DNA from: Melanopsichium pennsylvanicum
Taxonomy: Eukaryota; Basidiomycota; Ustilaginomycetes; Ustilaginales
Direction of reading: 5' to 3'
Assembly (NCBI GenBank): GCA_900208305.1
Contig: OAPG01000022.1
Coordinates: 248,001 to 312,000, forward strand
Length of the DNA stretch: 64,000 nt
The first letter of the stretch is position 1, and each line of letters begins with the position of its first letter. The notes under the pieces were generated by a model. The model had not been told where the DNA came from. It saw nothing but the letters and a program-made list of their open reading frames with translations, and did no database searches. Shown here one piece after another: positions 1 to 64,000 of the stretch. Position numbers and translations under genes: made by a program.

Positions 1-1971
1 TTGCTGCAGGCACGCCACGACGGCGAGGAGTTCCTTATCATGGATCTCATAGTTCCTTTCGGCTGGTTGCATCTTTCTTGAGTAATAGGCCACAGGGTGC
101 CAACGTTTCTTGTGCTCCTGCTTCAAGACTCCTGCTATGGCAAAATCGCTAGCGTCAGTCTCTAGGCGAGTCGGCAGATGGTAATTGAAATGCTTGAGTA
201 CTCCGGCCGTTGTGAAGGCCTCAATGAGCTTGTGGAAAGCGTGTTGGGCATCCTCTGGCAGCTCAAACTTCTTGAACCTCTCCGTCGGCTTGACCAACGA
301 GGTGAGAGGCCTTGCAATTCGTGCAAAATGAGCAATGAACCTCCTATAGAAGTTGGCAAACCCTAGGAATCGCTGGATATCGTGTATAGAGGCTGGCATC
401 GGCCACTCCTGAATGGTTCGTACCTTCTCGGGGTCCATTTCAATCCCTCCTGGCTTAATGATGTACCCCAGGAACTCGACCTGATCTGTATGGAAAGTGC
501 ATTTTGAGAGCTTGGCAAAGAGCTGGTTGGCTCGAAGCCTCTCCAAGACCTCCCGGACGTGATCGATGTGCTCCTCCTCATTGTTGCTGAAGATGAGGAA
601 GTCATCCAGATATACGACAACAAACACGCCAATGATGTCTCTATAGATACTGTTGATCAGAGACTGGAAATGCGATGGTGCGTTGGCCAACCCGAACGGC
701 ATCACCAAGTACTCGTACAATCCGAGCTGAGTACCAAAAGCTGTTTTCCATTCATCGCCGTCTGCGATGCGAACCAGGTTATATGCAGCCTTAAGGTCCA
801 GCTTAGTATATACCTTTGCATTACGGAGTAAGAATAGTTGCTCCTCAATGAGGGGCAGCGGCGCTCTATTCTTAATTGTGATCTCATTGAGACCACGGTA
901 ATCGACGCAGAGACGTAGGCTCCCGTCCTTCTTGGGCACAAACAGGACTGGCGAGCGTGCAGGGCTCTTCGACGGTCGAATGAATCCCTTTGCAAGGTTC
1001 TCGTCAAGGTACTTGCGCAGTTCCTCCATCTCCTTAGGACCCTTCAGATAGAGCGGGCCTTGAGGAGGTTTTGCTCCCGATTCGAGCTCTATCTTGAGGT
1101 CGTGTTCGGTCCGGTGGGGTAGCTTGTCTGCTTCAACCTCGTTAAAGACCTCGGCAAGGTCCTGGTAAGGCTCCGGTACCTGCTCCGGGGGCTTGTCCTT
1201 CTCAACTTCCATGTCAACCCCTTTGTCTGCCCCGGTAGGGACAAACCCAAAGGCTGGCAACGACGTTGCCGGAACGTCGAGAAGCATGAACCCAATGGGT
1301 CCATCTTCAACGGCAGCCCTTAGAAGCTGCTTGGCTGATACAAACTCGTGACCGTGGAGTTTGAAGTCCAGAACCGGCACCCTGTTCTGGCAGGTTTTGG
1401 TTGAAATCCGCTGAACTGACCCGTCCTGTCGGGTCTTGTTTGAAATCCGATAAAACGCATTGTTTAATCGGGTTTTGTGTGGGGCCCCGGTTTGTGGAGT
1501 AAATTCGCAGGGTTCGGCGTTCGTTGTCATCCCAAACTCCACTCGACCTTCCTCCCAATTGATTGAGGGTCGGAGCTTACGCAACTGATCATAGCCTATG
1601 ATAAGGTCATAATCCGCCGCCTCGGCGACCGCTACTTCCACCTGTCCCAGTGAATAGTGGTCGATACTTACCTGTACAACGGCGGTATGGTCTATGTACA
1701 TCTTGTGACCCGTTACGCCGTGAATCGATCTTGTTTTTGTAGGTTTTGTGGTTATCTTGTGGTCCGAAACAAATGCTTGTGAAAGTATAGACAAGCCAGC
1801 ACCGGTATCTGCGAGTATGCGAGCTCCATGGCCCTCAACGGTGCCCTTGAGTTCGAGTACCAAGGAACCCGATGTGGCTGTGAAACAGAATTGGCAGTCT
1901 TGAGCAATGCATTGCGATGGCATAGGTGGTCGTAGGGCAAGACACGCCATCAGTGTGCTGCCCCACTCTCG
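1..1971 (-). CDS. pol: Pol polyprotein of E1 (protease, RT, start of RNase H), partial
   Basis: An open frame of 657 codons runs without a stop from just after the gag slippery site to the window edge. Visible motifs in order: aspartic protease ILADTGAG; RT motifs including LFVPKKDGSLRLCVD, TKLDLKAAY, LVMPFGLANAPSHFQ and the catalytic VVVYLDDFLIFS; the connection region FLGYIIKPGG; and RNase H with LETDASDFAIAGVL, PVAYYSRKM and NYEIHDKELLAVV. Integrase would follow outside the window. The first ATG of this frame overlaps the gag stop as TGATG (1952-1948), but the frame is already open upstream and is -1 relative to gag, so a Gag-Pol fusion by frameshifting is the likelier route. About 40 codons between protease and RT (around 1381-1500) are made of the family's 33-bp palindromic repeat, read in frame. 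C-terminus missing only because of the window edge. Confidence 0.93.
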
Positions 1972-1977
1972 TTTCCC
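1950..1977 (-). promoter_or_regulatory. Probable -1 ribosomal frameshift signal at the E1 gag-pol junction
   Basis: In the gag frame the sequence reads CAG GGA AAC, giving the canonical heptamer G GGA AAC (1977-1971), 18 nt before the gag stop TGA (1952-1950). The pol frame is -1 to gag, as the slip requires. After a 7-nt spacer a hairpin can form: GGGCA (1963-1959) with TGCCC, then ACAC with GTGT. The stop and the first pol ATG overlap as TGATG, so termination-reinitiation is an alternative. I favour frameshifting because the unrelated element E2 has the same heptamer at the same place. Confidence 0.7.
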
Positions 1978-3428
1978 TGCCTGTCGTCAGGATCTCCTTC
2001 GGGGTTACTCGTGCCTTCGTCGTCATAGACTGCGGCTTCTAGGTCCAGCTGGGGCTCGCCCTCGTAATTGGCCTCCTCAGGTTCCTGCTGTATATCCTCC
2101 CTGCCTTCCTCATCTGCGATGACAACGTTCGCTCCCACACGGGGTCCTGATGGCCTGACGACCGCATGAGTTGTCTTTTGAGGACAGTTGTTGGACCAGT
2201 GGCCTGGCTTCTTGCAGATGTAGCAAGTGTCACTCCCCACGGTTGTGGGTCCAGCTCGAGCAGGGGTGCGTGGAGCCAGGTGGGGAGGCGGCGCCCGATT
2301 GGCAATTGGGATACCCTGAGGGGTATAGCTGGCCCTTGGAGCTTGCTGGGCTGGCTTGGGCGTGGCCTGGAGTCCTCCAACGGGTCTGTTAACGGCCATC
2401 GGTGGGCCAGATGGCATGTATGCCGGCCTGGACGACTCCGTTGGTGGAATCGAGTGCCATCGTTGGGCTTGCTGGTTTACCACCCGCTGCCGGTCGATGG
2501 CTTCAACCTCGGCGTACCACTCCCAAAGCGATGGGGGTGGGCTTCGCTCGAACTTCTCCTGCAGGCTGCGAGAGAGTCCTGAGCGGAAGTAGTACTTTGC
2601 GAGCTCCTGGTCGCCAATGTTGGCTCGGCCTTCAAGGTCCCTAAACCGTTCAAGGTACCTGGTGGCCGTGCCGGGACGGTCGTCCTGCATACGCAGCTTC
2701 TGAAGCTCCGTGATGGCCTCAAGCCTCAGGTCTCGCTGTCCATATTGTTCCTTGAGTCTCTGTGTGAACATATTCCAGTTGTTGAAGAGGATGCCTTGCT
2801 GTTGGCGGTCGGCCCTTAGCTTAGACTTCCACCATTCTCGAGCACTGCCCTCGAGGAACTGACTGGTGTAAGCGACCATCTTACCATGGTCCCGGATACC
2901 CTTCATTCTGAACCACCACTCAGCCTCGATGAAGAACATGTCCATATCCTTGAGGTCCATCTTCGGGAACGGGGTCTTGAGTTCCGTTGGCCACTTGGCC
3001 TCCTCGTCGTCTTTCGACTGCGGGGCTGACTCTTCAGGCGGCCTACTTACCACTGCTTCGGTGGCCAATCCTAAGGCCGGGGGGAGTTCCGTGGGCGCGA
3101 CCTGTCGTCTAGCCCCGGTTGGGGTAGAGTAGAGCTCGTACAAGCGAGCTCTGTTGCCCTTGTCGTCGTCTGGCCGGTTTCGGGCCGTAGGCGTCGGTGT
3201 CTCCGGCTCTGGGCGGTATGATACCTCCAGGCGGACGAGCACACGTTCCACCAACGACTGGAGTCTGTCGATGCTCTGGTCCGTCCTCTTCTGTCGGGCT
3301 TCAACTTCCTCGATGTGATTCTTGAAGTCTTTCATCTTTGTCAGTAATTGACCCGTGGTGTCATAGAGCGTCTGGAACAGGGGTCGTCCCGTCTGCTCCG
3401 GAGTCCGGGGTCGGGATTCGTCTGTCAT
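1950..3428 (-). CDS. gag: Gag polyprotein of E1
   Basis: The product has 492 residues from the first ATG after the LTR (3428). It has a coiled-coil-like N-terminal part, then a retrotransposon Gag capsid-like region with the segment EAEWWFRMKG, the SQFLEGSAREWW segment and FTQRLKEQYG, a proline-rich linker, and one CCHC zinc knuckle CYICKKPGHWSNNC (C-x2-C-x4-H-x4-C), followed by an acidic tail. This is the usual layout of chromovirus Gag: capsid assembly and RNA binding. The frame is open upstream into the LTR, but there is no ATG there. It ends at TGA 1952-1950, overlapping the pol frame. Confidence 0.93.
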   Translation of the reverse strand: MTDESRPRTPEQTGRPLFQTLYDTTGQLLTKMKDFKNHIEEVEARQKRTDQSIDRLQSLVERVLVRLEVSYRPEPETPTPTARNRPDDDKGNRARLYELYSTPTGARRQVAPTELPPALGLATEAVVSRPPEESAPQSKDDEEAKWPTELKTPFPKMDLKDMDMFFIEAEWWFRMKGIRDHGKMVAYTSQFLEGSAREWWKSKLRADRQQQGILFNNWNMFTQRLKEQYGQRDLRLEAITELQKLRMQDDRPGTATRYLERFRDLEGRANIGDQELAKYYFRSGLSRSLQEKFERSPPPSLWEWYAEVEAIDRQRVVNQQAQRWHSIPPTESSRPAYMPSGPPMAVNRPVGGLQATPKPAQQAPRASYTPQGIPIANRAPPPHLAPRTPARAGPTTVGSDTCYICKKPGHWSNNCPQKTTHAVVRPSGPRVGANVVIADEEGREDIQQEPEEANYEGEPQLDLEAAVYDDEGTSNPEGDPDDRQGNESGAAH

Positions 3429-3453
3429 ATTGGCGAGGGGCACTACTTGAACG

Positions 3454-3463
3454 ATCCACTCTA
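3454..3463 (-). other. Self-complementary primer binding site of E1
   Basis: One base inside the LTR edge the internal region reads TAGAGTGGAT (minus strand). Its exact reverse complement ATCCACTCTA occurs within the LTR itself, 43 nt downstream of the start of the LTR TATA box (plus-strand coordinates 15294-15303 in the E3 copy; 3982-3991 in the E1 LTR). I saw no obvious tRNA 3'-end match. This is the layout of Tf1/sushi-type self-priming, in which the 5' end of the transcript folds onto the PBS. Confidence 0.7.
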
Positions 3464-3464
3464 A

Positions 3465-4567
3465 TGTCAGGGGGCGTTGTGCCAAACTCAAGCTTCGCGC
3501 CGAGATCCGCTGAAACCGTCTGTTTTAGCGTGTTTGAGATTGAGACCTGATAAGCAGGCCGGTTCTATTGTGTTTTGCTATGAGACCTGCTGCGCAACTC
3601 TTGAGCTGACTGACCACTGTGAACACTCCGTTCAGAGGTAATGCGGCTCGTCTGTGTGTTGTAAGACCTTCACGATGCACGAGTGCTCTTGATGCAAGTG
3701 TTGGTCACCGTCAGGGACTGCTTCGGATGGTCTTGAAGCTGTCGTGATAATGAATTGGCTACGGTGGAGGTTCCGTGACCGCGGTTGAGGTTCCGCCTAC
3801 AGTTGAGGTGCTGTAGTGTCAGTGATGGTGCTGACAATCGTCGATGAAGCTTGTCTCCTTATACTGAGGAGAACACAGACACTGGATAGCTGCAATACCG
3901 TATGATTGCAGCTGCTGACGAGAACTATATACTGAGTAACTGATAACGACTTGTAAAGTAAAGACTGGGTTAATATCAAGTAGAGTGGATGAGTCCCGCT
4001 CCTCCACGACTGTAAAGACTGTGTTCTTATATACCTATGGCCCTCCAGGGGCTCCCCTTTGTCCGCTATGACCCTGGTACACCAGAGTATCAATGGCCAC
4101 CAGAGTTTCGACGTGTCCGCGAGCTTGGGCCCCGTGCTAATCAATGCCGACTGTCATCAACTATGACAACCACAAGCTTGGGCCCTGTGTTAAACAATGC
4201 TGACTGCCCTCAACTATGACAACCACGAGCTTGGGCCCCGTGTTAAACAATACCAACTGCCAGCAACCATGTCGCCCTTGAGCTTGGGCCCCGTGCTAAC
4301 CAGTGCTGGCTGTCAGCAACCATGACACACACAGCGGGCGGTAGCTTGGGCCCCGTGCTAACCAGTGCTGGCTGTCAGCAACCATGACACACACAGCGGA
4401 CGGTCCTACATCATGTTGCACCCTTCCATCAGGCCTCCTGTACCAGACGGAGGCTGTCAGAGGGCGTTGCACTGATATCGGATGAAACCACGTGTTCTAG
4501 CGGATGTCAACCTGAAACCCGATAGAACACAGTGTTTCACCGGGTTTGAAATCCACCTCCGGTAACA
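3465..4567 (-). repeat. 5' LTR of E1 (family A, ~1.1 kb)
   Basis: On the minus strand the LTR runs from TGTTACC to CCCCTGACA. Its boundaries follow from comparison with the inverted copy at 14730-15819: similarity stops at TGACA, after which this copy continues into PBS and gag and the other into flanking DNA. It holds a TATA box (TATATAAG on the minus strand, 4033-4026), an array of ~54-bp tandem repeats each beginning GGGCCCAAGCT (about 4100-4400), and copies of a 33-bp palindromic unit near both ends (3503-3535 and 4515-4547). Relative to the E3 LTR it has an extra repeat unit and lacks ~40 bp near the outer end. ORFs inside it are not genes. Confidence 0.9.
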
Positions 4568-5254
4568 GCAAGCTTGTTGCCAATGGCGGAGTTTGTGTAT
4601 AACAACACCGTCCATAGCAGCATTGGGGTGTCCCCGTTCTTTGCATGCTATGGGTGGAACCCTAAAATGCACCCAGAGCTACCAGAACAAGTGGGAATAC
4701 TGGACCCCAAGCGCCAAGAATTTGCCAAAACCAACAAAGAGCTAGTACGATACCTTCAAGAACAAGCCAGGCAAGCACAGTCGCGGGCAGTCGAACAATA
4801 CAACCGGAAACGAAAGGACATAGAGTTCAAGGTCGGTGACAGGGTTTACGTCAGTACCAAGAACTGGGCCACTCGGCGACCTACAGCGAAGCTCAACACT
4901 AGGTTTGCTGGACCATTCCCGGTGATTGAGCGAATTGGCCGCAGGGCGTACCGAATTCAATTACCAAGTTCAGTCAGGGTTCACAACGTCTTCCATGTCT
5001 CAATGCTCGAGCGTACAAAGGATAGCAAACTAGAAGGACGCTCAACGATACAACCATATCCGACATTGCATGATGAGGACTTGGAATTCGAAGTGGAAGC
5101 CATTGTTGACATACGTCGGCGACAAGGCCAGGTGGAATACTTGGTCCAGTGGAAAGGGTATCCCGAGGAAGCAGCTTCATGGGAACCAGCAGAGGCGGTC
5201 AACGCCCCCCAACTCATCCAGGAGTATGAGCGATTGGAGGGGGGGACGGCGTAG
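4568..5254 (+). pseudogene. pol: E3 Pol C-terminus (integrase end and chromodomain), cut off by E1
   Basis: The frame is open from the E1 junction and ends with a stop at 5254. It starts in the middle of integrase (LLPMAEFVYNNTVHSS, the typical segment after the third catalytic residue), continues through the C-terminal DNA-binding part (GDRVYVSTKNW, KLNTRFAGPFPVIERIG, VHNVFHVSMLE) and ends with a chromodomain (FEVEAIVDIRRRQGQVEYLV, QWKGYPEEAASWEPAE). Chromodomains of this kind direct integration to particular chromatin in chromoviruses. The catalytic DDE part and everything upstream are separated by E1, so this copy cannot be expressed as a complete Pol from this locus. Confidence 0.93.
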
Positions 5255-5311
5255 AAGTACCATAAAACCGCCCCGGATTGCCTTGGGACAAAGCATCGCG
5301 AAAGCTAGGTT

Positions 5312-5430
5312 TGAATCTCAGACCCAGTAAAACGCGCTGTTTTATCCGAATTCAGTTGAAATCCGATAAAACAACCCTCTGCAGCCGATCTCAGTTGAAA
5401 CCCGCTTAAAGTGGTAATTCTATCGGATCT
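5312..5430. repeat. Cluster of 33-bp palindromic units downstream of E3 pol
   Basis: At least three degenerate copies of a 33-bp hairpin-forming unit follow each other. The clearest is at 5320-5352, with the perfect core TAAAAC-GCGCT-GTTTTA (5328-5344). Related copies occur in both family-A LTRs and inside the E1 pol frame. Flanks of the units read GAATCTCA, GATCTCA or GAAATCC. No ORF explains them. Confidence 0.7.
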
Positions 5431-5550
5431 CATACACTGGGGCTGAAAGTGGAAGGCGACGGTTGGCGACGTCACAGGCTTTTCAACACAAACATGGTAA
5501 GAAGGAACAAGACATTGCAATTACAACATGATACAGGCAAGTCTGTTGCA

Positions 5551-5979
5551 TTAAGATGGCACAGGAGGATCGTGGGGGATAGGGATACGAGTGCCAATCG
5601 GTTCAGGCACACCACCAGCAACCGCAACACTTTCAAAAGGCTCACGTTCGGAACGGAGGTCAGCTCGGCGAGTAAGGAAATCGTAGACTGTCATAACCAG
5701 TCTACGACTAATGGTACGGTCGGCGTACCACACATTCTCCATCACTCGAAGGAACCAACGTCGATCGCGAGGATTGACGGTACGATCCCAAGACCGGATC
5801 GAGCCCAAGCCGTGCATCGAGTCGGGCGTAATCAGGTGAGCTCTCACCACGCCACGAACGCCAGGAGCCAACAGGTGTGCGGGAGCGTCACCTCGATAGA
5901 TGTGCGAAGGGTGACGAGGACTATCGCGCTCACAGTCGCGATGGTCCACCTCAGCACAACAAACACACTTACGGGAAAC
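5551..5979 (-). pseudogene. E3 antisense gene, 3' fragment (end of exon 2, left of E2)
   Basis: This is the C-terminal part of the antisense gene whose first part lies at 13616-14582. It is open in one frame from the E2 insertion point to the stop at 5551-5553. It begins with the rest of a Cys/His cluster, RKCVCCAEVDHRDCERD (C-x2-C-x4-H-x2-C), followed by a Trp- and Arg-rich segment (RSWDRTVNPRDRRWFLRVMENVWY) and a Pro-rich end. It is convergent with E3 pol, whose stop is about 300 bp away. An in-frame extension into the E2 LTR exists (to 6090) but is an accident of the insertion. I do not recognise the family. Confidence 0.65.
5975..5979. repeat. Target site duplication of E2, left copy (GAAAC)
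   Basis: The 5 bp immediately left of the E2 LTR are GAAAC, identical to 13616-13620 on the right. A 5-bp duplication is usual for Ty3/Gypsy integrases. Confidence 0.95.
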
Positions 5980-6409
5980 TGTTAAGGCTGTAGGGTCTAG
6001 ATACCGCGGGCGGCTACAGCCGGGATGGAGGCTACGGGTACGGAGAGGTCGTAGGCGGGGCGACACAGGCGGTCGGGGGTCAGAGCACACTACTGCGTTG
6101 CTATAGAGCTAACTAAGTAATACATGCGACGAGGTCCGGAGGCAACCTCATGTCAGGCGGGGGCGGGGTGGTAAGGTACAGGAACTATCGGTCACTTCCC
6201 ACCGCGGCGTTACAATGTTAGGTTGCCGACGGTCGTATCCTACGTACGGAGGGACCAGCCGCGGTTGGGCGGTAGGAGGATTGTGTCAGGCCGACCGCTC
6301 CGCTGCGAGGGGTCCGGAGAGGGTCGGTCGGGGCCCGATCACGACGATCGCTCAATCGGGAGGGGGGCCGAGCACCCCCTCTTTGGACTCCGGTTGGTAG
6401 GCACTAACA
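5980..6409 (-). repeat. 3' LTR of E2 (430 bp)
   Basis: It runs from TGTTA to TAACA as a short inverted repeat and is the same length as the copy at 13186-13615, differing from it at two CpG/TpG positions (one in the segment CCCAC[C/T]GCGG, one in GGAT[T/C]GTGTC). It contains TACATGCGAC (6121-6130), identical on the plus strand to the complement of the PBS. Confidence 0.96.
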
Positions 6410-6422
6410 TTACCCCCCGGTT
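6410..6422 (-). other. Polypurine tract of E2
   Basis: Directly upstream of the 3' LTR on the minus strand is CCGGGGGGTAA, abutting TGTTA. E3 has the related GGAAGGGGGGTAG in the same place. This would prime plus-strand DNA synthesis. Confidence 0.7.
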
Positions 6423-6643
6423 CAGGCCGACTGGTCCCCAGGCGGCTGATAGGACAGGAGGGCGAGGGGGGTCGTACTCCCTCAACCTTAATCCGCGCCA
6501 GGGGCGCCTCTCTGTACAAGTTGCGACGCTCGTCTCGGCAATTTAATCGCGGATGCGCAGCAATGAGGCAATACCACCCACAATGCCTTGGACCGGCGGA
6601 ATTGACTGTGCGCCATTGCTCGTGCGTAGCTATCGAGGAGGGA

Positions 6644-6649
6644 TATAAG
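6644..6649 (+). promoter_or_regulatory. TATA box of the E2 antisense gene
   Basis: GGATATAAGG lies about 65 bp upstream of the first ATG (6713) of the spliced antisense frame, followed by a pyrimidine-rich stretch (TTCCTTCTCG, then CCATTC and a T-run). The position fits a fungal core promoter on the plus strand, internal to E2 and independent of its LTR. Transcription here is inference. Confidence 0.5.
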
Positions 6650-6712
6650 GATGGGGTTCGACGGGTCTTCCTTCTCGATTTCCCCCATTCTTCCCCATTC
6701 TTTTTTTTCGCA

Positions 6713-8167
6713 ATGCCGTCGCCACCAGCAGACGCTTCCTTGGATTGTCTTTTTTTTGCAATGTTGTCGTCACCAGTAGACGCTCCCATGGATTCCCCGG
6801 CCGACAACCCGTCGGCCGGTGTCAGTACCGTTCCCCCTCCATTGCCTACGTCCGCGACGGCGGCAGCGTCGGCAACAGCAGCAGCAGCAACAACAACAAC
6901 AGCACCAACAACAACAACAACGTTACCCGCTTCCGGAGGTGAGTCGATCGTGGTTCCGTCGTGATTTGGTTGCGGATGGGGGCCCAGAGGGCCTGACAAC
7001 CACCGGTCGGTGCCGTGGAATGGGTTACTGACGTTTGTTCCCTCCCCCTTGTTTCGATTACGACAGATCGGCCGTCGGAGACCTCCGCTGGTCCCATCCG
7101 GGGGGTGCGCCGTTCTCCGCGTGCTCACCTTTCCCGGGGGGCCAACTCGGGCCGTCGCAAGCGCGCCGTGCGTCAACAGTCTGCCGATCCGTCGGCCATT
7201 CCTTCCTCTGCATCGACCAACACTTCCCTCGTCCTGGCGCCCCGGAATTCGATGCCGTGGTCGCGTCCTTCGGTTCCCATTGAGATCACTCCGGAACTCG
7301 TTGGTGATGGTAAGTATTTGTTCCATTGCTGTGTTGATTGGGATCGCTACTGACGTTTGTGTTTCCGTGGCCAATACGACAGACCTTGCCCCGCTATGGG
7401 CTGAGACGTGGGGCGATTGCTACGCCTGCGTATGCGCCGGCGTTGCCTGTGAGCGGGCGGGAGGCGATCTCCGCTGCCGTCGGTGTCAGGGGCACCACGG
7501 GCAACCCTGCGACGCGGATATGCGCGGTAAGTATTTCCGTCGGGCGTCTGTCGCGATGTCTTGGGTGGTCGGCTGACTCTTGTTCCTCCTTTTGTTTTCC
7601 TCGACAGTCCCACCACTTGGCGGCGCCCAAGGTCCCCTCCGAATGAGGGTTTACGCGTGCTTGCTTGAGAGGTGGAGGTCCGGAGGGGTCGGTCGGCGTC
7701 GCCGCCCCCACCCCAACGTCAGGTTGTTGCTGAGGACACTTGGCGAGATCCCGGAGGAGGAGGAGGAACTGAGGGAGGAGGTGGCTCGGGTGGGCGCGGT
7801 GGGTCGGGAGCGGGAGGCGGCTCGCAAGCGAGCTAGGTCTCGCCCCGACCGTCCAGCCGAGGCTGCCCGAGAGCGGCGCCGCACTCGGGCGCGGGCCCAA
7901 GGCCAGCCGGAGGGGTCCGCTACGGGCCTGGGGGATCTGGGTGCGGCCGTAAGGCGTGCCGAGTCCCTCTTCCACGGGGTGCAGGAGGGGACTGAGTTAT
8001 TTCAACAGGGGCTGGCCGACGTGGCTGCGCTGTTGCTGACAGAGTCGCTGAGGACCGGCGGCGAGCGAGAGCTCCGCCGGATCAGCGAGATCCAGCAACT
8101 GTCGCAGAACACGCGACAGCAGGTGGACGTGGTCTGGGCGTGGTTGGAGGGCTTCCTGAGGGACTAG
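6713..8167 (+). CDS. E2 antisense gene: four-exon Cys-rich/coiled-coil protein of unknown function
   Basis: This plus-strand gene lies opposite gag-pol, between the pol stop (8351) and the 3' LTR. Exons: 6713-6938, 7067-7309, 7383-7526, 7608-8167. The introns (128, 73 and 81 bp) have donors GTGAGT/GTAAGT/GTAAGT, CTGAC branch-like sites and ACGACAG/TCGACAG acceptors. All three are phase 1 and the joined exons total 1173 nt, giving 390 residues without a stop. The N-terminus is Ser/Pro/Ala/Thr-rich with a Thr run. Exon 3 is Cys-rich, with WGDCYACVCAGVACERA followed by CRRCQGHHGQPCDAD (CxxC pairs with His and a final Cys, likely Zn-binding). Exon 4 is Arg-rich, then charged and helical (EIPEEEEELREEVARV, a run of EREAARKRARS type, and a coiled-coil-like C-terminus ending FLRD). 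I do not recognise a family. It could bind nucleic acid, or regulate or package the element; this is not shown. Codon-level continuity across three introns is the main evidence for a real gene. Confidence 0.75.
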
Positions 8168-8350
8168 CCCCGGGGCCCCTCCTCGAATGCATTTGTTTTC
8201 TTTTCTGTCGCTTACGTGTGTGTGTGTCCGTGTGTGGGAGTGGGGGTGAGGGGAGCCCGACCGGGTCTCCTACTCCAGAGGTCGGGGACCGGAGGGGTTT
8301 TGGCTCCGGCGGGGGGGTCTCCCGACGGCGACCGTCGCTCGTATCCGTGC

Positions 8351-11300
8351 CTAACGCCGGGTAGGGGCCGGCTTGGTCGGGTTCGCGGCGTGGTACGCAG
8401 CGACCAGATCCGGGGCACGGTCCACGTCTTCCGCCGGGACCCAGCTTGGGGGGTACCCTACCCAGGAGACCTTGTACTGTAGGCGTCCGGCGCGGCGGCG
8501 GGAGTCCAATACGCCCTCGACTTCGAAATCGGCGTAGTTGTCCTCCAGAGTAGTCGGTTGGGGGGCGTCGCTGGACTCCCTGACTCCGTCGGGGTATGGC
8601 TCCAGCATCTGTACGTGAAAGACGGGATGGACCTTCCACGACGGAGGCAGGAGGAGTCGGTAGGCTCGGTTGCTAATCACCTCGTTGACTTTGAACGGGC
8701 CGGCGAGGGGGTTGGAGAGCTTGTGGGAGGGTCGGTCGCTGCGGAGGTGCTTGGTACGGAGGAGCACCAGGTCCCCCCGGCGGAACAAGACGTCGCTCCT
8801 GCAACGGTTAAACCACTTCGCGACGGCAAGGTTGGCTTTGGCGATGGCGTCCTGGCACACCCGCACTTTATCCGCCGACGGAACGTTGGAGGTGGCCGGG
8901 GGGATGGAGGGGTGTGCCCGAGGTGCAAATGTGAAGCAAGCTATAGCCGGGGCGATGGTTGTGGTCGCCGACGGTCTTTGGTTCAGCGCGAGCTGGGCTG
9001 TCGGCAGGAGGGTTGCCCAGTCGCTGTGGTCGTAGGCCGTATAGAAGCGGAGGAACAACTCCAGCGTCTGGTTGGCTCGCTCGGTCTGGCCATTTGTTTG
9101 AGGGTGGTAGGCCGACGAGTAAGACCCTTTAATCCGGAGGGCCCGGAGGAGTTCCGTCCAAACGGAAGCTACAAACGTGGTTCCTCGGTCAGATACAATG
9201 GTGTCCGGGAGGCCAAAGTATGAAAAGACGTAGCGGTGGAGCTGGTACGCCAAAGTCTCCGCCGTATCGGTTTTGTTTGCAGGAATGAAGACCACAAACT
9301 TGGTGAGGCGGTCGACGACTACGAAAATGGAGTTGTAGGTGGTGCCGTTGGCAAGGGAGGGCGGGAGGTCAGTGATGTGGTCCATGGTAATAGTGGACCA
9401 GGGCCGATCGGGAGGGACCGACGGGAGAAGGTAGCCGTGGGGTTTGTGACGGGGGTGTTTTGCCCTTCGGCAGGCCGCGCAAGAGGCGACATAGCTGTTG
9501 GTGTCCTGCACCATGGTTGGCCAGTAAAAACGTTGACGCATGAGATGGAGGGTCGTCTTGCGGCCAGGATGTCCCGCCGTAGGGTGGTCGTGCAGTAGGT
9601 GGAGTGCCTTGTCCCGTAATTGGGGTGGCAGGTAGACGTGACCCTCTGTGGTGTACGGGACACCATCGCGGACGGCAACGTTTGGGGGGAGGTTGGCCGC
9701 TTTCCGGAGGGTTTCGATCCACTCCGTAGGCAGGGGGTCCGAGGAGTGTACGCCGGCTGCCCTTGCAAACAAGTTTGCAGGGAGGAGAGTGGCTTGGTTG
9801 GCGGGGTCTGGGCGCGACGGTCCGTCGGGGAACAAGTCGTGCCGGCGACTCAGAGCGTCGGGGCGGACGGCCTCCTTACCCGGACGGTAGTGGAGGACGA
9901 AGTCGAACTCAGCCAGGTCGGCTTGCCAGCGGGCTTGGCGACGGTTGAGTTGTCGCTTCGTCTGAAAATACTGGAGCGCCTGGTGGTCGGTGTAAATGAG
10001 GAACGGTCGGGTGAGGCCATGGAGGTAGTGTCTCCAAGCGCCGCAGGCGTCTACAATAGCCAGGAGTTCCTTGTCGTGGATTTCGTAGTTACGCTCCGCC
10101 GGGATCATCTTTCGCGACCAGTATGCCACAGGATGGAGGGTATGCGAGCGGCTGTTGGGCTCGGCGCTCGCTTCGGCGCCCGGCTGTGGGTGCCACTGCG
10201 ACAGCACGGCGGCTACCACAGCGTCGCTCGCGTCTGTTTCGACGACGGTGTAGAGCGTTGGAGAGAAGTGCCGGAGGATAGGGGCAGAGGTGAACGCTTC
10301 TTTCAGCCGGTTGAAGGCTGCCGTTGCTTCCGGGGGCAGATCTACCTTTCCGGAGGCTCCTCCTTTCAGGAGGTTGGTGAGGGGGGCCGCTACACGAGAA
10401 TAGTGGCGGATGAAGCGACGGTAGAAGTTGGCGAATCCGAGGAAGACTTGGATCTGTCGGATCGACTGTGGTGGCGGCCACTCCAAGACTGTACTGACCT
10501 TGGTTGGGTCCATGGAGAGGCCGTTGGGACTGACGAGGTAGCCGAGGAACTCGACGGAGTTGGTGTGGAATTTGCATTTGTCCGGAGCGCAATACAGCTG
10601 ATGCTTCCGTAATCGATCCAACACTTGGCAGACGTGGTGGTGGTGGTCGGCCTTGTTGTCGGAGAAGACTAGGATGTCGTCCAGATATACGATGACGGAC
10701 ACGTCTAAGAGATCCAACAGCACGTGGTTCATGAGCCGTTGGAAGGTCGCCGGAGCGTTGCAGAGGCCAAACGGCATGACGAGGTATTTGTAGCTGCCGT
10801 AGCGCGTGCGGAATGCGGTCTTCCATTTGTGGCCGGGGGCGATCCGGAGGAGGTTGTAGGCACCCTTCAGGTCAAATTTAGTGAAGATCTTGGCCGTCGC
10901 CAGCCGATCAAGGTGTTCGGAGATGAGGGGGATCGGGTAGCGATCCTTGACGGTGATGGCGTTGAGGGCGCGGTAGTCCACACACGGCCGGAGGCGACCG
11001 TCCTTCTTTGGTACAAAAAGAAGGGGCGCGGCAGCTTGGCTACTCGACGGTCGGATGAAGCCAATGGCCTGCATCTTCCGGAGGTAGTTCCGGAGCTCCT
11101 CTTGTTCGCGGTGCGACAGGGAGTAGAGTGCGCCGTAGGGAGGGGTTTTGCCAGCCTCCAGGTTGATCTCGTGGTCGTGTGGGCGGTGGGGAGGCAATTG
11201 GTCGGCCCTCTCGGCGTCGAAGACGTCGGCGTACTCGCGGTACTCTGGCGGTAGGACGGCGAGGTCGGTCGCGGAAGCTCGGAGGGGCAGTAGCTCCTCT

Positions 11301-11914
11301 TCCGGTTCTGGGAGGACCAGCAGGTCCTCCTCAGTGGAGACCAGCTGTCGCCGGCCGACCAAGTTGTGGAGTTCGTTCTTTTCGATTTTGGGGTTGGAGG
11401 GCACCGTGACGGTGTGGGGGACCCGGAGGTCCCACGTACGGAGGGTATAGTTTGGCTCCGGCCTGGCGGCCTCGATCCAATCCATTCCCAACAGCACGTC
11501 GTGGGAGGTCATGGGGGTGATGAAGAGTCGGTGGCGTGAGGTGATGCAGTGGTTGTTGATGATGATATCCACCGCCGCGTGGCGACTGATGGCGGCCGAC
11601 ATGCCCTGGAGGAATGTGGCGTGGACGGATTTACGGAGGGAGTGGGTAGGAATGTTGGCCGTTGCGACCATTTCGGGAGTAATGAAAGAAGCGGTGGCGC
11701 CGGTATCGAGCAAGGCAAGGCCTTGCGTGTCGCCGACGCTTACCAAGCATTCGTAGGTTGGTAAGGTAGGGTGTCGATGGATCCGGAGAACGGATCCCTC
11801 TTGCTCCACGACGGGAGTGTCGGTCCGGTGGGCTGCCCAGAATGCTGCGGCGAGCACCCGGAGCTGGCTTAGGTTGTCGATGGGTTCGGACCGAAGGAAC
11901 CCATCGACCCTTAG
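8351..11914 (-). CDS. pol: Pol polyprotein of E2 (protease, RT, RNase H, integrase, chromodomain)
   Basis: The frame runs 1187 codons from the frameshift site to the stop; the first codon after the slip is at 11914 and there is no ATG near the start, so it is probably made only as Gag-Pol. Domains in order: protease LLDTGATASFI (about residue 70 of the pol part); RT with VDYRALNAITVKDRYPIPLI, FDLKGAYNLLRI, MPFGLCNAPATFQRLM and VIVYLDDILVFS (about 400); RNase H with VETDASDAVVAAVLSQ and YTDHQAL; integrase HHCC (HPTAGHPGRKTTLH ... CAACRRAKH) and the catalytic residues in TMDHITDLP, VSDRGTTF and NGQTERANQTLE; and a C-terminal chromodomain (ADFEVEGVLDSRRRAGRLQY, then KVSWVGYPPSWVPAED). All catalytic residues I looked for are present, so it appears functional. 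Confidence 0.96.
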   Translation of the reverse strand, partial: LRVDGFLRSEPIDNLSQLRVLAAAFWAAHRTDTPVVEQEGSVLRIHRHPTLPTYECLVSVGDTQGLALLDTGATASFITPEMVATANIPTHSLRKSVHATFLQGMSAAISRHAAVDIIINNHCITSRHRLFITPMTSHDVLLGMDWIEAARPEPNYTLRTWDLRVPHTVTVPSNPKIEKNELHNLVGRRQLVSTEEDLLVLPEPEEELLPLRASATDLAVLPPEYREYADVFDAERADQLPPHRPHDHEINLEAGKTPPYGALYSLSHREQEELRNYLRKMQAIGFIRPSSSQAAAPLLFVPKKDGRLRPCVDYRALNAITVKDRYPIPLISEHLDRLATAKIFTKFDLKGAYNLLRIAPGHKWKTAFRTRYGSYKYLVMPFGLCNAPATFQRLMNHVLLDLLDVSVIVYLDDILVFSDNKADHHHHVCQVLDRLRKHQLYCAPDKCKFHTNSVEFLGYLVSPNGLSMDPTKVSTVLEWPPPQSIRQIQVFLGFANFYRRFIRHYSRVAAPLTNLLKGGASGKVDLPPEATAAFNRLKEAFTSAPILRHFSPTLYTVVETDASDAVVAAVLSQWHPQPGAEASAEPNSRSHTLHPVAYWSRKMIPAERNYEIHDKELLAIVDACGAWRHYLHGLTRPFLIYTDHQALQYFQTKRQLNRRQARWQADLAEFDFVLHYRPGKEAVRPDALSRRHDLFPDGPSRPDPANQATLLPANLFARAAGVHSSDPLPTEWIETLRKAANLPPNVAVRDGVPYTTEGHVYLPPQLRDKALHLLHDHPTAGHPGRKTTLHLMRQRFYWPTMVQDTNSYVASCAACRRAKHPRHKPHGYLLPSVPPDRPWSTITMDHITDLPPSLANGTTYNSIFVVVDRLTKFVVFIPANKTDTAETLAYQLHRYVFSYFGLPDTIVSDRGTTFVASVWTELLRALRIKGSYSSAYHPQTNGQTERANQTLELFLRFYTAYDHSDWATLLPTAQLALNQRPSATTTIAPAIACFTFAPRAHPSIPPATSNVPSADKVRVCQDAIAKANLAVAKWFNRCRSDVLFRRGDLVLLRTKHLRSDRPSHKLSNPLAGPFKVNEVISNRAYRLLLPPSWKVHPVFHVQMLEPYPDGVRESSDAPQPTTLEDNYADFEVEGVLDSRRRAGRLQYKVSWVGYPPSWVPAEDVDRAPDLVAAYHAANPTKPAPTRR

Positions 11915-11920
11915 TTTCCC
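11876..11920 (-). promoter_or_regulatory. -1 ribosomal frameshift signal at the E2 gag-pol junction
   Basis: The last gag codons are GAG GGA AAC TAA, so the canonical slippery heptamer G GGA AAC (11920-11914) abuts the gag stop. After a 5-nt spacer there is a perfect 12-bp stem, GTCGATGGGTTC (11908-11897) pairing with GAACCCATCGAC (11887-11876), with the 9-nt loop CTTCGGTCC. Pol is in the -1 frame and open from here. Heptamer, spacer and stem match known -1 frameshift sites; GGGAAAC is an established slippery sequence. Confidence 0.88.
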
Positions 11921-13146
11921 TCCGGGGGATCCTCCGAATCCGATAGGTCACTGTCGGGGTTGGAGGCTGACCCGTCATCCATGGGGTTGACGAGTATAGT
12001 CCCGGAATCGTTGTCGAATGAAATAGCATGTGCCCGGAGAGTTTGTGTTTGGGGTGCCTTCGGGCAGTCACGGGCCAAATGGTCGCTGCCACCGCAGCCA
12101 AAGCACTGCCCGTTGGTCCGTCGGTGCTGGCGGAGGCGTTCCGCCGCATCACGCGTAGGGTCCTTGGCCGGTAGTGGAGGTCGTTCCATTTTGCGGGGTC
12201 CCTCCGGAGGCTCTCGTTTGGCCGTCACGGCTGGGAGGGGCGGTCGGTGTCGCAGCTGTGACTCCGAGGGTCTTGTCGTGGCCTCCTGTATCACCTGCAT
12301 CCGGCGCTCCGTGACAATGGCGGCGTTGATGAAGTCACGGATGTCGGTCATCGGCACGTGGGTGAGCTTTTCCCGTAGGCGCGGCCGGAGGCTTTGTTTG
12401 AACAGCATCAACGCCTGCTGCTGGTCGGTCAGGTGCGATTTGGCCGTCAGCGACATGAACTCCGCCGCGTGCTCCGATACCGATCCCTTCTGGCGGAGGG
12501 CATTCAGTTGGAGGCGTGCGGTGTAGCTGGGGTCGGGATCGCCATGGACGCAACGGAGGTCGGCGCAAAAGGCCCTCCAGGAGCTCATCCAGGGCGGATC
12601 CTCCCCCTCCTGTTGTCGCACATTGCGAATGCGGGTTTGTGGTTTGCCCGTCATGTTGCCGATGGCAAACATGATGCGACGGGCATCCGTCGGAAACTTG
12701 GAGGGATTAGCCTCGAAGTTGAGTTCGCATTGATCCAAGAAGTCCTCCAGTTTGTCTTGGCTGCCGTCCCATTCCGGAGCCTGGAGTCGAATCTCTGGCT
12801 CGCGGGGCGCGGCCTCCACGTAGACGGGGGCTACGGTTGGCGGGGGGACCTGGGCAGCGGTTGCTCCTTGGTAGTGCTGGGAAGACTCCGGTCTAGGTTG
12901 ATCCTCCCTGGGGAAGAAGGCGGCCTCTAGCAGAGCGGTAATGCGCCGCTGTTGTTCAGAGGTTTCACGCAGAAGCGCCAGGATATCCACTTGCCCTTGG
13001 ACCAAGGTGGTCAGGGCGGCGGGCGGTTCGCCCGAGGGTGCAACAACGCTGGCGGGCTCGTCTCCGCTGGGGGAGATGGTGGGGGCGTCTCCCTCCGCTT
13101 GAGGGGGGGCGTCCGTTTGGTTTCGTCGGTTGGAGCGTGTACTCAT
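11911..13146 (-). CDS. gag: Gag polyprotein of E2
   Basis: The product has 411 residues from the first ATG after the LTR (13146, MSTRSNRRNQTD). The open frame extends upstream into the LTR to 13296 but without need. There is an acidic/Pro-rich N-terminus, a central retrotransposon Gag capsid region (WDGSQDKLEDFLDQCELNFE ... WMSSWRAFCADLRCVHGDPD ... NALRQKGSVSEHAAEFMSL), a basic linker and one CCHC knuckle CFGCGGSDHLARDC (C-x2-C-x4-H-x4-C), then an acidic end. It ends in TAA directly after the slippery heptamer. Confidence 0.94.
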   Translation of the reverse strand: MSTRSNRRNQTDAPPQAEGDAPTISPSGDEPASVVAPSGEPPAALTTLVQGQVDILALLRETSEQQRRITALLEAAFFPREDQPRPESSQHYQGATAAQVPPPTVAPVYVEAAPREPEIRLQAPEWDGSQDKLEDFLDQCELNFEANPSKFPTDARRIMFAIGNMTGKPQTRIRNVRQQEGEDPPWMSSWRAFCADLRCVHGDPDPSYTARLQLNALRQKGSVSEHAAEFMSLTAKSHLTDQQQALMLFKQSLRPRLREKLTHVPMTDIRDFINAAIVTERRMQVIQEATTRPSESQLRHRPPLPAVTAKREPPEGPRKMERPPLPAKDPTRDAAERLRQHRRTNGQCFGCGGSDHLARDCPKAPQTQTLRAHAISFDNDSGTILVNPMDDGSASNPDSDLSDSEDPPEGN

Positions 13147-13174
13147 CTTGGTTACGACGTTGTCCCGTGGGGAG

Positions 13175-13184
13175 GTCGCATGTA
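13175..13184 (-). other. Self-complementary primer binding site of E2
   Basis: One base inside the 5' LTR edge the minus strand reads TACATGCGAC. The LTR transcript strand contains the exact complement GTCGCATGTA (plus coordinates 13327-13336 and 6121-6130). The offset of one base and the length of 10 nt are the same as in E1. This suggests Tf1-like self-priming rather than a tRNA primer. Confidence 0.7.
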
Positions 13185-13185
13185 A

Positions 13186-13615
13186 TGTTAAGGCTGTAGG
13201 GTCTAGATACCGCGGGCGGCTACAGCCGGGATGGAGGCTACGGGTACGGAGAGGTCGTAGGCGGGGCGACACAGGCGGTCGGGGGTCAGAGCACACTACT
13301 GCGTTGCTATAGAGCTAACTAAGTAATACATGCGACGAGGTCCGGAGGCAACCTCATGTCAGGCGGGGGCGGGGTGGTAAGGTACAGGAACTATCGGTCA
13401 CTTCCCACTGCGGCGTTACAATGTTAGGTTGCCGACGGTCGTATCCTACGTACGGAGGGACCAGCCGCGGTTGGGCGGTAGGAGGATCGTGTCAGGCCGA
13501 CCGCTCCGCTGCGAGGGGTCCGGAGAGGGTCGGTCGGGGCCCGATCACGACGATCGCTCAATCGGGAGGGGGGCCGAGCACCCCCTCTTTGGACTCCGGT
13601 TGGTAGGCACTAACA
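13186..13615 (-). repeat. 5' LTR of E2 (430 bp)
   Basis: The termini are TGTTA and TAACA and the copy matches 5980-6409 at 428 of 430 positions by eye. No strong TATA box is evident on the minus strand. The flank on the right is the target duplication GAAAC (13616-13620). Confidence 0.96.
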
Positions 13616-14582
13616 GAAACACGACCCCGTGGAGCGGTGGGGTCGGCAAACGTCGAAGGAAAGCAACTACAAATCAAAGTAAGGAAGCGGAGTCAGTTGG
13701 GGTTACAATAGCGATGAGAGGTCAATAAACTACTTACGGAATGTCGAGCCGCGCACAAGGCAAACAAGTCCAAGTCGGCCACGGGGCACTGCCTTCGGTA
13801 AGTCTTGACAGCACGTTGAGTTTCATACGTGCCGGAAGTTCCCAAGTGGCCGGTACATCCCATTCGTCAGGCCAGAATCGTCGTGCCACCATACAGACCA
13901 GTACCACCGGCAACAAGGTGTTGCACCAATCCAAAATATTGTGCTGATTGGGCACGTAACGCTCTTGTCGAGGTGGCGGTGTAGGGGTTCGGGCAGGAGG
14001 TGGTGTCACCCGCGAAGGTTCAGGCGAGATTGCTGAGGCTGGATTAGCCCTAGCATTGCGCAAATACGCATCCGACACCACCGAGGCCGACCTAGGCCTG
14101 AAACCGAGAAGGAAATCGTCCACCACATCGTCTGGGTCCAAAATTGGGGACGGTGTAATGCTGCGGGCCAGTTTGCGGGCCCAACGAGCATCGCGCTCAG
14201 GAGTAGTTTTGACGGCAGAATCCACGAGAGGAGAGGCCGGTGGGGAGACGTAGCGAAATAAAGGTTCTCCCACTGGATGGGAGACCGCTTGAGTTTCGCC
14301 AGATAAGTTGAGTAGAGGCGCTGAACGGTGCGCCGGGCTAAGCGCCAACGAAACCAGGCCAACGGCCGCGTCCGATGTCAGACAATGCTCGTTGGCAAGC
14401 ACAGCCGGGTCCAGTACCATATCGTTGGAAGGGGTACACTCACCCGAGAGGTTTGGAGTTCCGGCACAGCGGCAAGGAGGCATCGAACGAGCAGAAGGCA
14501 TGGACATCGAACAAAGAACCGCAACACGGCTGGCCACGCAAGCAGAACGTCGAGTTGGAGCGGCAGCGGCGGAACGAGGCAT
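13616..14582 (-). pseudogene. E3 antisense gene, 5' fragment (exon 1, intron, start of exon 2), interrupted by E2
   Basis: Exon 1 runs from the ATG at 14582 (an in-frame ATG at 14693 would add 37 residues) to 13738. The intron is 13737-13667 (71 bp: donor GTAAGTA, CTGACT branch site, acceptor TTTGTAG); exon 2 starts at 13666 and is cut by E2 at 13616. The join is in frame and continues in the same frame in 5974-5551, giving about 439 codons in all. The protein is Ser/Pro-rich with an acidic patch DDVVDDFLLGF, a PPP-rich stretch, a hydrophobic segment (NTLLPVVLVCMVARRFWP) and then a Cys cluster beginning WPTWTCLPCARLDI. The layout resembles the E2 antisense gene. The family is unknown to me, and the gene is broken by E2. 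Confidence 0.65.
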
Positions 14583-14715
14583 ATTGTATGGTGGCGATAT
14601 AGGAATAGATGAGGAAGACCATTGCAAAAGAAGAGTTGTACACCAAGGATAAAGGCTGGTAGAAGCTAAGTTCTCTGCGCCGCCGGACTTCATTACCTCG
14701 CAGGAGCTCGGTTCT

Positions 14716-14729
14716 TGGAAGGGGGGTAG
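14716..14729 (+). other. Polypurine tract of E3
   Basis: TGGAAGGGGGGTAG directly precedes the LTR start TGTTACC. This fixes 14730-15819 as a 3' LTR in plus orientation and places the antisense gene inside E3. Confidence 0.75.
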
Positions 14730-15819
14730 TGTTACCGGAGGTGGATTTCAAACCCGGTGAAACACTGTGTTCTATCGGGTTTCAGTTTGACGTCTGCTAG
14801 AACACGTGGTTTCATCCGATATCAGTGCGACGCCCGCTGGACGCAGGTATCAACCAGCAGAGGAAACACAGGGCACTAAGGATGACACAAGGCCTCCGTC
14901 TGGTACAGGAGGCCTGATGGAAGGGTGCAACATGATGTAGGACCGTCCGCTGTGTGTGTCATGGTTGCTGACAGCCAGCACTGGTTAGCACAGGGCCCAA
15001 GCTCAAGGGCGACATGGTTGCTGGCAGTTGGTATTGTTTAACACGGGGCCCAAGCTCGTGGTTGTCATAGTTGAGGGCAGTCGGCATTGTTTAACACAGG
15101 GCCCAAGCTCGTGGTTGTCATAGTTGATGACAGTCGGCATTGATTAGCACGGGGCCCAAGCTCGCGGACACGTCGAAACTCTGGTGGCCATTGATACTCT
15201 GGTGTACCAGGGTCATAGCGGACAAAGGGGAGCCCCTGGAGGGCCATAGGTATATAAGAACACAGTCTTTACAGTCGTGGAGGAGCGGGACTCATCCACT
15301 CTACTTTATATTAACCCAGTCTTTACTTTACAAGTCGTTATCAGTTACTCAGTATATAGTTCTCGTCAGCAGCTGCAATCATACGGTATTGCAGCTATCC
15401 AGTGTCTGTGTTCTCCTCAGTATAAGGAGACAAGCTTCATCGACGATTGTCAGCACCATCACTGACACTACAGCACCTCAACTGTAGGCGGAACCTCAAC
15501 CGCGGTCACGGAACCTCCACCGTAGCCAATTCATTATCACGACAGCTTCAAGACCATCCGAAGCAGTCCCTGACGGTGACCAACACTTGCATCAAGAGCA
15601 CTCGTGCATCGTGAAGGTCTTACAACACACAGACGAGCCGCATTACCTCTGAACGGAGTGTTCACAGTGGTCAGTCAGCTCAAGAGTCGCGCAGCAGGTC
15701 TCATAGCAAAACACGATAGAACCAGCCTGCTTATCAGGTCTCAATCTCAAACACGCTAAAACAGACGGTTTCAGCGGATCTCGGCGCGAAGCTTGAGTTT
15801 GGCACAACGCCCCCTGACA
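14730..15819 (+). repeat. 3' LTR of E3 (family A, 1090 bp)
   Basis: It is the inverted counterpart of 3465-4567, from TGTTACC to CCCCTGACA. It contains palindromic units near the start (about 14752-14786) and end (15754-15776), three to four ~54-bp tandem repeats each starting GGGCCCAAGCT (about 14995-15160), and a TATA box TATATAAG at 15251-15258. The stretch ATCCACTCTA (15294-15303) pairs with the E1 PBS. ORFs of 60-115 codons inside it are shared with the E1 LTR only because the LTRs are near-identical. Confidence 0.9.
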
Positions 15820-16735
15820 CTCAGTACCATTCCATTGAATCTCAAACAGGATTGCATAGAATTGCATGTTTCATTGGTTTTTACACAAAGTTACAATAGA
15901 ACAGCCAGTTTCATTGTACCTCAAACTGGTACTCAGGTTTGGCACACCAGACCCTGACAATGGTACTGTGAATTGTACCCTAGATGATGTTGATGCCTGT
16001 CTTGCACTTGATGGCATCAGCATATCGTTCCAACCTTGTATTTTAACAAATGGTGTTGTGATCTTGGAACTTTGAGTAGGAAACCCCACTATCTCAGTAC
16101 AAGCCAAGAGACCATGCAAAGCATACAACTGATATGTCAGCAAGACCATCTGCATTGTGCTTTGAGTGATGTGAGTAGTTACTCATGCATGTGAGCCAAT
16201 GACATTGGCAATGCAACCTGGCTGTCAACAATGTTACTGGGTGGAGACTTGAGCATAGAACCAAGATCAAGTGCTGCATGTAGCCTATCAAACCAAACTC
16301 CTTTGAAACCAAAGTCAACTTTCCAACCATGTATTGTTGCGTATGCCACTTGATGTTTGGCATATCCTGCTGCTCCAAATCTTTGCAGCCATGAGCCTGT
16401 CTTAAGCAAGCAAATGAAGTGAGTTGGTGAACACAGAGCATTGGTTTTCCAATTTGAATGTAAATCAAATGGTATTGGTATGGTGTGAGGTTGTTACATG
16501 AAAACAGATGGAATGACAAACAATGAAATTTGGCTTTGGCTTATCACACATCTCAGTTGACAAAATTCAACTCATATCAGCTCCATGATCTCTCTCAGTC
16601 AAACATCATGCAGGGTCCAGCTTCAGTTTGTACCAAATTTCAAACCATCTTGAAACCTCCCCTATTTTTTTTTTATTTTTTTTATTTTTTTTTTTCAATA
16701 GTGTCAACTAAAATTTATCTTCAATTGCTTTCTCT
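15820..16735. repeat. CpG-depleted relic with an old family-A LTR end
   Basis: The first ~140 bp end in CTCAGGTTTGGCACA ... CCCTGACA (to 15953), a diverged version of the LTR terminus, so E3 appears to have inserted into an older LTR. Through about 16735 the sequence is rich in TG and CA, and by eye I find only about two CpG, against many in the neighbouring elements. Broken frames on the minus strand (e.g. 16179-16409) look like eroded coding sequence, but I cannot name it. The pattern fits C-to-T decay at methylated or RIP-like sites. No live gene is seen. Confidence 0.55.
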
Positions 16736-17107
16736 CAAGCGCAAAGCTTGAACACAGTTAGTACTACACACATCACATCATGCATCTCTCATCAACATGA
16801 AGCCATTCTCTAAAAATCCAATACTGTATCTATGACAAAACAAAGCAGCCATTAAAAAAAAAAAGAAAAAAAAAGAAAGCGCACTAACGAGTAGAGTATT
16901 AAGAAACCTAAAAGAACTTTTTTTATTGAGAATGAGAAACCTACATATGAAGGAAAGACGCACGCACACACATACCACGCACGCATCTCTTGTGCGTGTT
17001 TGTGCATGAGATAACGTTATGTTCAACTCGGACAAAAAACACCTCCAAAACCGTTTCTCACGGCATATTGATCGGTCTGTGTGTTATGGTAGTTTTTTTT
17101 TTCCATT
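16736..17107. other. Intergenic, 3' flank of the CPS gene
   Basis: CpG reappears here. There are A-runs around 16855-16880 and a T-run at 17092-17102 just before the CPS stop codon. Nothing else is supported. Confidence 0.5.
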
Positions 17108-20100
17108 TCACTTCCTAACAGCCTCCTCCTTAACAAAATACTTCCAAGGTTGAACCTCACTTGGAATCTTACCCTCCTCATAACCCCTCAAACAACCATG
17201 AGGCATTCTAGCAACCAAAGCATCCACAAACAACTCTGCACTCCTGGCCTCATTCAACAATGGAATTCCGAAATCCACCGCATTCCTACGAGCCACATAA
17301 TCCTGATCTAAAAGATCCCTACCCCTAAACTTTGCCAAGTTGATCACAATGTTAATCTCATGTTCATCAAACACCTCTCGCAACTTCCTCTTATCCTTAA
17401 CCGGGAACCTGATCCTTTTCGCTTTGACACCATCCAGATGATTGAGATACTCCTCCACCTCGACGTCAGAGCAATAGAGTTTGAATCCAAGGTCAAACAA
17501 TTTTTTAGCAATACGAGAAAATTGGGGTTTGGTAACATCACCTCCCATCAAAACACCCGTGTTGGCCTGAGGTACACGGAATGCGGTCTGCGACGCAATA
17601 CTCGCCCATGCTGCTTCGTACAAATCCTTACCGAAACTCGCCACCTCACCTGTAGATGCCATCTCGACACCAAGGTAAGGATCAGCACCAGCCAAACGAG
17701 TCCAAGAGAATTGAGGAACCTTGATCGCAACATAGTCCCTCTCTTGAGCCATCAGATCTACCGGTTCGGGAACATCTTTACCCACAATCGCATTGGTGGC
17801 AATGTCGATAAAGTTGACACCCAAAACCTTGGACACGAAGGGGAACGATCGAGATGCTCGAAGGTTGCACTCAATCACCTTGAGTGCAGCTTCGGATTCT
17901 CCTTGAGCGGTAGGTTTTCGAATAACTTGCATGTTGAAAGGTCCGCTAATGTTGAACGCCTTTGCGACCTTCTGAGCAATTACCTTCAATCGGGCGAGGT
18001 CATTTGGATCAAGCGAGAAGGGAGGAAGCACGAGAGTTGCGTCACCAGAGTGGACACCCGCATTTTCGACGTGTTCGGAAACAGCGTGAACCAAAAGCTC
18101 ACCCTTGTGTGCGACAGCATCCACATCGATCTCCTGAGCATTGTCAATGAACTTGGATATAACCACAGGATAGTCAGTGTTGACCTCGGCAGCGGCAGTC
18201 AAGTGGTGTTCCAGAGTAGATTCATCCCAGATCACGTTCATGGCTGCACCAGAGAGTACGTAAGAAGGTCGAACAAGGACGGGGTACGAGACGCGATTGG
18301 CGAACTCCTTGGCCTTCTCAACTGAGGTGGCTTCCGTCCACTCTGGCTGGTCGACGCCGATCTTGTCAAGGATGGAGGAGAATTTGTGTCGGTCTTCGGC
18401 CGAGTCAATCATGAGAGGATCAGTGCCAAGGACGTTAACACCAGTCTCCTTGAGTCGAAGAGCGATGTTCTGAGGCAATTGACCGCCGACAGACACCACC
18501 ACACCATCAGCTCCTTCGAGCTCGTAAATGTCCATCACACGCTCGAAACCGAGCTCCTCAAAGTAGAGTCGGTCAGCTTCGTCAAAGTCGGTAGAGACGG
18601 TCTCGGGGTTGTAGTTGATCATGATGGTCTTGTGACCCATACCGCGGACCTTGCGGGCGCAGGTGACGGCGCACCAATCGAACTCGACGGAAGAACCAAT
18701 ACGGTAGACGCCGGAACCAAGCACCATGGTACCAGAGTTGTCAAATTCGACATCGTGGGTGGTAGCGTTGTAGGTGGTGTAGAGATAGTTGGTCTGAGCC
18801 GGGTACTCGGCAGCCACAGTGTCGATGCGCTTGACAAAGGGAGTGAGACCGAACGCCTTTCGGTGCGCACGAACCTCGTGCTCCTTGGAGTTGGTGAGTT
18901 TGGCGATCTGCTTGTCAGAGAAACCGCGCTGCTTGGCGAGCTTCATCAAGTCCTTATCGACAGCAGAGAGCGAGCCGAGGTTCTCGAGCTGTCGGTTGAT
19001 GTTGACAATGTTGTCGAGCTTGTAGAGGAAGAAGCGGTCAATCTTGGTGAGCTCGTGGAGCTTCTCGATGGTGTAGTCCTTGACGAGCATGGCGTAAGCA
19101 ATGGCAAACAGACGAGTGTCGGTGGGGACGGAAAGGGCGTGGTCAAGGTCGTCGGGGACAATGTAGGCATCGAAACCGTCATAAGCAGGGTTGACCTGTC
19201 GGATAGCCTTCTGAAGCGACTCTTCGAAGGTTCGTCCAACCGACATGACCTCGCCGACCGACTTCATAGAAGAACCGACTTCACGGTTGACGTGCTGGAA
19301 TTTGCTCAAATCCCACTTGGGGATCTTGGTAACAATGTAGTCGAGAGCGGGCTCGAAGCAAGCGGTGGTGCTCTTGGTGACTGCGTTGGGCAACTCTGGG
19401 AGGGTGTATCCGAGAGCAAGCTTGGCAGCAGTGTAGGCAAGAGGGTAACCGGTGGCTTTGGAGGCCAGAGCGGAAGAACGCGAAAGACGAGGGTTGACCT
19501 CGATCACGCGGTACTCTCGGCTGTCGGGGGACAAGGCGTACTGAATGTTACACTCGCCGACGATACCAAGGTGGCGAATGACCTTGAGAGCGGCGGATCG
19601 GAGCATGTGGTAGTTGTCATCCGAAAGAGTCTGGGAAGGAGCCACGACGATGGAGTCACCTGTGTGAATGCCCAAAGGATCAAAGTTCTCCATGTTGCAG
19701 CAAATGATGGCGTTGTCCTCCTGGTCACGAAGCACCTCGTACTCGGACTCCTTCCAACCCTTGAGCGACTTCTCTACAAGAATCTGAGGAGAGAGTGAGA
19801 GCGAACGAGCGGCGAGATCGCGAAGTTCATCCTCGTTGTCAGCAAAACCGGAGCCGAGACCACCAAGAGCGTAGGCAGCACGCACGATGACAGGGTATCC
19901 GATGTCGGCAGCGGCTTTGAGCGCGTTGGGGACGGTGGAAACGGCTTCCGACTTGGCAACGGGAATGTTGATCTGGTCGAGGGCCTGAACGAAAAGATCA
20001 CGGTCCTCGCACATTCGAAGTACGTCAACCTGAGAACCAAGGACCTTGACACCGAGACGGTCAAAGACACCCATCTCGTCAAGCTTGACACCGACGTTCA

Positions 20101-20668
20101 AGGCACTCTGACCACCAAAAGTGAGAAGGACACCGTCGGGGCGCTCCTTTTCGAGTACGTAGGCAACGTATTCGGGGGAGATGGGGAGGAAATAGATTTG
20201 GCTTGCGAGTTCGTGGGAAGTTTGGATGGTAGCGATATTTGGGTTGATGAGAATGGTCTCGATACCGGATTCCTTCAAGGCCTTGATGGCCTGGGAACCT
20301 GAGTAGTCGAATTCACCTGCTTGACCGATGGAGAGACCACCCGAGCCGACAAGAACGACCTTTTTAACGTCGGATCGCTCCACTTTGGGAAGGTACTTGC
20401 TCCATTTTTGAAGACCAGTGGCAGCTGGCTGGATATCCTCGACTGTGGCGTTGGCAACGGGAGTTGGAGCGGGAGATTTGAGGAGAGCCGAAGTGGAAAA
20501 GCGCGAACGAAAAACATGAGTACCGGAAGTTGCCAAGGTTGAAAGTTTCAATGAGCGAGTTGCGACTTGGCTGTGAAGGTTGCGAGATCCCAAAGTGAAT
20601 TGCGAGGTGGAAGCCACGTGAGAGGCCGAATTGGCGGATCGAGAGAAAGCTCGAATGCTTCGATACAT
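17108..20668 (-). CDS. CPA2: Carbamoyl-phosphate synthase, arginine-specific large chain, mitochondrial
   Basis: Single exon, 1186 residues. The large chain makes carbamoyl phosphate from ammonia (delivered by the small chain), bicarbonate and two ATP, for arginine synthesis. The first ~95 residues are Ser/Arg-rich without acidic residues, a likely mitochondrial presequence. The synthase then starts with KKVVLVGSGGLSIGQAGEFDYSGSQ. Two homologous ATP-grasp halves follow: the first with TFGGQSALNVGVKL, YPVIVRAAYALGGLGSGFA and EVNPRLSRSSALASKATGYP; the second with VVSVGGQLPQNIALRL, YPVLVRPSYVLSGAAMNV and ECNLRASRSFPFVSKVLGVN. The C-terminal MGS-like regulatory domain is present. There is no glutaminase or ATCase domain, so it is the monofunctional arginine enzyme and not the pyrimidine fusion. 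An ORF read on the opposite strand (18386-19798) is a shadow. Confidence 0.95.
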   Translation of the reverse strand: MYRSIRAFSRSANSASHVASTSQFTLGSRNLHSQVATRSLKLSTLATSGTHVFRSRFSTSALLKSPAPTPVANATVEDIQPAATGLQKWSKYLPKVERSDVKKVVLVGSGGLSIGQAGEFDYSGSQAIKALKESGIETILINPNIATIQTSHELASQIYFLPISPEYVAYVLEKERPDGVLLTFGGQSALNVGVKLDEMGVFDRLGVKVLGSQVDVLRMCEDRDLFVQALDQINIPVAKSEAVSTVPNALKAAADIGYPVIVRAAYALGGLGSGFADNEDELRDLAARSLSLSPQILVEKSLKGWKESEYEVLRDQEDNAIICCNMENFDPLGIHTGDSIVVAPSQTLSDDNYHMLRSAALKVIRHLGIVGECNIQYALSPDSREYRVIEVNPRLSRSSALASKATGYPLAYTAAKLALGYTLPELPNAVTKSTTACFEPALDYIVTKIPKWDLSKFQHVNREVGSSMKSVGEVMSVGRTFEESLQKAIRQVNPAYDGFDAYIVPDDLDHALSVPTDTRLFAIAYAMLVKDYTIEKLHELTKIDRFFLYKLDNIVNINRQLENLGSLSAVDKDLMKLAKQRGFSDKQIAKLTNSKEHEVRAHRKAFGLTPFVKRIDTVAAEYPAQTNYLYTTYNATTHDVEFDNSGTMVLGSGVYRIGSSVEFDWCAVTCARKVRGMGHKTIMINYNPETVSTDFDEADRLYFEELGFERVMDIYELEGADGVVVSVGGQLPQNIALRLKETGVNVLGTDPLMIDSAEDRHKFSSILDKIGVDQPEWTEATSVEKAKEFANRVSYPVLVRPSYVLSGAAMNVIWDESTLEHHLTAAAEVNTDYPVVISKFIDNAQEIDVDAVAHKGELLVHAVSEHVENAGVHSGDATLVLPPFSLDPNDLARLKVIAQKVAKAFNISGPFNMQVIRKPTAQGESEAALKVIECNLRASRSFPFVSKVLGVNFIDIATNAIVGKDVPEPVDLMAQERDYVAIKVPQFSWTRLAGADPYLGVEMASTGEVASFGKDLYEAAWASIASQTAFRVPQANTGVLMGGDVTKPQFSRIAKKLFDLGFKLYCSDVEVEEYLNHLDGVKAKRIRFPVKDKRKLREVFDEHEINIVINLAKFRGRDLLDQDYVARRNAVDFGIPLLNEARSAELFVDALVARMPHGCLRGYEEGKIPSEVQPWKYFVKEEAVRK

Positions 20669-21620
20669 GATGAAACAGAAGCAGCCAGAGACGTGAGGAT
20701 GAAGGAGGAGGAGTAGGAGAAAAGAAAAAGAAAGAAAAAAAAAAGAAAGATGAGAGTTTTCGGCGTGAGTAGATTGATGGTCTACTATGTCACGGGTATC
20801 GAAGCTATCTAATCAAGTGGTGATTAGGACGAGATAGGAATGAGCAGATTTTGTGTGTCAAGGTTGTGGGGTGGTGCTGGTGATAGCTTGGCTCGCAAAG
20901 CGTGGAGAAGAGCGGATATGTGAGATTGACGTGGGACAGGGTCCTCTGGTGTGTGTGTAAGTGTGTGTGTTTGCAGATCTCCGGGGTAGTATCCAGGAGG
21001 AGGAGGATGAGGTTAAGAAGAAGAATGAGATTGGAAGCAAAGGAAGCCGGACTGATATCCGGAGGGAAAATTTTGAGCGCCTATATTTTGTGCTTGATTC
21101 TATGAGTGTATATTTATGATAACTGCAGTATTATCACTCGTCTGTGTTTTCAAGTACTTACCATGCATGTTGGTATTGTTTTCACTATGAATTCAAAGGA
21201 ACTAATACATTGTTGTTACTTGTTTAAATTCCTAGTCATACTTGTATGATTACAGCGGTTTGAGCTCTTCGTGCTTTCCTCTTGAGAGTATAAAAATGAA
21301 ATACAAATATAAGAATCAACGACTAAGAGATAAGGTAAATTACATTCTTTTCGCTCTCTTCTTCTCGCTCTTTGAAATGAGATTGTGAATTTATTATTAA
21401 AAACAGTACGAAACAGAATGACTCGAAAGAATCCAAGAACTAAGAGAAATTCATGTGAGAGTTTTTTGTATTCCCACAAGATTCACTGATTTCAAAGATT
21501 CAGTCTAACCAAGTTGCAGCTGTCAAGCTATCTCTGTCACAGCATCTCTGTCAACTCTTATCGCTCTCTCTCTCTCTCTCTCGCTCTGCACAAAATACAG
21601 TATGATAATCAAAGTAGCTT
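20669..21620. other. Intergenic: CPS promoter side and DBP7 3' side
   Basis: There is a purine-rich stretch upstream of CPS (20700-20750) and a CT microsatellite at 21569-21586. I see no gene, RNA gene or clear arginine-control uORF; fungal CPA-type uORFs belong to the small chain, which is not here. Confidence 0.5.
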
Positions 21621-24600
21621 TTAGGCGATCTGAAACTCGTCGGCACCATGTGCACCCAACACACCACCTTTTTTGCTCATCTTACCCATGGCTCTAACTT
21701 TGGCGTACATTCTAGCCTCTGCATCTGTCTGTTTTGCCCTTTCGCCAGCTACACCTCCAGCTGCTGCAGCACGAGCCGCTTTACGCGCTAACTTTTTGGA
21801 TCGATTCGAACCATCACCATCAGCTTGTGCAATGATGGTTTCGGTCAATTTAGCAAGCGCTGCTTTATCCAATTCGAAACCGTCCCCTTTGAAAACACCA
21901 CTTTGATTCTTATTGGTCTTGTTCTTGCGTAGAATTTCGGTTTCGTAATCTGATCCTGCATCATCGCTATCCGAGTAAGAATCTGAGGACGACGACGACG
22001 ACGACGACGACGAGTCGGGTTGAGCACGTTTCTTTGGTTTTGCCTTGGATTGAATTTCGTGACCAGTTGAACCAACACCAGCATCAGCATTCATATTGCT
22101 AGTCGAGCCGATCGAGGCGGATTTAGCACCTAGAGCGCGCGGTGCTTCACGCAATGCAAACGCTTTTGCAAGATGACCCAAATGTAAACATCGAACGTTA
22201 AAGTATTCTTTCTCCTCAGCACTATGTGTAGCGTATGCTCGAACATGAGACAAGAATGCTTTTCTTGCCAACAAACTCGGTCTCTCACCCGAAATCACCC
22301 ATCTTTCAAAAGCCAATTGAACCTCGGTAGCCCTACTCTGATATTCGAGCGTCCCAGTCGTACCCCCCATCCCCTGTTGCAATACAATTTCGATCGAAGC
22401 AGCTGAAATCTTCTTGACTGTACCCCTTTTTTGGGAAACAACGTCCAAACATTTACCTTGAATCGTCATGTGAGATTCCAAAACGTGATCCACCCACCCA
22501 ACTTCCTCGGGTAAAACCATAAGCCAAGATTCACCTGATCGACCTACACGTGCCGTTCGTCCCACTCGATGCAAGTACTCTTCAATCCCTCCTTCCGTAG
22601 GTGGATCGAGTTGAATCACGCACCCCACATCTGGAAGATCCAAACCACGCGAAGCAACAGAGGTACACAGAAGTATAGATCCTTGAAATCCACCCTCATC
22701 TTGAATGTGTGCGGCTTGTTTCTTTGTGGCGATGCCAGAAAAGCCTCTGAGTGAATTCATTCGGTCCTGTTGTGACATGCTTCCGTGCAAGCGGAAAATG
22801 GGTACACCAGGAATGAGTTCCGAGACGGTGTGTGGTGGTAGCGTTTCGTCTTGGGTAGAGACGGGTGGGTTGGGATCGTTTTCGATCGAATTCATACGAG
22901 CCCCTCCGAATGCAGCGTAGTGGAAATCGACGCTGTCAGTGCACGACATGAACACGATTACACGGCCGGAACCGGACGACAAAATGGTCGGGTCGGAAGA
23001 ATGGCGACGTGCGCGTGAAATGTAGGCGCGGAGGAGGGATAGCAGGGTGACGAGGCGAAGCTTGGGAGGAGTTGTGACGTAGGATTGGACAAGTTGGGCT
23101 GGAGCGGCGAATTTTTGGTCTCGTCTCTTGACCATGGCAGTCTCACCGTCACCGTCGGATGAAGAGGGAGCACCGTCTTGATTTGTATCGGCATCATCTT
23201 GTTTGACACCGCGAATGATCTTGGGATTGATCAGAGTCTTACCCGCCAGCACTTGAACATTTTCGTCAAGTGTAGCAGAACAGAGAATCACCCTTCTTGG
23301 GTGTGCCCACCAAGTCATACCGAGAGTATCCATGACGTCGTGATCTGGAATCCAATGCGCATCTCCAAGTTCGACTGTCTCTTCAAATCCTGGCATAGCG
23401 TGTCGTGCGGCAGTGCAAGCGAGGTTCCTTCGACCATCGAGGGCTCTGACGATTCCATTGAGTTGATCCTCAAAACCCATCTCCAAGAGACGGTCAGCTT
23501 CGTCAAGGACGAGCCAACGGCACTTGCCGACATCGAAGCTGCTCGTATTCTGCAGATGGTCCAAGAGCCTTCCTGGGGTGGAGACGAGAATGGGACAACC
23601 TTTGCGAAGACGTTGCTTCTCGTGATTCTTTGTAGATCCACCAGAGAGCAACCCGGGTACTAGCCAACGAGTTCTTCTGACTGTGGTTTGATCTTGCTCT
23701 TGGTTTTGTTCTTTTAGACTCAGAGCCAGAGAGACGAGTTTGTCGAGCACCTCGTAGATCTGACGAGCGAGTTCTCGGGTGGGGGCTAGAATGATGGCCA
23801 AGGTACCCACAGAGCGGTCAATGAAGGATTCTTGGCAGAGTGGCAAGAGGGACTGCACGATGGGGAGAAGGTAAGTTAGAGTTTTACCTGAACCTGTTTG
23901 TGCCTGAATCAAAATATCGCGATCGAGACGGGGATGGAGAAGATGGGGAAGGGCAGCTTTCTGGATCGAGGTCGGGTTGGAGCCTATTTTCATTTTGGAA
24001 GCTAGATGGTAGACGAGGAGGGGGTCAAGGCCACACGAAGCGAAATCCGAAGTGGTGGAAGGAGCGTTTGTGGGATCGTATGCATTACGTTGGAAGGGGG
24101 TAAATGCTGTAGAAGGATGCTCGAGGACACCATGGGCAGGAAAGAGGGTGCTGACGATTCCAGCTGAAGATTTGAAACCAGAATTTGATGGACCAGTAGA
24201 AGATGATGAAGCGGTGGATAGAGCTGCTTTTCGAGTGGCAGTAGCAGTATCAGTATCAGTAGCAGGAGCGGGAGCAGGCACTGTCTTGGAAGTGGCAGAG
24301 CGAGGTTCAAATCGTGGTGTGGTCAGACGTGTAGAGGATGATGATGTTGTTGATGTTATTGTAGGATCTATCCTCTGCCTTTTGGCGGCTGTTGAGCGAT
24401 TGTTTCGACCAATGTCGGAAGAGGTGGAAGGTGCTGCGGCTTGTACTTGTGGTGTTGATGTTAATGATGATGTAGCTTTTGCAGCGGCAGTATCAGCAGG
24501 AGGAGCAATTTGCTTGGGTGCGTTTCTCCTGAGCTGTTGTTGAGTCCTTTTGTGTACGAAACGAGCTTTGGCGGATTGCTTTGGACGACCAGCAGGTGAT

Positions 24601-24647
24601 GCAGCTGCAGGTGCAAAATTGAGCATGAGCCCATCGTCGTCATCCAT
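21621..24647 (-). CDS. DBP7: ATP-dependent RNA helicase DBP7 (DEAD-box, 60S biogenesis)
   Basis: Single exon, 1008 residues. DBP7-type helicases act in the nucleolus in early 60S pre-ribosome maturation. After a Ser/Thr/Ala-rich N-terminus of ~200 residues come FASCGLDPLLVYHLASKM with the Q motif (PTSIQKAALPHLL), Walker A (AQTGSGKTLTYLLP), PTRELARQI, STPGRLLDHL, DEAD box (VLDEADRLLEMGFE), SAT (LCSATLDENV), and the second RecA fold with HGSMSQQDRM, CTSVASRGLDLPDV and HRVGRTARVGR. The C-terminus has a basic/Ser-run and acidic region ([25 protein letters not shown]). The ELIPGVPIF and IQLDPPTEGGIEEYLHRVGR segments and the long insertions support DBP7 over other DEAD proteins. It is divergent from SDA1. 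Confidence 0.93.
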   Translation of the reverse strand: MDDDDGLMLNFAPAAASPAGRPKQSAKARFVHKRTQQQLRRNAPKQIAPPADTAAAKATSSLTSTPQVQAAAPSTSSDIGRNNRSTAAKRQRIDPTITSTTSSSSTRLTTPRFEPRSATSKTVPAPAPATDTDTATATRKAALSTASSSSTGPSNSGFKSSAGIVSTLFPAHGVLEHPSTAFTPFQRNAYDPTNAPSTTSDFASCGLDPLLVYHLASKMKIGSNPTSIQKAALPHLLHPRLDRDILIQAQTGSGKTLTYLLPIVQSLLPLCQESFIDRSVGTLAIILAPTRELARQIYEVLDKLVSLALSLKEQNQEQDQTTVRRTRWLVPGLLSGGSTKNHEKQRLRKGCPILVSTPGRLLDHLQNTSSFDVGKCRWLVLDEADRLLEMGFEDQLNGIVRALDGRRNLACTAARHAMPGFEETVELGDAHWIPDHDVMDTLGMTWWAHPRRVILCSATLDENVQVLAGKTLINPKIIRGVKQDDADTNQDGAPSSSDGDGETAMVKRRDQKFAAPAQLVQSYVTTPPKLRLVTLLSLLRAYISRARRHSSDPTILSSGSGRVIVFMSCTDSVDFHYAAFGGARMNSIENDPNPPVSTQDETLPPHTVSELIPGVPIFRLHGSMSQQDRMNSLRGFSGIATKKQAAHIQDEGGFQGSILLCTSVASRGLDLPDVGCVIQLDPPTEGGIEEYLHRVGRTARVGRSGESWLMVLPEEVGWVDHVLESHMTIQGKCLDVVSQKRGTVKKISAASIEIVLQQGMGGTTGTLEYQSRATEVQLAFERWVISGERPSLLARKAFLSHVRAYATHSAEEKEYFNVRCLHLGHLAKAFALREAPRALGAKSASIGSTSNMNADAGVGSTGHEIQSKAKPKKRAQPDSSSSSSSSSSDSYSDSDDAGSDYETEILRKNKTNKNQSGVFKGDGFELDKAALAKLTETIIAQADGDGSNRSKKLARKAARAAAAGGVAGERAKQTDAEARMYAKVRAMGKMSKKGGVLGAHGADEFQIA

Positions 24648-24701
24648 CTTGAGGTTTTGCTTGGTTGATTAGTGATTGAAGCACAGAATCTACGATGTAT
24701 T

Positions 24702-24736
<35 letters not shown>

Positions 24737-25185
24737 ATGGGTCTCAACGTTGCCGACTTCAACATAGCCACCAACAGCAGCAGCATCAGCAACGGTGCAT
24801 ATATTTTTGTTTTCGTTTTTGGGGTGTTTTTTTTTTCTGCTCAGGGTCTCAGGTTCAACAGCCACAAAAGAAGGAAGAAAAAAAAAAAAAAGAAAAAAAA
24901 AAAAGTCAGCTAAATTTTCTTCTTGCAGCTCAACGCACTGGCTAATTCCAATTTCCGTCTTCCGAGCAGAGAACAAAAAGAAAAAAATCAAAAACTGTGT
25001 GAATATACTGCCTGAAAATTTCATCCAAAAATCAAATTTTAGGGTCAAACGTAGGAAATTTTTGCGTTTTTGTGAGAATTTACTTTTCTCGTGAGCACAA
25101 TGTTTGTTGCACTCAGCTCACGCCGTGATCATCACCACCACTCATCTACAGTATACCGCTTTAAACCCAATACATTGAGGTCACA
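24648..25185. promoter_or_regulatory. Shared divergent promoter region DBP7/SDA1
   Basis: 538 bp separate the two start codons. It contains a GAT trinucleotide run (about 24701-24735), A-rich tracts (24872-24904), and two matches resembling the yeast ribosome/rRNA-processing element RRPE: TGAAAATTTC (about 25013-25022) and GGAAATTTTTG (about 25053-25063). Both genes serve 60S assembly, so co-regulation is plausible. That the motif is functional here is inference. Confidence 0.45.
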
Positions 25186-27849
25186 ATGCCACCTACAACA
25201 AGCCCAGCTGTAATCAAGGCTTCCCCGCTTGTCAACGAAGGAGGTCTAGTCCATCGATCAAGAGCTAGAGGCCTTCTCAACGCTGACAACCTTCCCGCAC
25301 TTCAAAACCTGCTCAAACGTCAACCACATGCTTACGTAGAAGAATTCTCGTCTCAATGGAACCACTATCAATCCCTTCGTTCCATCTTTGCTTCCGAACT
25401 TGACGCACCCAACCTCGCCATCGCTTCCACTGGTGTGAGGATCAACAAGGATCAAGCAAACAAGTTTGTTTCGCTCATCTCGTTTGTTACCCAATTGGCA
25501 CCCAGTTATCCAGAGATCACTAAACAACTGCCATTTCACTTGAGCGATCTGCTACTCAACCACCACGCTGCTCTCAGTCCCGATATCAGAGCTAGTTGTC
25601 TCAGAAGCTTGATTCTGTTGAGGAATAGGGATGTCATCACTTCAGAGCAGTTGCTCCACACCTTGTTCCCCTTGTTGAGCGTCACAACCAGTGCAGCAGT
25701 CAGGACCAGTGTTCAGGCCACCATTCTTCAAGATATCAAAAACGCAAATGCAAAGTCCAAAAATCATCGTCTCAACCGTGTCGTTCAAGGTTTGCTCTTT
25801 GGTATCGTCCAGAAAGCTATCGACGCCTCTTCTGGTAGCTCTGCCCTTCCACCACCACGTAAAGGTCAATCCGCGGGTAAAACCGAAGCACTTTGGGCTG
25901 TTCGACTTGCAGCTAATTTGTGGAAGAAACAGATTTGGACCGACTCCAAAACCGTCTCACTCCTTGCTCTCGCTTGTTTCCACCCACATCCACGAGTCCA
26001 ATCTTCGGCAGTTCGTTTCTTCCTCGGCGACCTCCACTCTGCTGAAGATGATGCTGAAGCGTCTGATTCCGACGATCAAGGTCCTGATGTGGATGCCATG
26101 CTGCATGCTCGTAAGGTCAAGAAAAAGACGCGTAGTGGTGATAAAAAGATGCGTGCAGCTGCCGCAATGAGCAAGAAAAAGAAAAAAGCCAAAGCTGAAA
26201 ACGCAATCGACGGAAACGGAAAGGATACCGGCAATTTTGCAGCTCTGTACCTCCTCAACGATCCGCAAAACTTTGGAGAAAAGCTGTTTGACAATCTAAG
26301 CAGGGGCGATAGGGAGAAGAGACATACAATCGATATCAAGATCCGTCTGATGCAATTGTTGAGTAGGGTCATGGGCGCACACAAACTGTGCGTCCTCAGC
26401 TTCTATTCGTACGTCGTCAAGTACCTCGCACCTCATCAACAGCACATTACCCACATCCTCGTGTCTTTGGCTCAGAGTGTACACGATCAGACTCCTCCGG
26501 ATGTCATCATCCCCGTCGTACGCAAACTCTCGGATGCATTTGTTCATCCTGGTGTCAGCTCCGAAGTCGTGGCAGCCGGTATCAACAGTATAAGAGAAAT
26601 TTGTAGGAGACAACCATGGGCTATGGAAGACACGCTGTTGGAAGATTTGATCAGTTATCGTAGGAGTAAAGACAAGGGTGTATGCGCTGCCTCACGTGGT
26701 TTGCTCGCTCTGTATCGCGAAGTCAATCCGGCGTTGCTCAAGAAGAAAGAGCGTGGCAAAATGGGTTCGCTCGCCGTTCAACAGGGCCAAACAGCTACAC
26801 CCTTTGGTGTGGATCAACAAGAGGTGCATGGTATTCAAGGAATCCATCTTCTCGAAAAGCATCTTGAGCAGGAGGAGAAGCGCAAGGCTGTAGGTGAAAC
26901 CACGGCGGACGATCAAGCAGATGCAGAAGATAAAGGTTGGGAAGGTTGGGAGGAGGAGAGTGATGGACACGATGGATCTGATGACGAGTCCGAGGATGGA
27001 TGGATCAACGTTTCGTCTGATGATGAGGATGGTGTTCTTCGGCTCTCTGATTCCGACTCTGATGACGATGATGAGACACGTAAACACAAGAGGACGGTCA
27101 AAGAGCGACTCATCCTTGCTCGAGAAAAACGTCACAAGCTTCGTGTCAAGGCTCAACGTAAAGCTGAACGTAAAGTTCGTCGGGATGCCGGTGAAGCCGA
27201 TGTAGTCACATCTGACTCTGAGTCGGACCAAGACGAAAAAGATCAGGACGCTGATGCAATCGATGAGGATGGATCGGATGCTGATGATAATGATGATGCC
27301 AAATCCACCATTTCTGGTGTTGCCGCTGGATCATCTGAGATCACAAAGCAACTTGCACAGGAGGAACAACATATTTCCACCTTGGCCACTACAAAGATTC
27401 TCACACCTGCTGACTTTGCCAAGTTGACCGAGTTACGTATTGCAGCAGCCGAAGAGGCGATTGCCCAAGGTGGCCTCGCTGGTAACCGTGCCAAGCGACA
27501 ACTTGAAGAACTCAAGTCTCTTAAACGTACAACTAGTTTTGCTGCTGGTTCAGGTTTCCTTGACGAAGGTGATATTTTGGGTCCGAGAAAGAAAGCGAAG
27601 GCCACTTATGAGGATCGTATGGCATCTATCGAAAAGGGTAGGGAAGATAGAGAAAAGTATGGCTCTAAAAAAGGTAAGAAGAATAAAGAAAAAGAAAGTT
27701 CTTCCACTAATAGGGAAAAGCAAAAAACAAAGAACTTTCAAATGATTCAAAGATCTTGGTCCGTAAGGAGCAAAAAGAACGCAAGTTTGAGGGAAAAGAG
27801 TAGGAAATTGAGAAAGCATATTGACAACGCAAAGAAGCGTATCAAGTGA
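25186..27849 (+). CDS. SDA1: SDA1 homologue, 60S ribosomal subunit biogenesis/export
   Basis: Single exon, 887 residues. SDA1 associates with late pre-60S particles in the nucleolus and nucleoplasm and is needed for their export. The N-terminal NUC130/SDA1-type HEAT-like region is clear (NLLKRQPHAYVEEFSSQWNH, LPFHLSDLLLNHHAALSPD, LRSLILLRNRDVIT, LNRVVQGLLFGIVQKA), followed by a Lys-rich break (KVKKKTRSGDKK). The conserved ALYLLNDPQNFGEKLFDNL and RQPWAMEDTLLEDLISYRRSKDK blocks, long acidic tracts (residues ~575-640, ~670-705) and the C-terminal SDA1 segment (ILTPADFAKLTELRIAAAEE, RTTSFAAGSGFLDEGDILGP) end in a basic tail. The length is within the range I expect for fungi, somewhat long because of the acidic inserts. 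Confidence 0.93.
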   Translation: MPPTTSPAVIKASPLVNEGGLVHRSRARGLLNADNLPALQNLLKRQPHAYVEEFSSQWNHYQSLRSIFASELDAPNLAIASTGVRINKDQANKFVSLISFVTQLAPSYPEITKQLPFHLSDLLLNHHAALSPDIRASCLRSLILLRNRDVITSEQLLHTLFPLLSVTTSAAVRTSVQATILQDIKNANAKSKNHRLNRVVQGLLFGIVQKAIDASSGSSALPPPRKGQSAGKTEALWAVRLAANLWKKQIWTDSKTVSLLALACFHPHPRVQSSAVRFFLGDLHSAEDDAEASDSDDQGPDVDAMLHARKVKKKTRSGDKKMRAAAAMSKKKKKAKAENAIDGNGKDTGNFAALYLLNDPQNFGEKLFDNLSRGDREKRHTIDIKIRLMQLLSRVMGAHKLCVLSFYSYVVKYLAPHQQHITHILVSLAQSVHDQTPPDVIIPVVRKLSDAFVHPGVSSEVVAAGINSIREICRRQPWAMEDTLLEDLISYRRSKDKGVCAASRGLLALYREVNPALLKKKERGKMGSLAVQQGQTATPFGVDQQEVHGIQGIHLLEKHLEQEEKRKAVGETTADDQADAEDKGWEGWEEESDGHDGSDDESEDGWINVSSDDEDGVLRLSDSDSDDDDETRKHKRTVKERLILAREKRHKLRVKAQRKAERKVRRDAGEADVVTSDSESDQDEKDQDADAIDEDGSDADDNDDAKSTISGVAAGSSEITKQLAQEEQHISTLATTKILTPADFAKLTELRIAAAEEAIAQGGLAGNRAKRQLEELKSLKRTTSFAAGSGFLDEGDILGPRKKAKATYEDRMASIEKGREDREKYGSKKGKKNKEKESSSTNREKQKTKNFQMIQRSWSVRSKKNASLREKSRKLRKHIDNAKKRIK

Positions 27850-28363
27850 TTTTTTTTTTTTTAGCCCAAAAAATTACAATAGTATAATGTAAATCTTTCA
27901 ACTTGATCGTGTCAGCTGTTCCGCTGGTGACATTTTATTCAACCTAACCTGGGTGTTCTCATTTCAATCTTTGGATCGCAAATATCAGTTTCATTTTCTC
28001 ACAGCACCCATCCCTTCTGACCGAGATCCCGTGCAAAGCGTGACGACAATGACAACGTTGAAAATGACACACGAAAAAAAAAAAATGCAATCAAACGACA
28101 AGGCTAACTTATGTACATGCGCAGAAACGAAACCTTGAAATGCATTAGGTAGCAAAAAAAAAAAAAAAAAAAGGTCGATGTGCGTACCAAAAGATGTTAG
28201 CATGACTTGAAATCCCAAGAATCGAATGGCTCAACAAGGTGTTTGTTCTCCAGAACAATGCGAGACAGAGAGAGCAACTTGCATCCTTGGTGGACCGCCG
28301 AGGAGGGAAGGTATTGATCAATCGAGGCCATGCTCTCTCTTTTATTTTATTTTGTTTCTTTTT
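27850..28363. other. Convergent 3' flanks of SDA1 and VTC4
   Basis: A T-run follows the SDA1 stop (27850-27861), and there are A-runs at about 28073-28083 and 28153-28171. Nothing coding is supported. Confidence 0.5.
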
Positions 28364-31171
28364 TCAATTAAGAACGCCGCGGTTGTTACGATGATCATGA
28401 CTCTCGGTGAACCTCAGGGTGAAGTTGACCACGACTGCCAACAAAATAGCGGCGCAGAGGATGGTGGGTCCATATGCGTCAAAGTAGATGTTGCTACTCT
28501 CACGTTTTCGAATCTTGAGCGCACGGATGACAAAGATGATACCAGAGTAGGCGATGCCGATGAGCGCAACAACGGTGAAGATTGAACTGGCGATCAATCC
28601 AGCACGGTCACCAGGAGAGCTAAAGTTGAGAAGACCAACAGCAAGCGCCGAGAGGTACACGTTAAACTCGAGCCATTTGAGGAAAGTTCGCTCGTTGGCA
28701 AAATACACCTTGGGTTCGACACGGATAGGAATGCTGACCTTCTTGCCTGGCTGAGCGTGGAATTCACGAACGTACTCGACGTTGGAACCACGGGGGACCT
28801 CCTCGTCCTGGCCCTCAAGCGCTCGGCGCACATGGTCATCCTCATCGTCAGCCTCAGCATCGGTGTGGCCTTCGTCATCGTGCACATGGCTGTGGCCTTT
28901 GGTCTTCCAGAGACGCTGGATGTTCTTTGGCGTCAATTTGGAGAAAAAGTTCTCGTCGTAACGATGTGATGGTGCCAGGATCTCATCACGGGTGGGTGCC
29001 GCCGACTTCGCCTTGTTGAACGAAGGGCGTCGGTCTGTCTGCACGGACGCAGAGGCGACAGCAAGCATGCCGCCAGCGACGTTTGACGTCTTGTCTGGGT
29101 TTTCTTTGAGCTGCTTCTGGAGCTCCTCTTGGCGCAGCTTGATGTTGCGTTCTCGCTCCTCCCTTGCTTCGCGGATGCGTGGGTCGAACGCAGAAATGCC
29201 GACATTGTCAGCCTCGTGCGATTCATCAGCCATGACGTGGCCACGGTCGTCTTCGTCTGCACCGTCGAACTCGTCCTCGGAAACGGGCTCGTTATATGCC
29301 TCGTGACCATTGCGCGAGGCAGGAGTGTCAGGCCGCGACGAGCCAGCAGGACTGTGAGCTGTGGAATTGGGTCGCTCGATGGAGAGGTTGTTGCTGGGTG
29401 GCTTGCGGATGTCGATCTCCATCTGAGGGAGCCAGAAGGGAACAAGATCCACACGGTTGGGGAGCAAAGTCGCGCAACCATGGATGAACTTGGAGAATTT
29501 CGGCACGGCCTCGACGAGGTGACTTGAGACAAGATCGCGAATCCACTGTGGCGGTTCTTGGCCAAGCTGAGTTTGGAGTTTGACCTCGAGAACACCGTAC
29601 GGGAAGCGCTCGATGTCCTCGGCTGGGAGCTGGTCAAAGGGATAGTCGATACCGATGTCCATGCGCCTCCAGTTGTTACCTGCACGCTGACGACCATCCC
29701 AATTGTCTTCTCGAACAAGCGACAGCTCAGTGTCGAGAGAGATACGGACACGCGCGTCGCCGGGAAGCTGGAAGGCGGTACGATTGTAGAAACTGCGCAT
29801 GACGGGCTGAAGTTTTTGGGTGAGAACCGAGTACTGCACCTCGTTGGCGAGCTGCAGCATTGAGTCGATCTCTTTGTCCGACTTCTTGCCCTTCTTGCGA
29901 AGAGCCTCAAAGGTATCGTCCATGGTGTACTCTCCCCTCATCCAAGCGTTGACGTTCTCCTCCTTGATGGGGAAACGGGCCTTGACCGACTTTTCACCAG
30001 TCCAGTCCTCGCGATGGGTCTTTCGCTCGACAAAGATCTGCTTGTTGTCCATACCACCGTACCATCGCAGACGGATCGCTTCAGCTCCCTCAGTCTTTTC
30101 AAGACGACCCAGGTAGAGCTCGAGGTCCTCGTTGTCATAGTAGATGGAAGTGATGGCCGAGTCTTCTTGCTGGAACTCCTTCTCCGAGTTGAAGACGAGA
30201 ACGGGAAGGTGCTTGAGGATGATAAGTTTGAGAGGCACAATGTTGTCTGGGTGGACCCAATACTTGGTGGTCTGACGGACGAAAGCGGATTGGCTTCCAC
30301 CGGCACTAGAGTCACCCTGGACTGGGTTACCACGCGTTCGAACGAGGTCAAAGAGCTTGGAGAGCTTTACGATGAGCTGATCGTAGTTCTCCTTGTAGAA
30401 GGGACGCGAAGAGAGGTAATGCTGGACGAATTCCTTTCGCAACAATCGACCAGTCTGCTTGTCATGCTTCTTGACAATCTTATGGAAGCCGGTGTAGTTG
30501 AGCTTTGTGAACAGAGCAAGATCGTGCACGTCTGCGATGATGATGGCGAGGCGCTCCTCAAGCTCGAGGAAACGCTCTTCAAAGGCGTCGCTATCTTCGG
30601 TGTCAGTATCAAACTCATCTTCAGAGCCTGCATCGTGGGCGTAAGAGATTTGACCGTCGGGACCAAGACTTCTGCGCTTCCGCTGCGAGCCGTCGTCGCC
30701 CTCGATATCTGATCCAGCACGAGATGATGGCCGAGAATTGGCACGGGAAGGGAGAGAAGTGGATGAGTTGGGACGCGAAGAAACTAGGAGATTGACTTCA
30801 GACTGAGCCTGCTTGATGCGTTCGGTCAATTCAGAGACCTGTCATTCCCGAACGAAACGAATATTCAAAGGTTGAATAGACGAGGGCGTGCCATCCGAGG
30901 AATATGCGATTGTCAGTATGGAGCTATTGTTAACGCTGAGTCGGTTGGGGTAGTATCTTGAGAAACAACTTACCTTGACCTTCTGGAAGTCGTAGACCTT
31001 GTCAAGCTCCTTGCTGAGTAGAGCAACGAACTCGTCTTCATCTTTGTCGGTCCAGATGCCATTGTTCTTGGCCATGCGGTTCTTGATCTCCTTTTTGAGC
31101 TCCGAGTACTGCAGGTATTTGTCTGCCCATTCAGCATAGAGTGAAGTTTTGATTGTGCGGCCGAACTTCAT
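28364..31171 (-). CDS. VTC4: Vacuolar transporter chaperone (polyphosphate polymerase subunit), VTC4-like
   Basis: Two exons: 31171-30974 and 30838-28364, with a 135-bp phase-0 intron (donor GTAAGT, acceptor ATGACAG); 890 residues. The true start is the ATG giving MKFGRTIKTSL, the usual SPX opening. The SPX domain (inositol-pyrophosphate/phosphate sensing) occupies about 1-200 with KLNYTGFHKIVKKHDK. The central VTC tunnel domain (~250-560) has KYWVHPDNIVPLKLIILKHL, SIYYDNEDLELYLGRLEK, IRLRWYG and IFVERKTHREDW, the basic residues expected to line an active polymerase tunnel. Three C-terminal membrane helices (DUF202-like, ~775-885) start at FANERTFLKWLEFNVYLSA. The VTC complex makes polyphosphate from ATP and translocates it into the vacuole. 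The linker carries a long acidic/Ser-rich insertion. VTC2/VTC3 paralogues are the alternative; the intact tunnel residues favour VTC4. Confidence 0.85.
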
Positions 31172-33323
31172 TTTTGGCAAAGACTACCTCGAAGCTCTGA
31201 GGCTCGAGTTGTTGAGACAAGTGTTTCCACTAAGATGCGGTTTAAAGTCGGAAAGCCGAGAGCAGAGAGGGAGCCCTCGATACAAAGAGTCGGGAAATGC
31301 CCGTTTGAGGCTTTTGGAAGCTATCGGGTGAGCCGAATCGCGGCAAGTGAGTGAGTGGTTTGACTGGTTTGACGATGAAATGGTGCGAATGCCAGCAGCG
31401 ATGAAGCAGTGCAATGATAAAGACCGAGGATCTGTCGGAAGCTCAGAGACTTGGAGATTCAGGCGCTGAGCGGATGGGACAGAGGTGTGGATAGGCCTGA
31501 TGCGAAGTCACCTGAAGGTGATGTTCAAAGCAAGCGTAGAGACGGATTTGGGGACAGCAAAGATAGGTGGAGAAGAAGGAAGGTTTCGGATCGAGCCTAC
31601 AAGGTGAGAAACAACACAAGTCTGTACAATGTAGCTGGTTCGATCCGAGAGAATTCGGCAGAGTACAGTAGCGAAAGGTGGAGTTGAAATGGGCTTGAGC
31701 GCTTGAGAGTATGCAGCCACACGACAAGTAGTCGATCAAGTCAATCTGGAAATGTCAGGGCAGAGGTGGATTTTGTGCAAGAGTGCTGTAAAGTTAGTGA
31801 GTTGGACTTTTAGAAGGCTCCAGGACCCACCTGAAATTTTGACGTGTGGAATGCCTACTTTTACTGCAGTCAGTCCGCTTTCTGACGGAGCAAAGATTGT
31901 CGATTTCATTTATCGAGGGAACGTGACCATCATCTTCTCCAATCATATGGTACAATGCAGATGCTACCTCCCTTTTTGAACCTGACCAGGAACAATCGCA
32001 AAAGCGTATGTCGTCGCTGCCGCATCTGCTCTCAATATCGATTTCCCAGTGCATGACCAAATTGTACTCATTCTGTCTTTTGTATGGCTGTGTCTATCGC
32101 TCCGTCGTCAACATCTCGGTTTCGATCTGCGACACTCTGGACAGGTGAGGAAAGGGCCACCTAAGCATGCTTTGTATCCATGAAACCGAGGAAAAAAAAT
32201 CGGAATCTAAACTTACCAACAATGTAAAGTGCTGAGCGAGAACGAAAGCGTCGAGGAAGCACATACTCTTGACGAGTGCATCCACACAGAGACGAGACTC
32301 GAAATGCTGCTGCGGTTTCCAAAATTGATCTTCTGGATGGTCCTAGTGCGGTGAAGCGGCGCCAAATTCTTGCCTCCAGGTCGAGCCTTGAAACACTATG
32401 CAAATAACTCAAAATGGCGGCTGCTCTGCGCTCGCTGACGTCAACATGTCTTGCTCTGACTGAGGCTGGGACGAGATGGCCGAAGCAACGTGTCTAAAAT
32501 CATTGTGCAAAGCTTATCATTGGGATCAGCTCGCATGGATTCCGAGAGCCAAGCCCACGTCGACTGTCTTGGAACACACAAACATAGCTTCTTTCTTTTA
32601 GCGTTTCATCCGAGATGATCGTCCTTGATTACGACCTGATTTGGCTCTTCGGGTGATCAGCATACGTTCGACCGACTTGGCCAGCTTTGGCTGAGTTCGA
32701 GATCAGACCGACGGCCCGCAAACAAACAGGATCGTCATCGTCCGTGCGCCTTCTCTTGCTTTCATTTCGCTCTCAGACCTCCTTTGTTTGTCGACCTTAA
32801 CCCTGCTGTTGGCGTGGGGGGGTTCATTCTTGCTCATTGCTGGGCCATTACACTCCATTGCAATTCGCAGCAAAGCCTAAGATTTTCATGCTCAGCGCGC
32901 GAATCAGAGGTCGCCATTTCACCACGTGCACAAAAAACCAATTTGTTCATTTCATTCCTTCCCAACCTTGCACTTGGACAGCTGCTGCTTCCTTGCATCG
33001 CTCAACAGAGCCGCACACAAACAATCCGTCGCGATTCCGCCACAGGCTTTCATACTCGTAATCATCCTAACCCGCACTGATTGTGGCACGATCAGAGACC
33101 ATTCATTCAGAGATATGCACCCGCAGCACCATAAGGACCAACATTGATTGCTTGTAGGGGGGTATCAAGGACGAAACAAATCACAAGAGCGTTCCACACA
33201 AAGCGTTAACGAGAGGACTGAGAAGCTCTGGATCAAAGAGGCGACGCCTGCGAGTACATAGGAAAGCAGATGGCGAGATACACAACCCGATCTTTCGCCA
33301 TGAGAGGAGATAGGCTTCCCTCT
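31172..33323. other. Intergenic: VTC4 upstream region and forkhead-gene 3' side
   Basis: 2.15 kb without a supportable gene; frames are short and unlike proteins. A perfect ATF/CREB palindrome TGACGTCA occurs at 32436-32443. Nothing else stands out. Confidence 0.45.
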
Positions 33324-35996
33324 TCAGCTGTTGAGCAATCCTCGAATCGCCATTCTACCTGCGCTCTCTTCCGTGACTGCGCCATTCTGCCTTTGAGCCT
33401 GCATGAGTTGCTGCTGTTGCTTAGTCGAAACCAGGGTTTCGCGAGCTTCTTGCAGGACCAGGCTCGAGTCTCGGTGGCGAGCGACGGATGATTCCATCTC
33501 CACATCCTCGACCTGCTGGGGGCGAGCCTGGAATGCAGACCTTGGAGACGATACTGGACCCGAAGGGTTTCGAGCGGACGAGTACATCTCCCTGTCGAGT
33601 TTGTCCGCTGGGTGGTGCGACGGTGTTTCGTGCATGGCAATCGTGTGCCCACGAATGCGGTTGTACGCATTGGCTCGGTCAGCATCAGCCACATCCGAGG
33701 TGGATTGCAGCACCGAAGGCATGTGTTCGCGACCCGAAGAAGCGCTGCCAAACTTGCGTTCGATGGGGTGCGCATCATAAGGTGCGTAGGGGTATCTTCC
33801 AACGGTCGAATTGCGACCTGCGCCAATCGATCCTTTGCGGCTCACTGGCGCTGTCGACGACTGCTGGCCACAGTCTGATCGACGCTGCTCAGCGGCGGCG
33901 GCGTCCATCGAGTCAGAGTAGCTTCTCTGGCGGCTGAGTGGCTTGTGGGAACCCATCTCTGCGGAGAGTCTGCGTGCCACCACCGCATCTTCGGCCGATG
34001 CGGCCGAGCTAGTCGAGACCATAGCGGCAGATCCAGTGATGGCAGCACACGCAGACGTACCCGAAGATGCCGCCGCCTTTGCGTTTTCAATCTCGACCAG
34101 ACGCTCGACATCGTCAAACTCGTCATTGTGAGTGCGTTGCCCCGAGCGAATCTGCGAGAGCACAACAGGGTGCAAGGTCCACCAGCCTCCCTTTCCTCGA
34201 GCAGCTTGGCTCTGCGAGGGATTGCCGGAGGAACAGCTGTCGTAGATGTCCTGGGCTGTCCTGGCCTTCTTGATAAAGATCTTGCCCAACGAAAGATTGT
34301 GCCTCACTGTATTCTGCCAACCTTGCGAATCGGGTCCGGTCATCGGATATCCCGAAAAGCTGGTGCTGATCCACGTGTAGATCTCACGCAAGGTCATGCG
34401 CCCTTCGGAGGAAGATGCGATTGCTTGAGTGATCATGGAAGAGTACGAATACGGTGGACGTCTTCGTCGCCGGCTATGCGCGATGCGGTCAACAGGTACA
34501 GCCTGCTGAGCCGGGTTGCCAGCATAAAGGCCACCTGGACCAAGCCTGGCTTGAGGGGCAAAATCGGTCTGGTATCCATGGTCTTGTGGACCGTTGAGAG
34601 GAGCTTGTTGCTGCGCCATTGCGAAGCGTTCCCGCTCAACATGCTCCATTCGGTTCAGTACGGTGTGATGGGGCGGCATGGCAGCTGATGGGCCGTGAGA
34701 AGTTTGCATGTGAGGCTCACCTTGAGGGTATGAAGCGTTGTGGTAGCGCGGCATTTCGGAGTCGGGAGAGGTAGCGTCGGGACGCATCACACTTGAAGCA
34801 CGGAAGCTGTGCTCGCGTTGATCGTGCCGAGCGCCGAATGCATAGGGGCCCGTGGGAGGGCTGCCAGACACATTTACAGGCATCTTGCTGCATCGACTCC
34901 ATTCCGCGGCGCTAGGACCAAAGTAGTCGTTGCGCCCGCGTGCATCAACCGGAGACCGTTGCTGACTCTGGGAAATAGGAACAGCCATGCCGGAAGCCGA
35001 TGGCGGAACTGTTTCGTCCATGGACAAGCTCTCCATGTTGAGCGGTGAGATGGGCGTGCCTGGCCTCGAACGGTACTGTCCGGGACGTGGAATGACGCCG
35101 GCGTTGATTAGCTTGCCGGGCATCTGTCCAGAAACCCAACGACCAGAAAGCTGTGCTTGGGGATCCTGACTGGGACTCAAGGGGGCGAACAGAATCGGTG
35201 ACTGCCTTGAAGTTGGTCGAAGGCTTGGCGAGTGGCGCTGAGCCCTGAAAGGTTCGCCGGCATGGCTTGGGTGAGCATCCCTGAGCAATCGAGCCTCTTC
35301 CCAAGATCTCGGCGGCGGTGGAACCGGTTCCTCGTAACCAGCGTGCGAGCTGTGAGATGGGCTGTTGAGCCGTCCGCCAATGAACGAGCTGCCACGTACT
35401 CTGTTGGTGTCTGGATGTGGCAGTGTCAAAGTACTAGAGCGACCCCTGTTACGGCTCGGACCGATGTTGCCCATTCGCTCGACATCATGCGGGTAAGCCG
35501 GGAGCGCCGAGATGTTGAGTGGCTGCGCTCTGCTACCCATGTTCTCTGCGCGTGAAGCAGCACGAGGCCTGGATTCTGTTGCCACGTGAAGATGCTCGGC
35601 TCGCAGAGATGGTGACCTGTGACGTGGGCCATCCTGAGGCGCGAATTCGTACGGTCGCGCCGATGGACCCGCTCCTGGCTCGAGGGACATGGGTGGGCTA
35701 AGGCCTTGTGCGCCACGAGGAGCGTGTATGTAGGGGTGGTGCCACGAGCGTTGACGTGACTGGGGGCTAGGCCTCTGATCTAACGAATCCTGACTGGCTT
35801 CTGGCAAGTAAGACATGTTTCCGAGCTGATGCGGAGGAGGCGCCGGCCGCAAAGGTGGCGGTGTGCTGTAGCGATTGGCGCCAGAGCCCTGCATTGGGTG
35901 GGTGCTGGCTACGAGCGAGTTGTCAGCGTAGGGAAGAATGTACGGATGAGAGCGAGCACGGACGGAGGGTGAATGCGGTTGCAGTAAAGCAAGCAT
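33324..35996 (-). CDS. Forkhead-box transcription factor
   Basis: 890 residues in one exon. The start is supported by an in-frame TAA directly before the ATG. The forkhead (winged helix) DNA-binding domain is at about 505-620: RRRRPPYSYSSMITQAIASS, GRMTLREIYTWISTSF, and SQGWQNTVRHNLSLGKIFIK, with recognition helix NTVRHNLSL; the wing contains GKGGWWTLHP. A Ser/Gly-rich insertion (DSCSSGNPSQSQAARGK) lies within the wing. The rest is Pro/Ser/Arg/His-rich and probably disordered. I see no FHA domain, so it is unlike yeast Fkh1/2 and closer in layout to Hcm1/Sep1-type cell-cycle factors; the exact orthologue is not clear. The frame on the opposite strand is a shadow. Confidence 0.88.
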   Translation of the reverse strand: MLALLQPHSPSVRARSHPYILPYADNSLVASTHPMQGSGANRYSTPPPLRPAPPPHQLGNMSYLPEASQDSLDQRPSPQSRQRSWHHPYIHAPRGAQGLSPPMSLEPGAGPSARPYEFAPQDGPRHRSPSLRAEHLHVATESRPRAASRAENMGSRAQPLNISALPAYPHDVERMGNIGPSRNRGRSSTLTLPHPDTNRVRGSSFIGGRLNSPSHSSHAGYEEPVPPPPRSWEEARLLRDAHPSHAGEPFRAQRHSPSLRPTSRQSPILFAPLSPSQDPQAQLSGRWVSGQMPGKLINAGVIPRPGQYRSRPGTPISPLNMESLSMDETVPPSASGMAVPISQSQQRSPVDARGRNDYFGPSAAEWSRCSKMPVNVSGSPPTGPYAFGARHDQREHSFRASSVMRPDATSPDSEMPRYHNASYPQGEPHMQTSHGPSAAMPPHHTVLNRMEHVERERFAMAQQQAPLNGPQDHGYQTDFAPQARLGPGGLYAGNPAQQAVPVDRIAHSRRRRRPPYSYSSMITQAIASSSEGRMTLREIYTWISTSFSGYPMTGPDSQGWQNTVRHNLSLGKIFIKKARTAQDIYDSCSSGNPSQSQAARGKGGWWTLHPVVLSQIRSGQRTHNDEFDDVERLVEIENAKAAASSGTSACAAITGSAAMVSTSSAASAEDAVVARRLSAEMGSHKPLSRQRSYSDSMDAAAAEQRRSDCGQQSSTAPVSRKGSIGAGRNSTVGRYPYAPYDAHPIERKFGSASSGREHMPSVLQSTSDVADADRANAYNRIRGHTIAMHETPSHHPADKLDREMYSSARNPSGPVSSPRSAFQARPQQVEDVEMESSVARHRDSSLVLQEARETLVSTKQQQQLMQAQRQNGAVTEESAGRMAIRGLLNS

Positions 35997-38900
35997 TTAT
36001 GCCGAAATGCCAAACAGGGCTTTCAGGTCGCACGTCTGCGCAAACGCCCAAGTGTGTACGAGATGTGTCAGAAAGATCCAATTCAAGTTGTAGCGTAGTT
36101 CTTGTTCTGAAGAGGAAGCCAATGTACGAGTGTGCCGATGAGCTGTAGAGTAGTGGCGAGAGGGGCAGAGGTGGAAGAGGGGACCTCGATACTGAGAGCA
36201 GGGTTTGCGATGGAATTGGACGTTGAGCTTCCTTTCTTCGTCTTTGTGCTGTGTGGTATGGATGAAAGGTCCAACTCAAGGAAGAGGTGTGTGCAAAATA
36301 ATCCGGCATCCACCTGTGCGTAGCTGAAACGGGATTCGATACCTATGTGCAAGGTCAAGGTATCAGCTTGGTGATATCGGTGTTTGACGTGATGTGGGAG
36401 TCCGACCAGACGTGTAGGGTCGCAACAAAGCCGTGTAGAAATGGAATACACTAAGCGCACGGTGCGCAAGAGGTCCACTAAGCTCGAGCCGGGCAAGGAG
36501 CATACAGGAGCAAACCCAGATTGGTGATGCTACTGGTCGGGTGCGATCAAGAGGCAACGCGACAAGTTGTGTGGTCTGCAGTGCACGGCGAGGAAAGAGG
36601 TGGGCGAGGAGATGCCACTGTGTTCGATTGTGCGAACGTCGAGTGTAGCCGTGATGTTGGGTAATATGTGAGACTCAGGTGGCGAATGATGGCTGCTTTC
36701 GAGGTATTACGATGCGATGCGACGCGGAAGTGGCACTAGCAATAAACAGTCATGAACAAGAAGCGGCGGTAAAAAAGTGCTGTAGGTAGGACAATGAAAG
36801 CTGACAGTGGGGCGAGGGACAAGGTAATGAATATTGATGGAGAAGGTGTACGATGTGAATGCGATACCAGATGCAAACGCGGAAAGCCAAGAGTGTATGG
36901 GTGAAAGCCAATCTGCAAAAGGGCAGAGCAATGGCGGGTAGCAATCAAGAGATTGAGAAGTGAGTGTCAACCCGACACAGATCTACGGGTCCACAAAGAG
37001 AAATGTAGAAGCAGTAGCGTTGAGGTGGTGCAGCACGGTAAGGCTGGAGCTAAGCTGCGTCGGGATGGGCTGGGATTGTCGGCTAGCACATGAGCTGAAT
37101 CCGATGTTCTGGGGGTGGGGGGGGGCCTTTACTTAGCGAGCGGAATATAATGGCGGCTTCAACGGCGACTTTGGAGAAGGTTTGATTGGCGTCAGCCGTG
37201 CTTGACTTGATTGAAGGCAGGCGGGTAGAAGGGCCCAAAGTTGGGCTGCAGTAAACGACTTGAGTGGCTCAGCCAAGTCACGCACATCACGCTGGTGCTG
37301 AGGCTAACTACGAAGAAAGCAGATTACATTCAAACCCACTCAACTATCACCCTACAGAAAGGACGTGGTCAAACCATGGAAAAAGGCGCCGAAATTCTTG
37401 TGCAGGTTCAAAGTTGCGTACGGAATTGGACAAGATTGTATTTAATATTGATACGTAGGTGGCTGACCGGGTGGGAGGGTTGCAGATGTGGCTGGGCTGG
37501 GCGGGGCTGTTCTCTATTTGAGAAGCGACACAGAGGCTTGGAGAAGATTAGCAGACAATACTAGTGGCGAAACAAGACAAGTCTCACTCGCACAGTGCAC
37601 CACCAAACCTTGTTCTTTTCTGCTTCTTAAAATGATTGCCTGTGTTTGCAAAACCTCGAAGCTGGCGTGGGACACGAGCGTTAAAAAAAGAGGTGTAAAT
37701 TCGAGCTTTGTTGCATTCAATCGGTTAGGTTGAATTGTAGATGTGGCAAATAGGCTCGGAAGCCGAAACAAAGGCGGTTAAATTAATTATCGAATACAAA
37801 AAAAAATTAAAACCGATATATAAAATATAGAAGCCGAGACGGATCCAGAAAGTTGGTGGAGGGAAGTTAGGGCAAAAGGTGAGAGGAGCCAAAAGAGTCG
37901 GAAGCGTTATTAGGGAGACAGATGAGAGATGCAGGTCCATGCACCCCGTCGATAAATTTCAAGGGCAAGTTCGGTGATTCGCATACCAACAGCTGGACAC
38001 GCACCGAATTGAAGCGACCTTGGGACGTCGACCTTTTCCTGTTCAGACCAGAATCCAAGGAAGGCACTATAATGTACTGTACTGTGCAGAACAACACGAC
38101 TTGATTGCTTTTCGCTGCAATCCCGACGGCAAAATCGCATCCAACTCGATCGATTTGTCGAGTTTTATGTTTGTTCTTCGTAGACTTTTTTTTTTAATTT
38201 TAATTTTTATTGTTTTTCCCAGATTTAGGTTGCTCCAACAGCCAAGCCACGCATGCATCTCACTCGCATCTCGCTAACATGGTATTGCATCACGCTCGCA
38301 TGCAACATGGACGTGCAGTCAGAAATTAACGGAAGACACCAACATGTACGTGTCAATGCTGCCGTTGTACGCTTCTTCCATCGCGTCTATCGGCTCAATT
38401 CGAATCACCTGCCCTTTGACAGCATGATGTTGACCTAATCACAGGCACACGGTTTCTGATGACGTACACTGTACCTTGCTGCAGAAGCACAACTCCCGTC
38501 GTTTGTCTCGCGTTTATCTACACGGCCATGAATTGGTGAGCGTCCAGGATACTAAGTAGCTTTCACAGAACAGCGCAATGACCAATCGCAGCTCGAAGCT
38601 GCTAAGACTCGACTTTGCAAAACGACTTGAACACTTGGAAAGCAAGTCGAGAGGTAAAAAGGCACAGAGGCTATATACGGGAAATCTTTTAGGGATGCTC
38701 TACTTGCTCTGTTTTGTTTGGTGCTGCATTTGTGGCTGCTCTGTGCGAAATCATTCCACCCTTCTGGCAAACATGTGTCCTCGCCATGTTAATTACGTTT
38801 GCTGGGAAAGAGAGGCAAGCAATTTGACTAGACGCCGATCCATGGCTCAACATGGTTCTGGTGGACTTTTACCTTTCAGTTGATCTAGTTTTTTCAACGA

Positions 38901-41900
38901 TTTGGTTTTTGGTGATTTTCACTCTCGGATGAGCCGAATTCTGGGTGGCTATACCTGGCTGCAGTCCGAAATTTAAAGTTCAGACACAGGAGGGCAGTAG
39001 AAATAGCGTGGGATCAAAAACAAAAACAAAAAAACAAAAAAACTGGGGAAACGCAAAAAAAATAAAATAAAATAAAATCACGAATTGGGATGAAATGGGA
39101 TTTGAGCGTTTGCTCACTACGCGAGCGAGGAGGCGTTTGTAGCCGACCTTGTCTGCAAAAAGTGTGCCAAGATAGCAGCGTGCTAAAGTGAGGATTGCAC
39201 AGGCATTAGGATTTCGACTCCACGCTGGCTACAAAGGGGGGTTCACCTTGCAGCTTGAAAGTGCGCCTGCATTGGCTCGTAGTTGGGAACAGCAAGGGAT
39301 TCAGCTGTTGTCTGCATATCCTGTTGCGCACTGCATGTGGCGACGATTGAGAAGCGCGACCCATATGCACAGCAACAGAGCATGGTAGAGTGGAAACCAA
39401 TCAGAGTCGTACCATTGATTCTAAAACGCCTGAATTTTACTAATCTTTTTGTTTATAAGAGCTAAACGCACTTGGTTGAAACGGTTATGGTGTTCAGATA
39501 GTTTTCCTTTATTAGTCATGGCAGGATGGCTTTACCAAAGCCGGATGTGGTATGACTCGGGATGATCTAGGAGGTAGGCTTGTCTGGGACAGAGCTCTTA
39601 TTCTAGGTCAAGCTCATGTTGTTGTGGTGGAATGAATAACAGAATCCAAACACGATCATCTCAAGTTTGCTTGCGTTTCAAACTATCGCAAGATTTGGTG
39701 GATCATCACCTGCCACCTTGAGTCGATGACCGACTACTATGCATTTACTTTGGACCTTGTTAAAATACGTGGCACATTTACGCAGCTTTTAAGCGCTCTC
39801 ATCACACACACACACACACACACATTTACACTTGAACGACCATGACGGATCGTGGAGCGAAAACGTTATGTACTGTGTAGGGTGAGCTGTTTCGCGTAAA
39901 GCGAGGGACCCGCCTCCGCAGAATGGCAGCTTGGCAGCGATGTTGCTGTGTTTGCCGAGGCGACAATTCAAAGGCTGTATTCGTTCGCGTATAGCAAGCG
40001 AAGCAGGCACTCTCTTAAGGGTCGACATTTATTTACTGTTTTTAGTTGATGTTTTCCACTTTTAAGCCTCAGCTTGCACTGTACCTTGAAAGATCAAAAG
40101 CCGTAACTTGACAACCAAGGGGAGAAGCTGAATCCACGCTGGTCACCATCGCGTTCATCCTGATCATTCTTCGAAATGGCAGCTCAGAAAAATGGCTTTC
40201 CATATGCTTATCATGAATGCCAGCCCCGACAACATGAGAAAAAGCTGAACATAGTAAAGTAGTATGTGGCTGGGACATGCGATCAGGTTCTGGTTCGATT
40301 ACCAAAGCCCTCTCATTGTTCGAAATTCTGCATATGGTCAAATCTCTTTTTTTATTTGCTTATTTGAGTGCATTTCTCTCAACCGTCGAGGCAGTGTTCA
40401 GCCAGATGAATCCGAGGTAGAGCATCAAGACAGGTCACGTCTCGGTTTGGTCTCGGGATTGTCTCGCCAACTGTGTGTTTGATTAGACGAGTTGAGAATC
40501 AAATCACTATTGAATCAAATCACTATTCACATTGCAGCCCTCTCACTTTTTTCGAGCTCCGCTCTTTTCCAGCATCGCTCTCCATTTTGGCACTGCCTGG
40601 ACACTCGACTTGCTTGGGCTCCATTCTCTACAGCAGTCAGTCCGAGTCAGACTGTGACGGAAGAGGAAAGCAACTCGTTTCTGAGATGCTTAAGCGCGTT
40701 GGATCTTATTTTGACAACCACGCTCATCTGTGAAGCTGCCAAGTTGGATTCCATGCGCAAATAGTGCTTGGATGCGAGCTGTATACAAGGCTCAACTGTG
40801 GCCGTAGGCAAGCTGAAAGCCAGATAGATGCACATCGCCGCCACCTTGAGTTTAGCGCCCAAGACAAGTTGACAGTAATTTGGTTTAAGCAAAATTTGCG
40901 CCTCCTTTACACAGACCTGCAATTGCTATCACCTAGATAGAATAGCAACGACAGATTCATTAGAGCAACGCTTATTCTTATCCTCTGAAACGCAACATTC
41001 GGCGATCCCGACTGGCTGACTCATGGATGCAGATTTTAGAATTCTTTAGAGGAACGCCATCAAGGTTTGAATTGCCAGCCGTTCCAAAGCAACAATTGCA
41101 CGGCGACAACAGTTTCTGACACTGGAAAAAGAGAAGTTGTGAACAAATAGTGGCGCAAGGCGAATCGAATCGAATCGACCAAAATGATGACGGCAATCAT
41201 GGAAGCACATGGACCCAAAAGGCTCAAGCTTGTATTGTAATAAATTAATTACTCTACGTTGAAATTGGAGATTCGCCTTCCGTGGGAGTTGCTGTCTCGC
41301 GTCAACCATAAAGTGAATCAAGTCTGGGTCAAGCTGAGCTGGATTTTTGTTGTTTGTTTTCAGACAGGTTAAGTTAGCTCAAAATCGGAATGGTCTTCAC
41401 GATTCAACTGTGGCAAGTTGAGGCAATCATGTCCTGATTTCTTGGATATGTGACCGTCTCTTGGACCTAAGCAGCGTTCTCTTTTCGGCATGTTGGTTCG
41501 AGTGTTGAGGTCTGGCTCACGTCAGCACTCTCACAGCTGAAGCACACAATACAATGGTGCGTCGCATGTGCACTCGATGCTTTATCTGACTGCTCAAAAA
41601 TGGAGGGGTAGTAATACTACCTCGACCAGTGTGCTAGTGGGGAGAGGCAAACATATTCCGTAGGAAACAATGTCACGGCAAATGTTGGGATCCGGGCCAA
41701 CCTGCGACCGCTGTTCTGCCACATGAGGTACGGGGAACCAAATTCGTATCATGCAAACCAACTTGAACTCGTCGGAACAGCGAGCAAAACCCACAGAACG
41801 TGCGGCACGCTACCATTACATAAGTATAGAGACAAAGTCGCTCTACCCTTTCACGCGGCACAATAACGACACACTTATTTTGGGTGGGCTTCGATTCTAG

Positions 41901-43646
41901 TTGTTCCGGCTTTCGACTCGCTTTCCGGCGGTTTCTGCGCTTGGTCATAAGGGCGATTGTTCCATCGGATAGTCGGCAGGGCGATCAAGAACATACAAAC
42001 GGCTCAACCAAGTTTGTTTTTTTTTTGTGATGCAGTGCAACTACAATAGGCGCAAGAGCTCGACACCAACTCCCCGGACGTATGAACCACGCTGATTTCC
42101 AGGCGGGTCTCTATGAGCTGGACCATGTACGGGTTGTTGGCGTTTCGCTTTGACTTGGCATCATTCTCTGGTGGTGTTACAGTGCTCTCCGATTCCATTC
42201 GCGTCTTGATTGCAAACCTCTTTATCCATCCATTGGTCAACGGCGTCGGGGCTCATCTATTCTGGGTGCTTGATAGATGAAGAGACCTTGTGTCTACCGC
42301 AAGTTGACAAAAAACAAACAAACAGTGAAGTCCATATCACATGAAAAGAAAAGCCATGATGCTTAGGACCATCAAGGGCTTTGGACGGTCAATATCCTAC
42401 CGGCGATTTCGACGAGAATCTTGGATGCTTGGCAAGCAGACCCTGGAAGGTCGCACTCAGTGTAACAGCATGTCAGTGGGTGTTTGGTAGTCTGTATGAT
42501 CGATTACATCCGGAGCTTGAGCGGAAGAGCCAAATTTCGATCTCAGTATGCCCACTAATCTCGACTAATTGGACGACTCCTTCTCGAGATAATACAACAT
42601 GCGATTAGCCAGTTCAAACGAGAATGCATTGCTGGCTCGAACTCTAGCATAACATAACGATGCGATGACAGGTCGAACGGTTTGCGTGCGGTTGGTTGAG
42701 CGGGCAAATCAAGTTAAACCAAACATGTGAAGCAATATCTGGATCAGTTGGACCAAAACAGCTCATCTCATCTCTGTGTCCGTAATACACTAAAAAAAAA
42801 AAGAAAAGTTATTTAGTATTCTTTCATTGCGACGAGAACTGGGTTCGGCTAAACCGATAGAAACCGCAAGTGAAGATTCTAAATGAAGGAGGGGTGGGGG
42901 GGGAGATTAGGGGACACCTGTTGAGGCGTCTAGACTGACCAAAAACAAGGAGATGTCGATTCTGTCTGTCTTGCAACATGGAAAGTTTCAAGCTCCGGAA
43001 AGAATTTTGACTGACTGCAGAGTGTGTGAGATGGGGAATGGTGATATGCCGATATGTCTGAAAGAGGTGAACGGGGGAAATGTCAGCAAACGCCGCAGCA
43101 TTCGTAATATGAACGAGTGGCGTTTTCAAAGTCGAAAAGAGTAAGCAAACATTCCGTCACTCACCTTTTCAATTAGCACGGCGATTCAGCCCAACCTCGC
43201 ACACATACAATACAGTACAGTATGCACTCACTCATTTACCCCAAACACACAAAGTAGGCGCTATCTGCAGCGGCCTGATTGATTACCCACATCGCTTAAA
43301 CGGGTAAACAATGTGTAAAGTAAAATTCAATCGATTCGACTGTCCCCCTCTCCCCCCCCTAACCCCCACCCATTCTCTCCTTCTTTCTTCTACCTTCTTC
43401 CTTATTTCTATTTTGATTTAATTTACTATGTTTGTTGTGATAGACTTTAACATATGCGTGACTAACCATTATCAAAAAAATGGTTGAATGATGTAGGTAA
43501 AAGCAGCCACACATTTCATGTTTGCGTCCATGATCACAGCAAACTAAAAAAATAAATATCCAATCACTCGTAAAATTTCAAACCATCACCAAGCTCTTTG
43601 GCATTTTTTTTTTACATTACTGTATTGTTTGTTAAGACAATCCTTA
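35997..43646. other. Gene-poor region of 7.6 kb upstream of the forkhead gene
   Basis: No frame longer than about 140 codons and none that looks like a protein. It holds simple repeats (G-run near 37110-37122, A/AAAAT runs near 39010-39080, CA run 39806-39824, GAATC repeats 41164-41180, G-run 42893-42903) and pyrimidine-rich stretches (43340-43420). It may contain the 5' leader and regulatory DNA of the forkhead gene, or non-coding transcripts; neither can be shown from sequence alone. Confidence 0.4.
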
Positions 43647-44887
43647 CTACAATTGACGAACGTAAGCAGTAGGAATGATGCCTTGCCTGGATTGATCTTG
43701 AGACATACCTCTCCACCAATCCTCAGAAATCTTTTCAACAAGATAAATCATTTCACCTTCATTCGCATCAAGGTCATCAGCATCCATACCATCACCATAA
43801 CTATGAAACCCCCACATTCAGATAAAAATTGCAAAATGGTAAAAACGTTAGCCTCAAAACCTTGTATCAGACCCCTGACCATGTCGCCCAAGAAAGAAAA
43901 TTTTTAGAAAAATGAAAAGCTCAAAGGTGGGAAAAGTCGAAAAAAAGATAATATATATGATGATGATGATAAGGATGAACTTACTCGTACAATACTGTAG
44001 CAGATCCAATCACTCCTTCTGGCAATACAGGATGGGTTACTACTGCTGAGGGGACACTTGCACCACTTCTTGTTGGTGGGGGTAATGTCCTTGTTGCTGC
44101 TGGTGTTTTTGTTGTTGATGTTGTTTGAGGGATTGAATTGTTCGAAACTGTCCTTGATCCGAGATGAAGCGATCCCAGCGTCTGTGATACAGGATTATGT
44201 CCGTTAGTTAAGCAAACAGTCAGAAAAACATCAGTGAGTCAATCGAGAGTCTACACCTTGTTTTCGCTACACAAGCTTATCCTTTGACTAAAGGGGTACA
44301 GCAGAGCGAAAGAGGGACGTGCATGTACGTGTGTATTTGTTGGGTGCAAGAGAGATGATTTACCTTCTGACTCACCAACCCAGCCGGACCACCGCTACCA
44401 CCACCGCCAAAAGATTCAGGTTTACTTCTGCTACTAGAGACAGGAGGAGCAGGAGGAGTACCTTTATTCGATATACCTGTCCTTGCGAATTGATCTCTCA
44501 AAGCATTCGAAACGGCTGCATTGGCTGCTACTCCCGCGGCATTCCCTGCTGCTGCTGTAGCTCTATCCGTGAGTCCTACTCTTGTCAAAGGTGTCCCTGC
44601 CTGTGTTGTGGTGGTTGTTGTCGAAGACGATGCTCCAGCGTTAGCAAGACGATGTGGTCGTGATTCAAAATACTCGTCAAGCAATTTGAAAAACGCTTGC
44701 TTTTCCGACGTTGGTAGATTTATCATCATCTTCTTGTTCGAGTGACGCACGACTAAACCATCAATGATCTTGTATTTACTACAACTCTTCAGGATTTCAA
44801 AAACGTGCGGTTTGTCTTCAGCAGTTGAAACGCTTTCGAGTGCCTCGATTCCAAGATCTGCACTGATGCTAGAGAGCAAGTGCACAC
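43647..44887 (-). CDS. SH3-domain protein, N-terminal exon unresolved
   Basis: Three exons can be joined: 44887-44365, 44181-43985, 43800-43647. Introns: donor GTAAAT with acceptor ATCACAG (phase 0), and donor GTAAGT with acceptor TTTCATAG (phase 2). The last two exons build an SH3 domain: SATVLYDYGDGMDADDLDA, GEMIYLVEKISEDWWRG, GIIPTAYVRQL (with ALYDY-, WW- and P..Y-type positions). The first visible exon has an ordered N-terminal part (LGIEALESVSTAEDKPHVFE, YKIIDGLVVRHSNKKMMINL) and then a Ser/Thr/Gly/Pro-rich linker. The exon opens at an acceptor-like TGATAG and needs an upstream exon ending in phase 1, which I could not place. SH3 proteins of this type usually act in actin patches or endocytosis; the exact family is not recognised. 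Confidence 0.7.
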
Positions 44888-45342
44888 CTATCAGGTATTG
44901 TAGAGCGTGTATACGGTAACGGTGACCAAGATAGTAAGTAGGTGATGATGATGATGATGATGATGGAAGAGGGCTTAGTGGGTCGACTCCTTTTTGAAAT
45001 GTTACAAGCGCACGGTCACTGCAGCCTTCTGTACGCTGAAAGAATGAACTCCACTTTGGGCACGTGCGTTCTTCCGGCCGAAAACGCTATCTATGTTGCG
45101 AGATAATGAGATTCACTCATGCGATTAACACACTACGAGGGCCAGGTTCATGTCAGTAATGGTCTTTATAAAGACAAAGCTTGGAGAACAGGAGACTAGA
45201 GTACAAAGTGTGCGAACTGGCAACAAAGTTAGGGGCAATGAACAGAGAGCATGGCGAAGAAGAAGGAGTGAATGGAGTAAGCAATGCTGTAATGTAGAAA
45301 AACAAGAAAGAAAAGGTCGTCAGGATGGCAAAGAAAAAGAAA
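44888..45342. other. Upstream region of the SH3 gene and 3' side of NOP56
   Basis: A GAT repeat (44943-44965) lies in what is probably an intron or leader of the SH3 gene. Two ATGs on the minus strand (around 45150 and 45120) open only very short frames. Nothing else is seen. Confidence 0.4.
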
Positions 45343-46908
45343 TCATTTTTTGTTCTCCTTCTTTTCCTTCTTGTCTTTCTTATCCTTCTTGGCCTCCTTG
45401 GAAGCCTTCTTGGCCGCCTTTTCCACATCCTTCTTCTTGTCCTTGTCGCTGGATTTCGACTTTGACTTTTTCTCCTTCTTTTCCTTCTTGTCCTTCTTGG
45501 AATCAGCTGGATCTGTGACACCAACTGCAGCAGGCATGTGTTGTTTCTGCTCCTTTTGATCATCATCATCATCATCTGCATCCTCATCCATCAAATCGCC
45601 TGCAGCCTCCTCAATGGCCTTGATCGCCTTGCTCATGGCATCCGAGTTCTTGCTCGGAGCCTTACCCGTCTCGTAGAATGCAAGACGCTCTTCGACCTGA
45701 ACCGCAAGCACCTCACCGAACTTGGTGGTAGGTGTTTCGCTGAAGCAGTCGATTCTGGAAGCGATCGAAATCTTGTTGGCCAAGAATCGCGACATGCGAC
45801 CTTTGTTCTTGGGTGCAGCACGAGCAATGGCCGAAGCATGATAGATGAGACCGTACTTGGGTGTGTTGCCCTTGGTCTTGAGTGCGCGGAAAAGCGCCTT
45901 TTCGGCACCGAGGATCTGAACCGTGGAAGCGGGGTACTTTGCGAGGTTGGTCAACGAACCGGCGTGACTGATGAGACGAGCACCGATGATCTCACCCAAA
46001 AGAGCGGAAAGGTTGGGTGCAACGAGGTGCATCTTTTCGATGAGGTACTTGTGCATGTTTTTTCTGTACTCTCCAAGGCTGATGACCCTATCGGCAAAGT
46101 TGAGGATGTTGTGCATGTCCAACTCTCCGATTTCCTGACCCATGGAAGCACGTGCAGCGTCGAGAATGTTTTTGGCCATGGTTTCGTCACCAGAGAGAAT
46201 GTCGGTCATGGCGTCGACGTCGTCTTCCGAGAGACGTTCCTTGTTGCGGATGAATTTGGCGAGTTTTGCGTAGGTGAGGTTGTCGGTGGTAAGCTTGACG
46301 AGTTCGGGGAAGTGCCAACCATACCACTCGCGAACACGCATGGCAAAGGTGTTGACGTCTTTGTCGAGGGTGTCGAGGAGGGCGATGGCCTGAATGATCA
46401 TGTTGTCGGATCGGTTGACGTTGAACTTGACTTTGGATCGAGAGTACGAGTGACCGAGACCAAGCTGGGCCTTTGCAAGATCACCGTCAGCCATACCCTT
46501 TAGGAGCTTCTCAGCATGCTGACGAACACCACGGATGAGTTCGAGCGAGGTTTCACCAGTATCACATGGAATACCGAGCTCACCAACGATGGAGGAGGCA
46601 AGATTGCGGTCCTGAACACCAAGGACGATGCTCTTCTTCTTACCAGATGAGAGGTTGAGAGTGAGAAGAGACTTGAGGTAGTCATTGACGACACCTTCTG
46701 ATATGTCCAATGAGGCCTGTAGAGCATCGAGCGCGTTCTTGAATGGCGAGAAGGAAAGGAGCTTGACCATCTTGCCAAAAGTGTTGACCTCGTTGACGCT
46801 CTCCTGAACGGCACGGGTGAGAGAGCCGATCTGCTCAACGGCAGCAACCTCAAATACGGCACATCCTGTAGCGCACTCAAAGAGGATGTGAGTAGGTGCG
46901 GACGACAT
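45343..46908 (-). CDS. NOP56: Nucleolar protein NOP56 (box C/D snoRNP core)
   Basis: Single exon, 521 residues. NOP56 is a core protein of box C/D snoRNPs, which guide rRNA 2'-O-methylation. The N-terminal domain opens HILFECATGCAVFEV, typical of NOP56 rather than NOP58. Then come the coiled coil, LIRGVRQHAEKLLKGM, GLGHSYSRSKVKFNVNRSDN, AMRVREWYGWHFPELVKL, and the NOP domain GARLISHAGSLTNLAKYPAS, VQILGAEKALFRALKT, PKYGLIYHASAIARA, KNKGRMSRFLANKISIASRID. The C-terminus is an acidic run followed by a long KKD/E-rich tail (residues ~470-521), the usual nucleolar tail. Divergent from the proteasome alpha1 gene. Confidence 0.95.
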   Translation of the reverse strand: MSSAPTHILFECATGCAVFEVAAVEQIGSLTRAVQESVNEVNTFGKMVKLLSFSPFKNALDALQASLDISEGVVNDYLKSLLTLNLSSGKKKSIVLGVQDRNLASSIVGELGIPCDTGETSLELIRGVRQHAEKLLKGMADGDLAKAQLGLGHSYSRSKVKFNVNRSDNMIIQAIALLDTLDKDVNTFAMRVREWYGWHFPELVKLTTDNLTYAKLAKFIRNKERLSEDDVDAMTDILSGDETMAKNILDAARASMGQEIGELDMHNILNFADRVISLGEYRKNMHKYLIEKMHLVAPNLSALLGEIIGARLISHAGSLTNLAKYPASTVQILGAEKALFRALKTKGNTPKYGLIYHASAIARAAPKNKGRMSRFLANKISIASRIDCFSETPTTKFGEVLAVQVEERLAFYETGKAPSKNSDAMSKAIKAIEEAAGDLMDEDADDDDDDQKEQKQHMPAAVGVTDPADSKKDKKEKKEKKSKSKSSDKDKKKDVEKAAKKASKEAKKDKKDKKEKKENKK

Positions 46909-47878
46909 GGTGGCGATAATGTGGACGGTAGCCTGTCAAGAAGCTGATCGGTTGGAGGAAACTCGAAAGGGAGAAGAAAAGAAAAAAGGGAGTGCTGTAC
47001 ACTTGGCGATGGTGGTGGGATCACAAAGCACGAGCTGTGATGTATGGAAAAGCGTCTGTGACGATACGAGACGCTTCGAGCCTGAAATCGGATATGCAAA
47101 AAGGTGTGGTGCAGATAAGCTTGTAGAGAAAGAAGGGATGGCGAGATGGAATGTCAAATGCTGACGGCGACGACTAAGGCTTGGATTTTTTTTTTCTTTT
47201 TTCTTTTTTACAAGAGCAAATCCCAAGAAGCTAAAAAAAATCAAAAAATCAAGATTTCAGTCCGAGTCTTTTTTTTTTCATTTTTTTATTTTCATTGCAG
47301 TTTCTGTCTCCCTTCTCTGTTCTCGATTGCGGCCATCCAAGCCAGAGGCGAAAATCGACATGAAACAACAAATTGCTTTAAATCACGTGTTACCCAACAG
47401 ATGAGCTTATCGGGTTGATTTTGGTCAGATTATCGGCGATATTTGTATGGCGGAATCTAATCAAGAAAATGAAATACGCAGAGCTTGGTGATCGAGTGAA
47501 ATTAGCTTGTGTGCTGATGAGCTGCCTGAGTTTTGCAATCCAAATTATACGCATTTCGTAGCGCAAAGCTCAAACAAAAACGCTCAGACCCTCGCTCGCG
47601 TCGTCAGTGCAGCCACAAAGGCTTTTGGAAGCGTCGTTGATTGTTTCACACTGATTCATTCACGATCGTATGGCCAACAATGTCACTTTGCCAATCCACT
47701 TAAACTGTATCGCGTATTAGTTTATCATCATCTCCATCTCATCTTTCTTACTCGCAGATCACCATTATTCACTCTTAGACTCATCACTCCATCCTCAGCG
47801 TCAGCCTCTTTCTTCAGCTGCAGCGCAAAACACACCGTCAATCACTCCCATCAACACCATATCACGAGTGCCACCACA
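46909..47878. promoter_or_regulatory. Divergent intergenic region NOP56 / proteasome alpha1
   Basis: 970 bp between start codons, with T-runs at about 47186-47212 and 47270-47287. A longer open frame upstream of alpha1 (from 47507) is just an in-frame extension; the family start is at 47879. No specific proteasome-control element was recognised. Confidence 0.4.
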
Positions 47879-48962
47879 ATGTCACGTTCATCCTACGATC
47901 GTTACCTAACCATCTTCTCCCCAGATGGTAGACTTTATCAGGTCGAATATGCTTTTAAAGCCATCAACACTGCTGGCCTTACCAGCATTGCAGTTCGAGG
48001 TAAAGACTGCTCCGTAGTCGTAGGTCAAAAGAAAGTCCCCGACAAACTTATCGATGCCTCCAGTGTCACCAACATTTTCAACTTGACCGCCGAGATCGGT
48101 TGCATCATGACCGGCCGTGTTGGTAAGTTTCAAAACCCCCTCCCTGCTCCTCTTCCTTGTCTTTGCTAATATCGGTTTGGTTCTCATCTCTAACGAGTGT
48201 TGGTCTCTTGTTTTGTCGTTTTTGGTTTTTGTGATGTTCGGTGTGGGCTTTGGGGAATGATTAGCCGATGCAAGGGCGCAAGTTCAACGAGCAAAGATGG
48301 AAGCGGCTGATTTCAAGTACAAGTACGGATATGCTATTACTCCAGATTTGCTTGCTAAACGTATGGCCAACATGAACCAAGTGTACACCCAACGTGCCGC
48401 CATGCGTCCCTATGGTGTTAGCATGATCCTCGTTGGTATCGACCCTGAACGTGGACCTCAAATCTTCAAGATTGACCCGGCTGGTTATTATGTTGGTTTC
48501 CGTGCCACTGCTGCTGGTGTCAAACAAACTGAAGCAACCAACTTTCTCGAGAAAGAGTTCAAGAAATCCTCTTCCTCTTCTTCTTCTTCCTCTACCACCG
48601 CCCCCACACCTACTTATAGTGCGTCAGCTACAGATGGACGCGTACCTGCTGAAGCAGCTGCATCAGCAACAGACGCTGCAGCATTAGAAGCGCAACACGT
48701 TTCGACCAATCTGACGGTGGAACAAACTTTGGATTTGGCAGTCAACACGCTGGCTACGGTTTTAGCTCAGGATCTCAAACCATCCGAATTGGAAGTGGCG
48801 ATTGTAGGTGGTCCAGATGCAGCCAAAGTATTACAGGATGATAGCGGCGCTCCTTTGGACAGTTGTACGTTGTCAAAGCAAGTTCAGGTTCAGAAAAGGT
48901 TTAGAAGGTTGGACGAGGATGAAATCTCGCTCATCTTGGATAGATTGGCTGAGCGTGATTGA
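47879..48962 (+). CDS. SCL1: 20S proteasome subunit alpha1
   Basis: Two exons: 47879-48122 and 48265-48962 (142-bp phase-1 intron, GTAAGT ... GATTAG), 313 residues. Alpha1 is in the outer ring of the 20S core particle. The opening [20 protein letters not shown], then [10 protein letters not shown], is the alpha signature, followed by [77 protein letters not shown] and FLEKEFKK. These match alpha1 (yeast Scl1, human PSMA6) better than other alpha subunits. About 50 residues of Ser/Thr/Ala-rich sequence are inserted after FLEKEFKK, before [15 protein letters not shown], making the protein about 60 residues longer than the ~250 usual. Confidence 0.93.
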
Positions 48963-49410
48963 AGAGATTATTGACTCACATGCATTCAACTTTTATAATA
49001 CTTGTGTTTTGTGATTGTATAAAAATATGAAAACAAGTTTCTTTTCTGCAACCGTAGTTTTTTTTTTCCCATCAGAGAGAGAGTCAGAGAGAGGGATCAC
49101 ACTACGGAGGACAAGGGCAGAGTGACAATTTGGCGTTGGCAGTGCGATTTTGTGCAAGAGGTTGTACTGATACGCCTCGTATGCTCGTTTGTCGGTGGTG
49201 GTAGGAACGACAAAAAGAAAGGGGAACAGTTTGGTACGTTGGGTTGAGTGGTTTGAAAATTTCGGATTGATTTTGTTTGAAACAAGAGAGAGAGAGAGAG
49301 AGAGAGTTTGGGAAACAGGTGTATGTGTGTGTGTGTACACCCTGTCCAATGGGTTTTGACACTTAATGACTCAAAGTGTATATGTGTTGGGAGAGAAAAG
49401 TAAAAGTAAA

Positions 49411-49478
<68 letters not shown>

Positions 49479-49484
49479 TAGATT
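48963..49484. repeat. Convergent 3' flanks with a 57-bp (AG)n microsatellite
   Basis: The AG repeat at 49419-49475 ends about 10 bp from the CCT2 stop codon, after an A-run (49409-49418). A shorter AG tract lies at 49285-49307 and a GT tract at 49322-49335. No gene. Confidence 0.8.
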
Positions 49485-51059
49485 TTAATGTGCCTCCCTT
49501 CTTCTAGGAGCAGATTTTAAAATATCATCCACTCTCAAAATCATCTCTGCTGCCTCTGTTGCACTCAAAACCACCTGTCTTTTCAACTTGTACGATTCCC
49601 TAACCGCCTTATGCCTCATATCAGTCACTTTACCCAAATCCAAATCCAAACCAGCATACTTATCCCCATTTTGATGTGCTGCACGAAGTTGTGCAACCAA
49701 TTCACTTGAATCCAAACCTGCATTATCTGCCAAAATGGTAGGTAATTGTCGAAGCGCCTTTGCAAAACTTTCGGTTGCAATCGCTTTTTTACCAGAAGTC
49801 ATACGTGCCGCTTGATCTACCACTTTTGACATTGACATTTCAGCACATCCACCTCCAAATAAAACCCTGGTTTCAACTACAGTTTGTGAAAGTACACAAA
49901 GTGCATCATGCAAAGATCTCTCCGCTTCATCCAACATCTGACTAGTAGCTCCTCGAAGTACAACAGTACATGCTTCACCTGCTGCAACACCAGAAAATTT
50001 AATCAATTTATCTTCCCCAATCATAACCTCCGAAATTTTACCACATTCTCCTATCTTTACCAAATCAGGTCGATCAAATGTACTAGCAATCTCACCTCCA
50101 GTTACCAACGCAAGTCGTTCGATTCCTTCGAAATCCGCATGTTCAATCGACATGATTCCTGCTTCGGCCAAAAGTGATTCAGGATAGTTGTAAATCAATT
50201 GACGATTGACGAAACACGTGATACCGTGCGCCTTGATCTTTTCCACTTTGGCTTTCATCTTTTCTCGTTCGGCACGTTCAAGTTGAGCCAATTCAGCCGT
50301 ACCTTGTACACGAACACGTGCACCAAAAACTTTGATCTTATCCGTATCCATCGAAGTGTTGGCAATCAAAATTTTGGGATTGTTCAACACCTTTGGAGAA
50401 TTGGTACCGATTTTTTTGTTGAGAATGAAACCTTCGTCGAGGTAAGAATCGGTCAATTTTCCACCTGGTTTTTTGATGATTTGAATATGTTCCAAATTCG
50501 TACTACCTTTAAGTCGAAGTACAGCTTCGACGGCAAGGTTTGCGAAATAATCCTTATCAGTACTGAGAACTTTCGAACTCAAAGTAGTCCTAGCAATGTT
50601 AAGCAAATCCATCCTGAAACTGGCTTCATCCTTTGCATGATCTTCAGCAGTATCTTCAAGTGCTTTAAGAGCTGCGGTGGAAGCGATACGATAACCTTGA
50701 ACGATGGTTTGAGGATGAATACGCATTTCGATCAACTTTTCTGCCTCCCGAAGCAATTCAGCAGCTAGAACACAGACTGAAGTGGTACCATCACCAACCT
50801 CGTCATCCTGAACTTTAGAAATGTTGACAAGGATCTTGGCAGCAGCATTATCGAGGTGAATGGATTTGAGAATGGTGGCACCATCGTTGGTGACGACGAT
50901 ATCATTCGAACCGACGGATTGCAGAATCTTGTTCATTCCTTTGGGTCCCAATGTGGTTTTGACAAGATCGCCAAGAGCTACAGCACCGACAAACGACGAA
51001 AGACGTGCATTTTCAGCTCGTTCCTGCGTGGCGTCTTGGGCAAAGATGGGTGCCGACAT
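49485..51059 (-). CDS. CCT2: T-complex protein 1 subunit beta (CCT2 chaperonin)
   Basis: Single exon, 524 residues, the normal length. It is one of eight subunits of the cytosolic TRiC/CCT chaperonin that folds actin and tubulin. The family start is [20 protein letters not shown] (beta-specific), with the ATP-site motifs [24 protein letters not shown] and VGDGTTSV, the apical part with [19 protein letters not shown], and the C-terminal [11 protein letters not shown] and [12 protein letters not shown] followed by [17 protein letters not shown]. All the ATPase elements expected are present. Codon choice in this gene is more AT-rich than in CPS or CTR9. Confidence 0.95.
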
Positions 51060-51675
51060 TGTATTATTATCGTTATTATTTGCCCTATGCTGAGGTTATG
51101 ATGAAAGATGCAAGCGCGTTGACGTGAGGAGGATGATTGTGGTGATGATGATGATGATGATGTTGTTGTTGTTGTTCTGAACCGTACTGTATTGTAGTTT
51201 TAGTTCAGGAATTGGTGTAGAAGGTGTCGAGAAGGAAAGTGAGAGTCAATATAAGAAATCAAAGTGGTGTGTGTTGTGTATGCGCGCGGATCAAAGACCA
51301 AAAAGAAGGGACACTTCTGCTGTAGACAAGACAGAGAGAGAGAGAGAGAGTGTGTGTGTGTGAGTGTAAAAGTGAGTGTTGGATTTCAAGTGATTGCAAA
51401 AGAAGCGCACTATTCTATTCAAACGCGTCCTTTTCTTCCAACTCTCTCTCTCTCTTTTTCAATAGAAAGCACAAGAGGAAGAAGCCAGAAGAACAAATTT
51501 TGTGCTTTGACTCTCTCTGCACGTCGCACGTATCTCGATTTGTTTTGTTAAATTGTTAAATTAATAAAAACACCTGGTCACTAAAATGTGGTTTGAGTCG
51601 AGCACTCTTTTGGTGATCGGCCTTCCTTGTCGCCCTGGATCTTGCTTTTCATATGGTTGCACAAATGCATGATCA

Positions 51676-51721
<46 letters not shown>

Positions 51722-51967
51722 AGAGAGAAAGAGAAATCACAAGACTCCACTACTTCTATACTGTATGCTCTAACTTGAGTAAAAACATCGTGTCATAACA
51801 TGGACCAAAAATTAGTAGGTGACAAGTCCATCGCGGGAGCAGTGATGGTGGTTGTTGTTATTATTACTATTCCTGTTGCAGTACATAACAAAAATGAGCA
51901 GCGCTTTTTGCGTTTTGGATTGGACTCGTATCCAACTTATGCTTTATATAGTAGTACGATATCCTAC
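51060..51967. repeat. Intergenic CCT2/RIB3 with microsatellites
   Basis: Upstream of CCT2 are ATG/TTG trinucleotide runs (51141-51173), AG/GT tracts (51331-51362), a CT tract (51443-51457), and a (CA)n run of about 42 bp (51677-51718) followed by (GA)n. No gene is seen. Confidence 0.75.
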
Positions 51968-52693
51968 TTACACTGTTGCATTTGCAGGAGGAACCACTTT
52001 TTGTTCATCCATCTTTACCCCTCTTGTTGTATCCTCTCCCAACTTGTGTTTCAAATCTTGATCCAATACGCCTTCTTTCTCCTCTCTGTACTTTTTCAAC
52101 ATTTCAATCGTACAAACCTTCAAACCCCACTTTTTTGCAAACTTTAAACAAGCATCTCTACTCGCAATTCCACCTTGTTCATCATCTGGATCCACAAGTT
52201 CACAAAGTAATCCTGCCGGTGCAAGACCTGCCAATTTGCACAAATCTACACTCGCTTCTGTATGTCCCATTCTTACCCTTACACCTCCTTCAGTATAACG
52301 CAACGGATTCATGTGACCTGGTCTTGTAAAATCGTCTGATTGCGCGTTGAGATTCGGATCAGCAAGCTTTCTTGAAGTGAGCGATCGATCAGCAGCAGAA
52401 ATTCCTGTAGTGGTACCATGTTTATAATCAACAGTAACCGTATAAGCAGTTTTGTTCTTTTCCGTATTGTTGGGTACCATCATTGGAATGTTGAGTTGAG
52501 CAATTCTCGAAGGAGTGAGCGAAATGCAAATGAATCCCGAAGTGTGTTGAATGAACCATGCCATTTGTTTAGTTGTACAGAGTGATGCAGATATGATCAA
52601 ATCTCCTTCGTTTTCTCGATCCTCATCGTCAAGCACAACAACAAATTTGCCAGCTTTAATGTCCGCAATCGCTTCTTCTATTGTGTTAAACAT
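51968..52693 (-). CDS. RIB3: 3,4-dihydroxy-2-butanone-4-phosphate synthase (riboflavin biosynthesis)
   Basis: Single exon, 241 residues. It converts ribulose 5-phosphate to 3,4-dihydroxy-2-butanone 4-phosphate and formate, giving the carbons of the xylene ring of riboflavin. The active-site loop DDEDRENEGDLIISA, HTSGFICISL, YTVTVDYKHGTTTGISAADR, DDFTRPGHMNPLRY, GHTEASVDLCKLAGL and CELVDPDDEQGGIASRDACL are all present. There is no GTP cyclohydrolase II domain, so it is the monofunctional fungal form. The C-terminus carries ~30 extra polar residues. Confidence 0.95.
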   Translation of the reverse strand: MFNTIEEAIADIKAGKFVVVLDDEDRENEGDLIISASLCTTKQMAWFIQHTSGFICISLTPSRIAQLNIPMMVPNNTEKNKTAYTVTVDYKHGTTTGISAADRSLTSRKLADPNLNAQSDDFTRPGHMNPLRYTEGGVRVRMGHTEASVDLCKLAGLAPAGLLCELVDPDDEQGGIASRDACLKFAKKWGLKVCTIEMLKKYREEKEGVLDQDLKHKLGEDTTRGVKMDEQKVVPPANATV

Positions 52694-53110
52694 GTTCCTA
52701 ATTGAGTCGTGATGTGTGTGTGTGTGTGTGGTTTTCGCTCAAGCGATATGCCAAGATGTCGAATCAAGATCTTGACAATCCGTCAAGTGTTGGGAAAAGT
52801 TTTGCAACGAGCAGCCGGAGAAACGAGGTTCAAAAGACGATGTTGGAGTGCTTAGAACAAGGTTAGGTACAGTCCAACCAAGCCTTAGTCCACACCAACA
52901 AGCCTGTTTCCGGCTACACTCTTACTGCAGAAGAGTGAAAAATGGTCCGACATTTCACACATTCCTAAAAGCCGGTTGATAATGACCTTCTAAGCTGCCT
53001 TATTAATTCGTTTTTCTTTTTTTTCCCGTTAAACTATGTCAGATTATACATGCTTAACAAATCTCAACTTGGCCACAACCCGCGGTTGTTCTAAATTGAT
53101 TAATGTAATT
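52694..53110. other. RIB3 upstream region
   Basis: A GT microsatellite (52712-52729) lies directly upstream of the RIB3 start. Nothing else is recognisable; I looked for and did not find a TPP/FMN riboswitch-like fold by eye. Confidence 0.4.
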
Positions 53111-53356
53111 TTATTCAAGGCGATCCAATCCGGAGAAAGTCCACGGAGCCAATGAACCCGCGGGTTTATATCCACTCTTAGCTACAATATACCATGTGAA
53201 TGACACCCACACTAAGTGGATTGATAAAAAGAGTGATAAGATCATCATTGCGCAAGATTTAGTTAAGTCGCCAAAGAATCTACTTGCACTTGAGCTGTCA
53301 TAAGCTTTGACCTTGCGCCCTGAATCGTTGCGCAGTTTGCAATCCTCAAGCACCAT
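53111..53356 (-). CDS. Possible small single-pass membrane protein, unrecognised
   Basis: 81 codons from the ATG at 53356. A charged N-terminal half is followed by a strong hydrophobic segment (MMILSLFLSIHLVWVSFTWY) and a short tail ending GLDRLE. There is no known family match from memory, no intron and no supporting neighbour. It may be a chance frame; I list it because the membrane segment is well formed. Confidence 0.2.
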   Translation of the reverse strand: MVLEDCKLRNDSGRKVKAYDSSSASRFFGDLTKSCAMMILSLFLSIHLVWVSFTWYIVAKSGYKPAGSLAPWTFSGLDRLE

Positions 53357-53813
53357 CCATAATTCCAAAGTTACTCCAAATCATTCATGGTCATCTGGTT
53401 CGTTCCATTCACAACTTCACTACCACTATCACTCTTCAGTATCGTCATACCGTAGCTGAAACGTTTCATACCGCGGACGCCGTCCACTCTTACTATAAAC
53501 CTTTAACTCAGCCGAAACAACATAATAATAAATAAATAAAATCAACATCATCATGGACAACCCATTTTCTTTTATTGTTATCATCGTCATCATCATCGAC
53601 ACAAATTAGCAACATTTAAATAAGCCAAGCACCTAAAAAAAACAACAACAACAAAGATTCATCCACCAAGTATGGCATAAGCATCATACCCCATCTTGAA
53701 TCGCATTGCAATTTGCAACATTCTTGGAACAAGTTCAACATCGTTCTCCAAACTCTTGCACAAGCCATCTGTTTTTGTTTTTGTTTTTGTTTTTTTCTTT
53801 CCTTTGGAATTTT

Positions 53814-56800
53814 TTATTCCATATCGAGCAATGCCATCTCCTCATCACTGTCAATGATATCGTTGGTCACTTTGGCCTTCTTCGTCCTCTTTTGCGTCTT
53901 TTCCTTGTTCTTCTTCTTCTTCTTCTTCTGTTCCACCACCTCCTCATCTTCGTCAGAACTTTCATCAAACACTCCCTTCTTAGCCTTCCTTGCCACACCA
54001 CCCATGTCGTCCTCACTGTCCTCATCATCATCACCCAGTGCTATATTCTCGTCATCATCCTTATCGTTCTCCGACTCATCCGTATCACGCATGGCTTTGG
54101 CACGTTTAAGACTCTTTCTCTTTTTCTTCTTTTCCACTCCCTTTTTTGAGGATAATGACTTGCGCGAGGACGACAATGATTTCTTCTTCGACTGGGCCAA
54201 TTGAGATAGCTTGGAAGATTTCTCTCTTCGACTACCTCCACCAACATCGTCTTCTCCTTCTTCTGCCAAAAGCTTGGCACCGTTACGAATGATTTCTTCA
54301 TCCCCATCCTCATCATCCTCACCACCACTGCTCTCGCTACCACTCACACCTCCACCGAACAAACCTTCATCATCATCATCATCATCATCACTTTCATCCT
54401 CGTTCTCATCACTATCCGCATTCTTCTTTCTCCCACCTTTGGCCTTCTTCTTACTAGACCCCACAGCCCCTCGTTTGCGCTTCTTACCTCCCTTCTCTCC
54501 AACCGCATCAGGAGCATCCTCTTCTCCACTAGTAACATCTTCCCTCTTAGCCCTCCTTCGAGGCTCTTTCTCCGGAGTCGTCTCTCGAACATATTCGATC
54601 TTGGCTGCTTCCTCACGTAAAGCCTTTCTCTTTTCCGCCATTGCCTCCAATTGAGCGCGTAGCTCCTCTTCCTTTCGAATCTTTTCTTGTTCTCGCAACA
54701 ACTCTTTCTCTCTGCGTGCAGCCGCAACCGCTTCTTTTTGCTTCTGCATCTCTGACTCGTAATTCTCCTGATCAGCCAGAACAGCAGACGCTCGTTCAAG
54801 CAGAGACGATGCACCGTACTTTCCACGCTGTTCCACAACATCGGCTGACATCCACAATAGTTGCCCTCGCTTGGCTGCTTCGAGCAATGCGCCTTCTTTG
54901 CCCATCGGCGTATCTTGAGCATTCGCCGCATCGACCGGAGCCACCAGCAACGGCTGCACCTTTTCCACTGCACCAATCGCATCGCGAAGCGCTTGAGCAG
55001 TCTTGCGGTCCTTTTGCAAATCAAACAACATCTGCAAACCTTTTTGTGCGGTAACAGCATAGTTATACTCGATCTGACGACATTCGGGATGCTCCAAACC
55101 TTTCTCCTTAATGATCAGCTCTCTCGCCTGTTCAAGGTGGCTCAAACTGCTCTGCAGACTGCCAAAGCTCTTTCCTTTCATCCCAATGGCGTATTCCGCC
55201 CTTGCAACGTACTGAATCACCTGTGCGTTGACTCCATTCAAAAACCGTTTGCTGGCAAGTTCATAACTCTTGTGAGCCCTCTCATACTCTTCCTTCATCA
55301 TGAGCACGTGTCCAATGCAAACGTGTACACTGGCTTCGTCTCGAACTTCGCGCAGCTTGGAAAGGATCGCCAACGCTTCGTCTGCGTTCTTCCTGCGTCT
55401 CTCTTCCGGTGCACCTCCCAAAGTGTTGGAAAGGGTGAGGCTGCTTCCACCCGCAGTCTCGGCGAATGCATCTTCGGCAAGCAAGATCGCCATGCCTTGT
55501 GCTGCAAATGCACAACGTGCATCGGCGGAAAGCGCTTTCTCCATGAGATCCGTAGCACGCATCATGTTCTTGCTTCGATCCGCTTTGGCCGTAGCACCAG
55601 CTGCGTGCACAGCTAGTTGGTAATACGCCCAACCCAACGAAGCGAGTGTATGCGGATCCCTCCTACCCGTCTCCACCGCAATCTTGGCAGCAGCACCACC
55701 ACCATAAGCCGCGGCGAGCTTCGGATCGGAAGACGCAGAGAAGAGTAGAGCAGTGAACTCCTTGATGGCTGCCCAAGACGAGGTGGGAACACCTGGGAAT
55801 TCACCTGCGAGGAAACAGACGTAGGTACTGCGTGTGTCGAGATTACCCGGATCCGAATCGAGCGCTTGCTTGAGAAGAGTGTTGGTGGTGTCACGCACAG
55901 CTTTGGCGGAAGCCAGGGCTTCAGCACCCGCCAGCGGAGCAGCGGGAGCCTTGGACACGTTAAGAATGGCGAGACGCACTTTGGCATCAGTGTATTCGGG
56001 ATGAGCACCAAGAAGGGCAGTGTAGGCTTCTCGTGCGACCTCGATGTGACCCGCTTCTTCGTTGGCTCGACCGAGGTTGTAGGATGCAATGAGTTTGACA
56101 GCGTTGACTGTTCGTTGGGTTTCGAGGCGTGTGGTGGTGCTGGGTGCGGAAGACTCGAAAGCTTTGACAGCGTTGGCAGAGGCGGTGACGGCAGATTCGA
56201 GGCGAGAGATGGCCCTCTGGAGCAACCAATTGCGCTCTTCCTCGCGCTGTGAATCGCTGCTAGCAATGTCAGTAGCGCGAATGGCAAGCACCGCACCCAG
56301 ACACGTTTCCAAACTGGCCAACAATGCCACATTGGCGGCTGCCTCATCGTCCTGGATCGCATCGATGTTCTTGCCCGTGTTGCTAGCCTTTGCTTTGGCC
56401 AGCTCGAGACCTTCAGCATAGGCAGCGGAAGCGCGAACTAGATCTTCGGTCTGGAGCAGTTGTGCGAATTCGACACGTGTCAACGGATCTGAACCCAAGC
56501 TTGCGATGGCTTCGAGAGCGGTTTTGGACAGGTCCTCTGTACGGATCGAGAGAGAGGCTTTGGCAAGCGCGGGCGGCACATCTGCAGCAGCGTCAGCAGT
56601 CGCATTCGAAGTGTTTGCCGGAGACGCTTTGGGAAATTCATCCGGCTGAGCAAACAGCGATTGAGGACCGTGCGCATCGAGTTTGGCGGCTTCGATGAGG
56701 CGCAAGGCGCGGTCGAGGATGACACGTGCGCGCTCGGCGTCCGCTTGTCGCTCGGAAGCGGTGGCACCGGGATGGGATTGGGCGCGCAAACTAGCAGCGA

Positions 56801-58253
56801 AGAGGGAAAGCTCGATGGACTGGGTTGGAGACGCCGACGAAGTGGGTCTCGAAGTGAGCACATCGAGGGTGTTGATGGCAGCAAGTGGATCTCTGTTGGC
56901 GACCTGGCACTGAGCCAGACCTAAGGTAGCGAGCGAGAGACACAGATGCAACTGAGCATTGTTGGATGCATTGGCAACAGTGGCGCTGGCAAGAATGCGT
57001 GTGACACTCTCGACGACCTTGGCATAATATCGCTGAGCCTGGAGACGGAGTTCGGGCTGGGTAGCGTTGATGCTGAGCTGAGAGGCCAGATGAGATGCGC
57101 GTGCATAAATTAGCTGAGCGTGGTCGACACCGGCCCTCGCCTCTGCGTACTGGATCGCGTGTTCCCCCAGTTTGAGCGCGGTAGCGTAGTGAGCCATTGC
57201 TGTTTGCTCCACCTCTAGCGTATTGCCCGGCTGGCTCCTTGCCTGTGCGGCATTATTAATAAAGTACTCGCACATGATGATGGCGGCAGTGGCGTTGGAC
57301 TTGTCGAGCTTCCAGCTTTGCTGAAGGCTGGACATAGCTTCGGTGTAGGCGAGCTCGCGAGCCTCGTCTTCGGATCGCTCTACATGAGCGCCAAAGGTAC
57401 CCGGAACGAGACGAGCGGTTTGTTTGACGAGGTTGAGACTTGTGATACCGAGCAAAAGGTGAGCTGCAGAATTCTGGTTGTTGAGTTGGACAGCACGCTT
57501 CCAAGCCTTGCAGGCAGCATCGTGATGACCGAGACCCCAGAGGCAGAGGCCGATGCCGACACGAGGGTCGGGACCACGCCAGCCGAGGATATTGGCGATG
57601 TCGGCGTGGTTGTTGGCTTTTGCCTGCACGAGGAGGCTGACTTGGAGCGCGTTCTGGTAAAGCTTGAGTGCAGGAGCGTACTGACGCTTACGGAGGAGAA
57701 TGCATGCTTTGCCTAAAAGAGCGAGCGCGTGGGTGGGATGTTGGTTGAGGATGGCATCGTAGATGACGAGCGCGCCATCGTTCTGGCCGGTTGTGGTCAG
57801 GAAGATGGCACGCGAGAGCTGATTGATGTGATGCTTTGGATCGAGCAGGTTGGCGTGCTGTTGTGCGGAGTTGGATTCTTGGTAGAGAGCTTCCTTGTGC
57901 TGCTGGTGGGCGAGAGGCTGGTAACGAGCGTCGTTGAGGATGAGTTTGGGCGCCGATCTAGCTTTGCTGAGAGAAAAAGCGGCGAGGAGAGCGCGAAGAG
58001 GAATGGTTTCGGATGGCTTGTGAGAAGCAAGCACTTGGACACCCTTTGCGCAAATCTGGATAGCTTCAGGGATACGATTTTCAATGTAGAGCTGGGAAGC
58101 GAGACGAGTCCAGTATTTGGAGGGAGGACGCTCGTAGACGAGAGCTTCCAAGAAGACCTGGATGTCTTCTGCGGGTGGAAGAGGATCAAGGTCGAGCGAA
58201 ATGGACTCATTGACAGCGACGGGCAAGTCGAGCGTCCTATTGCGAGGCGGCAT
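53814..58253 (-). CDS. CTR9: CTR9 homologue, TPR subunit of the Paf1 transcription elongation complex
   Basis: Single exon, 1479 residues. CTR9 is the scaffold of Paf1C, which travels with RNA polymerase II and promotes histone modification. The N-terminus (ISLDLDPLPPAEDIQVFLEA, PSKYWTRLASQLYIENRIPE) and the arrays of TPRs over ~residues 40-1050 (e.g. AILNQHPTHALALLGKACIL, APALKLYQNALQV, WRGPDPRVGIGLCLWGLGHH, AACKAWKRAVQLN, ANEEAGHIEVAREAYTALL, VHVCIGHVLMMKEEYERAHK) are as expected. Then come a long Glu/Lys/Arg coiled coil (KQKEAVAAARREKELLREQE) and an acidic/Lys-rich tail ending IIDSDEEMALLDME. It is longer than yeast Ctr9 (about 1077), mainly in Ala-rich loops between TPRs and in the tail. 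It is divergent from PDX2. Confidence 0.92.
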   Translation of the reverse strand: MPPRNRTLDLPVAVNESISLDLDPLPPAEDIQVFLEALVYERPPSKYWTRLASQLYIENRIPEAIQICAKGVQVLASHKPSETIPLRALLAAFSLSKARSAPKLILNDARYQPLAHQQHKEALYQESNSAQQHANLLDPKHHINQLSRAIFLTTTGQNDGALVIYDAILNQHPTHALALLGKACILLRKRQYAPALKLYQNALQVSLLVQAKANNHADIANILGWRGPDPRVGIGLCLWGLGHHDAACKAWKRAVQLNNQNSAAHLLLGITSLNLVKQTARLVPGTFGAHVERSEDEARELAYTEAMSSLQQSWKLDKSNATAAIIMCEYFINNAAQARSQPGNTLEVEQTAMAHYATALKLGEHAIQYAEARAGVDHAQLIYARASHLASQLSINATQPELRLQAQRYYAKVVESVTRILASATVANASNNAQLHLCLSLATLGLAQCQVANRDPLAAINTLDVLTSRPTSSASPTQSIELSLFAASLRAQSHPGATASERQADAERARVILDRALRLIEAAKLDAHGPQSLFAQPDEFPKASPANTSNATADAAADVPPALAKASLSIRTEDLSKTALEAIASLGSDPLTRVEFAQLLQTEDLVRASAAYAEGLELAKAKASNTGKNIDAIQDDEAAANVALLASLETCLGAVLAIRATDIASSDSQREEERNWLLQRAISRLESAVTASANAVKAFESSAPSTTTRLETQRTVNAVKLIASYNLGRANEEAGHIEVAREAYTALLGAHPEYTDAKVRLAILNVSKAPAAPLAGAEALASAKAVRDTTNTLLKQALDSDPGNLDTRSTYVCFLAGEFPGVPTSSWAAIKEFTALLFSASSDPKLAAAYGGGAAAKIAVETGRRDPHTLASLGWAYYQLAVHAAGATAKADRSKNMMRATDLMEKALSADARCAFAAQGMAILLAEDAFAETAGGSSLTLSNTLGGAPEERRRKNADEALAILSKLREVRDEASVHVCIGHVLMMKEEYERAHKSYELASKRFLNGVNAQVIQYVARAEYAIGMKGKSFGSLQSSLSHLEQARELIIKEKGLEHPECRQIEYNYAVTAQKGLQMLFDLQKDRKTAQALRDAIGAVEKVQPLLVAPVDAANAQDTPMGKEGALLEAAKRGQLLWMSADVVEQRGKYGASSLLERASAVLADQENYESEMQKQKEAVAAARREKELLREQEKIRKEEELRAQLEAMAEKRKALREEAAKIEYVRETTPEKEPRRRAKREDVTSGEEDAPDAVGEKGGKKRKRGAVGSSKKKAKGGRKKNADSDENEDESDDDDDDDEGLFGGGVSGSESSGGEDDEDGDEEIIRNGAKLLAEEGEDDVGGGSRREKSSKLSQLAQSKKKSLSSSRKSLSSKKGVEKKKKRKSLKRAKAMRDTDESENDKDDDENIALGDDDEDSEDDMGGVARKAKKGVFDESSDEDEEVVEQKKKKKKNKEKTQKRTKKAKVTNDIIDSDEEMALLDME

Positions 58254-59129
58254 GGTTGGCGACTGAGCTGTGCGCTAAATGACCGTGAGACGCCTCCAGA
58301 GACGCCTCCAGGGCAGGGATAAGGAGGGGGAGGGGGGGGGGGAAAGGGGAGTATTGATACTGAGTATCAGCGAAAGACAAGAAGAGCGCTTTGCTGTCGT
58401 CTGTTGATGTGATCCCTTGAATGTGATGGGATACAAGGTGAAGAATTAGGGGGACGAGGAGTGTGTAGTAGCGCAACAGGATTGATCCCAATGGCATCCA
58501 TGCTCTCCAACAAACTTGAATTCTCGAGTGTCTGTCTTGTCCTCCCTTCTTCGCGTCTGTGATCGGATCCGAGCTGGCCCTTTAATTGAAGTTTCTGATT
58601 TCATTGTTAGATCATGTATTATGACATCTTACAACAAAGCGCTTCAAGTGATAAACAAAGTCAGCTTGAGCCCGCGCTCTTCCGAGTCAGCAAGCTTTTT
58701 TTTCCTTTCTTTTTTTCTTTCCCCCCTTTCTCAAGCCAGTCGGCTGTTCCGCACTGCACAGTCAGTACAGTAAATGAATTTAATCTTTCAAAGTGTTGGC
58801 AGTCTATTATAATTCGAGCGTCGTTTAGGCAAAGTGTGTTTTTTAATTGGATAATAATTAAATTTACTGTACCGTAACCCCACAAAGAATCTCTCTTATG
58901 GTAACTAACTAAGGCTGTAAACTTTCTCTCACGACATTTCTTTAAATTTTGCTTCGACGACAACCATCCGACACCTTTGCATCCTTGAATATACCTTGCA
59001 TATCGGCTCTCTGGCCGAATCAAGATTCCATTAGCTCGCAAGCTGATTTGTCCTTTTGCAAGCCGCATTCAAGCCGCTCTTCTTCGCAGAGCTTTGCACT
59101 CGACACGATCTCACAAACACCATAAAGAA
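58254..59129. promoter_or_regulatory. Divergent intergenic region CTR9 / PDX2
   Basis: 876 bp between start codons, with a G-run (58325-58346) close to CTR9 and T-runs (58697-58716). No specific site was identified. Confidence 0.4.
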
Positions 59130-60230
59130 ATGGCAGGCATCGGTGTAGCCACAGGTGTCGCCCTGAATGGCATTAACGGCACATCTCCCATCGCACCTTC
59201 CACCCCTTCCACCTCGTCTTGTTCCACCATCAACATTACCATTGGTGTGCTCGCCATCCAAGGCGCTTTTCGAGAGCATGCTTCCCACGTAAACCGTCTC
59301 CAATCGCTTCATCCTCACCACATGATTCGCTCAACCCTTGTGCGTACTCCTGAACAGCTCGCCGATTGCGACGCGCTCATCATTCCCGGTGGTGAGTCCA
59401 CCGCTATCTCTCTTGGCTGCGAACGCATCGGTTTGCTCGAACCAATTCGAAAATGGGTCCGAGATGGTAAACCGGTTTGGGGAACATGTGCTGGTATGAT
59501 CATGTTGGCGAGGGAGGCGAGTGGAGGCAAAAAGGGTGGTCAGCAACTCATTGGAGGTGTGGATGTGAGAGTCGGCAGGAACGGTTTTGGTAGTCAGATT
59601 GATAGTTTCGAAACGGGTTTGACCATCCATGGTCTTGAAAGAGAACAAGAACCATTCAATGGAGTTTTTATCCGTGCACCTGTCGTGGACGCTCTCTTGC
59701 TACCGTCTGACCTCGAAAAGGTAGCAGTGGACCAGCCAACATTGGTTAAGAGCGTGGATCCAACTAGTCTGCCTGAAACTGTACCCATCCCTATCACCAA
59801 CACGCATGCCGTGCCACTCACTCCCGATGCGCAACTCCCCACCAACACATCCGAGCCTCCGCTACCTAAGCTCATTACACCCGCTCAAGCACCTGCTCTG
59901 CGAATCGTCGTTGCTCCACCCCTCTACGGCACGTCGGATCCCATCGCATCCGCCAAACAACGTCCTCCAATCGAAATCCTAGCTACGCTTCCCGAACCCG
60001 TCACTCCACCCAAATCGCCTTCCAACCAGCCCGTTGCTGCACATGTATCCGAAACAGATTCGCGCATGCACATTGCCAGACGACCAGATCATGATTCGCA
60101 GATCGTAGCGCTGCGGCAGGGCAACATCTTGATGACGAGCTTTCATCCTGAACTCACACCTGATACGAGGTTGCATAACTTGTTCGTGACAAACATCGTC
60201 GGTCCTTACAAGTCGCAGCAGCAACAGTGA
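59130..60230 (+). CDS. SNO1: Pyridoxal 5'-phosphate synthase glutaminase subunit (PDX2/SNO)
   Basis: Single exon, 366 residues from the first ATG (MAGIGVATGV). It hydrolyses glutamine and passes ammonia to the PDX1/SNZ synthase, which makes vitamin B6. After ~30 Ser/Thr-rich residues the family starts ITIGVLAIQGAFREH, with the oxyanion-region motif IPGGESTAISL (about 87-92), the nucleophile elbow GTCAGMIMLA (Cys about 118), GRNGFGSQIDSFE, FNGVFIRAP, and the His-Glu of the triad in TSFHPELTPDTRLHNLF (about 338). The catalytic triad is complete. Between FIRAP and the His-Glu block there are about 110 extra Pro/Thr-rich residues; relatives are usually near 200-230 residues. No PDX1 gene is in the window. 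Confidence 0.94.
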   Translation: MAGIGVATGVALNGINGTSPIAPSTPSTSSCSTINITIGVLAIQGAFREHASHVNRLQSLHPHHMIRSTLVRTPEQLADCDALIIPGGESTAISLGCERIGLLEPIRKWVRDGKPVWGTCAGMIMLAREASGGKKGGQQLIGGVDVRVGRNGFGSQIDSFETGLTIHGLEREQEPFNGVFIRAPVVDALLLPSDLEKVAVDQPTLVKSVDPTSLPETVPIPITNTHAVPLTPDAQLPTNTSEPPLPKLITPAQAPALRIVVAPPLYGTSDPIASAKQRPPIEILATLPEPVTPPKSPSNQPVAAHVSETDSRMHIARRPDHDSQIVALRQGNILMTSFHPELTPDTRLHNLFVTNIVGPYKSQQQQ

Positions 60231-61181
60231 TGGGAGAGTATTGGAACGTCTCGCCAGCAAAGCGTAGAGATACATTTTCCATAGCATTTCTTCCAAGTAA
60301 TTTGATCTGTTTTGCTGTTTTACTTTTCACTTTTTGTTCATTTCAACAGTACCCACCGGCATACGACATATAATCATTCGATTCAAATATTGCAATACAT
60401 AGACCAGACATATGACCTTGTTGCTCGCTCGAGAATTCCATGTGCATATGATATGGTTGTCAGATCAAGCTTTGAGCAAAATCCCAAGTGTAAGATGGTC
60501 AGAAGTTGGTGAGGACATGCTGTAAATTTACAATACAGATTGAAAGACGCTCGGATCTCGGAAGTCAGATTGATTAAAAGGGGGTGGAGTGTCACGTGAG
60601 CGACTGAAAGATTGGAATATTTCTCCTTGGGAAAGGGTCCTTCTTTTTTCGGTCTGCAGAACGACGACGTGCAGCTAAAGAATATTTATTTTAGCTGTCC
60701 CGCGGCTGTTCGGGTCGGGAAAAAAAAAACTGTACTGTAAATTTAAATTAGTTTGGGCTGGTTTGCATACAAGTATGAATTGATCGTGTGGAGCTTTCCA
60801 TCCTCGTCTGCTTTTCTCTTGTTTCATGGATTCACGTTGCCATCCTTCCTATCTGCATTATCTCCATTTCTGTTACAACACCTGATTCCAATCTTTTCAT
60901 CAATCTTGTTCTCTCATATTATAGGCAAACCATCGAAGAGTATTATCCATCAGAACTTTCTTCATCAAGCCGAAAATAATACCTTTTCGTACATTGGAAA
61001 CATTGGACCGCAAAAACTCTCAGTGGTATCTTTCCTTAAGGCTTCCCGACTTTCGTAAGGGGTATTACAAACAACCACCTTTGAACTTACGTCCCCCTTG
61101 GTTGGTTCAAAGCAAAAACCTTAGTTTGTGTCTTTAGCCAGTACGAACAAACAAGTTGGTTTAGGAGAGGTCAATAAAATC
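60231..61181. other. Intergenic PDX2/HAP3
   Basis: No gene. There is a short AT-rich stretch around 60682-60745 with an A-run. An in-frame open stretch before the HAP3 ATG (from 61128) follows a TTTAG that could be a splice acceptor, so a 5' leader intron is possible but unproven. Confidence 0.4.
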
Positions 61182-61982
61182 ATGTCGAGTTCTACACCTA
61201 CAATGACGCACACTTCGATACCACCAGCAGCATCTCACGAGACAGCACCTGGTTCAGCTCACTCTACTCCTGCATCATACACATCTTCCACTCATCATCA
61301 TCAAAATCATCATCACCATCATGTTTCTCACTATGATACGTCATCCTTTCAACAAAAGCAGCATAATGAAAATGATGAAACACATACACCCAATTCTTCT
61401 TCTCCTTCTCCTTCTTCTTCTTCTTCTTCTTCTTCTTCTTCTTCACACCCTGTTGACCTATCCAATCTTCAATCTCATCCAATTTATGCAGCTATGTTTC
61501 AAGACCCAGACCTACCTATCGCCAACATTTCAAGGATCATGAAAAGATCTTTACCCGAAAATGCAAAGATCGCTAAAGATGCGAAAGAATGCGTGCAAGA
61601 TTGCGTTTCGGAACTCATCAGTTTCATCACTTCCGAAGCATCGGACAAATGTTCAGCCGAAAAAAGAAAAACCATCAACGGTGACGATATTCTTTACGCA
61701 ATGCGTGTATTAGGTTTTGACAATTACGAAGAAATTTTAAGGGTGTATCTCTCAAGGTACCGAATGGATCAAGAAATCAATCCTAAAATTCGTAAACGTT
61801 CGAATCCTCCTTCCAGACCCAACCTTTCAAACCATCATAATAACATTCCCCCACATCTTGATGATCAAGATGAAGATGATGATGATGATGATGATATTAA
61901 TGGTGATGATGATGTCGATGGTGAAAATAGCAAACCCCCTTCATCAATAACCAAATATCACCCTCAATTCACATCTACATAA
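61182..61982 (+). CDS. HAP3: CCAAT-binding factor subunit HAP3/NF-YB
   Basis: 266 residues from the ATG giving [10 protein letters not shown]. The histone-fold subunit B of the CCAAT-binding complex pairs with HAP5/NF-YC and binds CCAAT with HAP2. The conserved core at about 110-197 reads [85 protein letters not shown]; every NF-YB landmark is there, including the conserved Cys. The N-terminus is His/Ser-rich with a run of Ser codons (61397-61443) and the C-terminus is acidic with an Asp run (61861-61895). Both flanks are simple-sequence expansions and are likely polymorphic. Confidence 0.95.
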
Positions 61983-62409
61983 CCCCAACAACAACCATTT
62001 CCTCCCCACATTCCTTACAATCCATCATCATCACTCCACTAAAAAAAAAAAAACCCCTCCAAATATAAATCAAAAGTCTAATCCTTTCTTTTCCTCCCCC
62101 TATTCACTTTCATTCATTTCATCAAAACACAACATCATCAACCTATCCCCTTCATCTTCGAAACCGTATCAATCTTGCATAACTAGCCAAATTTCACTCT
62201 CTTTCATCCATCTCCTTTGTTGAAATTCAATCTCATCCGCAGACACATGCGTCACCCAACCATGCAAGAAATTAATTAATTACTTTTTTTTCTTCTCTAT
62301 AACTTGTTTGCCATCTTTTAAAACAAAGTGAAGCCTCCCAAGGATCCGCATCTCGAGAAGAAAAAAAAAAAACAAAAAACAAAAACAAAAAAAAATTAAG
62401 AAAATGGAA
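61983..62409. other. Convergent 3' flanks of HAP3 and FAB1
   Basis: CA/TC-rich non-coding sequence with A-runs (62041-62053, 62360-62397). No gene. Confidence 0.5.
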
Positions 62410-64000
62410 TCACAGAACCGAGGCAAGTCTAGGTCTCCTCACAGGATCCTCTTCATCACTGTCGCCACCATTGTCACCTGAGTTTAGCTTGGTAGCCACT
62501 TCCTCGCACATGAGATCGAATCCATACCTCGCATCGAGTCTTGGCTGACAAGGTGTACCGATAAAGTAACTATCCATGGCGCTCCGGAATCGACTGGCGT
62601 ACTCACTCGGTGGTAAGATGGTAACGTTGCCCTTTGCATCTTGACCTTTGAGTACCTTTTTGGAGCTCGACTCGAGTTGTTTGGCCAGAGTGAAAGCGCC
62701 GAGAAAGTCGACGATCCGACATCGGAACCAGGGTCTTTCTGACATCTGTTCCGATTCGGATGTATTCTCGTTGGCAGCGGTCTTGTTGACAGAGTCTACA
62801 TGATCGGACGCGGACAAAGGTGCGAAGGGTGCGGCTGGAGGGTACATATCGTCTTGTCGAATCGGTCGTTCCATGACACCGAGGAGCAACGAGTAATCCA
62901 TGACGTTGGATGCGGTGAGGAATTGCGTATCGTTCTGAAGGGCACGAACAAAAACCTCCTTTTGTGTCTCGGGCACGAATGCGCGAGAACGGTACCGCTC
63001 AATCCATTCGCTGTCCCACCACACTGCGCTGGAACCAGATGACGGCTTGGCTTCGCCTGCTGTTGCTGCGCTGTCTTTGTTGCTCGTGTCACCGCTGCCA
63101 CGATTTGCACTTGTCTGCGCACCGCTGCTGCTGTTGCTACCCTTTTCGGTTCCACCAGATTCGGCTGCACCCGCCGATTGCATCCCAGCGTTCCATGCCG
63201 CAGTGACAGAACCTTGGCCATGCGAGTCTTGAGCCACAGCTGTTAAATCCACAAGCAACTGCCCCGTCGTAGCTGCGGAGGTGGCCGTGGTTTGCAGATT
63301 CTGCTGCTGTGCACTGAGCTTGACTTTGCGATCCGGGATCCCCTTGAGATCGAATCGAATCGACTTGCCACCATCGCCTGCCCATAGATTCTCGAGCAAC
63401 ATCACGTTCGTCTTGAGCTTCGTCTCACCCGATTTCGTGTCTTTGATCTTGATGCTGTAGACACCTGCGATTTTGTTCAGAAGTGTTGGGCAGTCATTCA
63501 CCGCCGAATTCATCATGTATCGAATGTACGCCGGCGCGAATTCGAGGAACGCTTCCTTCTCGTCGACGCTCCACACGGTGAGCAGCTGTTTTGCGACGAA
63601 GCGCTCATCTGCCGTTTTAAAGAAGGCCGATTTGGACTTGCCTCCGTTCGTTACCCACGGCTGACAGCGCGAAAGACTATGCGCAAAGTCGTGCTCGACG
63701 CCCCACCTCTCGCGCAGCGCTGCAAATTCCTCGGCAAACCAGGAGACGCAAGAGATCTTGGTCGTTCCGTGAACAATCGTGTGCTTGATGTGAGGCGACT
63801 CGGCTGCATGAGAGCTGGGGAGAGTGCTATTCGAGATCATCGATCGGGTATCTGCTCCTGCTCCGGTGACGCCCTCGCTCGCGGCAGAAGAGGGCTGTGC
63901 CATCAGCTTGTGCGGGTGGCTTCCGTCTCCTTTGCTGGGCGACGTGCCACTGGAAGTGCTTCTGCCAGTAACGCTAGAAGTGTCTAGCGCAGCAGACGAC
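62410..64000 (-). CDS. FAB1: 1-phosphatidylinositol-3-phosphate 5-kinase FAB1, C-terminal part (truncated by window edge)
   Basis: The frame is open from the right edge to the stop at 62410; the ATG at 63903 is internal, since the frame continues upstream without a stop and FAB1 proteins exceed 2000 residues. FAB1 makes PtdIns(3,5)P2 on the vacuole/endosome. The PIPK catalytic domain is recognised by ISCVSWFAEEFAALRERWGV, SLSRCQPWVTNGGKSKSAFF, KTADERFVAKQL (catalytic Lys region), SVDEKEAFLEFAPAYIRYM, KTNVMLLENLWAG, RFDLKGIPDRKV, SNVMDYSLLLGVMER and RIVDFLGAFTLAKQLES (the metal-binding Asp in IVDF). About 100 Ser/Gly/Ala-rich residues are inserted between RFDLKGIPDRKV and WWDSEWIERYRSRAF, inside the kinase domain. 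The upstream FYVE and chaperonin-like domains would lie outside the window. Confidence 0.92.
   Translation of the reverse strand, partial: SSAALDTSSVTGRSTSSGTSPSKGDGSHPHKLMAQPSSAASEGVTGAGADTRSMISNSTLPSSHAAESPHIKHTIVHGTTKISCVSWFAEEFAALRERWGVEHDFAHSLSRCQPWVTNGGKSKSAFFKTADERFVAKQLLTVWSVDEKEAFLEFAPAYIRYMMNSAVNDCPTLLNKIAGVYSIKIKDTKSGETKLKTNVMLLENLWAGDGGKSIRFDLKGIPDRKVKLSAQQQNLQTTATSAATTGQLLVDLTAVAQDSHGQGSVTAAWNAGMQSAGAAESGGTEKGSNSSSGAQTSANRGSGDTSNKDSAATAGEAKPSSGSSAVWWDSEWIERYRSRAFVPETQKEVFVRALQNDTQFLTASNVMDYSLLLGVMERPIRQDDMYPPAAPFAPLSASDHVDSVNKTAANENTSESEQMSERPWFRCRIVDFLGAFTLAKQLESSSKKVLKGQDAKGNVTILPPSEYASRFRSAMDSYFIGTPCQPRLDARYGFDLMCEEVATKLNSGDNGGDSDEEDPVRRPRLASVL

Follow-up and report, generated by a model that had tools for sequence, protein, structure and literature searches.

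HBZ of HTLV-1, which is spliced and encodes a bZIP protein, and the antisense genes found between pol and the 3' LTR of fungal and plant retrotransposons are the described systems closest to the locus reported here. In Boty of Botrytis, the antisense gene brtn was reported by Zhao et al. (2011), as passages of later papers citing that work have it (PMC7264820, PMC8365987, PMC4227169), and the gag-pol of Boty is given a CHROMO domain in one of them (PMC4227169). Passages of PMC7264820 place brtn between pol and the 3' LTR, a position in which plant elements carry antisense genes as well, describe the antisense gene of Grande as having a promoter of its own upstream and as encoding a protein located in the nucleus, and locate the antisense promoter of HTLV inside the 3' LTR; that paper ends with a call to examine antisense and spliced transcripts. 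For Retand, 97% of the clusters are described in PMC11963269 as having antisense frames that carry the TRP28 domain, for which DNA binding is predicted. Neither PMC7264820 nor PMC11963269 contains the word intron, and the word antisense is absent from the main texts of two further papers, one surveying fungal LTR elements (PMC3248453) and the other on Tcn1-like chromoviruses (PMC2864245). In the literature that was covered, mostly as open-access titles, abstract openings and passages (PMC12810828 included), no fungal Gypsy element was reported to have an antisense gene with introns. The preliminary description of the present locus knew of no described spliced antisense gene in fungal chromoviruses; its hint that antisense genes are undescribed there does not hold in view of brtn as the citing passages portray it. 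Antisense genes in fungal Gypsy elements are, thus, already known, and the gene analyzed here is an intron-bearing variant.

The window, by which we mean the whole stretch of 64,000 nucleotides that was analyzed, contains a minus-strand Ty3/Gypsy chromodomain element (E2) with open gag and pol frames. Its two LTRs of 430 bp each have 2 mismatches at 430 sites and a GAAAC target duplication flanks it; judged by these features, E2 is a complete young element, in agreement with the preliminary description. A Pfam search indicated the pol order protease, RT, RNase H and integrase with a C-terminal chromodomain (Chromo, PF00385; 30.6 bits against a cut-off of 25.1), which is the arrangement of a chromovirus. 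The insertion of E2 interrupts an older element of family A1, referred to as A1-long. In the interval that separates the pol stop from the 3' LTR, the plus strand, opposite gag-pol, carries a frame of four exons, which is placed and oriented as an antisense additional gene of LTR elements is at this site. When read from ATG 6713 to the TAG ending at 8167 with the three introns removed, it encodes 390 residues, and every intron is in phase 1, exactly as had been proposed. The coordinates are collected in Table 1.

Table 1. Features of E2, of its antisense gene and of the interrupted A1-long element (positions in the window)
Feature	Positions	Strand	Remarks
3' LTR of E2	5980..6409	-	TGTTA...TAACA; 430 bp, 2 mismatches to the other LTR; GAAAC flank
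5' LTR of E2	13186..13615	-	from comparison of the LTR pair and GAAAC target duplication
pol open frame	8351..11947	-	1198 aa stop to stop; Pfam protease, RT, RNase H, integrase, chromodomain
gag open frame	11911..13314	-	467 aa stop to stop; Ty3 capsid-like; zinc knuckle just below cut-off
TATAAG box of antisense gene	6644..6649	+	69 bp before ATG 6713
Tandem duplication of about 50 bp	6701..6750	+	with extra in-frame ATG 6713; missing from 14/37 copies
Exon 1	6713..6938	+	low-complexity, trinucleotide repeat; codon-level constraint not seen; family-wide start probably ATG 6761
Intron 1	6939..7066	+	CTGAC at 7028; donor GT 36/37, acceptor CAG 37/37
Exon 2	7067..7309	+	basic stretch GRRKRAVR, NLS-like by eye
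Intron 2	7310..7382	+	CTGAC at 7350; donor GT 37/37, acceptor CAG 37/37
Exon 3	7383..7526	+	contains six-cysteine array
Six-cysteine array	7418..7510	+	C-x2-C-x6-C-x8-C-x2-C-x7-C; in exon 3
Intron 3	7527..7607	+	CTGAC at 7573; donor GT 37/37, acceptor CAG 37/37
Exon 4	7608..8167	+	basic, mostly helical in low-confidence model; TAG 8165-8167
A1-long antisense gene, 5' part	13621..14582	-	exon 1 14582-13738, intron 13737-13667, then start of exon 2
A1-long antisense gene, remainder of exon 2	5551..5979	-	across E2 from the 5' part

The splice signals were as the preliminary description had them: the donors are GTGAGT, GTAAGT and GTAAGT, all three acceptors are CAG, and CTGAC begins 33-39 nt ahead of the end of each intron. 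Intron 2 has an alternative in-frame donor at 7304, the use of which would give a product of 388 residues. The TATAAG box, which had been placed 65 bp upstream of the start, was found at a distance of 69 bp, about 235 bp beyond the 3' LTR (box 6644, LTR end 6409). Only part of the claim on the start stood. ATG 6713 does open the frame in this copy, but it lies in a duplication present in 23 of the 37 copies aligned, and the start shared by 36 of them is ATG 6761, which gives 374 residues in E2; the family-wide start is, therefore, probably ATG 6761, to judge from the alignment, and not 6713.

At least 44 matches to the antisense region were obtained in the genome. The 37 long ones, among them that of the window, were aligned, and seven short fragments were left out; the copy numbers are lower bounds, as scoring covered the best candidates. 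Each of the three introns occurs in 37/37 aligned copies, with CTGAC kept at every branch position, and the TATA stretch GGATATAAGG is identical in 36/36 copies holding that stretch, L043 being without it. The start, frame and splice sites are jointly intact in 32 of the 37, among which L043 was scored despite the missing TATA stretch; the other five are broken by a 5-bp deletion (L023), loss of a donor (L026), a stop (L031), loss of the start (L034) and truncation (L044). The conservation of exon frame and splice sites that the preliminary description had proposed to look for across the copies of this family (family B) is, thus, what we found. Pol was uninterrupted in 10 of the 21 copies read over pol (9 of 20 long loci and the window), and the antisense frame was intact in nine of these 10, the exception being L023. 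The broken frame of L023 beside an intact pol is of the kind that had been named as counting against the gene, and the outcome among copies with intact pol is mostly favorable. L045 belongs to the same family as E2 and is an internally deleted copy. As a separate observation, two copies of the family lie in opposite orientation at about 510-524 kb of contig C8 (genome G000) with fragments of the antisense gene between them, forming a palindrome-like array.

Coding constraint was examined at the codon positions on the tree of the copies. L044, L043 and L023 were excluded from this analysis, from the nearest-neighbor and the 16 vs 8 clade comparisons of pN/pS and from the non-coding rates, and L044 and L023 from the counts of singletons and near-fixed differences. 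With CpG columns kept, the changes were spread flatly over positions 1, 2 and 3 (132/112/130, p = 0.38). Because CpG columns in the exons change 0.85 steps per site, a CpG filter was applied, which was adopted post hoc, after this flat first result. Outside CpG columns, the steps per site in exons 2-4 of 34 copies were 0.084 for codon position 1, 0.071 for position 2 and 0.241 for position 3 (p = 1.3e-7), and the result was retained with two looser CpG definitions (still p = 2.6e-6). The introns outside CpG columns gave 0.225, 0.169 and 0.238 steps per site. Third codon positions of exons 2-4 evolve at the pace of the introns, and positions 1 and 2 about three times more slowly. Within exon 2, the fastest sites are those of genomic phase 0, and within exons 3-4 those of phase 1, which is the prediction of the spliced frame. 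Exon 1 outside CpG columns had 0.353, 0.167 and 0.206 at positions 1, 2 and 3, the opposite pattern, if any.

Comparison between clades (16 vs 8 copies) resulted in a pN/pS of 0.55 for the antisense frame, with 0.37 for exon 4 and 1.09 for exon 1, and in 0.87 and 1.18 for shifted frames; in a matched clade subset (9 vs 3 copies), the antisense value was 0.57 and that of RT 0.31. Over 17 nearest-neighbor pairs, pN/pS was 0.74, no lower than in the five other frames (0.69-0.98), and for nine copies belonging to the commonest clade it was 1.01, compared with 0.39 for RT. Near-fixed differences between clades numbered only five (three non-synonymous, two synonymous). Among singletons, 41/95 were synonymous in the true frame, compared with 25/95 and 22/96 in shifted frames. 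Indel lengths were multiples of three in 7/8 events in exons and 0/4 in introns (p = 0.010), a count that omits the 381-nt end truncation of L044 and a 48-53-nt duplication upstream of ATG 6761; five of the seven such exon indels sit in a CAG/CAA repeat at 6875-6925, without which the Fisher p is 0.14, and the test is weak because steps of three are expected in a trinucleotide repeat anyway. The constraint for which the preliminary description had proposed a dN/dS test is, thus, clear at codon positions without CpG columns but vanishes with them kept. With 32 of 37 copies intact and a codon-phase constraint that follows the spliced frame outside CpG columns, this is more than a chance frame, and the antisense frame of E2 is, on the evidence of the aligned copies, very probably a real spliced coding gene.

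The product matches no Pfam domain, Zn_clus and bZIP included, in the Pfam search of the E2 antisense protein. All six cysteines of the exon 3 array are invariant in 23/23 distinct exon-3 protein variants, and its spacing was reproduced by 0/200,000 shuffles of the protein. It fits the Zn(II)2Cys6 pattern of fungal regulators, C-x2-C-x6-C-x5-12-C-x2-C-x6-8-C, and the basic residues are not placed where GAL4 has them. In the 21.1-Mb genome, 67 Zn(II)2Cys6 matches exceed the Pfam cut-off, which marks it as fungal; in contrast to these regulators, the E2 protein has no Zn_clus profile match and the loop in the A1 and A2 proteins described below has 18-20 residues, and an A2 protein scored 7.7 bits against Zn_clus, the cut-off being 21. 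The array is probably metal-binding. The TRP28 domain (PF04195) had no Pfam match in the E2 protein at E<=1 or in the A2 protein and pieces of the E2 protein at E<=10. Structure models were of low confidence (pLDDT 61 for the exon 3 piece, where a two-helix zinc fold would be expected of a Zn(II)2Cys6 cluster, and 50 for the exon 4 piece), and a search of solved structures gave three weak matches (E 0.044-0.49). One further occurrence of the cysteine spacing in the six frames of the window, at 44517, lies opposite a host frame and was judged to be due to chance.

An RT search revealed a second group of elements with 58-60% identity to E2, consisting of two kinds, A1 and A2. In A2, as read in copies L049-L051, the same slot holds a two-exon antisense gene (349 residues in L051) with an intron of 71-88 nt that has GTAAGT, CTGAC and CAG, and TTAAATA is located about 67 bp before its start in L051. 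The antisense gene of A1-long is homologous to that of A2, with a 71-nt intron at the same place and the acceptor TAG, and separate pieces found in further A1-long copies are 36-40% identical to the A2 protein. In the conserved part, L049 and L051 differ by 40 synonymous and 27 non-synonymous changes (dN 0.057, dS 0.264; binomial p = 1.7e-8). Between A2 copies, the dN/dS of the antisense gene was 0.2-0.3 and that of control frames 0.92-2.75, except for the reverse frame sharing third positions (0.46), which in the closest pair had the same value as the true frame (0.29). Between A1 and A2, pN/pS was 0.61-0.64 with synonymous sites almost saturated. L049 has one in-frame stop, and 22 of the 32 full-range matches to A2 exon 2 are without any. 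The same cysteine array occurs in A2 and A1 with loops of 20 and 18 residues, respectively, the A1 reading spanning the E2 insertion; a profile comparison of the E2 and A proteins was not significant (hhalign P = 0.38), and the cysteine spacing alone is common to them. In two further families, no antisense gene was evident among the frames listed in the stretches between pol and the 3' side (L054, L056), in elements whose ends are unmapped. As observations on the A elements themselves, the N-terminal part of the antisense gene is almost the same in L049 and L051, and the C-terminal part of L051 is close to that of L050, which suggests that A2 copies have recombined with one another, and the LTR of the A1 element has 53-62-bp tandem repeats at 4117-4404 and 14952-15167, where the alignment differs between copies.

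A sibling group of A1-long, A1-short, is without the antisense gene and is represented by at least 19 full-length junction matches at 99-100% identity, compared with at least 6 A1-long copies, as counted in the best 40 of 85 candidates scored. It is the antisense region that distinguishes the two, and about 20 bp of sequence are shared at the junction (5568-5587 and 14588-14607 in the window). Because the gene is common to A1-long and A2, we infer that it was lost in A1-short; because A1-short copies have been amplified without it, the gene is not essential in cis. It is a tentative and rather doubtful proposal that an intron-bearing antisense zinc-cluster gene, a trans regulator equivalent to HBZ, was present in the ancestor of a fungal chromovirus lineage, that it survives in divergent form in A1, A2 and B and that its loss released the amplification of A1-short.

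Taken together, a probable mechanism is that antisense transcription starts from the gene's own TATA promoter just internal to the 3' LTR and proceeds towards pol, and that the antisense RNA is spliced by the host at the three introns. The product of 374-390 residues would have a low-complexity N-terminus, the probably metal-binding six-cysteine array and a basic, probably helical C-terminus, and it would go back to the nucleus and act in trans on the LTRs or integration of the element, at DNA or chromatin, in the manner of HBZ and of the plant aORFs. We infer transcription, splicing, translation, metal and DNA binding, and regulation, the action being read from the array, the basic stretches and the analogy. 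The introns would persist because the sense RNA is copied into DNA, and in that RNA they are not introns. The data suggest that such an accessory protein serves the elements themselves. The explanation as a whole, i.e., an accessory gene with its own promoter, host splicing and a putative nuclear regulator as its product, is in our judgment slightly favored, and the chance that the protein is a trans regulator that binds DNA or chromatin in the nucleus, as suggested by analogy, seems about even.

With respect to the compared systems, Boty-like elements of Botrytis and Sclerotinia are, as portrayed in the passages cited above, likewise fungal chromodomain Gypsy elements whose antisense gene sits between pol and the 3' LTR; for the E2 gene, the present data document three introns, the cysteine array and a constraint that extends over many copies. 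Among the plant elements with an antisense aORF, Grande (GENE23), RIRE2 and Retand (TRP28) were compared, and Retand is assigned to a non-chromovirus lineage in PMC11963269, unlike E2, and carries the domain for which the E2 and A2 proteins have no match. HBZ, an antisense, spliced, nuclear regulator, is the working analogy for the E2 gene, where the likeness is at the level of sequence; unlike the antisense promoter of HTLV, the TATA box of E2 is located outside the 3' LTR, and a bZIP match is absent.

Other explanations of the frame have to be weighed against an accessory gene with a regulatory product. A chance frame, or one that truly belongs to the sense strand, would agree with the small signal of the codon tests when CpG columns are kept and with a sense-strand frame that is open over 6352-7419 in the E2 copy, but no sense frame is open over 6761-7419 in 30 of the 37 copies, at least 36 of the 37 have stops in every sense frame of exon 4, and the phase of the fastest sites shifts across intron 2, so that we consider this almost certainly wrong. 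It is also highly improbable that the antisense RNA alone matters, by RNA interference or transcriptional interference, and the frame is incidental: non-coding antisense RNAs are known from other retroelements, according to passages of PMC7264820, but here the codon-phase constraint tracks the spliced frame and the splice sites are conserved. Nor does cargo captured from the host and of no use to the element, to which exon 1 with its lack of codon constraint would conform, account well for the constraint in exons 2-4 of E2 and in the A2 gene; in addition, a free-standing host paralogue was not noticed in a cursory reading of the matches listed, and we regard such cargo as very unlikely.

Two readings assign the protein a specific role towards silencing or copy number. 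VANC proteins counter silencing for VANDAL transposons, and the E2 protein could similarly bind the element's own DNA and counter host methylation or heterochromatin. Over 6413-8367 of the aligned copies, non-coding CpG columns change 0.81-1.36 steps per site compared with 0.14-0.24 for the other non-coding columns, which suggests methylation and deamination of these elements and would be expected if the host methylates them, and E2 has a chromodomain; however, the CpG decay is strong in the gene-carrying copies themselves, so that any protection would be incomplete, and no Pfam match to any known family was obtained, which leaves this reading unlikely. On the other hand, p22 restrains Ty1 retrotransposition, and the protein or the antisense transcript of E2 could restrain its own family likewise. 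The abundance of A1-short relative to A1-long would be in line with this, but it is a single comparison in which A1-long or A2 may complement A1-short in trans, and copies abound likewise in family B (at least 37 long ones), where the gene is retained; we, therefore, consider self-restraint quite unlikely.

An accessory gene with a regulatory product is, thus, the reading that we retain. In E2, a retrotransposon gene seems to have kept three introns spliceable over repeated rounds of copying via RNA, and their location on the other strand is what makes this possible. With more than 30 intact copies, an antisense gene in the same slot of related families and an amplified sibling group without the gene, it would be a good test case for the antisense accessory genes of LTR retrotransposons. 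Elsewhere in the window, two long host frames on the minus strand, at 45343-46935 and 49485-51095, have the look of a Nop56/Nop58-type protein and a CCT chaperonin subunit, as judged by eye from the translations.
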